Origin: Symbiodinium sp. CCMP2592
Lineage: Eukaryota > Sar > Dinophyceae > Suessiales > Symbiodiniaceae
Assembly (NCBI GenBank): GCA_905221615.1
Contig: CAJNDT010003446.1
Span: forward strand, 186,001 to 250,000
Reading direction: 5' to 3'
Length of the DNA stretch: 64,000 nt
Part shown: piece by piece, positions 1 through 64,000 of the stretch
Layout: each line of letters starts with the position of its first letter
Position numbering within the stretch: the first letter of the stretch is position 1
Made by a program: the position numbers and the translations under genes
Notes under the pieces: generated by a model
Told to the model about the DNA's origin: nothing
Databases searched by the model: none
The model's input: the letters and a program-made list of their open reading frames with translations, nothing else

Positions 1-781
1 GAAGATCGCTCCGAGAGCCTCGGTCTCCTTCTGCGCCTCGTCGAAGGAGACTTCCCTTCGCCCCTCCAGGTCTGCCTCCGGGAGGTTCAGAAGCCCGGGC
101 TTCGGAGGGAGGATACTAAGACGCAGAAAAGATATTTGTCATCTTGGCTGTATAGAATCTATAGAAGGAGCTACTACTGAAAACTCCGACTGTTGCTTGG
201 TGGCTTGGTGCCTTGTTGCCGACCATTGCGAGCAGCGTCTCCTTGCCCAGCTCGTGGTGCACCATGCCCACCCAGTCCCTGAAAGACCACACAATTGGAG
301 CGCAAACAGGAGCATTCCGCATTCTGCGCATCATTCTGGATTGAATGCGTCGTCTTGCAGAGCCGGCCTGGCTGCGGACCAGGATCTCCAGCAGGTGACA
401 TCGTACCTGGGTCCGGGCCCCGGCAAATGATGCCACGATGAAGTTGGGACTGGAGTGCGTGTATACTTATCAGAGACAAGCTGAGTCGCACGACGATGGC
501 TGCGGCTGCATCTTGCAAATACGCAGGCATGAGGCTTCGAAACCGAGATTCGCCGGATAGGTCCCAGAGCTTTAGCCTGATCCAATCACGTCCACCCAGC
601 ACCTGCCACAAGGCATCCAGGCCAACCTCTCCCTGCTGCCCTGCTGTCCCTCTGTCCCTGCTGCCTTCTTCCACTGAAAATCCAAGCCAGCAGTTGGAAG
701 CACGTCGGTTGAGAACTGCTGCTCCACGCACCGCTTCAGCAGCGAGGTCTTTCCAGTGCCGCTGTCACCGACGAGCACCAC
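1..781 (-). CDS. Rab-like small GTPase, truncated at window start
   Basis: Five exons join in phase: 781-665, 602-490, 406-368, 278-212 and 75-1, the last running off the window. The product is a Ras-superfamily GTPase expected to cycle on membranes in vesicle traffic. Visible motifs: G1 P-loop GDSGTGKTSLL; G3 WDLSGESRFRSLMPAYLQD; YDVTCWRSWSAARDW (spacing to DW equal to Rab6-type proteins); G4 VGNKADL, followed by REVSFDEAQKE. The four introns (603-664, 407-489, 279-367, 76-211) all begin GC and end AG. The first coding exon is missing: 781 follows an AG acceptor, so the true start lies upstream on the minus strand. The C-terminal prenylation motif is outside the window. Oddity: the G3 box has Glu where the catalytic Gln normally sits. 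Family assignment is firm; the Rab6-like subtype is an inference. Confidence 0.88.
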
Positions 782-1978
782 CTAGCATCCAGCAGCGACC
801 CTCCACTTTTCAGATGACTCCAGCCTTCAGCCATACCCGCGAAGCTCGAGCCTTGTAGCTAGGGCAGGTGGCCATCAAACACCAAAGGCCAAACACAGAA
901 CGACGGCTAGACTTGAGCAAGCTCCAGGTCGTGATGAGCTTCAGCCGATATGTGGCATGCCAATTGGGCGAAAAGAAGCTTGTGTATCATCGCCTTGGGA
1001 AGAAACACCCTGTACGGCCACCACGATGAGCGATAGTAGGGAAGAAGGCTATTGATCGCCTGCTGCGCAGCATCTTGAAGAGTCTGACCCTGCCAGCCAG
1101 TCCTGAGGGCACTGCAGCAACCGCGCTGTCGATCATGTCAGGTACCTCGGTGGAACTCATATTGAGACGCATCGCGACACGAAGGTAGAGGCGGTGACCA
1201 TCTCCGGCAAGGTGTCCTGTGCGGCACTGGGACAGCACACGGAGGGCAGATCAGCGTTACAACTTCCGTCCTGGAAAAGCGTTGTCACCACGTCCCTGCA
1301 GATGGTCACTACCCTGTCCTGATCTTGGGCATCTGCGAGTGCCACGCATGACCTACATTAGTCGCGACTGTCCTTCGCCCAGTAGAGGGGGTTCCTGCCC
1401 GACAGCCAGGCAGTGGCAATCAGTGGCAGTTCGCTGGCATTTTTCTGTGGAGTCTGCTGCTCGTTCTGTGCTTGCGGTTGGCCCGAGGCTGTACATGGGG
1501 CATTACAGACAGAGAGGTGGAAAAGCTCTAAGCAGCGGCCTCCTGCGTAAAGCAACCAGGCAGAGAGCGAAAGCATTCCGAATTCGAAATGCGGAGAGCG
1601 AAAAGCGGGTGGCTACAGATCGGCTTCGCCGCCGATGGAAAATCAAGCTCCTGGGTGGCTCGATGTGGTCGTAGATACCCTTGGAAAACTCTCCAGCGAA
1701 ACATGCACAAGAAAGAACCTGGCAGGGGCTGCCCTGGATGCCATTTCCTGCCAGCGCGACAGTCATCTGAGTGTCCCTGGAAAGCCTCTTCTGTCTAAGA
1801 GCATGCTGGCCTGATTGTCTCTGACGGTCCCGGCCTCTGCATTCAGAGCCACCCAGCTGCCATGGCAGACTTCTTGCTGCTGAGCTCCTCTTAAGTCTGT
1901 TCATGGCTTGCACATTAAATTACCTCGACTTGGCACGACGACTACGACGTGGCACCACAATTCCGAGGCCTTGGTGAC
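782..1978. other. No recognisable gene
   Basis: I see no known domain here. Minus-strand frames between about 1345 and 1160 contain short exon-like stretches bounded by AG/GC (for example DRVVTICRDVV), which could be exons of an unidentified gene or of the missing Rab 5' part. I cannot join them. Confidence 0.4.
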
Positions 1979-3683
1979 TCAACAAGCCTTTGGAAGCCTT
2001 TGGCTGCAGGCCTCGTCCAGGCGCACCATCGCCAGCCCAGCCTCGTCTGCTTCGGAAGGCCCTGGTGGAAGTGCTCCGAGCTTCTTCTCCAGATCCCGCA
2101 ACTGGCGTCTGGTAAGTCCCATGCTCGGCTGCTATCTACTACCAGGGCGCGCATGCTTAGCATACAGGAAAGCGAGGCGTTCATGCGACTCTCAAAAAAA
2201 GCAGGCTTGTAGCGCCTGCCGGATACTATTGTAACTTGCACGAGACTTCACTGGATTCACTCAGCCAATACCGCTTGCAGCGAGCATCACCATCACCATC
2301 ATCGTCTTTTTCGTCATCATCACCGCCAGCACCATATCGTTGTGGACTCTTTGGTCGTGAAAAAACCAAAGCACTGTACATGGCGGTGTTTTGGGCATGC
2401 TCACACAAGGCATCAATGCTTGTGACGGCGCGTCGGATGCCAGAAATGTACGTACAATATCCTTCTGCGCTATATATGTTGTGTAAAGTGACGAAACGCC
2501 GTAAACACCAGCGACTGGTCACCAGTGGTTTGGGCATGCTCGCATGCTTGTTACAGCGCGTCACATAAAACATCCATCTGCAGCATACTTCTAGTATTAT
2601 TTATGAAGTGGAAACACGCTGCAAATGCCAGTGTTTTGGGCATGGTCGCTAGAATCGTTATAGAACGGACGTTAAGATCTCCCCACCCACCCACCCACCC
2701 CACCCCAATCCCATAAAATCATCGCAAACGTCAGGAAGATACAGAAAAATCCAGGAAGGTAGAACGGGACCCTCCGCGCCGGCCACCTTCTACCTGGGCT
2801 TGCCATGACCGCGCCTGTTGCCAGAAGCCGGGGTTGGGTCGGATGTAGTTCCGAGCTTGGAAGACACGCCGGAAGGCGGCATCCAGGCTCATGCTCTCCT
2901 GAGTGCAGCCGCAAGCAGTGATCACATTCGCACCTATTGCCACGTCGGCAGAGCTTACTGTCTCACAGGAGTGAGGAATGCAACACGTCTGTGTCCTTCA
3001 TCATGAGGTAAGCGATGCACGTGCTGCTTGACCGGCTGATGCCCTGTGCGCAATGAATGGCCACGCCGCCTCCCGTCTGAAGGGAGCTGTCAATGAACTC
3101 CGAACCGGACCTGAGAAGGAAGGAGTCTGAAGACAAGTCTGGCTGCTGCTGTGCTGTCTCATGTGAGAGGCTCCGAGCCGGCGGCTTCCAGAGATCCGTC
3201 ATGGGCTGCTCTTCGACATCTTGGGCGTCAAAGACTTGCACCTTGTAGCCCTGGCAGTGCCAGCGAAACACAAAGCTCAGGTGTCCCCCACCAGCCCGCG
3301 AGCAGAGCCTCGAGCTTCTGGCGCAAGGGTGCGGAGCTGCCGGAGTAGGACCGGTCGTAGAGATCGTCGGTGGCGCAGTTCAGGATGGAGCGGATGCCCA
3401 GCCGTTCCAACTCTGCCCGGTTCTCCAGCGCCGCCGCACCGCACAAGAAGAGCCCGCCGCCGAGGTCGTCGATACGGCTCCAAGACACCGGAGAGCCCGC
3501 CGCGAACGCCGTGCTGGGTGGGACGGCCGGGACGGCGCTCCTTTGTGCTGACGCGGCCGCAGCCTCTCGGAGCCAAGCCATCGACATGACGAGTAAGGAG
3601 GGGGCTCTCGGCGTGTCTCGAGTCGCGAACTTCTTGGAGTTCGGAGCGCTCTGAGCCACCGTGGCAGGTGCGACGAGAACCAT
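1979..3683 (-). CDS. Dual-specificity protein phosphatase, complete
   Basis: Five exons join in phase: 3683-3309, 3250-3186, 3110-2996, 2898-2815 and 2101-1979 (TGA stop), giving about 253 residues. The first 65-70 residues have no recognised domain. A cysteine-phosphatase fold follows: GGGLFLCGAAALENRAELE, ILNCATDD, then the signature HCAQGISRS (Cys about 167, Arg about 173) with the likely acid Asp in VFDAQDVEE, then MSLDAAF and NPGFWQQLRDLEKKL as in DUSPs. It should dephosphorylate Tyr/Ser/Thr residues, classically on MAP kinases; the substrate here is unknown. Introns: 3251-3308 (GC), 3111-3185 (GC), 2899-2995 (GA), 2102-2814 (GC). The start at 3683 is the first Met of the open exon; Met near 3592 is an alternative. 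The frame stays open upstream to 3896, so the 5' end is the least certain part. Confidence 0.9.
2386..2665. repeat. Degenerate tandem repeat inside DUSP intron 4
   Basis: A block beginning GTGTTTTGGGCATG recurs at 2386, 2525 and 2631, followed each time by related GCTTGT..CAGCGCGTC and AAACACGCYGYAAA segments. Periods are about 139 and 106 bp, so copies are diverged or partly deleted. It explains why this intron (713 bp) is about ten times longer than its neighbours. Confidence 0.6.
2681..2708. repeat. CCCA simple repeat
   Basis: A run of CCCACC units within DUSP intron 4. Confidence 0.9.
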
Positions 3684-4266
3684 GCCCGCTACCTCTGCAC
3701 GTCTCGCTGGGGTGGACCGGGCGGCCGGGCGGGTGCGCCTGAGGCCTCGATGGGGCTTCCCGTCCAAGCGCGGAGAGTTGAGGCGCACGCGCCGAGCCCG
3801 AGCCCGGGAGCCTGGTTTCCCCAGCCCACCCCCCCAAAAAAGACAAAGCCGGGCATCTACAGCATGGAAAGTGGTCTGGTCCGTCGGTGCACCCAAGACT
3901 ATATATTATGGTACTTAGCTGGTGCGGCGCACGCTGCTGGCCCTGGGAATTGACCTGGCAACGAGGAAACGAACGATGTGACTTCAAAGAGTCGGGAGTG
4001 TGTTTAGCAAAGTCGGAAAGGCCGCGACAGCATCACACAAGTCAGAAAGGAGACTCAGGTTGACTTATTGAAATGGGCTGTTGCTTTGCATGTCTTGCCA
4101 ATCTGTGCTCAATGCACCGGTATTCGTGTCTACTGCACAATCACGGCCCATTGGTCGTTTCAGTTTGCGCGCATCATCGAACGGCAAACTGGGTGCCTCG
4201 ATAAGAAGAGTCACCACATCCAAGAGGCCTGTCATCTCTCGAGAGGAGCTTGAACAAGAGCACATT
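3684..4266. other. Intergenic; DUSP 5' flank
   Basis: This is the 5' flank of the DUSP gene on the minus strand. No TATA box, other promoter element or recognised domain is visible. The DUSP frame is open for another 70 codons without a convincing start. Confidence 0.4.
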
Positions 4267-5109
4267 TCAGAGCTTGCTTCTGCCTCCGTACATGAAGCTT
4301 GCCACGGGATCAATGTCCAACTTCACGACCTGCCAAAGACTTAAAGATATTCAACACATCCCTCGAAAAGGGAGCCACGTCCAGCGAAAGCTCTCCTCGA
4401 GATCGGTGATCGTCCAGTCATGCAGGGTCTCGGTCATCATGGTCAGGACGATGGATTCGCCCTCGAAAAGAGGATCCAAGAGTCCGTGCAAGCACAGCAA
4501 ACTGGGACTGGCCGTGATCGTTGTCCAGCGTGTTTTGGAGATCGATCTGAGAGCCTTCGAGAAAGGCAATTGGGGAAATCCTGCCTCACACTGTGCATGT
4601 CTGCCACAGTAGTCACCCTGGCCTGGGCGAAGTTTCCGGACTGGACGTGGATCCCGAAGGCAATGACCTGTCTCTGCGTCAGAGAAACGAGCTACGAAGC
4701 AGTCCGCATCAATTGTCGAATACGAAATCTTCCTGAAGAATCAAGATAAGCAAACCCTGTCGGAGGCCAGCTTGTAGGCTCAGCATCGCACATCCACTCC
4801 GGGTAGCATCTCAGCCACCTGCAGCTGCGAGACACATCGACATGCAAACATTCACAAGGTAAGTGTGACGCCTTCGCCAAGGGTCCATCGGGGCTGCCGC
4901 ACTGCCGCCAGTTCTTCAACAAACTGAGGAGGAATCCATGTGAATTCCAGAAGAGCTCTCTTCCAAAGGCTCAAGGCTCCAGGGGGCCCCAGGGCCGGGG
5001 CTTCAAAGCTTCCTGCGCTTCCTGGTGGTGGCCTCAAGCGAAGCGGCGAACGCGTGAAACGATCCAGCTCTTCGCGTCCCCAAAACCCCCCGCCTCGCAG
5101 GTCCAGCAT
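4267..5109 (-). CDS. Unidentified multi-exon gene
   Basis: Several minus-strand stretches look like exons. The first starts at Met 5109 and reads to TWIPPQFVEELAAVRQPRW and LGE near 4880. A second joins as VAEMLPGVDVRC (about 4825-4790). A third begins KISYSTIDADCFVARF (about 4740-4640). Further down there is a frame reading GSQIDLQNTLDNDHGQSQF (about 4550), and a last exon LDIDPVASFMYGG ends at a TGA at 4269-4267. The joins between exons 1, 2 and 3 close in phase; the later ones are not proven. I recognise no domain. The alternative reading, a plus-strand signal-peptide ORF starting at 5108, is discussed among rejected items. Confidence 0.4.
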
Positions 5110-5459
5110 GGCCTCCGGCTCTCTTTTTGCTCTCTTTTTTCTGGTCTCTTATGTCTTCTTCTCTTTTTGCCAAGACGCTGAGGCGATGAGGTTGGAGCCA
5201 GGTAGCAGCTCCGCTACCTGCGACAGGAGCAAAAAGGCCCGCGGGGGGGGGGGGATCAATCACTCCTCCGGTCGCCGAACCTTGACCAGGGCTCCATCCT
5301 GCCGTAGGAACAGAAACTCGTCTGCGCCCTCTCAGCCTTCAGTGGCTTGGTGCCTTCGCCAAATACCTCTGCAGCGAAAACGCTCGAGCTCGTTCCTCGG
5401 CCTCGATCCTTGGGGGAAGGAGTAGGAGGATTCCATGCATGGGTTCACCCGCCGCGAGT

Positions 5460-6715
5460 TAAGCTGCGAGCTGGCCCTTGAATTTGTGGTAGCACCTCTC
5501 AGAGATAGAATCATAGCTACATGATTGGAATCCCGCACACATCGTGGCGGATACGGCGTGCCGTAGGCCGTCTGCAACCAGCGGAAGGTGTTCTCCCGCC
5601 TGCCAAGGACGCGAAACATACCGAAGCAGCAGCTCAGCAGCCCACCGAAGATCAACGCCGCCAAAGCCCCCATGGGCCCAACGGAGGTGGAGGCTTTGGA
5701 AACGAACCTTGCAGCATGCATCCTCATCGTCCTCATCCTCAAGACCAATTTCTGATAATCGGTGCAAAACCCTCTGCATTATCCTTCGGTTTGATTTCTC
5801 CGAGCTGCATGTCCCAGGCCCGCCAGCTTAACTCTGCCCTTTCGTGGATTCCTTTTCTCGGTGTGAAAGGCAACTCTTCCTGCACAGCCCTGAACGAATC
5901 AGCTTCGAACACGCCGTTCGGGCAACAGCTCACGAGACGTTTCGCTGCGAAGTGTCGGAATTCCCCAGCCCCAGCACCGGATTCCCGCCTTTATCAGAAA
6001 GCCGTTGGGCCCTGCGCCACTCGCCAGGTGAGGCAACAACGTCTTGAATGGCTGATTGGGGCCCCTGGCCGAGAGGGTTCATCGGCACCGTGATGACATG
6101 CCTCTCGTGGCAGTACCATACTGCTGCCAGCCTTCGAATGTCCAGGCTTTCGTGAGACATGGCTTCAATTGTGGCTTATACTAATGCCGAGAGCAATGTC
6201 AATACCAGTCTCGCAGCCTGCTTTTGTTGCGCTTTTCGCTCCGCGGGATTTTGCGGTCATCACGGAGTCACTCCGAATTCTCCTCCGAATCACTGGCAAC
6301 TCCGTCAGGATGTAGCAGTTCCCGGTGCCTCCAGTTTGGGGATGTCACTGCACTTGCCACAGTAGGAACGAGTCGGCAGAAAGCTCTCGCGCCTCCTCCG
6401 GCTTCGTCTCTTCTTTCGCTTCTGGTGCTGGAGCTTCTGCCGACGCTGGCTTCTCCTGCCGGTTAAAGCTGATTCGGTCGGCATTACGAGCTTCACCACG
6501 ATGGGTATAGCTCCTACTAACACCGTTGCAGGACACTCGTTGCGAATCGTGCGAAGCAGCACGCACTCATCGTCTTGCCTCAAGATTATGCGTCTCCCCA
6601 TTTCTCGAATTGGCAGGAACAACGCTATGCAATGCAGCACAACAGCTTTCGGCTGTCGTCCAGAGTGCAGCCACGATGAGAAAGCTAGAAGGAAGCAATA
6701 AGACTTACTCCTCAT
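5460..6715 (-). CDS. Candidate exons of an unidentified membrane protein
   Basis: Only loose evidence. On the minus strand a hydrophobic segment GALAALIFGGLLSCCFGMF (about 5680-5620) lies downstream of a hydrophilic frame with AVQEELPFTPRKGIHER (about 5900-5850). Further upstream, a Pro/Ala/Glu/Lys-rich stretch (EKPASAEAPAPEAKEE, about 6455-6400) and GRRIILRQDDECVLL (about 6610-6560) also look translated. These may belong to one gene or be 3' exons of the neighbour at 6747-8136. Exon joins were not resolved and the function is unknown. Confidence 0.3.
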
Positions 6716-6746
6716 TCGCCCTATTCCCAGCGCAGGATGGGATGCT

Positions 6747-8136
6747 TTAGGCTCTATAGCTCTGCTCCTTCTTCTTCTTCAGCTTCATTCTCACCAGCAG
6801 AGCCGCAGCACCGCAACAGCCGCACAAAGGGACCACGAAGGTGATGAAGCCGAGGACGAGGAACCAGCGCGCTGCCAACAGTTGCATTGCACTTGTGTGA
6901 CGTATATTATGCATGGAGAGCCTGCAGTGCTTGCCAGTGAACATTGGTAGGGAGAAGACTCATGAATGACTCATGAATATGTCAGAGTCTGCCTGAGGTC
7001 TCGCACTCGATCTTCTTGACGTTTACTCTGGAGACCTTTCAGGGATCAACAACCCTCTCGACAACCCTTACAAGCCTTGCATTGTGCTGCATGTCGTACT
7101 ACGGAAAGAGAAATAGCCCTAAACAGGCCATCCACAGCAAAGGTGCTACCATCATGCCAGGTCGCTACTTACAACAGAAACCCATACATCAAGCTCAAAC
7201 AGCTTCAGTCGGCCTGATCTCTCCAGCGCCCGGACTTGCAAACCAGCGCCGAAGGCTGTGGCTTTTGCCAGTATCGCGGGTCGGGGCATCGCACGGTGCA
7301 CGCGTCGCCCTCGCGCAGCTTCTTGCGGGTCCTCCCAATCACATTCGCGCAGCGCGGAGTCTTTGCAGGCCGGTCCGGGGAAGTCCGAAAAGCTCCTGTG
7401 CTGGGCATCGTCGTAGATTTGCATGTCCTCAGCTCTGGGACATGAAAGATCTGCGAATGTCTCCAGCTACGGAGCTTGAATCGACCCGCCGGGGCACTGG
7501 AACGTCTACAGCTTCCGCACAGATCCAGTCACCATCCTGCAAGCAGATCCAGCTCACAAGAAATATGTTTCCCGGATTCGTGTCGCATAAGCCCGGTGCC
7601 GTCCACTGCGGGATGATACATCCTGCAACTTCCGTCGTCAGACGGAGCAACGGTTGAGACGCAGTGATGCGACATGTCAAGCTGTCCTATGTAGTCGATG
7701 TTGGTGAAATCGATCTCCTCACGTCACATGCTTTCTCAGCTGAGACTTCGGCCTTCCCCTTGTCATTCGGCAAGCTGAACAACCCGTCGCGCCGCCTTCT
7801 TGTCCTTGGACTCCTGAAGCTATAGGCTATAGTATGCTTCTGCGCAAGTCAGAGTCAAGGCGACGTCGACACGTCCACATGCAAAGTTTCGGTAGCTCCT
7901 TGCTGGATACAGAACTGACCAGAGGGGGCATCGAGGGCATGCCAGGTGGAGACCTGATGGAGAAACGGTTCCTGAAATGAGGTCACATCCACATCAGAAA
8001 CATGTGAGGCAAGGCACGGAGATTTCGGGGACCCCAGCACCTGAGATGGAGATGATAGCCAAACGGTCATGGTACTTCCTGCAAGACTCAGCCCCAGCAA
8101 CGCAAGGCACACGACCGATAATGGCCTGCAGTCCAT
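6747..8136 (-). CDS. Putative type I membrane protein with a sushi-like module
   Basis: Start Met at 8136 opens a signal peptide (MDCRPLSVVCLALLGLSLAG). A second exon probably begins at 7717 (EIDFTNIDYIGQLDMSHHC) and continues to about 7545. The clearest exon is 7360-7214 (49 codons, phase 0). It has Cys at positions 4, 21, 25 and 41 and a terminal CKSGRW, the spacing of a CCP/sushi module (C-x16-C-x3-C-x15-C-x-x-G-x-W), and ends at a GC donor (7213-7212). The last exon encodes a membrane span (WFLVLGFITFVVPLCGCCG) and a short basic tail MKLKKKKEQSYRA before TAA at 6749-6747. Inferred role: secreted or surface protein with binding function. Two or more exons between these blocks are unresolved, and a GT donor inside the last frame would let the gene continue past 6747. 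Confidence 0.5.
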
Positions 8137-8904
8137 AACATGTTGCAGCTGAAGCGCGCCGGAGAAGGAGCTCAGGAACGGCGACTTAGTTGGACCAACG
8201 CTTGCTGCAACGGAAGGGGCAAGGACAGAAAGAGGGACTGCGGGGCCTTCGCCGCTATCAGAGACATTGCAGGCTCATTGATCGTTGACACTCTTGATGA
8301 AGCAAGCTTGCATCCACGTGCATCTCAAGCCCTGTTGAATAGCGCGTCGTGTTTCTGCACGAAGCCGTCCGTCGGACAGTGTATAGCTTATGTGCATCGG
8401 TCATGTGGACATAGAAACTACAAAACCAGAGGACATTTATTTCGGAAAACATCGTTCCCTATCACACGCAAGACGGTTGGCAACCATTCAAACAGAAGGA
8501 GAAATAGCCGAGCAATAGAGATCACGAGGATGCTGCAGCTGTCGGAACTGACTGAGCATCGTGTTGCAGCTTTGCACAAGTGCAGGCCAAGGGCTCCAGA
8601 TGAAGCACCGGAGGACATCCCCGGGCCATAACCCATCTGAGACTAGCAACAGCAAGGTTGGCTTCTGCACAAAAGAACCTCTTGTGCGGCCAGAACACGG
8701 AGCCGAAGTTGGAGAAGGATCCTAGGGAGCCCAGCCCCAAAGGCCCATAGGGCGGCTCTGCCTTGCTGGTGTCTTCTTGAAGAAGGGCCTCAAAGATAGA
8801 CTCGCATTGATTCTCAGGTCCCGCAAGCTGCTTGCAGTAGGCACCGGACGTCGGAATCCTCCCTCTCCTCAGGCTGCAGGTCACGGGCTGTCATCTTGAC
8901 CGCT
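8137..8904. other. No recognised gene
   Basis: A minus-strand frame at about 8850-8690 (CKQLAGPENQCESIFEALL) could be an exon of an unidentified gene. No domain, RNA gene or repeat is recognised. Confidence 0.3.
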
Positions 8905-8913
8905 CATATATAC

Positions 8914-8946
<33 letters not shown>

Positions 8947-8953
8947 CATATAC

Positions 8954-8989
<36 letters not shown>

Positions 8990-8997
8990 ACATATGT
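8905..8997. repeat. TA/TACA microsatellite
   Basis: About 90 bp of alternating TA and TACATA units. Open frames across it are artefacts. Confidence 0.95.
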
Positions 8998-11378
8998 TAT
9001 ATTGGTTTGTGTGGACACTGGCTACTGTACCGGTACGTGCAGGAAAGCGGCGTCCACTTTCTGCTGCATCAGCCCATGCCTAGCCAAGTTCTCCTGGCTT
9101 CAAGTAACACGGCTCGCCATGCCTCCGCACCACTTTGCATCCGGCCTGAAGGGAGTCTGAGTCCAAGTCCTGCAGTCGGACAGGCGTGCCTTCAGCCAGG
9201 ACTGCCTGCAGAAAGCAGTGTGCAGCAATGGAAAAAACCTTACGTAGATGATCTTCCTTTGCCTGCACAGCTTTGAAGTCTTTCTGGACCTGCGAAACAT
9301 GAATCAAAACACGGGCAAGGCCCTTTGTGCGGTCTCGCTGTGGACTCGAATCACCCGCAGTTCATCATGTTGGAAACTCTAGCAACCTCATCTTCTTCTT
9401 CTGCTTGATTCCAGAAATCGTCTAGTGCGTTGCGGGCTGTGGTTCTTGTGAGCGCGGCATGCCCCTTTCCATAGGGAAGTGTTGAATGGGTCATGTGCAT
9501 GTCCCATTGCACCTGCTCTGAGTTGGGCATGGCATCTGCATCATCCTGCTAGCTGCTAGCTGCCAGTCGTGCAGTCAACGATTGAAACCGCATGCAGTTG
9601 AAAGCTGGCAGTCCTTTGCTTGGGAAGTCTTGCTCAACGGGCGTCTGGAAACCTCGAATCTCGTGAATCTCGGAACGGCACACTCTGGAAAGAACCAGGC
9701 GACAAGCGGCCCGAGAGCCGTCCCGCCGCATGAGTTCGTCTATGGGCGATTCGTGCCTATGACCACAAGCAATGTTTTCAATGCCGAAACAACGCAAGGA
9801 CACCCCTTTCCCCCTGCCTTGATGCATGGCCAGGGCCCTCATGGATTGCAGTGACCTTGGCCGATTCACGCCAGCGAAACGTTGCAAAGAGCCCTCCCTG
9901 GCTTTTTCGTATATGCACAGCTCCAATCCCTTGGGGTGAGGGGAACTCTCATTTGGTCGAAACGAAGGCCTTGGAAACCTTGCCAGGCTGAGCGCGGGTT
10001 GTCTCGTCATGCTATCAGCGACATGAACAGGTTGACGATACATTCACGATTCAGGTCCATCTGAGCGGAACAGACAGCTCATCACTTATCACTTGCTTCG
10101 ATGTGGTTTTTGAATTGTCCGAGACTTTCAGTAAGCACCGCACCACATCTGCATACAGCAGCAGGAAACTAACATGGATCCGTCTCCTGAAGCGAGACAT
10201 GACCTCAATCGGGCAGCTGCGACGCGGCTTCTTGTTTGGGCTTGCTAGACCTGCACAAAAATGATCAAGAAGTCGCTGAGACATCTGCTTTCTCTTCTCA
10301 AACGACGCAGCCACATGCGAGCTGCAACTCTGCAAGCCCACGTATGGCTGCAGGAGATGAAGCTTCGTGCGATGAAACAAACATGTCGTCTTGCAGCCTG
10401 ACCTTACACAAACAAGCATCGGCCAGCCAAGAAAACTATCACTGGCCTATGCCAGGCCACCTTTGCCCTTCACATCGCCTGAAGCAGCTTCAAGGGATTC
10501 TGGAGGATTTACCACTACTTCACATCACACTGATGTAAGGGATGACCATGTTTCCGTTCCGCTCTGACCTTCACCTGCCTGATGCTGACCCATACGGGTT
10601 CCGAGTGCTGGCAGCCGGCATGGCCTCTGTGAGGCCACGTGCGCCATCACAGGAAGGTGCAAAGCAGACCGATGATGTCTTCGTTGGTCTACTCTGGCAG
10701 AGGTTGCAATCCCCTGCCCTGACAGTGTCTTCTGGTTTGAGTGTGCACGGGTGGGTTTGCTGATCACATCAGTCTGAGCCCAGATGGAGGAGCCCGAGTG
10801 CGGAATGTCATGTTCACTCAAGTTGGCAAGCCGCGTGCTGTCAGGCTTTGCTCTCCACAGGAGGCCAAAGGGCCAAGTCATGAAATGTTCTGCGGATCCA
10901 CTGAATCATGGATGCAGATTTGTTCTCAAGGACAGTACCGCGAGCAAACTGCGACCAGTCACCTGTGCGGACCGAGCGCAGCCGTGTGAGTCTCTGGTCT
11001 TTCGAGCCTTGCGCGAATTAGACCTGTCCACTCGCGATTCGCGCCTCTTTAAGGAAAACCAGGGCCGAACCAGCATAGGAGAAGTACGCTTCAGCGCACT
11101 TCGCATCTCGGATCTCCAAACGAATTCGAAACAAGCGCCCAGGATCTTGCCACGGCTGTAGCAAGAGAGCCGCCTCCGGACAGCTGATGCGACGAGAACC
11201 ACGGAGGCGCTGCCAGAAATGCCAGCCTGGCAGCCTGTGTCCGCGGTGTCTGCAGCAGCTCACCTGCTGAGCTTCAGCAAGCGCTGGCGCATTGCACATT
11301 ACGTTCGAAGTTGTGATCCCGACCATCCGAGGCCGAAAGGTTGCTGCCTTCCAGAACGGCTTCGAAAATCTGAACCTA
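8998..11378. other. Long stretch with no supported gene
   Basis: Both strands carry open frames of 60-164 codons, but none shows a domain, exon-like boundaries in phase or a signal peptide I can defend. It may be intergenic, or hold exons of fast-evolving genes invisible without transcripts. Confidence 0.4.
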
Positions 11379-13258
11379 TTAGAAAACACTGTTCGAAGCA
11401 GGGTGCCTGCCACCGCCACCTCCAAAGAAGCTATCGAAGCCGGAGCCAAGCATTCCTAGATGGAGGCAGGAAGGAAGGCGAAGGCACCCAGTTCGATCGC
11501 CCGTCGCCCGTGCAGCTGCCTGGCCTGCACCGCTTGTGCCATTTCCATCCCCCTTGGACTCGCTCCTTGTGGTCTCCACCGTACCATCCGGCTTGCGGAC
11601 CTTGCGACATGACAACCAGCTCTGCTGCTGCGCTGGGTTCTGCTCTGGGCCTCTCTGAGCCTCTGGCAGTCTTCTCGGTGACTGTGACCCTCTGCCCGTT
11701 AACAATCCTGAGCCACTTCGGTCACGTCGGGACGCGATGGAGATAAGGGGGAGACTCGGTGGAGACACACTCAGGGTGTCAGTCCTGGTGGTTGTCGTCG
11801 TGCTGGTCATCATGCCTCACATGTGTTGCAAGAAGCCTGGCAGCTTTTGAGGCGCGAAAGCCGCCAGGCTCCTCCACTCCCGCCGCCCATGGAGCTGCTG
11901 AAAGAGCTGAAGGATGCACCACCACCACCGCCACCTGAACCGAGCAAGCGCACATCCGCAGGAAAAAAGCCTTTTACAAAGCTTACAGTAGGGCGTTTAG
12001 GACCCAGGCCGAAGCCACCCGAGAAGAAGGGGTCGTCGAAGGATCCTCGGGCTCGGAGGGCCCGGGCTGTCCACAAGAGCTACATTGCTACATGTGCCTT
12101 TCTTGTATCCTTAACGAGAGTGCCGTCTTATGTAGGGGACTCGAAAGAAGACCCTGATTTAGGGAACAACTCACATGTGAGCGTCAGAGGCCTGAGACGA
12201 GGACCAAAGCTGGATCTTGCATGCCCGGACCCAGATCCAGACCTGCGACTGTGATTTCCCGAAATCTCATGATGCAGCCTCCTCACTAGCACCCAAACTT
12301 GCCTGGAGCCCCTGTGCATCTCTTCGAACATCCTTGGCAAGGTAGCCAGGTAGCTGCGACGCTTCTCAGCTCCTGCTACTCCAATCCGTCCTGTCATGTC
12401 TGGTGCTGAGACGGCGTCCGATCCATCTCGGCGAATGGATTGCGACCACCGAAGAACTGAAGGTGGAGCGTCAACCAGAGCGAGAGCGAGAGAAGGAAGC
12501 ACGAGAAGACTGTGATCTCAGCCCCGCCTGTTCAAAGACACTGAAAGCATCCCCTGCGCAAGTGACATGGCCAGAATGAGTCTGTGTGCTGCTTGCCGGG
12601 AACAAACAAGGGGCACCGTTGAATCCAGAGTGGAACCCGCCCATGCCACTTCCATCAAAAGCCTCTCCGAAGGATCAGAAAGGGTCGAGTTGCAAGAACA
12701 ATGCCGCTCAGAAAAGGGCCTCGCCACGGTCGTACGCTGCTCTTTTCTGGGAATCAGACAGGACCTCGTACGCCTCCAAACTAAACGGGCTTCTCAGATT
12801 CTCTCCGCTCTCCCTGTGGACGAGAGAAATCATCTTCAAATCTCCCCCATGCCTCTGCAACGGCCTTGAACTTTTTCTCGGCTTCCTCCTGCAAAGAGAC
12901 ATTTCTTGCCACCTAAAGGACTGGGACTGGGAACACACGGAAAGCGCCTTGTTGTCAGGGTTCTTATCTGGATGCCACTTCAAAGCCTCCTGCTCGCATT
13001 TAGTGCAGCATCGAAGCGAAACTCCGAACCGCAGAACTTGGCTACGCTGCTGATCTACATAGTATACTGTGTCGCGTCCGGGCCCGGGCAAGCCTTTCGA
13101 TACGCCTTCTTGACATCCGCCTCACTCGCTGTCTGCGATACCTCAAAAGGGGGGGGAAGCGGAGGAGGAGGAGGAGGAGGAGGAGGCGGAGGCAGCCGCA
13201 TCCATTTCCTTAGGCCCCTCACGCCAAGGACAGCGTAGTAGCCACTGGGATCCGCCAT
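11379..13258 (-). CDS. DNAJB6-like J-domain co-chaperone
   Basis: Eight N-terminal exons join exactly: 13258-13223, 13141-13094, 12989-12948, 12888-12853, 12773-12720, 12662-12617, 12553-12528 and one starting at 12456. They spell a J domain: MADPSGYYAVLG, VSQTASEADVKKAYRK, EALKWHPDKNPDNK (with HPD), EEAEKKFKAVAE, AYEVLSDSQKRAAYDRGE. A Gly/Phe-rich part follows with DAFSVFEQ and FFGGRNPFAEM, as in class B DnaJ proteins. Later exons are approximate: DDPFFSGGFGLG (about 12043-12005), GGASFSSFSSSMGGG (about 11925-11880), IVNGQRVTVTEK (about 11708-11673), VRKPDGTVETTR (from about 11601), matching the DNAJB6 C-terminal region. It should stimulate Hsp70 ATPase in the cytosol or nucleus. Introns 1 and 6 start GT; 2, 3, 4, 5 and 7 start GC. 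The stop at 11379 is that of the last open frame and is uncertain. Confidence 0.85.
13159..13192. repeat. GGA repeat within DnaJ intron 1
   Basis: A (GGA)n tract inside the 81 bp first intron of the J-domain gene (13142-13222). It creates an artefactual poly-Pro or poly-Ser frame. Confidence 0.85.
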
Positions 13259-14014
13259 GCCGGAAAGCACGCGCTTCGCTTCGTCTCTGAAGCTTCTTAG
13301 GCCTTGCGTGAAGTGTGTGAAGACCACTACAGACGTGCCAGCTGCCGGAGCTTGTGCTTTGCTGAGCCATAAGCCCGCACGGGACACCATGCATCGATGC
13401 GGCACTCAGGAAGACAAGCTTTTTTGACCGGTGCTCCATCGTTGATCTGCGCTCTTCGCAGTCTGAATTCCAAGAGGCTTCCGTCCTGTGCCGAGACTTT
13501 CATGCGCTGCAAGCTTGAGAGTGAGTTTTCGCGGGGCAGGCCTTCGAACCCATGAATTCCAGGGACCCGCCGACCGAAAGCTTGCCGACCTCACTCTTCC
13601 GAAGTCGCCTCAGAGGCGAGCGAAGATGCTATGCGGTGCCGCGCGCGATGCTGCGCCGGATCGGCGGATTTCCGGGCCTGCCGTTTGCCAAGACTTGGTG
13701 GGCGCTGAGGTTCTCAACCTGTCGGCACTGGCTAGAGGCTAGAGGGATGCATCAAAGAATTCCACTAGGGCGGGAGGGCGGGGCAGAGAAAAGCGACGGC
13801 CGGCGCATCGCACATGATTTCAGGGTCACGGTCTCTGGAGCCAGGGCGCCGAGGCGCGTGGCGGGGCGGCGGCATTCCTCTAACGATTCCACAGAAGGAC
13901 TTCCTCTGGAAGTCTCCACAGAGTGCATCTGGGCATCTAAGCGAATTTCGAGCATGTCAGAGACTGCCTAAGGCAGGTCTCATAATCATAAGCTGTCCCC
14001 AGACGGGTTTAACA
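13259..14014. other. Intergenic, nothing recognised
   Basis: This lies between the stop of the EF-hand gene (14015) and the J-domain start (13258). Open frames on both strands lack domain content. Confidence 0.4.
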
Positions 14015-16705
14015 CTAGGAGTTGTAGTCCAAGACGAGAGCTTCGGGTTCTTCTGCCCGAACGATTTTGTACCAGGTGTGCGTGTACTTTCGCATGTCGA
14101 AGTAGGACTGCAGCATGTACTGGATCTCCACGACGATGGCCACTGGCTCCTTTCGCATTTTCTTGGAGCAATAGTGGCGTCGAGCAGCATCGCTACATTT
14201 GAGATACTGTTGGAGCTCGTCGTCCATGCTGGCCTCATCAATGAAACCCATGTTGAGGTAAGTGTCGAGGAGAAGTTGCCTGAGAACTTGCATGTCTGCT
14301 TGCACAAAATTTTGGCGACTTTCGTCGTACATCACTAGGGCCACGAGTCGAGATTCTTCTCATGCCCCATGGCGTGACATGCATTCACCCTCCACGTGAC
14401 TGCATGCAAACGAGCACCTCGCTCCGGGGGTCATGATCCCCAAGGCTCGCGCACTTCTGAGAATTTGCACCCCTCCTGTTTCAACCAAGAGTGTCGCGCA
14501 AGAAGTACCCCGAGTCCCACAGTCTGCCCAACAAAAAACACAGAAAGCAGCACAGAAACGAAGAAAAAGTAGCAAGTAGAGACCAAAACCCGAGTAGGCC
14601 AAAGATGTTGATCGGAGGAGACCTGGGATTTCCCTGAGGCTTCGGCCGGAACTTGTCCCAGGCGGTGTTGGTCTTCTTCGACGCCTCCGCATGCTCTGGG
14701 CTGCGACCCGCCAGATCTCCCCAGGTAAGGCCCGGGATGAAACGATAGTTCGCCAAGATGTTACGATAGCCCTTGGTGTCCGATAGCGCATCGAAGCTGG
14801 GATCGTAACCGTTCTTGATCCTCACAGGAGGCCCAAACACCTCTTGGGCTTTGGCAAATGCATCTCTGAGCTGCTTGGGCTCCTGAAAGATCCATGCTAC
14901 TCGGTTCGTGTCGATGTTCTCAGCTGCCTTGGGAGACTTAGCCTTTGCGTGGTCCGTGTCCAGCTTGGCCCACATCCTCATAAAGCCCTTTGGAGGAGGG
15001 GCACGGACGGATCCACCAACGCTTTCACAGATCTCTTTTGCTCTGTCTTGGAAGAGATGGTCGACTGCATGCACTGCACTCAGCAAGAGGACGATGTAGG
15101 CTGCTTCGGACATCCTGTAGTCATCCTCCTCCTCATCCTGCTCTTCCAGGCCCAACCTGTCCTCGGGCATCACTATGTGCTCATCCTGTCTTGGCCTCAC
15201 TTTGATCTCGAGGTCCTCACCGATGAATCCAAGCTCTTGGCCAATGTTGTTTTCCACGTACTGCTTCTCATACTTGATGCCGATGCCATCGAGTTTCTTG
15301 ACTGCCAAAGCTTTCAAGTCCTGGAAGCCTTCCTCGTCCTTCCTGTCAGGATCGGGCCACAGCCTCCAGTTTCCGATCAGCCATTTTACTGGCAGCTGGT
15401 AAGACTTCTCGCCGTCACTGATCTTCGACATGGCAGCTTTCAGCCATGACAAAGCTTTCTTACGGTCGGCGCCTTTGGGGGCGACTCCGTCGAGTTCTCG
15501 GTCGGCTCCAGCATGGTTCTGCAAATAGAGAAGCGCGTGCTTGTGATCTTCCGGCCGCTTTGGGTCAGGAGGTTTAAGGGTCTTCATGCGCTCTGCAGCG
15601 TCCTGAGCCGAGCCAGCACGTGCTGGCATCAGCTTCTGCCACAAAGCGTTGCGGCCGGTCATGCTCAGCTGCTTCACATCGACGTCGTCCTGGGCGGACT
15701 AGAGTTCAGGAGAGAGGAGAGGGCGAGACAGGGCTGATGTAGTTGTCTGTGCAAGGCTAATGTAATGGGGAACATGCGCCATGTGCTCTCCTCGTCATAC
15801 TCGTCGCTGTCCTCGTCGTCTCCCTCCTCGTCTTCAGGGTCCTCGTCCCCTCCTTCTTCGTCTTCTCCCTCTTCCTCTTCCTGCTCCTCCGGCACTGGTT
15901 TGGCCTTGGCCTTGGCCTTGCCTTTGGCTTTGGCAACGGCCTTGCTTTGGGCTTTGGCTTTTGCATTGGAGGCTTGCAAGGTGAGCTCGGCAGTCTTCAG
16001 CTTCGACTCCTCCATGGGGGAGAGCTGGGTGCCAAAAAGCCATACCCCGAAGTCCGACAGCACCACCTTGCCATCGTTGTCCGAGTCCATGGCGGTCAAC
16101 AAGACTTTGATGGAAGCATCCGTCCACTCAGCTGCTGAACCCGCCAGGCCTCGCATCAAGGCTCCCAGCTCGACGAAGTCGATCATGCCGTCGCCATCCT
16201 TGTCATACTTCTTGAAAGCCTCCCGAGCTCCGATACATCTACCACACCTGCCGACAGCTACGGCACTACGGTACTCATCAGACTGCTGGGAGGCCTCCAA
16301 GACATGCTGGACCCTTTCGTCGCTTGGATCGGCGTTCTCCTCCTGGAATCGACGAAGGATTTTGCCAAAGCAGCCAGCAATGCGGCAATGCTACATCTGT
16401 GCCTCGTCTGCATCAAGCCCCGGCATCTGGTTGCAGGGGCTCTGCGGCTCTGAGCCAAAGAAGCTGTTGGAAGTCAACATCACATTTGTCATCCTTCGGG
16501 CGGTCCTGGAGAGTCTAATTGGGGGAACACTTGCAGCTCTGCGCTTTAAAGCAACCACTGCACCTCCAGGAGCAAGTCCTTGGTCTCCATGATCTTTACC
16601 TGAGCACCGAGGCGGATCAGTTTCCCCAGGCGGCTGCTCCGGAGTTGGGGGCTCGGCTCTGAGGTGACAGCGCGAGATGAATGACAAGAACTCGGTGGCC
16701 TCCAT
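14015..16705 (-). CDS. EF-hand protein with RelA/SpoT-fold-like region
   Basis: Five exons close in phase: 16705-16608, 16505-16403, 16342-15791, 15689-14633 and 14358-14015 (TAG), about 717 residues. Two calcium-binding EF-hands are clear: YDKDGDGMIDFVEL (around residue 115) and MDSDNDGKVVLSDF (around 160). A Lys/Ala-rich run and an acidic Glu/Asp run follow (about 190-245). The long fourth exon (1057 bp, unusual here) contains NIDTNRVAWIFQEP, PPVRIKNGYDPSFDAL and GYRNILANYRF. The fifth has VEIQYMLQSYFDMRKYTH then WYKIVRAEE. That order (basic strand, GYR..L, EIQ..L, H..YKI) resembles RelA/SpoT-fold proteins I recall from dinoflagellates, a weak similarity. Introns begin GT, GC, GA and GA. 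Nucleotide synthesis or calcium gating is inference only. No membrane span or signal peptide. Confidence 0.8.
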
Positions 16706-17330
16706 CAGAGGGGAAGTCGTGTTAACACCATAGCCTGACACCTCCACCCAATACTCACTGCACTATGATGTACTATGCCCTGACCGAAATAAATGGCTCG
16801 CAAACGATTAAAATCAATTCTATATGTATAATATGGGTTCATAGGCATCAATCAATAGAATGCTCACCAACCAAGCTTCGCCGCCGAAGCCTGGAGAAGC
16901 TTGTCGAAGATCCTTTGATGCTGCCGGCCAACCTACAGTACAACTCGAATTCTTGCAGTCCACCTTTTGCCGGTCAGGGGTACTCTGAGGCCTCGGTGAT
17001 ACCGTGCGAAAGGGAGATTTCCTTCGCCTCCCGGCAGATCAATGCCACGATTCCGTGGCCCCACCATTGCTTTGCAGAGGCCTCCCGTGGCAGACTTCGC
17101 AGAGGGACTTCGACACCTCCACACACCAAGAGCGGCCGATGAAAGCGTGGGGATCCAGAGCTCCGCGACGCCGCGAGACTCAGCCCACGGCAGGCGGTCT
17201 TCACGCATTCGAGCACGGCTGTCACCGCAGCGGCCGCGGGCTTCGGCCTGGAAGCTCGTTTTGCCCTTGAGCGGCACAAGGCCACAATAGCCACAAGGGA
17301 GAATGTTTCAATGAGGTCCTCGGGGTGCGC
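16706..17330. other. Intergenic, nothing recognised
   Basis: This is the 5' flank of the EF-hand gene and 3' side of the FHA gene. A frame upstream of Met 16705 is open only through a GTG. No gene is supported. Confidence 0.4.
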
Positions 17331-17339
17331 AGCAAAGTC

Positions 17340-18115
17340 GGCGCTGCCTGGTGGCGACCCAGATCAGGGCAACCCTTCCCCAAACTTGGCCTGCTCAGCC
17401 TGCTGTAGGGTGACCAGCAGCAGGACGGAGCTCCCATCTGAAGCTTTGGGGTACTTCTGACTTCTACGAGAATGGTCTTGTTCTTCAAGACTCTGCACTG
17501 CTCGGCCGCTCGGCCTTGCGCTCCTGGACGACCGAAGCCCAATGTGGCACCGCTGCGGACACTCACAGGTGAACCTAGCAGAGAAACCCACGAAACAGAC
17601 TCCCGGGAGCGGTGGAGGCGGAAGGAGAGGACCAGTGCCCTGCAGGCCTTGCTGGATGGCAACTCCATCGACGTGCAAAGGATTCCTGGTCAGTCCCGGC
17701 CCCATCTGCAAATTGTAATGAGCTATGCGAGCTCGCGATCTCGAATAGCTCAGCTGCAGGCGCTGAGAGCTTTTGGATCTGGAGGGGCAACCCGGGCCTG
17801 TTAGCAACGGGGCCAACATACACAACTCACACAGCTGCCGGTCCACCACCTTGCAAGGAGCTTGAAATGTGCCCTCGAGATGTAGGCAGCTTCCTGCCCG
17901 AAAACTTTCGAATGTGACGGTGGAACGCTTCGGCTTGCAGACGAGGTGTCCGTTTCCTGCAAGAAGCACTCGAAGAACTCCCGCTGGTGTTGCCTGCCTG
18001 TAGACTCGTAGACTGTACATGGCTTGAGGTCGGAGGGTCTCTCGAGGAATCCTTGGAGTCACTTCCGGCCTATGGTGATCTCCCGATCCTCGTCCACCTG
18101 CTCCAGGTCCAACTG
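17340..18115 (-). CDS. FHA-domain protein (phosphopeptide binding)
   Basis: Two exons are exact: 18115-18063 (QLDLEQVDEDREITIGR) and 17993-17850 (QHQREFFECFLQETD ... YISRAHFKLLA), joined through AA|G across intron 17994-18062 (GT donor). ITIGRK and ISRAHF are FHA hallmarks: an Arg and a Ser-Arg-x-His that contact phosphothreonine. Downstream frames continue the fold with LTRNPLHVDGVAIQQG (about 17690-17640) and SGATLGFGRPG (about 17550-17515), then LKNKTILVEVR (about 17490-17455). FHA domains read phosphorylation states in DNA damage or kinase signalling; the partner is unknown. The exon upstream of 18115, running through a CAG repeat, and the C-terminus are unresolved. Confidence 0.72.
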
Positions 18116-18183
18116 CTACAACGCGCTCTGCGCAGACTCCCCTTTGCACTGGATTCGCACATGTTGACCATCTGTTGTACATG

Positions 18184-18219
<36 letters not shown>
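18184..18219. repeat. CTG/CAG trinucleotide repeat
   Basis: About twelve CTG units on the plus strand, CAG on the coding strand of the FHA gene, immediately 5' of its first recognised exon. It could encode poly-Gln, poly-Ser or poly-Ala depending on the unresolved frame, or lie in an intron or UTR. Confidence 0.95.
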
Positions 18220-18222
<3 letters not shown>

Positions 18223-18230
18223 CCATGCAT

Positions 18231-20077
18231 GAACCAGAAGGAGGCAGGCTGGCTTGCCTCGGTTCTTGTCCTATGGTAGTTCTCTAGATCAGTGTGCCGT
18301 TTTAGGGTCGCTCAAATGATACGGCACCCTCAGAAAAGGCCCCTTGCAAAAGGATTCTATAACTTAGAGAACCAATTCCCCACTTACTGTACGAATGCAG
18401 GGCACTCCCAGCGGGGTAATAATGTCGACATCATATTCCTTCTTGTAAACCTGCTACACAAACAGAAGGCGGAGAGCGCGATTAGAAACACGCGCGCAGT
18501 GACAAAATCGAGGCGGCCAAGCGGAAATAACACTCATGGATGTGTTGTCGAGAATTTGCGATACTCGGAACACAGCAACAATCTCCCTGGGTCTCCGCCT
18601 GCAGCAGGCCTTTGTGATTTTTCGGGACCCGCCTACTTATGCGGGAGCGGAGCCTGCATCCTCAGGGATAACAAAACCTACGAAGGTGTCCTAGAGCTAT
18701 TTCGCTTTTCCCCAGGACTCGACTTGCTCACGGCGCCCACAGGCCGCACAAAATTACGAATCAGATCGCTGCACCGACCGCTGCAAAGCTAGCAGTATTG
18801 TGACGGAAACACATATTGGTACAGACGAAATCAGACGAACATTACGTGCTCCACGAGTTACGAGTCAGAAAAGATGTGGTTGACCAGTAAAGGCGAGCCA
18901 AGACCCCTGCACAGAAACATGCACTTCAACTCACTAGGCAGTTCCCTTTTGCATCTTTCGCGCACCTTTCGCCGAGGGTTTTGCATGCTTTTTTCTGGTC
19001 GATTTCCGGTTCATACATACATACAGCGCTTTTAGGACAGCCCCCACATGAAGTGAACATTAGCTGTATTTGCGACTCCAAGATGAGTACAGCGCAGCTC
19101 TGTAGCTGCCAGAAACTTCTTCAGGAGTAAAAGCGGCTTATGCACTGCAAAACTCTGGATTCTGGACTTCCGCTCTTACACCTACGTCACGAGAGATCTG
19201 CAGTGCAAAGATTCGAGAAGGGCCTGGAATCGGAGGGAAGGAATCTCTTTCGTCGGAAACTCCTGAGGATTCAATTCAGCTTTCAAGCACTCTTGAAAAC
19301 TTGCCGCGGATCCGAGCGGATGGCTTTAGTCTGGAGCTTGCCAGGGACCTGGACCGGGAAGGGTTCCAGCAAGTCTCCTGTCTATGCGGCTAGCCTTTCG
19401 GGTGCCAGACGCACGACAGAACAACTTCCAGCGGCGGAGCAGCCTCTCCCAGACTCCAGACTTGGCAAGGACAGAATGCACAGAGACGGTATGCCGAGAG
19501 TCTCGTAGACTCATCCTCATGCACGGCAGCCCCGGCCTCCCCACGACGACCTCGAGCCGAAGATCGCAGGAGCTGCGATAAGGCCTTTGAAATAGATCAA
19601 CACTGTAAGAGACTCTAAGGACTCTAAGCTCGACCAGCAGTCAGAGCTCGGCCTCGGCGATCTCTGCGAAGCTTGGCCGCGCGAAGGATGTTGGATCGAC
19701 CTTCCATGCAGCATGGTCCGTTCCCTCTTGGAAGCTCTGTCTCTTTAGCCCAAGAGCCGGACGCAGCGCAGTGCCAAAGTTGCCAGAAGGTTCAACACCT
19801 CACAAGGCCACCTGCAAATCAAGGCCGAACTTTGAAGACTTCATGATTCGGGGGTGGGGGGTGGGGGGGAGGGCCTCGCAGACAGGTCCTGGTTCTCCCA
19901 AACCCGCGTGCAAGCCCCGGAATGAACCTCATGAAAAAGATGCACAAGAATTCGAGTTTGCGGCCGAATGCCGCCAGGTCACGTTCTGAACGATCTGCAG
20001 AAGCGGGTACACAATCTCACCTCAGCTCTGAAAGACGGCAGCTGTTGCAAGCTCGCCTTGCATCACCTTGCCTGTGG
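18231..20077. other. No supported gene
   Basis: Contains the 3' flank of the TKL-like kinase gene. A minus-strand frame near 19500-19430 (HSVLAKSGVWERLLRRW) looks exon-like. Nothing else is recognised. Confidence 0.35.
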
Positions 20078-21975
20078 GTTTCTCAAGAGCAGGAGGCTTG
20101 TTGATGGCAAGCTCCAGCAAGAGAGTTCCGAAAGAGTACACCTCCGCGACATGGAAGTCTCCGCAGCAGCACTTCTCGGTCAACAACCTCTGTGTCCTCG
20201 CTCACGCACTGTGTAGCAAGGTAGTTTGGGCAAGCATACCTGCACATGCAAGCCATTCACTCCCCCAAGAAGCATCTGTCAGCAAATTCCGATGGCATCC
20301 AAGGCTCACCCTGGGGTTCCACTGACACGCGTCACCTGCGTGCAAAGACTTGTGGACAGCGAAACCGGGTGGAAGCGTGAACCCCCCTGCGAGGCGCACC
20401 GAAAGCTGCGCCGTTCCAGCATCCTCAGAGACTCGCCCGGAAGATCCCGGAAGTCTAGGACCCGAAACAGTAAACCTGGGCCCATCAGGGATGTCAATGT
20501 CAAGGAGCCGTCACGGCACTGGCAGTGTCGTCGCCGTAAATCCATTTGACCCTGTCACCAGTCCTCAGCAGTATGTGGGAAGAGACACTTGAAGAGCAAT
20601 AAACAAACCGAAGAGCAAGAGACACCCCAAAGAGAAGACGTCTACGAAAGTAAGAAAGGCCGTTTCAAAGGGGCCCAGGCCCTGCGAAGAGGAGGTTCTT
20701 GGGGCGGATGTCACGGTGGAAGACCCGCTGCTTCATCATGTAGGACAGCCCCTCCGCAGCCTCCGAAGTTCGGACGCGAAGTCCCAACGGCGGATTCCGG
20801 GTTACGGCCGGCCTGGGCCGCTGCGCTGAGCCGTCCTTGCCATAGGAAGTCCTCCGCAGAATCGGAATCGCCCGCCGTGTTCAGACAAAAAAGGTGCCTC
20901 TTTTCCTCGCCTTGCTCTGAAGGCGCTGGTGCAGGCTGCCACCCGACAGGAGCTCGAAGACCAAGAAGCTCTTACACCTGAGCTCGCCTAGTTGGACCGG
21001 CTTCTAAGCAAGAGCTCTATGCGAAGCTCCGGACTCGTGCATGGCCCATCCCTGCAGTTCTGCCAGATTCGGGTGGCGGAGGCCTGAGTAGCCGAGTTTT
21101 TTGCGGATTTTTCGTCGGGAAATGGCCATCGCCACCTGTTAAGGCCCAGGCGGCTAAGTGCGAGAAGCTCATCCTGAATACTGTCTCCCTCTCCCGCATC
21201 CTCAATGACCTCCGAGGCTTTGGTGAGCAGTGGTCCACTGAAGATACCAACAATGGTGTTTATCGCAGTCGCACTGTGAAAGATCAACTAGAGGATGGCT
21301 CCCAAAAACCGCAAGCCGCGGAGGGCTGCACCATCTCTGCACTAAGCAACTTCACCCTTGTCGCGCTCACATCTGGGAAATTGGCTCTTTTCGTGCGAGG
21401 GCTTGTTCCAACAAGCCAGCTCTTGCTACAAACTTCCGAATTCTGCCTGGGCCGCCCAGGCCCGGTTACACGCCCTAAATTCTTCCAACCACGACCCCTT
21501 TGGCTTCTTCACACGGGTGACTCTTCCTCAAACATGAGATATTAGAACAAGCCCAAGAACAATCCAAGCATCAGGCAATGCATGCAAAACAGCATCAGGA
21601 TGTTCGGAGCAACGTCGGAGATACACCGTTGGCAAACAGAACGGGACAGCTTTTGCTGGCCCTCCTCTGCCCCCTTCCTCTCGCGCATACCCTGCTCGAA
21701 TTCGGCTCTGATGGTTGCAGCGAATCGTGGATTGCTTGGAGCAAGAAACAGGCAGCACATCTTAGAAGCTTCTGCTGTTGGGCGGGTGTGCTGGTTGGCC
21801 CAAGCGGTCCGCACTTTTACCGTTCAACCTTGTGAAAAAACTGCGTTTGGCCTTGACTGCAACGTCGCTTCCACGCAGCTTCCCTCTGTACACCTGAGCT
21901 TGCAAAAAGCGGTGACAGCAGGAGCCGCAGTGTGCCCACAGAGCGCACGGCACGGGAGCCGCCGGAGCCTAGCCT
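20078..21975 (-). CDS. TKL-like protein kinase with unusual DFG region
   Basis: Kinase subdomains appear in order on the minus strand: glycine loop RLGSGGS (about 21975-21955); exon 21893-21852, VYRGKLRGSDVAVK (catalytic Lys); 21173-21146, DELLALSRL (helix C Glu); 21083-21035, LRHPNLAELQGWAMH; 20977-20911, CKSFLVFELLSGGSL; 20851-20813, DFLWQGRLSAAAQ; 20760-20686, GLSYMMKQRVFHRDIRPKN (HRD). These joins close in phase with donors GC, GC, GT, GC, GC, GC. Then a frame at 20545-20306 has VLDFRDLPGE where DFG is expected and ends VTRVSGTPG, and an exon from 20141 reads VYSFGTLLLELAINK (subdomain IX). Sequence style resembles tyrosine-kinase-like Ser/Thr kinases. The APE segment was not found and the C-lobe end is unresolved. 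A 5' extension to about 22330 is possible. Confidence 0.8.
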
Positions 21976-23287
21976 AGGGAAAGGCGTTGCAGGCGCGTGC
22001 ATCAAACTGCTGCTTCTCCGAGCCTGTGAGCAAAAATCTGCGTCGATGCTTCCAGCTCCTGACACAGAGACCGACCCCCCATCGCGCAGAAGCCAGAGAG
22101 TGTCCAAGAACAAGCTGCCTGGTATTCGTACTGCACTAGCCCCGGCGCCAGCTGCTTCTTTGGCTGACTTGCCGGTGCTACTCCAGGCGGCTCTTCGACG
22201 GAGAACCATGCTCGAAATCCCTGCAACGAGAGAAGTTGTATGGGGCAACAGAGTTTGGACCATGCCTCAGCAACTTGCGTCAGCATCTCTGCATCGCGCT
22301 CACTGGCAACCTCGACCCGCCGAAACATGTCACACAGTGGTCGCGCTGCTCAACTTGTGGCCTCAGCCCAACACCAACGGCCACGGCCATCGAAGCACTG
22401 CGCGGCTTTGCACGGCTTCTTGCGGTTGCTGTCCGCTCTGACATTAGGTCCGCTCGTTCGATAACAGATGGCTTCTTTTGCTTACGAGGGCTTTCTGGAT
22501 CTTTGCAGCTTCATGCATTTGCTGCCCAGACTGCTACCTCTGAGAGTGCGGCAACTGCAGACCCTGATCGGCCAAGGCGAAGAAAGAGGTCAGGGCACAG
22601 TCGCGCTGCACACGGGCCGCGCTTTATGGTCAGCAGAGCTGATTTTGGCCGCGCTGAGTCCACACAACCTCTTCTTGCCCGGCGCTCATCGCAGAATGCG
22701 TGCGTGCGCCATGCTCTTCCTCACCTGGAACGTGAGGCAGCTGGTGAGGCTAAAATAGATTGAGCATGGCATTTGCGCACCCGGCTGGATGTGCAACACT
22801 TTTGCAGATGCGTGCAGGTTGTGTGGCTGCGCTGGCGAGGCGTCCAGAAAATCAGGCCACAAGTTTTCGCGGTTCGTCAGTCGGCAGACCCCCGAATCTC
22901 GTGCCGCGACATAGTAAGTAGAGAGTGGGTGTCGGGCAGGGCAGCGAAGCAAAACGAGAACGTTCCTAAGTCTTGCTCTCACTGTTCTTTCAAGTTACCA
23001 ACCCGAAATCGCTTCATGACGCTCCGAGCCTTTTGTCTTCACATTCAGGTGCCCTTGAAAACATCTGGTGAACGTCTTCGACGGTTCCCCACTTAAACTC
23101 GCAAAACTTGCTTTGCTCCCAGTTGAGAGTCTTCTGGAATAAAGTCTATATAGATATAGTCAGAGTCTAGAGTGACACGTGGCTCTCTTCGACAGTTGTT
23201 GGAGAAAACTGGGGCGGCGCCGTGTGGTTAAGCTTTGCTGCCAGGCCTTTGTCGTTCTTCTCAACATGAAACAAGAACCTAAATTTC
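21976..23287. other. Possible kinase 5' exons, otherwise nothing recognised
   Basis: Minus-strand frame 22328-22002 (ERDAEMLTQVAEAWSKL) may be an N-terminal exon of the kinase. From 22350 to 23287 no gene is recognised. Confidence 0.3.
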
Positions 23288-26200
23288 CTAAATGCCTACA
23301 GGCTGCAGTACACATGTAATTCCATGTAATTCTGGTCGCCTCAGCATGCAGGCTAACAGAGTCTGAAAGTCCAAGCGGCATTCCCAGTTCAATAGCGACA
23401 GCCCGAAGATGCATATGGCAAAAGCACACCATGCCAGGGATGCGCCCAAACTCGTCGAATACGCGATAACGGACACTAGAAACCCGGTGATGCCAACCAC
23501 GAAGCTCACAAGGAAGACCATGACACTCTGAAGCCAATCCTCGGAGACATCTCTACAGTAAGACTAGACTGTCATCACGACCTCTCTGTCCCCGGGCCAT
23601 GAACCATCTAGGATATCCTAAGATCATGTCTGAGCATGTTCATCCTGTGCAAGCTGCGCTTTATCCTCATGATCTACAGAAGGGGTAGAACACTTAGTCG
23701 TGACTTTGTCCTTGTCAGATGTAACTTTCCTTCTTTTCAGCAAAATGGCTGAGTTGTAACTTTTTTGTTAAGAAGAACAAATCTCTGCAAAGGGTTGCAA
23801 GCCAGGCATCTTAGTCATAGCTTTTTGGCACCAAGCCACTAACTGTTTCTGGTGTATTTAGGACCAAATCCCCCCACAATTTGTGTGCCGTGTTTAGCAC
23901 CAAACCAGAACCGTCACACAAGGTTCATCTTGGGTTTTCGTCTTGGGTAGAGGGTTCTCGCTGGATTTACTCCTTAGCCTTATCGTCTTGGGCAAAAGGT
24001 TCTTGTCGGATTCACTCCGTAGGGCTTTCGTCTTCGAGAAAAGGTTCCTGCTGAGCAGTGCTTAATCACGGTGACCCACGCAATGCTACGAGTAAAGCCC
24101 GGAGTGTAGCTTGATTCCCAAAGCCGAACAGATACAGCTTTGACCTGCAAAATACGGATGCACCGGAAACTCAAGCTCCCAATGAGACAACAGGGCTGAA
24201 ACTGACAGTTGAAAATGAAATCCGTACCTCTTGCCAGCTTTCCCAAGTCAGGCTTCACAGCAGCCCGACTTGTACGGAGCGGCGAAGCGTTCGCATACCC
24301 ACATGCTGATCCGGATCTGCACCTGTCACTCCGGACAGTTTGGGACTTGTGGATGCCTCTGATGCATTCAGGCTCAGGGGCCCCATCCCTGTCGAGCTAG
24401 CAGCTAGCCGCCGTCAGAGCCCAACACGTGCAACCCTGCACCCATGAAGACTTACACGGAGTTTCTCTTATCACAGTAACAATAGGCAAGCGAGGTGCCG
24501 CCCCACTGAAGAGGATTGTGCCGAAGAGGATACTGAGGACATAGCAAAAGATGAAGCGAAGTGGCAACCCTCTTTTGATGATGCCGAGCCTCAGACTTGC
24601 CAGCTTAGGAAGCCGTTGGGAACTCTCTGGCAGAATACAAAGTGGCACAGATCAGAAAAAGCTTTCTTATTGCTTGCTGCTTGCTATCTAGACACAAAAT
24701 GTCAATACAGAGGCTCAGGGTCGGCGATACGATGACGAAGATGTACTGCAGCGGTAAGCCGCTGTTGGCCTTGGCCAGCAGCTCTTTCCGGAGAGGACCC
24801 CGAACGTAGTCGGTGAAAGCTTCTCGACTGCCGTACCATCCCTCAATCGCTTGAAGGACAAACTCCCTGTCGAACTCCTTCGCACAGTCCGCCTTGTCAA
24901 CATCGAAATTATCAAGCGATGCAAACAGTTCCTGTTTGGCCGACAGATTTCTCCGCAGAATGTGCACCATTACAACGAATGGAGCAATAGCCGCAGGTGC
25001 CATGAATCTTGGGAGCGTAGGACTTACCATCAGAAGCTGAATGTAGATGATCATGATGATGTACTGACCCAACCAAAGCATCGCCACCCCGGTCTCGAAG
25101 AACAAGGGTGCGAGGGTGATCTTGCCGTTTGGATTTATAAACCGATAGGCCGCTATCTCGAAGACACACCAGAGTCTCGACCTCGGTCGAGCCATTCTTG
25201 CCATTCTTTGTAAGATGTCAACCTGTACATACGTAGAAGAAGCAGTTAACTGGGTCGGGTATTCTGCGTATGCTGCTATAGGATGTACAAGAAGCGTTCT
25301 GTCGTTGGCTGTGAACCTTTCATGGGTTCACTGTTGGGTGTGTCGGGCTTGCTGATCCGCTCTGCTGCTGTTATTAGCCTGCTGGTGTCTGTGGGTTGCA
25401 AACAAATACGAGGGTCTGGGAAAGCGAATTCCAAAGGGCAAGCTGCAAGTATGGCTTCGACCAGAGGATGCGCAACTCCTTGGATACCTTGGACTATTCG
25501 GGTCAACCGTGGGATCCTTTGGGAACTGGGGGCCTCTTGCCAAAGTCCGCAAGTCTCGAGCCAGGAGACCGCCAAGCATCCTCCGAGACCTGAGTGCCAA
25601 GCTTGTGGGTTTCGCGGCTCGGACTGCAAGCCCATGACGTTTGACAGGCGGTAGACTTCAATGGGTAGACAGCATTTATAAATGTTTTTGCCGGACTTTC
25701 GACCTTGGATAGTCCACCGAGCACTGTTCAGTCTTCCAACACTGTAACATGGTCCATGAGCTTAACACGTTCTGGCTAAATACCGCTGTAGCAAGACACG
25801 GTCTCTTGCGATAGTATTTTGTTGCTTACCAGGATCAGGAGGTCTTGACGCCGGAGATTAGCTCTGGCAGAAGGGGCCATACACGAACCCAGCCCATGAC
25901 TCGTTTCGCTGATCTAGCATCAAGAGATGCGCAAGACGAAGCTGCAGAAGTCTTCTCACAAGTCAGTTGGGAGCGGTTGACTGGTCTCCGTCTGGATGCA
26001 AGCCAGGTGGCCATAAATGCCACGCTCCATCAAGTCCTCATCCACTTGGTTGATGCCTTGCAGTGTGGTGCGTTTGCAAAGCTTGCCAATCTGAAACCTT
26101 CGCTAGGCTTACAAAGGAGGCTCAATGTTGCGACGGAGTTGTGTGAGTCGGAGTTTGGCACCATAACTTGTAAAATTGAGAAAAACCGCATCTTGGATGC

Positions 26201-27564
26201 CCTGGCGACGCAAAGTTCAAAGGGGCCATTTGTGATTTTCGTAGAATGAAACTTTTCGCGGTGGCAGATACCTCGGCGCTTATCATGTTTCATTTGCGAA
26301 GCAGAACCTGTGCAATGACGATGAAAGGCATCAGAGTTTGCTCTCGCAGGCAACCAACTGTCCGAGTAACAGGCCGAGATGCTGACGATGTCCAGGAAAC
26401 AGTCTTTGGCACCCCCGGGAGCTACAATGGCCGTGACCACGGGCGCAAGATTTGCCAAGAAGAGACCCCAAGCTCCTGCGCCAAAGAATGCTAAGCTCCT
26501 ACGGTAGAGAACTGAGATCGGCCTTGCGCGCCATGCAGGCTTCAGCACCAAGCCAAATCTACGAGTCCACTGCTAGCACTGTTCCTTGACATTGCATGCT
26601 GCTCATAGCCTTCGCTCATGCCTTGGCAAAAGCCTGGCAAAAGGTCCAGCCCCAAACCCTAACTCAACTTGACGCCGGCACCCGACCCCCAGCTCCGAAA
26701 GGGAAGACGTAGCTGTCGCCTTCAAAAACAGCCTCGGCTCGAGTCTCTCTCCGACGCCTGCAGGCCTGAGGGATTCCCAAACCGAAAGATTGTGCATCAT
26801 CTATTGGGTCTTGGTGTCCGGAAACGGCTTCGCATGCGCGTTGATGCACATTGACTATAGTCACCAGTCACGAGGACAGGTTTAAGGTTTAAGGGTTCGA
26901 AGCCGCAAGCGCCTACTGAGACCCCACTGACAACAAAGGGGCACACATGACGTGGCAGCCTTTCGCACAGTTCTGACGTCCTACAAGGGAAAGCCGCAAG
27001 TCCACAACTGGTACCTGCCGCACATTTCTGCCCAGGCACTGTGAAGTTCATATGGAACGGTAGAATGTCGAAGAAAGCCAGAGTCTCCACGAGAATTAAA
27101 GCGAGGAGCCAGCTAAGCAGGAGCCGCTGCCATCCACACTGCAGAGTCAAAGCCAAAAACTTCCACAACCCTCTGGTTCGCCAAGTGTGCGATAAAAACA
27201 AATCAAAGGACTGCATCTGCCTTGAACGATCCCACATCGCAGCCCGAAGCTCTTCGGACAGGTCCATGGGAGAATAGCGCCAAAGCCGACCGAAACCCCT
27301 CAGTGTATCTTTCACGGAAACACCGCGAATGATGTCGAGGTCAGGAACCAACGCGTCACGCAAGAGCAGGCTTCGTCGACGCCCCTTCTTGGGGCCGGGG
27401 ACCGCTGCAGCTCCGCCAAGATCGACCTGAGCCTGAGCCTGCAAGTCATTGTCTGCGTTGGGACCCGGCGCAGGCAGTGCAGGTGGTACGGAAGTCACCT
27501 CAACATCAACTTCTTGGTCTCTTGAGCAGCCGCATGCACTCGCCGTGCTAGCAGTCGCCCCCAT
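23288..27564 (-). CDS. TIR-like multi-pass membrane protein
   Basis: Met at 27564 begins MGATASTASACGCS, a good N-myristoylation context with nearby Cys. Exon 1 (27564-27015, GT donor) carries FDLFLSHTWRTRGLWK around residue 125, then a membrane segment (LLLSWLLALILVETLAFF). A later exon ends at 26383 with GAKDCFLDIV and joins in phase to 26056-26012 (INQVDEDLMERGIY), both with GC donors. Next come GLGGCLAVSWLETCGLW (about 25600-25540) and SRLWCVFEIAAYRF (about 25185-25145). Several more membrane segments follow to 24600, then frames at 24580-24490 and 23521-23288. FLSHTW, a strand ending in D-x-V-x-I-N/H-Q, then a Trp-Cys strand is the order of TIR-fold cores, as in a membrane-protein family I recall from dinoflagellates. 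No catalytic NADase Glu can be assigned. Function unknown; the 3' exons are tentative. Confidence 0.65.
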
Positions 27565-29089
27565 GGTGCACTGTAGGGCCCGGATGGCTGCGGCAGATGT
27601 CTCCCAGAAGCGCCAGCGCCGTTGGAACAGCTTGCAATTGAATTCACCCGGGCCTTTACCTATACATACCCACCAGATCATACATGCATAGAGTAATAGA
27701 GTCATAGAGAGACGTCCCTTTCTGGCCTTGAGACTCTGGACAGGGCCAAAGCAGCTTCTTGATCTGGAGCTTGGACTCCCGCAGCCTCGAGCCAGGGCTT
27801 TGCGAAAAGCCAGGGGCTTCGAGAGATAAGGAATCTTCTCTAGTTGCTCGAGTCCCAGACGGTCAAGTTCCCGAACGGCGTAGTGAGCTGGTGCGTCCAC
27901 CATCTTCGACCTACGAGTGCCAAAGCTGTGTTCATTCCGGGTGGAGGGCGCGGTTTGTAAGCCGCCCACCACACAACTGACGATGTTAGTCAGCGTCCTG
28001 CAACACCGGCATATGACAAAGACTCCGCAGAGAAGATCAACAAGATGGAGCCTCTGAATCGGATGTCACACCGTCGTCTTTGCCTGCCTTGGCGAACGAC
28101 TTGACTCACTTCTACACACTCCAGCATGGGACACAGGCCAGTGCCACGAAATGACTTGTCACAGCTGGGGTATTTATGCTGCTTCTTGCACTGGGTGAAC
28201 AAGTAATCCTCACTTGTCGGTGTGCCAGAGTGCTTGAGCTACTGCGGTGAAGCTTGCACTTCTTCTTTCACTTCCCTTATCGATGCAAAAGCTATGCTAT
28301 GTCCGAGGTTGCAGGGAGAAACGGCCAACTCAGGCTCTTGAAACTCTTCCCAGAGCAGGGAGTGGCAAATGCTATCAAGGAAGCGGGACTCTGACAAAAA
28401 GGACGCTGAAAGCCGGTGTCGTCCAGCAAAGAAAGTGCATTTACTGCAGCAGATGTCCAATCCAGAACAAGCCCGGCGTGGTGCCCGTCGTCAGTGCGCG
28501 AAAAGAAAATTGCCCATGCAGCAGATTTGAAGCGGCGACTGCGGAAAGATAAGGCCTGCAGGCCGCGGCCGTTGTCCAGTGAAGCACGAGTTTCTGAATC
28601 AAGGACCGGCTGTCTTGCAGGGGCATAGGGCAGGTCTCCACAGGGAGTAGGGCAGAACAAGATGTCCAGTGAAAGCTAGCTCCCAACTCAGCGCGCTCAC
28701 ATCAGGATTGAAAAGCAGAAGTGCCAATTCAGTTACAACGAGCACGCGTTAATGAGCAAAGGCTCGATTTAGGTTCTCTCTCTCACTCTCTCTCTCTCTC
28801 TATCCTAGGCTTGGGGACCGATCAAAGTCCCCGGGCATATTAGCCCACCCAATGCATTGATTGGGCCCTCTCTGCTTTGCTAGGGGCTAGGAGCGGGACC
28901 CTCGCGCTTTACCGCGCACAGGGGTTGGTACAGGAAGGAAAGAAAGGCCGAGATTTCTTGTGGAACGACTCACGGGTACCCCCACCAGAAACCTCTATAC
29001 TAAACCACAACCCGCCTCGACGGCTAAGGTGTGAGTGCCCCCCTACAGCCGGTGTCGATCCCCCATCTCGAGCTCAGTGCCCGACTGTC
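27565..29089. other. No supported gene
   Basis: Open frames at 27972-27600 (minus) and 28240-28690 (both strands) lack domain content. A short CT tract lies at about 28775-28801. Confidence 0.4.
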
Positions 29090-29592
29090 GCTTGGGGGGT
29101 CAAACCCTTGTCCATTTACCGTTCATGAAGGGTTGGGGGGTCCAACCCTTGTCCATTTGCCGTTCATAAAGGGTTGGGGAGGTCAAACCCTTGTCCACTT
29201 CTTGGAGGGTCGGGGGACTTAGTTAGTAAGTAGGTAGTAAGTAGACTTATAAGTACCCTAAGAGGGAACCTAATTGGGGTTATGGTACTTATAAGTCTCC
29301 AAAATAACTACTTACTAAGTCCCCCGACCCTCCAAGTTGCCGTTCATGAAGGGTTGGGGGGTCAAACCCTTGTCCATTTGGGAACTGGCCAAAAAGGAGG
29401 AACCCAGAGATCGGCCGACAGCCTAATGTAAATGGCACATTTTATAAGCAGAATTTGGTAACAGAAAATCAGCTGTCAGCTTCCTGGAAAGGAACACCCG
29501 CCAAGTCGTGAAGGGTTGGGGGGGTCCAACCCTTGTCCATTTGGGAACCGCTCCAAGTCGTGAAGGGTTGGGGGGTCAAGCCCTTGTCCCCC
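29090..29592. repeat. Tandem array of a GGGTTGGGGGGTCAAACCC unit
   Basis: At least five copies of a motif reading AAGGGTTGGGGGGTCMAACCC then TTGTCCATTTG, near 29090, 29128, 29168, 29349, 29510 and 29561, several preceded by CCGTTCATG or CAAGTCGTG. The motif is an imperfect inverted repeat (GGGTT ... AACCC), so each copy can fold into a small hairpin. The array is split by a foldback element at 29201-29336. Confidence 0.85.
29201..29336. mobile_element. Foldback / MITE-like palindrome inserted in the array
   Basis: A 136 bp near-perfect palindrome. The left arm starts CTTGGAGGGTCGGGGGACTT and ends GACTTATAAGTACC; the right arm is its reverse complement with small changes (GGTACTTATAAGTC ... 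AAGTCCCCCGACCCTCCAAG). The loop is about 25 bp. It interrupts a tandem-array unit so that GTCCACTT and TTGCCGTTC flank it; the uninterrupted copies read GTCCATTTGCCGTTC. This suggests an insertion with a short TT duplication. There is no coding capacity, as expected for a non-autonomous element. Confidence 0.75.
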
Positions 29593-30589
29593 CGTTTTGG
29601 GGCTTATATGCACACTGCCGATCCCCCAACAACACTAACAGGCAACAGCGTAGTACAGTAAGTCAGTTTGTGCTGGCTGGTGTGCGACTGTCTTGTGGCA
29701 CTAACTGAACATGAAAATCTGTACAACTGAGGCCCTGGCGACACCCACTCACTTGCACTTGCATGTCAAACTCTAACCACAGTCATCACTCTTTACGGTA
29801 ACCCCCACTAGAGGCAACAGCTACAGTAAACCGAGAGTTCGCAACTTTGCTTTGCTTTGCTCCGGGGTATGGATCGTGGGCAGTCCCCACGACCCGCGCG
29901 TTCGCGCGACCCCATCCGTCCTATTGGACAGATGGGCTTGGCTGTACACGGAGCATGGTTTCGTGGGATTGGCTGGTGCCCATGTTCGTCCCCAAAGAAC
30001 AGCAACAACTGGTACCCACTAGAGACAGGTCTCCCAACACCGAACACGTTTACATACTGTCACTAGGTTCCCTGGGCCCCGAGTCTTCCCACTGTTGTGT
30101 TGGGCTTGTGCCCTCTGTGCTACTTGAAACCAACCTTTCGCGAACTCTCTCTCTCTCTCTCTCGCTCTCTCTCGCTCTCTCTCTCTGTCTGCAAACCAAA
30201 CTCAAGGGCTCTCATGTCTACCTCCCAGCATCTGGTCAGCTGGTCAGCTTCTCGTCACCCCCTCCTCCAATTTCCCAAAATGAAAGCACATCTTCACCCT
30301 GGGTCAAAGGCCAGCAGGTCAGAGACTTCCGCAACACGCTCCAGGCATGCGAGAACCTGGCAGTGGCACTGGGCTTAGTTCATTGGGCCTTTGGGGTTGC
30401 AGGGAGTGGAGCTGTGAGGGAAGCTGCCTGCGGAATAAGACTCGGCTGCGACCGCACCCATGTCAATGCCGGCTCACCGAACCTCCAAGACCGGGGATGG
30501 CCGGGGATGCAACAGATGGGAAACGCAGACCTCTCCCTACATGAGGTGGTCTCGCTGCCCAGCTCTTTAGTCTTGGCTCCAGGCTTGTG
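29593..30589. other. No supported gene; contains a CT tract
   Basis: A CT-rich microsatellite lies at 30147-30188. A 269-codon plus-strand frame (29847-30656) passes through it and is rejected. This is the 3' flank of the AGC-like kinase gene. Confidence 0.5.
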
Positions 30590-32956
30590 CCATCGGAGAC
30601 CAATTTGGCGCAGACACATCTCCCGCAAGGTGCAAACCGGCGCAGGCCGCCAGTGAGCACCTGCAAAGTTGAAAACCGACACTTCACCACAGCGGCGCCG
30701 AAGACTGACATCATAAGCCCACATTAAGCTGCTTGTGCCTTTGAAGCCCAATCCTCGGAAGAAAGGATGCTCCTCATCCCAACAGTTTCCAAACTTTTCG
30801 AGGGCTGAGTTGTGGCTGCTCTTGTCTGACTCTTCTCAGCGCTCCTCCACTTCTCGCAAATCCTTTGCACCAAGTCGGGCGTCTGGATCCTGACTGCATG
30901 CTTTCCGCTAGGCTTCTAAAAGTGGAGCCACACAACCTCAAAGAGGTACCTTGACCACCATACTTTGGATCAGGTCAACGGCATCGTCTTGAAGCCACTT
31001 GCTGGGAAACTCCAAAACACCCTTGCCTGAGTGATTCACAGCGACTTCTCAATTCTGGAAAAGTGCTTTCTTACCCTTACGGATTAAACTCTCGGCACTT
31101 GGCTGATCTTCTTGTAGACTCGAACGATGGACCTGAAGGCTTCCAGCACGCCATCCTGCTTCAGGCTAGGCGGCTAGGATAGGATAAGGTGCCGACCCAC
31201 CATGAAAGGGCGGAAGCCCAGCCAGAACTTGGAATACCTGTCAGGACTGCGGCATTTCAGAATCTCATACGTAGCATCTCTGTTATCCACGATCTCCCTC
31301 CATTCAAGCCCGAGGGACCAGGCATCCCAGTGACCAGGTGTCGGATCGAAAGTCAGAAGACAGGTTCTTCACCACCTCACCGAGAAGGCCCAACAACCTT
31401 CTTTTCATGTGACAGCCTGGAGTCGAAGAAGCCTCCGGAGCCATGAAGTTCGAAGTCCCCACGTACTCCTGCAGTACTACAGTACTGAATACATGCAGCT
31501 AGCCTTGCATACGATATCATGCCATTCCAGGTCACGTCAAATCCATATGATGAACTCATGATGTTGGAAGAGTACCGGCGGAATCCTGCTGATCTCGTGA
31601 ATCCGCGGGCGGTCCTCCATGACCGTCTTGAAGTTTCGAGTCCCTGCTCCCTTGACCTGCACCGGGTCTGCGTGGGGGAGGTCGAAAGATTCATCGCACT
31701 TGCCTGCGGGTTCGCCAAATCCCGGGCGCTGCCAAAGTCGATGAGCTTGCAGTTGCCTGCAAGCCCATGCCAGGGTGGACGAGCAGGGGCAGCCTCAATT
31801 AGTGCGCGTGCCTCGCGGTCCAATGAGCACGTTCTCTGCCCTGCCGTCCGTTCTTCACAACTTTAATTACGTACCGGGCAGGTAGTTTTCTGGCAGTTCT
31901 CAGCGTGCCGTACTGCCGAAATCCAACCCAGGCCGAGGTGCTTCAGATCCCTGTGAACAATACGCGCGTCTCTCAGGTACTGGACCTGAGGTTTCGAGCG
32001 GTTTCGCTTCAAGGCGCATCGTTGCAGGGACCGACCCCTTCTCTGGTGACTTTGATGGGTCGCCGGCTGCTTCGAAGACCTGGCAGAGGCAGTGCCTGCA
32101 CAGTGCAACAGGCTTCGCATGGCTTCGCCGCATGGCTTTCCTGCTCATGGCCTCCCAAGGCTCTCTGGGCAGCCGACGGCACGGGACAGGCTCCAGAGCT
32201 CGCCCTCCCGGATGATATGCGACTCTCTGCTGCGCGCGTGTCGGACTCAGGCTGGCCGGGTGGCGCACTCCGGGACAGAGCTCTAAAGTGAAGTAGTGCC
32301 ACTCCTGCAATGTCGCTTGCGAAGACAAAACGTGAGCCGAAGCAGAGCTTTGCGAAAAGTAACTTTCGTTCTTTCTTGTGCTCGTCTTTTCTGTGCGCCT
32401 CGTCTCTGAAGGACGCATGAAGCTTGACCTTTTTTGGGCACAAGGAGCGGCACAAGGCTCACTGCGGAGTTGCAGCCAAGTGCCCTGGCCCAAAGGTTCT
32501 CAGCGCGAGGCAATGCCGGGATGGTTGGCTCTTCGCAAGCAGTGCTCCTGAAAACCCAAAGAAATATCGTCTTAGGTGAGCTCCAACCGAGACTTCCTAA
32601 AGCTCTACGCATACCGGGATTCCGAGGGGGATCCTCGATAGTCACGTCGGCTTCCTTATGGTTGCTCCGCAGAAGTCTGCGATCGAAGGCCTGCAAACAC
32701 ACGACGTCACACGACACTCTAGGACCTGAGTGAAGAGACCTTTTGTGTTCAACTCGAAGCCTTCAGAGCGTACTTCTTGCCGGTGGCTTTCTCCTTTGCC
32801 ACGCGCACCAAAGCTAGGGAGCCATCGCCAATGACCTTCCGAGCTCTCAGCTCCGAATCGAGGGACGAAAATAAATTTCAACCACAGCCTGACCTCCTGC
32901 TCCACATCGAAGTCTGCCAAGCGCCGACGCGGCTTCGGCGGAAGCGGGAACGACAT
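30590..32956 (-). CDS. PDK1/AGC-like protein kinase, about 20 exons
   Basis: Fifteen leading exons close in phase: 32956-32894, 32850-32761, 32690-32634, 32547-32512, 32428-32399, 32304-32269, 32204-32152, 32095-32068, 31985-31942, 31840-31812, 31756-31704, 31656-31624, 31468-31433, 31375-31319, 31237-31193. After one unresolved exon (about 31135-31070) come 31009-30950 and 30889-30845, then about 30770-30744 and 30660-30590. Motifs in order: VIGDGSLALVRVAKEK (glycine loop), YALK, HPGIVKLHASF, YFTLELCPGGELWSL, VHRDLKAENVLIG, KLIDFGSARDL, EYVGTSNFMAPE, SDTWSLGCL, AGLPPFHGG, DAVDLIQSM, DPDARLGAKDL, HPFFRG. The last frame (TLREMCLRQIG) resembles the end of PDK1 kinase domains. Met 32956 starts MSFPLPPKPRRRLADFD. 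The kinase looks active. A PH domain was not seen, so calling it PDK1 rather than another AGC kinase is inference. Confidence 0.88.
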
Positions 32957-34335
32957 TGCCACGGCCTCATCTCCTAAGTACGAACACCGAAGACGACGCA
33001 AACTCTTCTTCCCTGCCAGCTGCTTTGAGAAGCGCTTACTAGAGCCCGGTAGGGCATCCGGGCATAGCCCCATTTTGCATCGGGAAGTTGAACAGTTCTG
33101 CAAACTGCTTGCACGCTGTTGGTGCAAAATCCGGCTTGACCTGCACGCGCTGCAAGTCGCAACATGCAACAAGTGCTGCGCGCAAAGGCCGGACCACGGT
33201 GTGTGCTGATTTGTATCCGTTCAAGACACATGTGTTCAAGACACATCTTGTCTCCTACATGCCGCTGCATATCTGTGCCAACATGTTGAAGTCAAGTTTT
33301 ACTCGTGATGCTCGTGTGGGGCTGCTGTCAGTGTCTCTGCGTGCGAACAAACCCCATGGCAGTTTGGATATGTATGGATATAGGGAAGAATACTGGGAAT
33401 GTTAACGATTCTAGTACTAATTGCAGGTGAGGATTATACACTACTAATGACAGGTAGGTCTTACGAGCATGATGAGCATGGTGCTCATGCTCGGCCAAGC
33501 CGTCTACGATAGATCATGAACAGCCACCATTTGGACCTGCCGCCCGTCCAGAACGATGAGCACCAGCCGGCTGCTTTGAGGCACGTGTTTGAGGTTCTGA
33601 TATCAACTGCATTGAGGAGTGCTTGACCAGCTAGCACACGTCGCAGACTTTGGCGAAGGCTCTGTCGCTGTCCAGGGTGTGGATTAAAGGGAGGCCGTTT
33701 CGTGAGTTGGCCTGTCCAATATGCCAGCTAATGCGGAAGGGGACAGTTTTCGTGATGTACTGCTTGACTTAAGGCGCCGGTGGCGGGAGGCAGGCCCCTT
33801 GTTAAGGCCCGATCGACGCAAGACTTCAGCTTCACCTAACACAAAACGTTCCGTCAGCCAGTACAGCAGCTTTTCGAATGCTCTGGAGCCTCTACGGTGT
33901 GTGGAACAGCACCTTCAGGATGGGTCTCCTTCGTGCGGCCTCTCAGTCTGAACTTGCAAAGTCCCATGCGTACCGGCGCACGTGTTTTTCGGGAAAAGGA
34001 GCACAGGCTCAGCCGTCAGTCGCCGCCGTGTCTGCACCGTTGGCTACAGCATTCAAAGGCCCGCCAAGCAGCTCTCGACTCTCGTCTTTCAACCCCTGCA
34101 ATTCGTCTAAGTCCAGCTTTCAACACCAGCGAGAGCTTTGCTTGGCTCGGTGGGACTCATCAATCGTTGCAGCTCCGTGCCGGTGCAGTCATAGGGATTC
34201 GTGCAACTGGCCGGGCTCCACAGAAAACCACGAGACTTCTTCGCCTTTCGTCTCGGATTGCACGTCCGGCCAATCTCTCTTTGTAATGAGATTCGAAGGG
34301 CCGCAGGGGCCGAAAATTTTGAGACTCTCCAGGCT
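32957..34335. other. GPx 3' flank; possible short exons
   Basis: A minus-strand frame at about 33145-33039 (VQVKPDFAPTACKQFAELF) ends in a stop and looks like a C-terminal exon of an unidentified gene. Another exon-like stretch lies near 33905-33820 (AFEKLLYWLTERFVLGEAE). The region next to 34336 is the 3' UTR of the peroxidase, where a SECIS element should lie; I could not recognise one by eye. Confidence 0.4.
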
Positions 34336-36050
34336 CTAGAGCAGCTTCACGATCTCCTCTTCGAAGGACTTCGGCGACTGCACAGGCCAGCACCGAAACT
34401 CAACACAAAGACAGTGACGGCATCAGCAGGTTGTCGTGAGAGCTGAGTGATGGGAGTACGGGCGGTGGCGACACACCAGTCGTGGTTGTTTTCGTCGTCT
34501 CTATCAGCACTATTGTAGCAGCAGCAGCAGCAGCAGTAAAAAGTACGAGCAATTACAGTAGTAGGGCAGTAGCAGCAAGCGTACAGGGAGTAGCCGAGTG
34601 GGGGCATGGAAGTGGGACTAATAGCAGTCGCAGAATGAGGAGCAGTAAGTACTTGGTGTCATCAACATCATTGTCATGGCTGCAGCCATCGCTGGTAATT
34701 ACCAGCATTATGAGGATAGACCCTGATACAGCTTTCTGTGGGTCGCGAGGCCTGCTGCGGCCCGAAGCGTGCAACAGGCTGTCCTTGCCGGTCCTCAGCG
34801 AAGGCACATCCTAGACTTGTCGGCCGATACAGATGCGTCGAATGCGCAAGTCTTGTGAAAATGTTGCTGTGTGGTGACGGCCCTGATCTCAATTCAGAGC
34901 AGGAGGTGTGTTGGTTATTGAACAAGAAGAGCCCCGTGCCACCAGGAACTTGGCAAAGTTCCACTTGATGTCGCTTCCCAACCTCAGACAAAGACCCACT
35001 ACGAAGTGCTGTTTCGCCAGTAAGCGAGACCCGAACAGCTCTCCCTGTCGGGCTTTCAAGAAGGTGTACAAAGGAGCCTGTGGCTCACCAGCTTCACAGA
35101 TGAACCTCCGCACGTCACTGTTAGGCCTCGTTGTCGCCGTTGACGTCAATCTTCGCGAAGAGGGGGAAGGTGTCCGGGCACTTTGACTGGGCAAAAGCCT
35201 TCCAGAACCCGCAAACTCCACGCAGAACCAAGCTAAAGTAATAAAGAGGCTGTTTCTGGCGCCATCCAGACGAGCCTTGACCTCGGCATTGCTGCCAGGC
35301 TCCTGGCTTATGATCTGGGCCTCGACATGACCGTGACATGATATTGCCCGCCTGGCCCCCGAACTGGTTGCACGGAAATCCAAGCACCTCTACGAGACAC
35401 TTGGCTGCGATCAAAGGTGCTGTGATTTTTTTGAGGGAGAAATACTCACTACCCCGTGTCAGATGCAGGAACAGGAACCAGTACAGTTCAGTACAGTTCT
35501 GGCTTATTTGATGTAGCTGTCTTCCATGCCGTTCCCATCACAAGCCCCGCAGTTTGAGAACAGAAGCGTGCCGGACCGGGAGGGTCAGAGACCTGATCTT
35601 CTGCAGGGCGGACCTCGAATCCTCGAGATCGGTACTTTCCATACAGTTCACACCTGGCAAGTTCGCTTCCCCTTCTGTAATTAGAGCAGCAAAAGGCCGG
35701 TGCAGGCTCAGGCCGCGACAATTCAGCATAATTCGTCTTTGTCAAACCTTGTCAGGTTCCACTAACAAGGTGCAGACATGGAGCGGGGGGGGGGGGGGCC
35801 TCATTTGCTTGCAAGATTGACGACGAGCACCACTTTGCCCGAGTACTCCTGCAGCGAGACCTCCTGGCCATCGATGTTCTGGACCTCAGAGCAGCGCTTT
35901 GAGAGCTGAAAGGCGGCGGATCCCACGCGGCCTGGAAGTCGTAGATGCTGTCGCCAGCAACTTCCTGCCGTCGAGTTGGAAGCCATGTAAGCGTCAGGTG
36001 CCAAGGTCCGAAGCAAGGCGTGCTCTTGGTGGACACGGCTTTACGTACGA
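34336..36050 (-). CDS. GPX: Selenocysteine glutathione peroxidase (probable)
   Basis: Eleven exons join in phase: about 36050-35932, 35884-35800, 35747-35714, 35653-35614, 35387-35352, 35302-35276, 35198-35127, 35077-35040, 34982-34933, 34783-34752, 34377-34336 (TAG). Reading order: DSIYDFQ, VQNIDGQEVSLQEYSGKVV, VVNLASK, then UGA, GLTKTNYAELSR, LYGKYRSRGFE, VLGFPCNQFGGQ, EPGSNAEVK, AFAQSKCPDTFPLFAKIDV, APLYTFLKARQG, LGSDIKWNFAKFLVARG, QPVARFGPQQ, SPKSFEEEIVKLL. The catalytic set (residue at UGA, Gln of FGGQ, Trp and Asn of KWNF) is complete. The enzyme reduces peroxides with glutathione or thioredoxin. Donors are GC except one GT (after 35614). A UGA exactly where Cys or Sec is expected, with coding continuing in phase, is why I call it selenocysteine. 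The first exon has no in-frame Met, so the start lies in an unseen upstream exon. Confidence 0.88.
35801..35803 (-). other. In-frame UGA, probable selenocysteine codon
   Basis: On the minus strand exon 35884-35800 reads GCA AGC AAA TGA G, then a GC donor at 35799-35798. The next exon (35747) supplies GT, so the codon after UGA is GGT and translation continues LTKTNY. In GPx families the residue after ASK is Sec or Cys and is followed by Gly-Leu/Phe-Thr, exactly as seen. Confidence 0.82.
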
Positions 36051-36720
36051 ATGTCTAATCGCCAAGTCATTCACAACAACCTTCATTGCACGATGCCTCA
36101 TGCTGGCGACTACACTGCAGTACATACAGCCCGTGGTTTAATGTGGTACGGTGTATCAACACACCCATGTATGTGATGCCATCACGCGAACGTATGCATG
36201 TATGTATGTGATGTGATGTGACGTATGTATGTATGTATGCATGCATGCGTGTGTACATGCATGTATTTATGAATGTATGCATGTATGCGCGTAGTAATTC
36301 GCTAATCCACAAATGTATGCATGCATGCATGCATGCATGCATGTATGTAGGCATGGCTGCCTGTCTGCCTGCCTATGTGTATGGATGTATGTATGTATGT
36401 ACATTACTTACAGCACGTGTATGTGGTGTGTATGTGATATGCTTCTAGTCATGTATGTTCGGTATGTATAAGGATGCCAGGGGAACGACAACTTGTAGGC
36501 ATTCCCAAGTCTATTACATAACACCGTTCGGGGATTTTGGTAACGACGTTCGTGGGGATTTGGCTGTCCTTTATCGCGAACCTTTCACGGACCCGCTGTT
36601 TTACATCTAAAGGCCGGCACATACATATTATATATATATATATATATATATGTGTATATAGGTGTGTGTGTGTGTACACTGCATATGATATGCAGACACG
36701 GGCCTTTGGATCAATGCACT
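36051..36720. repeat. ATGT/CATG microsatellite region and TA/GT tract
   Basis: At 36180-36400 units of TATG and CATG alternate (ATGTATGTATGC...). At 36629-36675 a TA tract passes into GTGTGT. No gene is supported. Confidence 0.85.
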
Positions 36721-37790
36721 TCCCTGTGGGTGTTCGCAACATCCCATTCATACGCGCTGGACGGCTCCCAGCAGAAGGTAGCTCAGCAATCGTCGGGTCA
36801 TGAGGCCTTGCTGCTGCCACCGCCCATGAGCTCACGAGCAACTCCTGGGGATCGCCTGCAGAAATTGAAGCAAAAAGTCCGAGCCAAGAGGAAGAGAGGG
36901 CGGACACCTTCTGACCTTTTCCTGCTGTGGTCAGCGCCGAGGGAAAGTCTCATGTCCCGGCTGCGGGGTGGCTCTCGAAAATCAAGGGCAGCAAGGCAGG
37001 GGGGAGCTGGCTGGGAGGGCAAAGGCGCTAAGAGGAGCTCTTCTGGCCCATCGGTCTATGCCTCAGCAGGAGCTGGCGCGCGTATCTCACTTGAGTCGTT
37101 TCTGAGCCTTCCGAAGTGTCGCAGAATCCTGGCGCCACACGAGCGGGGCCCATCACTCGGCACATGTTCTCTCAGTCCGCACCTCGGCCAAACACCTGCT
37201 GCAAGTGCACGTGAAGCCATATTCCAACAGCCTCGAGCCAAATCACACGGACCGATTCTGCAGGACCATCACTTATTTATTTTCTCCGTGGTTGTGCCTG
37301 CGTCTGCGTGTTTGCACATCTGCTTCCTGGAGGAGTTTTCAGCCCAGTGATATCGACTGCCGGGCAAGACTCATGCCTGGTTGACGTAGCAGATGCAGAG
37401 CTCGTCACCCGGCGAAATGTTCAAGACCTAATAGCTTACTGTGTGACATATCCAACATTCACTGGACAACTGCGAGGCGACCCTCATGATACGGGCACTA
37501 CAAGTAGCGTAAGAACCTGATGAAGATAACCTGGCTATGAATTCTGGATCCACGTCAAGGCCATGGCCTATCGTAACCGGGTTCCTACGATTCTGGCCAC
37601 GCAGCGGAAGTCGCCGTCAAGCGGGCCGAGTTTCCCGGAAAGGCGACCTTTTGGCTGCAGACAGTGGCTGGCTTGAAGAAACTGGAGTTGCAGAGCTGCA
37701 GACTTTATATGCTGTAACAGCAAGGACCCTCCTAACCGGTGTGCGGTCAGAGCACCTTCATGTTGGGCGCACCTGTGGCAAGGCAGATCA
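36721..37790. other. No supported gene
   Basis: A plus-strand frame (36652-37350) begins in a microsatellite and includes a basic stretch (KLKQKVRAKRKRGR). Without exon signals or a domain I do not call it. Confidence 0.35.
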
Positions 37791-37959
37791 AATGCAATGC
37801 AGTGTACGCAAAGCATGGCACGACTGTTTGTCACCGAGGCACAGGAATGGTTCATTCGAGCAACCTCGCATTGGGATGGGCATGCGGGCATGCGGAACGT
37901 GATTTCGAGCATGATTGCAACACTCCCTCTCCCGAGCAAGAAACTGAAGCGAAGAGCGC

Positions 37960-38480
37960 CGTCCCGTGCATTTGCGGCCACACGCCCTGGGAAAGAGACT
38001 GCGTCCCGTTGAAAGAAGAAGCTCGTCCCCCGGTCCCCGAGTTCCCGTCCCCACCTGCAGCAGCTGCTCGAGGGAGAGTCTGGCAACTTCTGCGGTGGCT
38101 TGGGCCATGGCTGCCTTTTTACAAAGGCGCGCACTCACAAGCGCTTCTGTCAAAGTCTCAAGGATCCTGCTCCCTGCGCAGGGACAGTGAAAAGCTCGGC
38201 CCCCAGACACTTGCAACCTCGGCATCGTTGCCCTGCTCAGCAGCCTCCCCCACAGTTCCACGGCACTGTGCGCTTTCTGATGAAATCAAATGCCCCCTTA
38301 TGCTGAGACCTTCATGAGGCTGTCCATCGGCTCTGCATCTTGGGTTGCCGGGTTTGTGGCCGCCACGTCGGCCTCGTCGCCTCAAGCGAGATGCCCAAAA
38401 GCCCGAGGCGACGGGGAGCTCCAAACCTCTGAGGCCGGAGCCGAAGATCCCAGTCGTCTCCTGCAGAAGTTAGCCATGCC
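37960..38480 (-). CDS. Unidentified gene, helical or coiled-coil exons
   Basis: Three minus-strand exon-like blocks: DEADVAATNPATQDAEPMDS (about 38385-38320, between a CTTGAG acceptor and AAG|GT), ILETLTEALVS (about 38165-38130), and AAMAQATAEVARLSLEQLLQ (38114-38055, between AAAAAG and CAG|GTGGGG). Composition is helical and Ala/Glu-rich. No domain is recognised and start and stop are unknown. Confidence 0.35.
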
Positions 38481-38708
38481 ATGCCAGGACCCATGCAGGT
38501 CCCATCTTTGCCTTTATCCCCTCCCATGCACCTCAAAAGTGGACAAACTGTTTTTTGGGTTTGGCACTTTGTGAAGCAGGTCGGAGGGGATGGCCAGGAG
38601 GACCTGAGTTTTTGATGGCTGTGCCGCTGGGTTGTCCAGGAATTTCAACCCCCTCGCCCCCTTCTCGGTCGTTCTTCCCACTTCCCAGGTGCCCTCCCTT
38701 CCTTCCTT

Positions 38709-39770
38709 TTGCCAATCCTTCAGGGCACTGATTCCAAGAAATGGCTACGGACATGTCAACACTCGACAGGTCTGAGGCGGAGAGCCCCGCGCGAGTGTCT
38801 GATTGCAGCAGCTGGTCTGACCAAGAGCAACAAAGCACGCGTCGGGTCTGCTCCAGAACCCACCCAACATGCAGATGCCGGAGTATCCTTGATCATGGCT
38901 AACAACCATGCGAAGACAAGAGCGCAAGATCTGTCTGCATCTGTCTGCGAAAACACTGGATATGGCAAGCACAATATGCGCACGCACCTTTCCGAGACAA
39001 AAAGAAATCAGAAGGTGCGCAGCCCCGTCCGCACCTCGCCCCAGATGCAGCGCATTACCTTGGCAGTCCGGCCACTGTACAAGAAGAATCCACGGCCTTT
39101 TTGCGTCCGTGTGCTTGAAAAGTCAGGCTGCCCATTCCTTCTCCCGGAGCAGAGCGTCCAATTGCTTGAGCTCAGCTACTGCCTGGCGAGAGGCTGGTGC
39201 AGGCAACGAATGCAAGCTCTCGCGGCGCTAGCGACAGAACGCCTGAGGATTCGAGATGTGGGGTGCCAGCGCTTTGGCCTCAGATTTGGCTGCTGTAACT
39301 CAAGTTGCCACCACAGCCTCACTGCTAGCTTGATAGTTCATGATTCCGTGACGCAAAACGGCAAAAAAAACACAAAGAGATCCATCTTGGGCACTGACTC
39401 GGTTATGGAGCAGTGGCCCCACGGGCGATTGCACCTGGCACACCAGACATGCAGTGTAATTCCGCGTTGCTGTCTCGCGTCGTCGAAACCTCGAGGTCAA
39501 TGTTGTTGTACTCCTCGGCTCGCACAAGCTTTGACTCAGATTCACCGGTCTTATAGAGTACGAGTAAAACATATTCTCACGGCTGAGATGCGAAAAGCCC
39601 CAGCACTTCAGCGAAGAAGTTCGGCCTCAGCTTCGGAGAGTCACAGGTCGGAGGTGTCTGCTTTTCATAAAAGCGGATATCTCAGGGGAGCCAACCCAGA
39701 GGCAAAAAGCGCTCCGACCTGCCGAGTATTTGGGGCAGTCAGGCGCTGGCTTCTTCTGTCAGTGGTCTAA
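38709..39770. other. Long plus-strand ORF, probably not a gene
   Basis: A 353-codon plus-strand frame has no domain. A convincing minus-strand terminal exon lies inside it at 39182-39123, so I treat the plus frame as chance. Confidence 0.3.
39123..39182 (-). CDS. C-terminal exon of an unidentified gene
   Basis: After a CCAG acceptor the minus strand reads AVAELKQLDALLREKEWAA and TGA at 39125-39123, a short amphipathic helix. Upstream exons, probably toward 39.3-40.4 kb, are not resolved. It may belong with the exon at 40436. Confidence 0.4.
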   Translation of the reverse strand, partial: AVAELKQLDALLREKEWAA

Positions 39771-40309
39771 GGTCTACCGAAGGCTCCAGCTGGGAGTGAC
39801 ATATCTTGAATCACTGTGTCACTGTCCCAGTGCCGATCGAGATGCTTCGGATATCGGATCTCTGACGACTGGGAACTGGGAACGAGCCGTTTCGAGCTGC
39901 GTCAACAACGGTACTAGGATACGGGAGGATCATTGTCGAAATTCGCCTCGGCCCCGGCCGAAGCGGTCAGAGTTTTGCACGCGTTACCCCACCTCTTTGA
40001 GTGGCGCGCGGGGCACGTGCGACCCCCACCACCCCGTCTGGGGCGGGGCCCGTGCGACCCCCACCCCCTCGCGTCCTGTTTTTGTAAAACTTGAAGTCGG
40101 GTTCGCAACCTCCACATCCAGAGATTCGGGGCCTTGCTGGGAGCCGGAAAGCCTGGTGAACGAGACACTTTATAAGGCATCAGAACGGGCGATGGGATAC
40201 TGTGCGCCGCCCTCACTCCACCCCCATACTGTACGATTTTGATCGGGGGCAGAGAGACAACAGGCTTGTAAAGAGAAAGAAGACAAGCGGATGATGTGAA
40301 GGATGGCAG

Positions 40310-40436
40310 CAGCTGGGGCGGAAAACGAAGTGTCATCGGAAGTCTCGCGAGATTCGAGGGCCTCGGCCGGGGCGTGCGGCTCCAGCGCGGCGCGGAGCAG
40401 AGCCGCCGCTTCGCTGACGAGGCCGTCCGCGTGTGC
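40310..40436 (-). CDS. Exon of an unidentified gene
   Basis: From a CACTGAG acceptor the minus strand reads AHADGLVSEAAALLRAALEP then HAPAEALESRETSDDTSF. It is Ala/Glu-rich with dinoflagellate-like GC third positions. The donor is unclear, no domain is seen, and it may be upstream of the exon at 39123. Confidence 0.4.
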
Positions 40437-40896
40437 CTCAGTGAAGCTTGGAGAGCTTGAGTTAACAGAGGTGGCTGTTTACTGAGGGAGCCTCGAAGTA
40501 TTGCTACATCATTTCCCCTACCCCTCTGTCTGTGATGGCACTGTGGCGGCACGACTCAACTGAAAGAAGCTTGAAAGAGCTGAAACAAGCGACGTAGAAC
40601 TCTGCATCCTTGGACCGGCCAGGAGGTGGTCTGCACCTCGGCAAGGGACCGCGACGGCTATACTGAAGCTAGCGACTCTAGCGATCTGACAGCTTGGTGA
40701 TTTCGAGGCGGGGACGCTTCCCGAAAGGGCGCATGGCCTGAAGTGGGCAGTCTGCTATAGATTGTTAAGATCCGCTTCAATCACGGAGTCTTTGCTTTCT
40801 GGATGAGGCTCTGACAGAAGCACAGGAGCTCCTGCATGAGGCCTTGCGTTACCTCCCAGTTCGCCCCATGACGAGCTGTAGGCTGTACACTGCACA

Positions 40897-41474
40897 TCAG
40901 CGCATCTCGACCTCCGCTCCGCCACCCGCTGCTTTGGCGCGGTTGATGAGGAAGGCAAAGACCTGCTGGATACGGGGACCTTCAAACTTACTGGGGCCCA
41001 TCTCCGGATCCCATCTATAGACAGCAATCAGGCGAACGGATACGGGAGGGCTGAAAAGCCGGCAGGACGTTCGCCTACCTGCGCGGCCAAGAGCAAGGTG
41101 TCAGCATGCTCGAGGGCGTGGTACTTGAAGCGAAGAAGTGGGTGGTCCTGCAGATTCAGGGCAGTCAGAGCAGTGAGGAGCCTCGTGCAGGGGCCAGCCA
41201 GGACTCCTCCGTCGTCAAAGGACCGACCTAACCCACACAGGAAATCTGCGCAGATGCGAGCATATTTGCATGCCTGTGGGGGCAGCACTCTGCCGGCTGT
41301 TCGCACGGAGCCCCGGGACCCATCTGTTGGCGGTTCGATATCATGCCGAGCCTTGTTCCCCTGACTTTCAAAGAGTGGGATCGCAACAGCGACGCAGCCC
41401 CCCGTAAGAAAGACTGGGACTCTACGGAGCCGTATACATGAGCATATAGTGTTACCCAAACAGTCGTAGGACAC
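40897..41474 (-). CDS. Unidentified gene with helical-repeat look
   Basis: The minus-strand frame 41474-41050 includes LCGLGRSFDDGGVLAGPCT, LLTALTALNLQDHPLLRF and KYHALEHADTLLLAAQ. A second exon ends the gene: KFEGPRIQQVFAFLINRAK, AAGGGAEVEMR and TGA at 40899-40897. The pattern of short Leu/Ala helices resembles octotricopeptide or FASTK-like RNA-binding organelle proteins, but this is a guess. The join between the two exons is near 41030-40990. Confidence 0.45.
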
Positions 41475-41779
41475 GTGCCGAGCCCGAACTGGTCTCTATG
41501 AACTCTCTCCCTCTTGCTTGCACCCGGACAAGGAGCCGGAGCTCCCGCGTGCGGGCGCGCACCGGTCTCAAGTTCGTCTGTGACACTTCACGGCTGTGAC
41601 GAAGGCCCCGTTTTGTTTTTTTCTCTCTCTCTTTTCTTTCTTTTCTTTCTGCAGGGCATAGGGGTCGCGCGCCCCTGTGCTATGGAGTGGCTGGCAACGG
41701 GGTCTTTCCTGACTACGGCACTGAACTACACCTTCTTCTCCTTTCTCTCGTGTAGAAACCCCCGCCTAGAACTCTAACT

Positions 41780-41816
<37 letters not shown>

Positions 41817-44200
41817 GTGTGTAGTTTAGCCTTTTTGCTTCCCTGTTCCTGGAAACCTTGCTTCCAGGCTTGAGTCATCTTTGGGTAAGACGATATGATC
41901 TCACACTGATGACGCAGTGATGGCACCAGTGCAGGCACGGGACACAGAGGAGGTTGTGAGAGTGCTGGAAGTGCATGTCTCTGCAGGCCTGGCGACATCT
42001 TCGGTAGGAGCGACGTTATCTTCACTGCACGTCACTCCTCGGAGCAGTAGAGTTCACCACAGCCTGGCAGCTGATGCGAAGCTACCAGTACTTCATGCTT
42101 TGAGTGCATTTATCACGGTTCTGACCTTGCTTGCATCGCACAACAGAAGCTTGTCCTTCTCCACTATTCTCCTGCGGCAGCATTCAACTGGACTGCCCAA
42201 GAAGGAGGAACAGACAGGCCAAGCGCTCCTGCCACCTGGAGGGCAAATCCCCCAGGGCTGTCAGCAAAGGAGCGAAGCGGCTCTCACCGAACAGCACCTG
42301 CACAAAAGCACCGGCCGCTGGCGGCCTGCTTCTGCCCCTGCGCGGAGTGGATGCGCCTCCAGCTGCAAAGGCACGGAGGGCACGAAGCCACAGCAGCGCG
42401 CGCAAGCGGCGACCTGGCTCAAGGTCCGATGGTCCCTGATGCCTGCGCGAACACCAGAAACCCGAGGGCGAGGCCACGCGACGATTGCCGGAATGCTGCA
42501 TAGCAAAAAGAGGCTCCTGATCCACAGACAGAGCTTAGCAGGCGTTGCACGGCTTTTCTCGGCCCTCCTCTGTGAACATGTCGGTGTAGGCGGAGCAGCT
42601 GGAACAGGCAAACAGACCGAATCCCTTGGGAGGAGCCGCGGCGCGCACCTCACGAACTTTCACATTGCATAGGACGGTCGGGTGCTGTGTGCTGTCGTGT
42701 GCTGGGCCTCGCAGCCGGCAGGACAAGGGCCTCCTGGTCCACCAGATGGCACCGCCACCACCATCACGCTGTGCCTCTGGCACAGATCTAGCCAGGAGGT
42801 GCGCAATTCATGTTAGCTGGCAGCTGCATGGCCTGTAGCGCAGTCTTACGGCTGCATGACCACTGCAAGGCTCTGACCCATGCAGTGCATGGCCACAGGT
42901 CTATGTTCAAGCTTGTGTTTGCAGAGTTTCAATGATCTCCCGGCACAGGCCAAAATTCGACTCTGACATGCCTGCACCAGAACCGAAGGTGTTGCTGGAA
43001 TCACAAGGGTACTTGGTGGCTGGGATAGACTCAAGCTCAGCCAAATGCTCGCGCTGGTGTGGCTAGCAAGAAGCGAGGACCAGGAACTTGCAGACTTGTC
43101 GTAGCTTTTGGCGCCTGAGCACCAGGGCTGCAGACAGACCGAACCTCAAGGCAAAGCATGAGGGACCAGGGATGCGTTTTGCCTAAGTTCATCCGGTGAT
43201 TTTCGGAACGGCACGTGGCCAGGCAGGCCGCTCCGCTCAAAGTCACACTGGTCCTCGATGTCGGCCTGCCAAGCGGAGAGAGCGTAGGCATGTGTCTTCG
43301 TTGTTCCTCAATATGCTGCATGCGGACAACACCTCACCTTCATAGCCAGTTGACAAGCCCCGCCGTCAACAGAAAGCTTTGTTTAAACAATGCAGCAACC
43401 ATACAATATTGGATCAATGTTGGTGTGTATACAACACAGTATAGCAAAAACATGTCTATGATGTACGATGCCATAGCATAGAAATACACAAAGCACATGC
43501 AGGTCAAAAGCTGGAAGGGACCTACGAACCGAATGCAGACACGCGTCATGTACATCGCGAAGAACTTTGGGCACCAACGGCATTGTCATGCTTGCGGTAT
43601 CCATAAGCAGCTGTTGATGCATACATCATACATCATACATTTCTGCATCACATGATATGTGATATGGCATATTCCATGCTAAACGGCCATGTTGTGGTAT
43701 GCTGTACCATGTTACATCATGCAATTCAAGACCATTTTGTGCCAGCTTACGCTGTTTTTAGCATCGCATCATGTCTATGTCCGCCTGCAGCATTACATGC
43801 CCAGAATCCCAGCGGCAGGGCGGTGCGGTCCTGCGAGCGGTTCCCGCAGCACGAGCCTGGGAGATGCCCCGCGCGGCTCCAAAGGGGCTCACAAAGCCGG
43901 CGGACCTTTGCACAAACAGCATACACAATGGGATTGATAGGTGCTTGACATTAGAGTATGGTACGCATTGAGAGTATGGGCATGGGTGCTTGATTTTCGG
44001 GAATCAGTAGCCCAGAACAAGGCGATTCAAAACCGCGGCTGTTCCTAAGTGCCCCGGCCAGACGCCCAGCGCAAGGGCGGCCAGCGCTCGTTTGCGTGCC
44101 ATGGCCTTGGTCGAAGCCCCCACAGGAAGGGTTCAGCGGCTTCCGAGAAGCACTCGTGAAGTCTTTGTGACGCATATCTTCAGCTCCAGGCTGCTCTTGC
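41475..44200. other. No supported gene; CT tract
   Basis: A CT microsatellite is at 41783-41814. Open frames of up to 251 codons on the plus strand (41917-42672) and 130 on the minus strand lack domains. Region 43.3-43.8 kb is AT-rich with ATACATCA units. Confidence 0.4.
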
Positions 44201-44224
44201 TCGGCTGGGATTGGAGCAAACACC

Positions 44225-44925
44225 CAGAGGAAGAGCGGCGGCGTAGAAACGATCTTTCCACTTTCCAGCATGGCTTTTCTCAAAGGCCTTGCACAGTCCG
44301 ACCCTTACGAGGCCGTTTGTTCTGCATCGCTCCGCCTGGCCCCGGCAACTTTGGCCAAGACGTCCCCTCCAGGCCCCCCAAGAACGAAGTCTCGTTTTGG
44401 CGTCCAAGCCCGAGCTTGGTTCACGACTGCGTCTAGTCGGAGAATAAGTCCTGAGATCGCACAGCTTTACTACGCGCCGAAGACAAACACAAATGGCATC
44501 CCGCACCTCTTTGGCCTCCACACCCATGACCTCGAGTGCGGGAAATCGGTTCCAAGCGATGAACTTGGCACCAACACAAATGCACGTAAGAAGTGGATGG
44601 AATCAGCTCAGTGGATCCCTCTTGAACTTATGCTCTGCGGTCCTGCCGGATCGGCCGAGCCCCCACCCTACCTTCAACAACATGGCTGGTGGACTCTCCC
44701 GTCCTGGGGCGGTGTGCTTCTGGGTTTGCTTGATGTATGCGGCAGCGACAGTGAAATGGAGGCTGGGGGTATGAGGTTCGGTGAACCCGTGCATGCCTCT
44801 GATCTTGAGGAGACGTGCAGGTGTCAAGTCGAGCCAAGAGGCATCCCACCGGAGCTCTGCCATCTCCCGATAGACTTGCTCCAAATCTGTTGGCCGGGTA
44901 GTCGTGTGAGTCGTGTGGTGCGGCA
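44225..44925 (-). CDS. Unidentified gene, three exon blocks
   Basis: Minus-strand blocks with coding character: PTDLEQVYREMAELRWDASW then LDLTPARLLKIRGMHGF (about 44890-44780); AKFIAWNRFPALEVMGVEAK and EVRDA (about 44580-44495); AFEKSHAGKWKDRFYAAALP (about 44295-44230). They are ordered 5' to 3' on one strand and separated by AG/GC boundaries. No domain is recognised; start and stop are unresolved. Confidence 0.45.
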
Positions 44926-45039
44926 TCCGGTCAGATGATCCCTGGCTTCAAGCAGCCTCTGCGCTGATTCTAGCACGCTTGTCACGGGCTTCCAGCCTGC
45001 AAGGTGACGGAAGCGCACTCCTGCAGGTACCTTAGTGGA

Positions 45040-45850
45040 AGGGTTCCATCAAGATTGTCTCCGCATGTCTCCGCTGAGTGCAGCTGAGAAAGAGACTTCT
45101 GAAGCAACGCCTGCTCCTGGACGGCCAAGTGCCAGCTCGAAAAGACCTGCAGATGCTGCTGCTGCTGCTGCTACTCTGATGAACAAAAGAAGTTGAGGCA
45201 ACCGGTCGGTCGGTGACTGGCCGACTGGCCTTTCGGATGCGGGCAGCCTTCGCGGCCTCACACCGGAGCCGCACGGCTGTGCTCCAATGGGCAAAAGCTC
45301 TGCTCGCCGCCTCAAGAACAGAGAAATCTGTCAAAAACAAAAATGCAGGCTCGAGTTCAGGAGACTCGCCTTTCGGCGGCAGCGCCGCCGAATGTCATCT
45401 GCCTTCACGTGCTACCGTCGATGGATGCAACGAGAAGCTCTGACCGCACTGACTGTCATCGAACCTGTAGCAAGCGGCGGGTCTCCTCGTGAGTTGGGGT
45501 TGTTAGCTGAGCAAAGCCTATCGTCGCGCATCAGCAACGTTACCCCAGAAGACTTGACAGGCGGATGCGTGTTTTTGACTCCTGCATGGCCAGGGACCGT
45601 GCGGCCTTTTCAGAAGTAGCGAAAGCTTCGTGCTTCTGAAAATGATTCCATGCCACTGCCTCCGCCCAAGCCATCAGTATTCGCGCACCACAGGACTGCC
45701 TCAATCGGCTGAGCCCCTAAAAATACACACACTACACAGTTCATAACCCGTATGTAGTCTACGCAGAAGGCGCGGAGCTCCTCCTCCGCAGCTCCCTCGT
45801 CCCCCGGGAGCCGGGCTTCCACTCTTCGAAAAGTTGACTTCCACGTTCCT
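45040..45850 (-). CDS. Unidentified gene, two or more exons
   Basis: Minus-strand frames: VEARLPGDEGAAEEELRAF followed by CVDYI (about 45822-45750), then FLTDFSVLEAASRAFAHW and STAVRLRCEAAKAARIRK (about 45335-45225), then GVASEVSFSAALSGDMRR (about 45110-45055). The segment AFAHWSTAVRLRCEAAK resembles the Trp-rich repeat exons found at 51-63 kb. A TGC repeat lies at 45152-45172. Confidence 0.4.
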
Positions 45851-46079
45851 GAGCCACGGCGACCTCAATTCGAGGTCGATTCTAACTGAGTGCCATCAGA
45901 TGTGTGGGGGCGGCCACGCATTCGTGTATCCATGCAGCAGTCCATCTACCCATTCTTGACTGAACCAATTTTAAATATGGAGCAGACTTACTCCCCAATA
46001 GCCATCGGGTTTTTTTCCATCACTAACGGGGCGCCGGACGACGCGTCAACCCCGATCAGTGCCAACAGAGGTCCGGCCA

Positions 46080-46330
46080 GCCGGTGTCCCGGTCTGCGGT
46101 CAGTTTGGGTGGGTGTCCCGGTCATGTCGCGATCCGCGTCCTTGACGTATCCCGGTCGCTGCACAGGCCTTCCTGTACCGGTCGCATTTCGGTCAGTGTC
46201 CCGGTCGTGTGCTCCGGTCATGTCCCGATCGGTTGAAAGTGTCGTGGTTGGTGTCCTGGTCGTATCCCGGTCGTGTTTCCATCAGTGTCCCCGTCGTCGT
46301 CCCAGTGGCGGTCGGTGTGTGATCGTGTTT
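46080..46330. repeat. Degenerate GTCCCGGTC-based minisatellite
   Basis: The motif GTCCCGGTC or close variants (GTCATGTCGC, GTATCCCGGTC, GTGTCCCGGTC) recurs about a dozen times with irregular 10-25 bp spacing. Confidence 0.75.
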
Positions 46331-46462
46331 AATTTCGCTCCCTCACATTTGTGACACGGCTTTGCGCAACAGAGAGCCTGAATTGCACGCAAGCATGGCC
46401 AGCATGGCTGCAAACTGCCGGCAGACTTTCTATGTGCTATACCATGTGCTCCTTTGCTGAGA

Positions 46463-47520
46463 TGTGCGATGTGTTGCCGCTCGAAGCTGCGGCACCCCAC
46501 GGGAAAGATGTTTCTGTGGCTCCAACTGCTGCCTCAGCGCGAAAATGCTGCCGGCATTTTGTGCTCCAAGGTACGCCCCAATTCGATTTGTTGCCGGTTT
46601 ACTTGGTGAGAAGGCTCACAGATCCGATTGTTAATGGGGAATGTGTTGATGCTCGTTGCCCAAAGCTACGACGAATTGATGCTGATGTCTTCGGCTCCAA
46701 ATGTCTTTCTTGCGCGAAGATGTACGACTCGATTCCGGTGGGTTTTGGCCCCAATTGCCCTCGCGCTACGATGAAGATTTGTTGCCGCTGTCCTGTCACC
46801 AAGATGTACGATTTGCTGCCGGTCCCCTGTGCTCCAAGGGGCGCCCCAAGGCTAAGATGTAAAATGTGTGACTTGCTGCCGGTGTCCTGGTGCCCCAGCA
46901 AGAAGATGAATTGGCTGCCGATGTTTGGGGTTCGAAGTTGTGCGCACGGCAAATTTTTACGAGTTGTTGGCTTGGTTTGTGCTCCAAGTAACCCCCCAGG
47001 GCTGAATGAACAATTGGTTGCCGGTGTCTTCGGCTCCGACGCGTGCCTCAACACTGAAATATTCGTTGTCATGTTGCCGTTGCTTTGGGCTCCAAGGCTG
47101 ACATGTACGATTTGTTGGAGGTGTCCGATAAGTGAGCCAAAATTACCACTTGTTGCCGGCTTATTTGTCTCCCAGTGCTAAATCAGTTGTTGCCAGTGTC
47201 AAGTGCTCCCTGCAAGTGGCGCCGGGACGTCCAGATGAACGATTTGTTGCCTGTGTCTTTGGCTCAGATTGGTGCCGCAGTGCCAGAAGTTAGATGTATA
47301 CGACTTGTTGCTGGTGTCCTGTGCTCCAGGTGGTGGGTGCCCCAGGCGAAGATGCACGATTTGTTGCCGACGGTCTGTGCCGCAAATGGCGCCGCAATGC
47401 TAGGATTTACGATTGGTTGCCGGTGTCCTGTGTTCCGCGCGGCACCCCAATGCTAATGTTTTTGGCTAGAAGGTGGCGCTTTTGTTGCCAGTGTCCTGCG
47501 CTCCAAGTAGCGCCCTAGGT
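46463..47520. repeat. About 1 kb minisatellite, unit roughly 54-60 bp
   Basis: A unit like GATTTGTTGCCGGTGTCCTG, then TGCTCCAAGNGGCGCCCC, then ARGCTAAGATGTAC repeats about 18 times with substitutions and small indels. The plus strand stays open for 276 codons because the unit length is often a multiple of three; its translated periodicity is DLLPV..CAP. I regard the frame as a by-product. Confidence 0.85.
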
Positions 47521-48251
47521 ACCCTCCAAAAGACCGACAGACGGCGCTGCTAACGGACTGACGGCACCGTCGAAAGTCCATTATTCACAGGGTGGGGTAG
47601 ATTCCGTCTTCTCGGAGCAATTGACGGTCGATGTTGGTGGTGCTCGCTAAGGGCCCCTCCCCAGGTCCCGCCTAGAGAAAGGGCTGGGACCCACCTCCGA
47701 GGTAAGAGCTGGCACCCACCGGGCCCCACCGAACCCGACCTGGATCCCACTGCAAAGAAGGTCTTTGGCAGCCACAGGACTGGACAAATCGAAGGCAGCC
47801 GTGATGCCCAGTCCGCCAAACTGAGGTTCTGACGGCACTCTCATGAAACCGACGGCGTCTGGAGCATCGTGATCGAGCCTCTTCTGCAAATGTCCCACAT
47901 GCTGAAGCCATAATCCACCTTACCAAGCCTGCCATTCCCTTACGCATCGTCTCAGTGCGCCCTGTTTGGCTTGCTCAAGGCGGTCCTGGATGTCATGCAC
48001 CTGCAGACAGGCAACAACAACAACCAGAGAGACACGGCCGAAAGAAAAACTTCACTCGAAGGGGCTGAGGCACGCCTGAGCAAGCCATGAAAGCATGATC
48101 TTCTTGAGAAGGGCGCTGGCAAACAACGCCAGCAGGGACGGTTGCACTGCCTGTAGCAGGAGGCTCAAGAGTCTAGCATGGTTCGCGGTCATCAATTTTC
48201 ACCATTTAACCGCCTCACCATGAACTCGCATGCTGCTAGTACCTTACCTCA
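47521..48251. other. No supported gene
   Basis: Minus-strand frames near 47900-47700 (FMRVPSEPQFGGLGITAAF) look mildly coding but no domain or exon join is supported. Confidence 0.35.
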
Positions 48252-48613
48252 ATGTGGTGCGGGTGGACGTCGAAGGGGGCCGAGCCGAAGAGCAGCTCGG
48301 CGGCCACGGGCTGCCTGGGCCACAAAACGCATATTTGGAGACACCCTGCGCCCTGCGCCCCCTGATGCGTGCTAGCCCCTGTCAGCCCGGCGCCATGGAG
48401 CAGCCGCTGTGGTATCAGTTGGAAGTTGCAGCCTCCAGTGCAGGAGCTGTGTACTGAGCCATCGCACACCCTGCTCCGCAAGAGCATCCCGCGAACGGCG
48501 GACGGCCGGCAGGCCTGCGCACGCTCTGCCCAGGGGCAGAGCAGGCTGCGTGGACTCGGAGCCAGCGCCAGGCCGCCAGCAGCTGCGGGGCGCTGCGCAT
48601 GGCCACCACCTCT
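48252..48613. repeat. Dispersed repeat family, copy A
   Basis: 362 bp, starting ATGTGGTGCGGGTGGACGTC and ending GCGCATGGCCACCACCTCT. It is nearly identical to 52517-52879 (one base indel and a few substitutions). A diverged 3' fragment (GTCCGCCCAGCTTTGATACC) appears at 48866-48885. On the minus strand it reads LLAAWRWLRVHAACSA. Confidence 0.9.
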
Positions 48614-48760
48614 TACACTCAAATCCAGGATATGTTTCGAGGATATACAGAGCATGCAGGGATGGACACACTCACCAGGTATCCAATCGTGTATATCTGT
48701 CGCCTTGCCGCGCTTGCGGAACCAGCTGAGCCACGCCTACAATGCATCAGGAAAATCACT

Positions 48761-49150
48761 CTAGGGGTATAACATCTCTATACGGCAAAGTTTGCGGTGT
48801 GCACCCCTCAATCTGTTGCCAGCAGCCTGCCACGCTGTTGCCAGCATCGCCCGGAGGCGGTGTACGTCCGCCCAGCTTTGATACCTATTCGTGCCAGATT
48901 GCCAGAGCAACTGCGCTTGCAGCCATGCACCGAAGGAGCCATTCAGATGAGACACAGCTTTCTGAGCCGCTGCTGCTCTGCATGGTTCACCAAAGCCGCC
49001 CAAGAAGCCTCCGGACTCAAAAGCCGCCAGCGCCACAGCAGTGGCACAGAAGCTTCAACTCAAAGCTTCACGCGCACTGGCAGGGCTTTGCCACTCGCCT
49101 CTAGGAGCTGCCGCCGAGTCGCAGAGGCCCGGTCGCGGACCTGCGCTCAC
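48761..49150 (-). CDS. Possible Trp-rich repeat exons
   Basis: The minus-strand frame has SHLNGSFGAWLQAQLLWQ at about 48960-48905, a Trp-containing helical pattern like that of the exons at 51-63 kb. No other support. Confidence 0.25.
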
Positions 49151-49185
49151 GGTGTCATGGGAAAACACAGACTTGCAAACAGAGA

Positions 49186-49189
49186 AAGC

Positions 49190-49261
<72 letters not shown>

Positions 49262-49275
49262 GCCAGCCAGCCAGC

Positions 49276-49326
<51 letters not shown>

Positions 49327-49382
49327 ACAGACAGACAGACAGACAGACACACACACACACACACCCACACACCCACACACGC
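49186..49382. repeat. Compound microsatellite GA / ACAG / CCAG / GCAG / AC
   Basis: About 200 bp in which GA, then CAGA, CAGC, CAGG and again CAGA units succeed each other, ending in CA and CCA. This is a stepwise mosaic of related tetranucleotides. Overlapping frames on both strands are artefacts. Confidence 0.95.
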
Positions 49383-50610
49383 TCTCTCTGACTTTGCTTT
49401 CTTTGCTTTGCTCTCTGGCCACTGGGGCCCCACCCCCATTTTGTGGGGACTTTGGAGGAGTGTGAGTGTTTTGTAGTTGTTTCCCCCGGGTACTGCGTAT
49501 TTTCCATATGATTATTCGTCATAAGCTGTATATCCCCCGGGTAATCGCAACTAAGTTGCACTTGTAGTGTTGTAGTTCTTTGTGAGGATCGGTCTATGCT
49601 CTCAGCAACACTTCAACAACACAATTTTGCTATAAAAGAGATACGCTCTCTCTCTCGCTCTCTCTCTTACTCTGTCCCTGTGTCTTTCTGCTTCCTTGCT
49701 TGCTTCCTTCTTTCCTTCCTTCTTGGGAATCAAGCGCAGGCAGACGCTGCACCTTGCCACACCGGCGTGAGGAACACACCAACAGCTAATTGCTCCTTTA
49801 AAGGATTCCAGCTACATAACCTTATATACGGCCTTATAAGGTCAAAGGTGGAGACTAACCTGATTGTTCTTCGGGCACAAAAAGGGACCCTCCTCGGCCT
49901 CGGGAGCCTTTCCGCATTTGGACTGAGTGTGGAGAGATGGCCAAAGGGCCATAATGTTGAGAGAGGACAACTGGAGCGAGAGCAAGTCATTTCATTACTT
50001 TGCAGGGGAAGAAAGCCGCTGTTCCCCCAGCGTGAATTGAACTGGGCCATACCTCTCCTGAGCATTGAAACCTTCAAGACGAACGGGAAGACTTCGCATC
50101 GGAGGCACCCCGCTGCACACTTCAAAAGGGTGGCGCGCAACAGGTGTCGGGGCCCTTGAATGCAACCCTCTCGATATTTGATTCGAGTTTTGGGACGACC
50201 CTGCGCATGTCAGTCACATCAAACGCGCAGATGCCCGTTGACATCTTCACCCATTCTGATGTGTGCAGGGCCTTCTGATGCGCTCGCCGCCTCGCTTGTC
50301 TTCGAACCTCGCCGGGTTGTATCTGACACCGAAAAATGAAGTGTCTGAGAGACTTCAACGCTTGGACATGCTTCTGTCGATTCATGATCGCTGATCTCTC
50401 GATTCGTATGCCCCGGCGGCTCGAAGAGATCCGGTCTGGCCTGCAAGCGAAGGGCCTGCAACCCGGCTTGGAGACCTCGGCCGAGTATCTCTGGCTTTGT
50501 CTCGTGCACTCCTGCTACACCCTGCGCAAAGTCTCCAGCCTTTATAGGCATTAAACCGCCTCCCAAAGCTCTTCAAACCGCTTTGTTCCGTGTTCTGGGC
50601 TTGTTAAGTT
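49383..50610. other. Mostly unexplained; one exon-like block
   Basis: The minus-strand frame about 50250-50160 (CAFDVTDMRRVVPKLESN) looks translated. A CT tract is at about 49646-49672 and a palindromic ACCTTATATACGGCCTTATAAGG lies near 49820. No gene is resolved. Confidence 0.35.
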
Positions 50611-53460
50611 CTGGGCTGCGCTGCCGCAGACAGAGTGCCGACAGGCGGAGCAGTGCCGCCTCCTCAGAAAGCAAAGATGTCAGCTCTGTATATTGGCCTG
50701 CATACATGTGGCACCTGTACTGGGTTGCCACTCCCCCATAAGAAAATACAGATACAGATACAGAGAGAGATTTAGAAAGAGATAGCGATAGACACACGGG
50801 TGTAGATATAAAAGATGAATGTCGATATCATCAAACATCCTGAGGTATATATAAAGATATGGATACATTTAGGTATCGATGTATATCTAGACATACAAAG
50901 AGAGACTGTTCAGTAAATATACAGATAGCGATATATGCACTCATGATAAAGATGTACAGAAACCCAATATACAAGTATTTCCGTACTTATAATCAAATGT
51001 TCTGTATCATTGTTCCGACCTACCCGTCTAAAGATGCACCATATTTTGTCTTCTTCAAAATACCAGACGCATACAGACAATGCAGAGAAAGATACAGACA
51101 CAGATGCAGAATTCGAGAAGTAGAGAAAAGGAGACACATGTAGATATACAGAGCAGATGCAGATTTAGATATACATATATATATATAGGCTCATGCAACA
51201 GACACTGATATAGAGAAATCTATTGTATATCCATCAAATATATATCTATATATATATGTATGTATGATATGATATGATATGATATGATATGATATGATAT
51301 ATATATATATAGTTATCTACAAATCTATTTCTGGACATACGTATATACTATATACAGATCGATAGGTGTATATATGGTGTATCTGTATATATGGTAGAGA
51401 GATAGATGGACTGAAAACTCAGAGAAAAAACAGACGCACATCGCCCGCCCCGCCCTCCCGCATCCGACCTGTCGGCCGTCCTGCCACTGGGCCACCCAAG
51501 CCTGCACAGGAGAGTGGGGATCGGTAGAGCAAGAGCTTAGAGGCGAGCTCCTCTTTGGCGCCTGGAGTGTGCAGCGCAGCCTCCGCTGCTGTGCCCTGCG
51601 AGTGGCTGCAGCCTGCGGATGAGAGTGGAGGCCCAAGTGCCGGAGGCTGTCGCTCTGTGCCTCGTGGCGTAGCAGCCGCCAAGCCGCCAAAAACCTGAGA
51701 AGACGAAGACTTCCGCACTTCCGCTCCTTTCATCTCTGCGTCCGCCTCCGGCCAGTCCGCCGCCGGATCGCCCCCTTCAAGTCACAGGCCCGCTGTCGCT
51801 GCTGCACTCTCTGCTGCGACCTGCAAGCAGGGACTGCTTTGTGCACGTGCTAGGAGCTGGGAGATGGAGGTGTGGTGCCACCTCGTTGCCCAGCTGCGCA
51901 GGGCAAGCGATCGCGAGTGGCGCACTCTCTTCGCGACCAACTGAGTTGAAACTGAATGCTGCACGTTTCCACGGCAGTGACAGGTGACCGTATGTGACTG
52001 CTCACAACGACTGCTTGACTGAGTGCTGCTGCACTTTGCTGACGGTCGCGCAGCTGATGGCCCACAGAAGCCTGGGCCTGCGTATATAGTATAATCCTGT
52101 TGGCCTACTGCGGCAAAGGCACAACATGTGTAAGAAGAGGACTCCCGACTGTCACTGTATCTCAGCCTACCGGGCTGGGGCCGGGGTGGCACCTTCCAAG
52201 CGTGTAGCCAGCTGCGGCGATGGCGCTCTAAGGCACGACGAGAGAAGCCAGCGGTCTTCGCAGCCTGCAGGAGGCTTTTCCGCGCAAGTTTCGTTGCTCT
52301 TATCCGCGACGGATCACTTAGTGCGGCCTCTGTCACCCAAGAACCGAAGATCTTCTTCAGCAATGCGCTTCGAAACAGGATCAGCAAGCTTTGCTGCATG
52401 GCCTGGAACAGGATTCGCGCCAACATGGCCCGCCCTGCACTCAGCACTCCAGCCCTGTAGCAGTAAAGGTTGCGTCTTGTGTCACGTGCAGCAACGCAAG
52501 CCCCGTCGGCTCCCGCATGTGGTGCGTGTGGACGTCGAAGGGGGCCGAGCCGAAGAGCAGCTCGGCGGCCACGGGCTGCCTGGGCCACAAAACGCATATT
52601 TGGAGACACCCTGCGCCCTGCGCCCCATGATGCGTGCTAGCCCCTGTCAGCCCGGCGCCATGGAGCAGCCGCTGTGGTATCAGTTGGAAGTTGCAGCCTC
52701 CAGTGCAAGGGCTGTGTACTGAGCCATCGCACACCCTGCTCCGCAAGAGCATCCCGCGGACGGCGGACGGCCGGCAAGGCCTGCGCACGCTCTGCCCAGG
52801 GGCAGAGCAGGCTGCGTGGACTCGGAGCCAGCGCCAGGCCGCCAGCAGCTGCGGGGCGCTGCGCATGGCCACCACCTCTCAACAAAGCCCAAAGTCAAAG
52901 AGCGGACACGCCGAATTTGCAAAGGCCAGAAGCCTTCCCGCGTTTGCGGAACCACTGGAGCCAGGCCTGCAAGAAGTGACAGGCAGGATATTACGCTACA
53001 GACGGCCTTCAAAGGGACACCCCGGCCTGCCATGCCGCAGTCAGCCGAGAGCGGAGCCAGTGGACGTCCGCCCAGCTCCGATACCTCGCATAACGAATGG
53101 AGCAGAATGTCCCTTGCAGCTTGATGCAAACTTGTAGGCTTTGCAAGTAGTTCGTCAGAGCACAGCTTCATCAAGCGCCGACTCTCAGCATATCTCACGA
53201 AGCACATCCAGCATACCTTCACAAAGGCTCCAGAGGTTGTAGCACCGTACACACTCTCTGCACATGTACGCGGCCTCCAACAGTTTGCGACTTGCCTCTG
53301 CAGCTGCATCACGCACCTGCAGACTTGACTTCTCGTGGCACTTAATTCCTGGCCTGCTAAAGTTGCAGCGTCGTCGGCGGACATGCAGCAAGCTTTTACC
53401 ACCGCAGTTCTTGTAGCGGTCAGTAAGCTCCTGCGGCTGACGCGCAAACGAGTGCAATCA
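50611..53460 (-). CDS. Cluster of Trp-rich, Sfi1-like repeat exons (downstream set)
   Basis: Minus-strand exon-like blocks: VRDAAAEASRKLLEAAYMC (about 53310-53255), LLILFRSALLKKIFGSW and RHRRSWLHAWK (about 52385-52180), AAWRLLRHEAQSDSLRHL (about 51690-51635), QAWVAQWQDGRQ (about 51510-51475), EAALLRLSALCLRQRS (about 50670-50625). Each has a Leu-rich helix ending in Trp, the look of Sfi1/centrin-binding or other W-x-x-W repeats. Two of them recur at 58.1-58.2 kb. Copy B of the dispersed repeat and AT-rich microsatellites lie inside. Whether this is one gene is unknown; joins are not resolved. Confidence 0.35.
50740..51410. repeat. AT-rich microsatellite block
   Basis: Runs of ACAGATA, TATATA, and a GATAT pentanucleotide repeat at 51266-51300. 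Probably intronic or intergenic relative to the flanking exon cluster. Confidence 0.85.
52517..53089. repeat. Dispersed repeat family, copy B (longest)
   Basis: 573 bp. Its first 363 bp match copy A and its last 290 bp (52800-53089) match copy C (61726-62015) with about one substitution, so it links the two. It ends in CAGCTCCGATACCTCG. No terminal inverted repeats, poly-A or coding domain were seen. Confidence 0.9.
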
Positions 53461-54401
53461 CTGGCACTGGCAGTTCTTGAAGTGGCAACTCCATATCCCC
53501 CGCATTCGGACCGCTCTGTGTGCCCATAAACTCTGCCCGAATCACAGGTTTCAATGAGTGCATGTTGAGCAGGAAAGCTGCAGCGAGGCCCCCTCTCCCT
53601 CTCTATGCCGGACCCTCAGAGAGGCCTCACAATACGCCGGACAGTAAGAAGAAGGCCACTGGTGATTTTGGTAAAACATGTTGAAGATCCCGGCCCTGCG
53701 TTTGGATTTGGATACTTGCTAATATGCAGGTTCAGTTTTCAGATTTGCAGCCTCGATCGGAGGGGTTGTGGAAGGACTGCGCAAGTGGCAACGCAGCTAC
53801 TTCTCCTCTGTTCAAAAACCCTGTCAGGATCTGAGCAATCGCCCTTCAACTTGATAAAAGGGTGAAGAAAGGTAGGGGAAGTAAGCTTAGCAGGGAAAGG
53901 GTGCGGCGAATCGTCAAGCGAATCGGTTGCGGCACAGTGCTGCGAATCCCTTGAGAGTGGCGGACTCTTAGCATGAAGAGTACAGTGACAACTGAAGCAC
54001 ATCCTGGATGTCCGGCATTTTCGGGCTGGCACACACCAACCAGGATTTTACCTCCCAGTCCTGTAGTGTCCTAGTGGGTCAAAGAAATATCGTCTCAAAG
54101 ATGTCGAGAGGACCCCTCCGTTTTTGCTAAATGCGCTTGCTGCTGACAGTTGTTGCGACATTCACTTGCACAAGAAGCATGGTTGGCATGTGCCGGCCCC
54201 ATGAAAGCAGGTCCTAGACACGTTTTGACCTGGGTCACTATACTACTTAGGTGACATGGTAAACGGCAACTCCCAGGCTCCACGGAACTTTCGTGACACA
54301 TGAGATTGAACTGGTGCATCGGACCACTCCCAGGGTCTTGCGCTACTGCTTCCAGCTGCAACCCATATACCAACATCCCTGGAGCAACGCACCTGTGCGA
54401 C
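53461..54401. other. 3' flank of sulfotransferase A
   Basis: No gene is recognised. The motif CCCTGTCAGGATCTGAG at 53819-53835 recurs at 56237-56253, so the sulfotransferase duplication extends into this flank. Confidence 0.5.
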
Positions 54402-55730
54402 TCAACGCATTTTTCCCGCCACGTGAGACTTGCACGTCTGGTAGCGTGCACTCAGTTGGTTCGCAGACAAGCCACTGCACGCCGTCGGAGCGTCAGTTGG
54501 ATAGAAAAGGCACATGTCCATTGCGTAAGCTTTCTCGATTCTTTGACGTGTCTCCTTTGGAAAGTCAGAGCATTTGGAATGTGTTGTGTTGCGTGCGTGC
54601 GTATGTCTGAACGGAGGGATCGCTGCAGGCTTCATGTACTCGCGCAATCTCTGGATGCTGCTCGTCCAATTGTCTTGGCACAGCAGGAGATCCACGCCGA
54701 AAGTCTTGTTGGCAAAGAAAAGGAACGAGTGCTGTGGCTGGAAATGCAAAAATCTCCAGAACACATCACCTGAGATGAACATTGGCATTGCAGAAGGGCC
54801 ACAAGCTCGGCTACGAAGTGATTCAAATCGTCAGAAATGGAAGAAAGCGGCCTCACTTGCAGCTTTGGCGCCCCCGAAGTCACTCGAAGCCACATAGGTA
54901 GTCAAAGTCCTGTTGCCGATATTCCTGAGCTGCGACTTTCAAGCCCTGCAGCCTTCTGTTGGAACAGCTTGATCAGGCCTAGGCTCTTCTGGTGCCAGCG
55001 TAGCTCGGGCTCTGGGGCCGACGTGAGAGTGTAGGTAAACGCAGATATGAACCGCTCGCAGGGATGTCGAACCATGGAAAAGCTGCGAAAACCCGGCGCC
55101 AGGTTCCGCCTCGAGAGTTGCTCTTCCGAGGCATGATTTTCCCGGTACATGTAGTTGATAAGATGTTCACAACAAGCTAAGAGCCCTCTATGCGTGGGAG
55201 TTGCGCGCACGTAAGTCCGACTTGCACTATAGGACAAAAAGAACCGCCCTAGACACATCAAATGCATCAGGAAGCAGTTTTTCAGCCTTGGTATGACCGC
55301 CGATGGGATGATGCTTCTTAGCGTCGTAGAACAACTTCGACTGCTCGATTGTGCTCCCACCAGTCTTGGGCACATGGACGAAGATCAATTTGTATGTTCT
55401 GCTAATCTGGCCCACGTCCTTGTCGTACGCTGGATCTTTGACTGGCCGCGTCCATTTCGGTTTCTTACCCTTTCTTTTCGGATGGCCGGAGGGAGCAGCT
55501 CCAAGATGCACGGACTTGACCGTGCCGGGCTTGTTGAGGTCGCTGGGCCTCAGCTCTTCCCAGAAAGTGGTGGGGGCGGAGTCGAATCGCCAATACTTGC
55601 CCGGTCTGGCAAACCTCAACACGGAGAGCCCAAGTGACAGAAGCGCGGCAAGGCTGCATGCACATGCACAGGCAAGAGCGAAGACATTCATCAACCTTGC
55701 AACAGCCTCGTCAAACGTGCCCGGTTTCAT
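54402..55730 (-). CDS. Membrane-anchored sulfotransferase, paralogue A
   Basis: Start Met at 55730. An N-terminal signal anchor (FALACACACSLAALLSLGLS) makes it a type II membrane protein, probably Golgi. The PAPS-binding 5' loop is HVPKTGGSTIEQS, followed by KHHPIGGH. A second exon, ending at 54987, has GFRSFSMVRHPCERFISAF, the 3'-phosphate site. Exons 54924-54872 (NIGNRTLTTYVASSDFG) and 54769-54402 join in phase; donors are GA and GC. The last exon has DVFWRFLHFQPQHSFLFF, FGVDLLLCQDNW, RQRIEKAYAMDMCLFYP. It should transfer sulfate from PAPS to a glycan or similar acceptor. The exon 1/2 junction (about 55270 to 55120) is unresolved; exon 1 could end near KAEKLLPDAFD. Confidence 0.83.
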
Positions 55731-55810
55731 GTGTCTGAGTGTGGCGAGCTAGCTGTTGAATGCTTCAAGCCATATCATGGGCCTTGAGAGCCTTACAGCT
55801 GCAGCGCTCT
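55516..55810. repeat. 295 bp block shared with 57459-57753
   Basis: It covers the first part of sulfotransferase A exon 1 and about 80 bp of its 5' flank. Compared base by base with 57459-57753 it shows a single substitution, whereas the rest of the two genes is clearly diverged. Confidence 0.95.
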
Positions 55811-56323
55811 GGAGGCAAGGGGCTTTGCACTCGTGCCACGAAATGCCGGCGATTTGCGACTGCCTACTGTGCAAACGATTGCGAGCCCTCAGCCCTCCAT
55901 GTCACTGGCGTTGCATGGATTACGGAGGACCTTGCAACACAGTGGCGTCGAGTTGCTGGAATCACCGTATACTCGTGTGCCCTCTTCCCCTCTCAGTATA
56001 CCGGAGCCTGAACAGGCACAGCATGTCTCCAAGTAGAAGGTGCTCGGTAGCGCCAGCCGCAGCGCCTCTTGACCCGAGCCAAATACTGCTGAAGAGATAT
56101 TCCAGGCTCCTCACCGGAATCACAGAGTTCCATTGAGGGGCGGCCAAGTATACACCTGATTCGCAGTCTCGGTCAGATTTGTTGTTGCCCAGTCCGTCGA
56201 ATCCAATCGGTCGTTGAAAGAATCGGCAGCTGCCTAAACCCTGTCAGGATCTGAGTGATTCTGAGTGTTCATCCGTCTGCGACGCTCACAACCAAGAGGC
56301 ATGAAGCAAGTCGCCTCTGCGAC
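55811..56323. other. Spacer between the sulfotransferase paralogues
   Basis: About 500 bp between the A start flank and the B stop. The end near 56235-56323 matches the A 3' flank in short blocks. No gene is recognised. Confidence 0.5.
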
Positions 56324-57673
56324 TCAACGCATTTTGCCCCCCACGTGAGACTTGCACGTCTGGTAGCGTGCAGACAGTTCGTTCGCAGACAACCCACTGC
56401 ACGCCGTCGGAGCGTCAGTTGGATAAAAAAGGCACATGTCCATTGCGTAAACTTTCTCGATTCTCTGGCGTGCCCTCTGGGGCAGGTCGGAGCACGTCTG
56501 GTGCGTCGTATTGCGCTTGTGCTTCCGCTCGATGTCACCAGGGAGCATTACGGGCTTTAAGTACTCGCCCAACCTCTCGATGCTTCTTGTCCAGTTGTCC
56601 TGACATAGAAGGAGATCCACTCCAAACGTCTTGTTGGCAAAGAAAAGAAACGAATATTGGGGCCGGAAATGCATGAATTTCCAGAAAGGGTCACCTCAGA
56701 TGCCGGTGGCGCAAAGTCTGCGCGGAAGCATCCTCAGTTGCAGCTGTGGCGCCACCGAAGTCCCGGGAAGCCACGTAGCTGGTGAGATTCCTGTCGCCGA
56801 CCTTCCTGGGCTGGAGGTATTCAGTTTCGGTTCTTTGCGGCGGGCTGTGCATTTCTTCGATTAAGATAATAGACTGACGGTGCTTTGGCCGAGGCTCTCG
56901 CGATGCCACTTTATCTCAGAGGGATTCGCATAGCTTCGCGAGTAGGTAAAGGCAGATACAAACCGCTCGCAAGGATGTCGCACCATGGAAAAGCTGCGAA
57001 AGCCAGGTGCAAGGTCCCTCCTTGGCTCAGACTCTGCTTCGTTTTCGCAACAGCTTCGGATTCGGCTGAAGGCTCAACCAATTCGCCAATTGACGCGTGA
57101 CGATTTGATTGTGCTCACTGAAGTGGCATGTGCAACTAGGATGATCAAAAAGCGCTACGGTAGAACACATCTCATGCAACATCTGCCAGATGCAGCAAGC
57201 ATCAGCCTCTGAGCTGGATTGTGGCTGCCAACGGGATGATGCTTTCTGGCATCGTTGAACAATGTCGACTGCTCGATTGTGCTCCCGCCAGTCTTTGGCA
57301 CATGCACAAATACGACTCTGTTTGTTCGGCTGATCTGGCCCACGTCGTTTTTGTATTCTTCATCCCTGACTGTCCAAGTTTTGTGGGCAATCGTCCCCTT
57401 TGTGACCTTGTGTTCTTTGGACAGCTGGCCGGGTAGAGTGGCTGGAACACGCTCAGATTTGACCGTGCCGGGCTTGTTGAGGTCGCTGGGTCTCAGCTCT
57501 TCCCAGAAAGTGGTGGGGGCGGAGTCGAATCGCCAATACTTGCCCGGTCTGGCAAACCTCAACACGGAGAGCCCAAGTGACAGAAGCGCGGCAAGGCTGC
57601 ATGCACATGCACAGGCAAGAGCGAAGACATTCATCAACCTTGCAACAGCCTCGTCAAACGTGCCCGGTTTCAT
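56324..57673 (-). CDS. Membrane-anchored sulfotransferase, paralogue B
   Basis: Start Met at 57673; the first 73 residues equal those of paralogue A. Then the 5' loop HVPKTGGSTIEQS and KHHPVGSH. The second exon, ending at 56898, carries LAPGFRSFSMVRHPCERF and VSAFTYSRSYANPS. Exon 56805-56753 (KVGDRNLTSYVASRDFG) has exactly the length and phase of its counterpart in A. The last exon, 56694-56324, has DPFWKFMHFRPQYSFLFF and RQRIEKVYAMDMCLFYP. Donors GA and GC match those of A, while intron lengths differ (92 and 58 versus 62 and 102 bp). It appears functional. The exon 1/2 junction (about 57190 to 57030) is unresolved. Confidence 0.82.
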
Positions 57674-57753
57674 GTGTCTGAGTGTGGCGAGCTAGCTGTT
57701 GAATGCTTCAAGCCATATCATGGGCCTTGAGAGCCTTACAGCTGCAGCGCTCT
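57459..57753. repeat. 295 bp block shared with 55516-55810
   Basis: Second copy of the near-identical block covering sulfotransferase exon 1 and its 5' flank. It ends at GCAGCGCTCT, after which the flanks differ completely (TCACTGTT here, GGAGGCAAGG in copy A). Confidence 0.95.
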
Positions 57754-58410
57754 CACTGTTGAGGGCCGAGGTTTCGTAGGTTGCATACTGCACTCAAAAA
57801 CAGAGCGGACTCAGCCCATGCGTATACGTCCGTTCTCTCTGTTGGCAGATCTCTGGAGTCACCGACCTTGCGACAAGCTCGAAGGGCTACTTCCCGCCGG
57901 ACCTTCAGGGCATGAGGCGTCGTTTCCTGTATCTCGCAGCAGCCTCGAAGCCCAGGTACCTGTGAGTGCAGGGCCAAGAGCCCGATTCGGAGACCTGGCA
58001 CTTGGGCCACTTGGGTCCGGGTAGTGGACTGGTGCATGCTGTACTGCTTCTCGATCGCATGCCGCTGGGCTTCCGAGCTACGCTTCCGCAGGCAGAGTGC
58101 CGACAGGCGGAGGAGCGCTGCCTCCTGCCAGAGACAAAGACAAGCTGCCACTGCGTCGCCTGCGTTCGCATGTGTCCTGTCGATCGTCCTGCCATTGAGC
58201 GACCCATGCCTGTGGCTGCGGAGGGAGCGAGGCAGCACGGATTTGCTGCGCAGGTGCAACGGCCTGGAACTGACTTCGCAGCTGACGCTTGTGCACCCGC
58301 AGCGCCAGTGCCTCACGACAAAATTGCTGTTTCGGGCAAGGACTTAAATCTGACATCGGGGCTGTGGGAGCAACAACAGCACCAGTACAATTGAAATGGC
58401 AGCGCAACAA
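57754..58410 (-). CDS. Cluster of Trp-rich repeat exons (upstream set)
   Basis: The minus-strand frames contain QAWVAQWQDDRQ (about 58215-58180) and EAALLRLSALCLRKRSSE (about 58130-58080), close copies of the blocks at 51.49 and 50.65 kb. Then CEIQETTPHALKVRREVAL (about 57935-57880) and WAESALFLSAVCNL (about 57825-57785) follow. A 187-codon frame (58316-57753) runs through several of them. Gene limits are unknown. Sfi1-like function is a guess from the Leu/Trp helix pattern. Confidence 0.35.
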
Positions 58411-58519
58411 TTAAGCAGCTGCAATTAATCGAGGAAGCTCGTCGCCTAGAATGCTCAAGGATTGCAGTCGTCTCCAGACAATTCATATGTCTCTTTGCAG
58501 CAGCCGCTCTAAATCTATG

Positions 58520-58522
<3 letters not shown>

Positions 58523-58589
<67 letters not shown>

Positions 58590-58729
58590 CATATATATAT
58601 ATATATACACATACATATAAGCCTACAAATCTATGTGTGTGTATATATATATATATGTAAGATTATCTACACACATGTAACTTTGTATTTCTCTACAATT
58701 TCTATACAACATCTATCTATCTATAATGC

Positions 58730-58760
<31 letters not shown>

Positions 58761-58765
58761 TAACA
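58523..58765. repeat. TA microsatellites
   Basis: TA tracts at 58527-58586, 58588-58612, 58645-58657 and 58731-58756 separated by short unique sequence. Confidence 0.95.
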
Positions 58766-58929
58766 GTCTACGTACAGACATTGGACTCATTTACAGACAT
58801 TAGATTCATTGGATAGGTAGAGAGATAGGTGGGTAGATAGATAAAAATCCAGAAAATAACACATTACGGGCCGCAAGAAGCACATATACATAGACCAACA
58901 GATAGACAGATATCCTGTACTTGACGTGA

Positions 58930-59847
58930 CATGCTCCGTCGCAGCGAGGAACAATGCAAAATGCTCCTTGAAAGCACTGAGGAGGGCATCCTACCTGAGA
59001 GATTGGCGTGCCTCGCGGTTTGCAAACATTTGCTACACATTTGTCGACTCGCTGTGCCTGCCATCTCTGCGCCCTCAACCATGCATCCAAGGCCCTGCAT
59101 GCAAAGCACGGACACCGCAAGGCCATGAAGACCGCACTCGAAAACCCCACTGGCACTGTGCCTCCGGCAAGTGCGATGCAAGCATGCGAGCAGCAAGTCT
59201 TGAGCTCTCTGGCGACACTCTGCTCGCTGGGTGGTCCTGCCAAGCGCTGACACCACAGTTCGACGAGTGGCGCTCCAAGCTCGAGAGCTTGGAAACTCTC
59301 TGAGCTGTGCTCATCGAGACCTCCGGCTCCAACAATGAAGCAGCCGCCGGCGAGCACGCTGGCAGCGAAAGTTGAGGACCTCAGGGAAGGATCTCCCAGA
59401 CCCTGGACCTTGAGGCTCGCAAGTCTCGGAGCAGCGCCGCAGTCTTGATGCTGTGCAAGCGCTTGCACTTCTCTGCGGCTGCCTTTGGCAGGCTGTGCTG
59501 GGCCCAGAAGATCTTTCCTTTGCAGGTCCTTCGGCCTTCCAGGCCCAAAGCCATCTTCGAGACATGCAGGACTTCCTTCTCTGCATTCTGTCGCGGCTCC
59601 GGGAAACCTCACGGGGTTTAAACCAGAGTCTCTCTCTGAGAGCTCCGCTCCGCCGACCTCTTTCTTCCAGAAGGCCATGACTTTCAGCCGCAAGGCGTTG
59701 GCGAAGAGCTCCAGGAGTCCACAGCGCATCGCCTAAAACTCGCATGTGATGTCCGCAGACGGTGTCTAGCTTACGAGAGTATATGACTTGCTTGCTTGCC
59801 GGGGGTAGGCAGGGGTGAGAGGAGAGGGCAGGCCCCAACCCCCGCAT
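58930..59847 (-). CDS. Unidentified gene, possible Kelch-like segment
   Basis: Two overlapping long minus-strand frames (307 and 178 codons). One reads LLELFANALRLKVMAFWKK near 59720-59665, and later SLRSSTFAASVLAGGCFIVG followed by AGGLDEHSSESF (about 59385-59300), which resembles a Kelch blade (small residues, then a double Gly). Another frame in the same place reads WEILPEVLNFRCQRARRRL. The true exon chain is not resolved and the 3' end runs into a microsatellite. Low confidence. Confidence 0.3.
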
Positions 59848-60720
59848 CCATTCTTCTGAAAGGGTGGGCTCAGCTGGACAGGGCTGCAGTGCCCAAACTT
59901 GTGCCCTTTGCTTTTGTGGGGGAAGCGAGTTGACTCTTCCACACAGCCAAGAGGGACAGTCGAGACTACCACTCCGCGCACGTGCGAGCCCTGGATTATA
60001 GGGGCTTTACGGCGAGCGGGAGAAAGATGCCTGGCTGGAACGAGCAAGAGCTGTAATGTAGGCCTTTGATGGCCTTTGTGTTGGCACTGCTTTTGTATCC
60101 CCAAGTGCAGACACTCAGAGCCCCCGGCATCTGGCATGAGCCCCTTCTGCAACATGACGGAAGATCGAGGATTCTAGTGAAGTACGGTAGTTGGGGCTTA
60201 CATGCGATGCTCGGCGACTGGTCTTTCATTTGACCCCTGACACCTCGCCTTCGAGAACAACCGCCGAATCCTTGTTGACTCTCTCTCTCTCTCTCTCTCT
60301 CTCGCTTGTCTTTCTTGTCTCAGTTTCCTCTGTTTTCCAACATGTCGGGTTGCAGGTTGCACAGGCAGTGGCCTTCCGTTGCCCCGAAACGCAAGAACCT
60401 CAAGCCGGTCGACGACCATTTTCATTGGCACACCTCACAAGCATCTCAGGTATAGTATTGACTAATTGGCAATGTCTCTCTATGTCATCGTCTTGTGTCA
60501 AATGTGTCACGTTAAGGTGGCATACTAGTAACAATCATCCTCTACATAGTTTTCGTAGATACGGATAGACAGGCAGGTACACAAGCAGATAGATGGACGT
60601 TCGATGTACATGTGCCGTGGCGCTCCCGACAGTTCTTGCCAGTGCCCGGTCCGGACGTAGGAACAAGTTCGATGCTGCTCCTGTATGTTGTGAACATTTA
60701 ACACACGAGCTTTATTTCGT
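59848..60720. other. No supported gene; CT tract
   Basis: A CT microsatellite is at 60278-60303. Nothing else is recognised. Confidence 0.45.
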
Positions 60721-60848
60721 CGTAGGCTGATGGTGTTCCATTCTTACCGTGCCCCGGATCTCGCTCCCCAAGTAGTGTTCGTTTCCGGTAGTTGGTCCCG
60801 TTCAAGCCATTTATCTCGGCTCAACGCGGCACCAGCAACAGCAGAAAC

Positions 60849-61222
<374 letters not shown>

Positions 61223-61501
61223 TTGTAGGAGTAATCGTCGTCGTCGTCGCGGGACTCGTCGTCGTCCTACCATGGTACAACAGTATCAGTCTGCAATAGG
61301 AATTGGCTCTGACTCTCCCTTTCCGGAACCGCTTCTGCAATTACAACCCATCTCGTGTGCTATCTCGTTCTGATCCGACACTCCGAACCGACTGTCATGC
61401 ACCAAGATTCAAGCAGATCCGTAATACATATCATCGCATTATCATTACCATGTCCGCCACTCTGCCGCGCACGTCTTACCGGAATCTGGAAGCGTGCCTG
61501 C

Positions 61502-62015
61502 ATGTGGTGCGGGTGGATGTCGAAGGGGGCCGAGCCGAAGAGCAGCTCGTCGGCCACGCGCTGCCTGGGTCTGCAGAATCCACTGTGATGCCGATGCCTG
61601 TGACTGCTTGCCAGCCCGGCACCATGGTGCCGCAACCGCATCCATGGGAAGTTGCGGCCTCGGTTCACGCTCTTGCTGAGCACTCGTCACCTGAGTGCGA
61701 CCCGGCCTGCACGTGAATTCCACACGGGCAGAGCAGGCTGCGTGGACTCGGAGCCAGCGCCAGGCCGCCAGCAGCTGCGGGGCGCTGCGCATGGCCACCA
61801 CCTCTCAACAAAGCCCAAAGTCAAAGAGCGGACACGCCGAATTTGCAAAGGCCAGAAGCCTTCCCGCGTTTGCGGAACCACTGGAGCCAGGCCTGCAAGA
61901 AGTGACAGGCAGGATATTACGTTACAGACGGCCTTCAAAGGGACACCCCGGCCTGCCATGCCGCAGTCAGCCGAGAGCGGAGCCAGTGGACGTCCGCCCA
62001 GCTCCGATACCTCGC
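61502..62015. repeat. Dispersed repeat family, copy C (rearranged middle)
   Basis: The first 69 bp match the 5' end of copies A and B. About 155 bp in the middle is replaced by weakly related sequence (it keeps CAGCCCGGCNCCATGG and GGAAGTTGC). The last 290 bp match copy B almost perfectly. Confidence 0.88.
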
Positions 62016-63150
62016 GCACATCACAATCCCACTTGAACAGTGGAGCATCATCGAGCACGTAGGTGGGGGTACAGTTTCATGAGCCGACTATGCTCGGCTT
62101 GTCTTCTCCAAGCACCCCAGCAGGCCTCAACAGGAGTGCTTTCTTTCCTTCATGGCGGCGCGGCTTGGTTAGGGAAAAAAGCCGGCGGCCTCAAGCCAGC
62201 GCCAGCTTTTCCGAAGCTGAGCCTCTCGAAGCTGAGCTTCCGCCTGCAGCGACCGTTGGAGTCAAAAGGGAGAGCCGAAAGAGCTCCCGAGCCCCTGGAC
62301 CTGCAGCAAGGCCCGGCGGCGGGCCTGTTTGTCGACCTGGAAAATGAAGAGACGCCCATTTCTTTCAGGATATTATGTCTCTATTATTCTCTATATCTTC
62401 TTATCACCTGGGCTCTTCCAGAACCAGTCTTTGGGAGTTTCGCTCAAGCCGAGCCGGGCGCGTGGACGTGGAGCTGCCGCAGCCCGCTTTTCAGGCCTCC
62501 GATCTTCGAAAGCAGCCAGGAAGAGGGCAGGTCTGCCTGCAGGGGGCTGAGGCTGAAGCTGTACTTTCGCAGGAAGAGCCCGGAGAGCCGCAGGAGGATG
62601 GCTTCCTGGAAGACCCAGTCAACACACACTGCTGAGACTGAGTTTTGAAAGGGCACGCATACGTCGATCTCGATCAAGGTGCAGTCTCCTGTCGCTCGTA
62701 GTGCCACAATCCGACCCAAGCCTGTCATGTGTGCATGGGCACAGACGAGTGACCGTAACGTCGCAAGGATGCACGAGGTTGAGTGCTCTTGTCTGTGGCG
62801 CATGCGAGCTTTGCCGGCCCGTGTGGGTTTCCGTCGTGTTTCTTCTCTGTTTCTCTGTAGCGGGTCTCTTCTGCTTGGGATGTGTTGCTTGTGTCGAAGC
62901 TTCCGTGCATTTTGCGCTGTGAGCCTGGTTGTTGCTCGTCTCCGCGCAGATTCTACACGCGTTCTCATCAGGGTGTACCGCAGCCCAACAGCTCAACTTG
63001 TTCATGCTCGACATGGGGAAACTAGCCGATAGTAGCCTTCATGACCGCGCCAAGAAGTCGTACCCCAGCACGAGACTGCGCTTTGAGGACTGCAGCCTGA
63101 AAATGTGCGCAAAAGACTCGAGAAGCGGGTCACAAAAGGTGCTCTGTCAC
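62016..63150. other. Mostly unexplained; one repeat-type exon
   Basis: A minus-strand block near 62620-62560 (WVFQEAILLRLSGLFLRKY) is related to the EAALLRLSALCLRKRS blocks at 50.65 and 58.1 kb. Nothing else is recognised. Confidence 0.35.
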
Positions 63151-63189
63151 ATGCGTCTCAGCTGCACACCTCCCAGTCCCAAGCTATGC

Positions 63190-63372
63190 GCCACGCCAAG
63201 AAAGCCCTGAGTAGATCTGTGATGATTTGCGAAGATCTCAAAGCATCGGGACCATCTTTCCATTTGAAGCTGTGGCTGCCTCCTGCAGCTTCGATGCCAA
63301 CAGTCTGCAGCGAAATCTTGGGCCCGTTGTCGGTGCTCAATTTGACGTCGGCACCTGTCGCCGTGTCAATCG
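63190..63372 (-). CDS. Exon-like block of an unidentified gene
   Basis: The minus strand reads ADVKLSTDNGPKISLQTV then GIEAAGGSHSFKWKDGPDAL and SSQIITDLLRAFLA. Coding character is good but no domain is recognised. It follows the stop of the next exon block (63559), so it is either a separate gene or an alternative 3' part. Confidence 0.4.
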
Positions 63373-63558
63373 ACGCCTTTGAACAGGACCCCAGGACCCC
63401 AGAACCCCGGTGGTAGCGGATTTCTGGCCTTCGGCTCCAGGTTTTCAAGGCCCTGGCTCGGCTCCGGCCCGCTCGCAGCGAAGCGACCTGCGGGGCGCTG
63501 CGAGTCTGCAGATCCCTGCGGACACCCAGCGTGTCGTAACGTGGTGTGAGCTGTGAGC

Positions 63559-63890
63559 TCACGGCTTCTTGCTGGCAGCCGCGGCTTCGCTGGACGTCTT
63601 CGGCTTGGACCTGTAGATCGGACCGGACCGGACCGGACCGATCGAACGCGAAAGCTGCGCCCTGCACCTGGCCTGCCAGGCCGAGAGGTACGCGGAGAGC
63701 GTGCGAAGGCGGACTTTGAGGAGGAAGCTGCTGGTAGCTCGGGCCTTCAAGGCAGGGCCCGCAGGGTTCTCAAGTTGTGGAATCAGTGATTCGGAGTGCT
63801 TGCGGTTGGGACCTGCATCTGCCAAGAGCTGAACATCTTCTTCAACAGCGCGGTGACGAAGCCGCGCAGTACAGTGAGCTGCACAGCCTG
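63559..63890 (-). CDS. C-terminal exon(s) of an unidentified gene
   Basis: The minus-strand frame reads VEEDVQLLADAGPNRKHSES, then SFLLKVRLRTLSAYLSAW, a basic tail with SKPKTSSEAAAASKKP, and TGA at 63561-63559. A short CCGGA tandem lies at 63625-63641. LRTLSAYLSAWQARCR again has the Leu/Trp helix look of the repeat exons. The 5' part is outside the resolved region. Confidence 0.4.
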
Positions 63891-63967
63891 CAATCATGAG
63901 ACTGCAGATGGATGGCTCGGTTCTGCAATAAACTTGTAAAGTACGCTGCTGTCGGGGGAGCGCCTGC

Positions 63968-64000
63968 ATGTGGTGCGGATGGATTTCGAAGGGTGCTGGA
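63968..64000. repeat. Dispersed repeat family, copy D (cut by window end)
   Basis: ATGTGGTGCGGATGGATTTC matches the 5' end of copies A-C with two to three substitutions. Copies C and D also share GCCTGC just upstream, so the repeat may start a few bases earlier than ATGTGG. Confidence 0.75.

Follow-up and report, generated by a model that had tools for sequence, protein, structure and literature searches.

Structure of the glutathione peroxidase gene

The window, meaning the whole 64,000-nt stretch of DNA analysed, carries an intron-rich gene for the antioxidant enzyme glutathione peroxidase (GPx) on its minus strand. In the splice model the gene comprises 11 exons, running from 35952 to 34336, and 159 codons, and it ends at a TAG stop (34338-34336). 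The sole internal stop among these codons is a TGA at 35803-35801, with one exon before the exon that contains it and nine after. The exons at 35884-35800 and 35747-35714 (minus strand) join in phase to read VVNLASK-TGA-G/LTKTNY. An initial annotation of this DNA had described the exon end VVNLASK-UGA-G and its continuation as LTKTNY, and the splice model reproduces the residues, phase and coordinates exactly; its 'ten further exons' correspond to the nine after the UGA exon plus the one before. Its placing of a UGA at the Cys/Sec site and nowhere else also holds over all 159 codons, as does its GC-donor intron 1 nt past the UGA (35799-35748, GC...AG), with nine introns after the UGA. The features, taken from the splice model unless stated otherwise, are listed below.

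36807-36827, minus: putative first coding exon, MGGGSSK, proposed from a phase-compatible GC-AG join to 35964 rather than from homology
35932-35964, minus: exon EVAGDSIYDFQ, starting at 35952 or extended to 35964
35800-35884, minus: exon VQNIDGQEVSLQEYSGKVVLVVNLASK-UGA-G
35801-35803, minus: TGA codon at the catalytic Cys/Sec position (splice model and alignment to relatives)
35748-35799, minus: GC-AG intron of 52 nt, beginning 1 nt past the UGA
35714-35747, minus: exon (G)LTKTNYAELSR
35614-35653, minus: exon CELYGKYRSRGFE, boundary uncertain by about 2 residues
35352-35387, minus: exon VLGFPCNQFGGQ, with the catalytic Gln (Gln in 115 of 115 relatives)
35276-35302, minus: exon EPGSNAEVK
35127-35198, minus: exon AFAQSKCPDTFPLFAKIDVNGDNE
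35031-35077, minus: exon APLYTFLKARQGELFG
34943-34973, minus: exon DIKWNFAKFL, with the catalytic Trp and Asn (each in 111 of 115 relatives)
34752-34793, minus: exon DRQGQPVARFGPQQ
34336-34377, minus: last coding exon, SPKSFEEEIVKLL, and TAG stop

The 10 introns between the modelled exons are 47-374 nt long, and have seven GC and three GT donors and exclusively AG acceptors. This donor set points to a dinoflagellate as the probable host. In Symbiodinium, GC, GT and GA are all reported as frequent donors, and other dinoflagellates also have non-GT donors (PMC5177918 and PMC5029490). Dinoflagellate genes are described as intron-poor as a rule (PMC5029490); about 20 exons per gene are given for two of the three Symbiodinium species tabulated in PMC5177918. 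A search of the window for a DinoSL relict gave none.

At the 5' end, DSIYDFQ of the first modelled exon aligns to PDB 2p5q. Upstream, an 842-nt GC-AG intron would separate position 35964 from the MGGGSSK exon at 36827-36807, whose reading phase makes it a probable N-terminal start of the GPx. The sequence MGGGSSK resembles an N-myristoylation start. Dense CATA/GCAT and TA microsatellites occupy 36200-36680 within this putative first intron and give rise to microRNA matches in Rfam, all of them under the gathering scores. At the 35714/35653 exon boundary, the model has two residues in excess of the solved GPx structures.

Catalytic site, related loci and selenocysteine machinery

The spliced product scores 136.2 bits with the Pfam GSHPx family (PF00255), for which the cut-off is 27 (E 3.9e-40). 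Solved GPx structures can be aligned to its residues 5-162 (2p5q, E 4.7e-48), so the gene model is not a product of chance. Over these query residues, 2p5q, a plant GPx5, and 2v1m/2wgr, from Schistosoma, belong to the same family as the window gene; at the site of its UGA, the residue is Cys in 2p5q and 2v1m and Ser in 2wgr. The in-frame UGA thus aligns to the Cys/Sec of homologues, and the coding sequence continues past it. With the UGA in the Cys column, the catalytic tetrad is complete: Gln, Trp and Asn are all present, and are kept in 115, 111 and 111, respectively, of 115 relatives (80 from genome contigs, being the best 80 of 582, and 35 from viral contigs). The catalytic column itself holds Cys in 111 of the 115, followed by Gly in 110 and by Ser in one (L081), counts that are biased to Cys-Gly because one of the six query peptides used in the fetch spans the site and only the best 80 of 582 were kept. 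The other four are viral sequences (L031-L034) which in the alignment have neither Cys-Gly nor Cys-Ser at the site.

A protein search of the genome (1.098 Gb in 5383 contigs) at E values up to 10 gives 12 matches, six of which are exons of the window gene. The other six comprise one on contig C5051, four in three loci (C2524, C4844 and C823) and one on C5379. The C823 locus is weak genome-wide (E 2.05) and is confirmed in a search of a 9.9-kb region (E 4.8e-6 and 5.1e-5). The match on C5379 (E 5.1) lies outside the catalytic site and is left out of the codon count. The catalytic codon is therefore seen in five GPx loci of this genome, and is TGA in four (the window, C2524, C4844 and C823) and Cys in C5051. 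The sites in C2524, C4844 and C823 read NVATN-U-GFTKSNY, NVASR-U-GFTKKHY and NVASE-U-GATAANY, respectively. In each of the three, the TGA is followed by GG, and the UGA and its flanking residues lie within a single uninterrupted frame with homology on both sides. All four TGA-bearing loci give split, eukaryote-like matches. The Cys-type GPx on C5051 (L116) adjoins long, intronless reading frames; this contig is probably bacterial, in which case the assembly holds a bacterial contig.

Two identical tRNA-Sec genes are present in the genome, each scoring 63.3 bits where the gathering score is 47. Both have a 9-bp acceptor stem and the anticodon loop CUUCAGU, giving the anticodon UCA. Each of the 14 control genomes also has matches to the tRNA-Sec model at E 0.001, over the cut-off in five of them; ARAGORN calls neither of the two genes. 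Four weaker matches to the model, on C5051 (40-41 bits), fall under the cut-off, and ARAGORN calls one of the four tRNA-Cys and another tRNA-Ser. For SepSecS there is a single exon-sized match, whose translation includes a TGA; it scores 31.5 bits (E 2.6e-5), where the cut-off is 224.85. The same model finds matches in one of 14 control genomes. This weak exon match suggests that SepSecS is encoded in the genome. A genome search at E 0.001 for the Rdx family (SelT/SelW) is negative, and at a thioredoxin-reductase-like locus on C220 a Cys-Sec-Gly end was not found within 25.9 kb. Consequently, the genome provided no independent SECIS element as a yardstick.

Downstream region and SECIS-like elements

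Standard tools do recover SECIS elements in related organisms: SECISaln did so for the selT gene of the syndinean Amoebophrya (PMC6394959) and SECISearch for Symbiodinium (PMC7539508). An ordinary SECIS would thus be expected in the window gene too. Rfam returns nothing at gathering scores over the whole window. At permissive E values there are 28 matches over the gene and three in the 3' region; none is a SECIS, and these matches were rejected as microsatellite look-alikes and chance matches. Across the genome, the RF00031 model yields no SECIS among the 150 of 19930 candidates scored, and a strict SECIS scan of 34420-32300 is also negative.

A canonical scan (AUGA or GUGA core, AA or CC loop) of 34335-28100 gives one poor AUGA site, ATGAG...TGAA, at 34160-34088, with eight pairs and a stem I of three. 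This is within the background rate, the two strands of the whole window holding 23 and 19 such sites. At 34150-34058 there is an only mildly stable hairpin (z -1.39), equalled by 17 of 200 shuffles. Allowing for a SECIS split by one 3'-UTR intron gives no match in 1456 donor-acceptor pairs, with matches in five of 16 control tiles. The sensitivity of the scanners is not established, since in their one positive control, human GPX4, the 3' core of the element recovered is doubtful. It is in its SECIS that the selenocysteine reading is weakest: the scans gave no convincing canonical element downstream. Mammalian SECIS elements have an AUGA core, and in this respect the window gene differs from mammalian GPX4, as no convincing AUGA SECIS was found downstream of it.

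When the core is relaxed to NUGA, one candidate of its kind is found within 34335-32800.

34096-34172, minus: SECIS-like candidate with a UUGA core, CTGCAA / cga / TTGAT ... AGAC / gaa / TTGCAG, with AA near the apical loop

The candidate spans 164-240 nt past the TAG stop, has a 9-nt bulge and has no A ahead of UGA. In folding, its region does not surpass shuffled sequence (z 0.22; 117 of 200 shuffles at least as stable), and the Rfam SECIS models do not match it. In one scored scan it is the top downstream site (9.98), a score equalled in about half of 60 shuffles; a second gives it 11.7, against a background best-of-82-tiles median of 11.1 and maximum of 16.1.

A counterpart lies in the C4844 gene, the stop of which is a TAG at L132:4018-4020. 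This element (L132:4149-4210) reads AAGCTGTGG-cca-GTGAT-(helix, AGAA loop)-GGAG-tcgc-CTGCGGCTT, begins 129 nt past the stop and has the same order of parts as the window element. It too is unmatched in Rfam. The C4844 region folds with a z of -2.59 (4 of 200 shuffles as good), and folding support is stronger for this GUGA element than for the UUGA element of the window.

Under one set of criteria, 187.6 kb searched on both strands contain seven sites, five of which, including the window and C4844 elements, have an inner energy of -8 or lower. Shuffling of the 300-nt segments after the stops gives a site in 20 of 2000 cases for the window and eight of 2000 for C4844. With a helix I of five, or without the AA, these numbers become 59 and 57 (window) and 17 and 44 (C4844); the loosest criteria, at 590 and 404 of 2000, are uninformative and were set aside. 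Because the criteria were drawn up after both elements had been seen, this support is suggestive at most. A looser scan of C2524, C4844 and C823 gives eight sites with a stem I of at least four, one of them the C4844 element. The UUGA/GUGA architecture was not found downstream of C2524 and C823, where the stop codons were not located. In both genes with a located stop (window and C4844), a SECIS-like element falls within 250 nt after it.

It is conceivable, if rather doubtful, that in this lineage the SECIS of GPx mRNAs is a variant in which a UUGA or GUGA core replaces AUGA and which starts about 130-165 nt past the stop. If so, this would be a dinoflagellate SECIS form overlooked by canonical scans, and dinoflagellate selenoproteomes may be undercounted, because surveys seek the canonical element. 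Among titles and abstract openings listed for selenoproteins, SECIS and UGA, in sources that cover subscription journals thinly, none names a dinoflagellate SECIS without AUGA.

Decoding of the UGA codon

The gene very probably encodes a monomeric phospholipid-hydroperoxide GPx (GPx4/plant type) in which UGA is decoded as selenocysteine. This reading is well supported by the position of the UGA on the catalytic column, the same TGA in three paralogous loci and the presence of tRNA-Sec in the genome. The initial annotation had proposed a selenocysteine GPx from the window gene, and the proposal gains from the TGA in all four eukaryote-like loci and from the tRNA-Sec (UCA). The gene would be transcribed and spliced as modelled, and the selenocysteine machinery would be recruited by a SECIS of its 3' UTR, for which the UUGA element (34172-34096) is a possible candidate. 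Insertion of Sec at the UGA would create a predicted Sec-Gln-Trp-Asn peroxidase active site, at which lipid or hydrogen peroxides could be reduced by thiols.

A quite improbable alternative is loss of the UGA through splicing. If a GA-AG intron began 3 nt before the modelled one (AAAT/GAGG...CAAG/GT), the product would be a Cys enzyme, ASK-C-LTKTNY, without the conserved Gly, either alone or beside the selenocysteine form. Among 89 donor-acceptor pairs tried, 13 keep an open frame through this stretch, and no other of the 13 gives Cys at the site; moreover, two of the three Symbiodinium genomes in the table of PMC5177918 have GA as one of their predominant donors. However, such an intron would have T at -1 and a GA donor, against G at -1 and GC or GT in the nine other introns, and would drop a Gly that follows Cys in 110 of the 115 relatives. 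It also misfits the three paralogous loci, in each of which a single open stretch runs through UGA-GG and is homologous on either side of it.

The UGA could instead be a recent nonsense mutation at the catalytic Cys codon, in a young pseudogene or through an assembly error, an explanation about as improbable as that of alternative splicing. The lack of a convincing SECIS downstream is what it has in its favour. Nonetheless, of 72 possible one-step mutations creating a stop in the 159-codon frame only one (1.4%) falls at this codon, the rest of the model shows no damaged exon or splice site, and recurrence of the same TGA in three paralogous loci would not be expected. Reassignment of UGA, or its readthrough as another amino acid, on the pattern of Amoebophrya ex Karlodinium, where all three stops are reported to have become sense codons (PMC6394959), has some appeal in a host that is probably a dinoflagellate, yet it is the least likely reading, because the only UGA among the 159 codons is the one at the Cys/Sec site, and a tRNA-Sec is present in the genome.

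With nine introns past the UGA, exon-junction-dependent decay would read this codon as premature. In mammalian GPx genes, UGA likewise lies upstream of introns and looks premature to decay. Mammalian GPX4 has a UGA-encoded Sec with several introns downstream, an arrangement that it shares with the window gene; its structure (2obi) is homologous to the window product over residues 6-158. The mammalian decay rule concerns stops 50 nt or more before the last junction (PMC5029490). Dinoflagellates have decay factors, whose mode of action may resemble that in yeast and insects (PMC5029490), and the decay of selenoprotein mRNAs is already a studied subject (PMC4911915). The warning in the initial annotation that the UGA would look premature to decay is fair as regards the nine introns, yet it is generic, and decay in dinoflagellates may differ (PMC5029490).

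A selenocysteine GPx in this genome is a further example of an enzyme type already known from algae, and no surprise, given that Sec-containing GPX is widespread there (PMC7539508). That survey reports it in over half of 36 algal genomes, finds GPX to be mainly Sec-containing and covers Symbiodinium minutum, with 29 selenoprotein genes (26 in another passage); the earlier remark that many algal GPx enzymes are selenoproteins agrees with it. The window gene is like these algal enzymes in having UGA at the GPx catalytic codon and, if the candidate is right, unlike them in having a SECIS without an AUGA core. The present locus adds a well-supported selenoprotein gene, whose UGA recurs in three paralogous loci, to a genome that is probably that of a dinoflagellate. 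A gene caller that takes UGA as a stop would truncate all four GPx genes at the active site.

Elsewhere in the window, an ORF at 15674-16390 (minus strand) encodes an EF-hand protein (Pfam EF-hand_7, E 4.5e-12), which continues into a lysine-rich and then an acidic stretch. Frames at 24605-28065 (minus strand) resemble a multi-pass membrane protein and contain an FLSHTW motif; the two ORFs tested have no Pfam match. An ORF at 60694-61299 (plus strand) encodes a long, near-pure run of valine, as would arise from a microsatellite.
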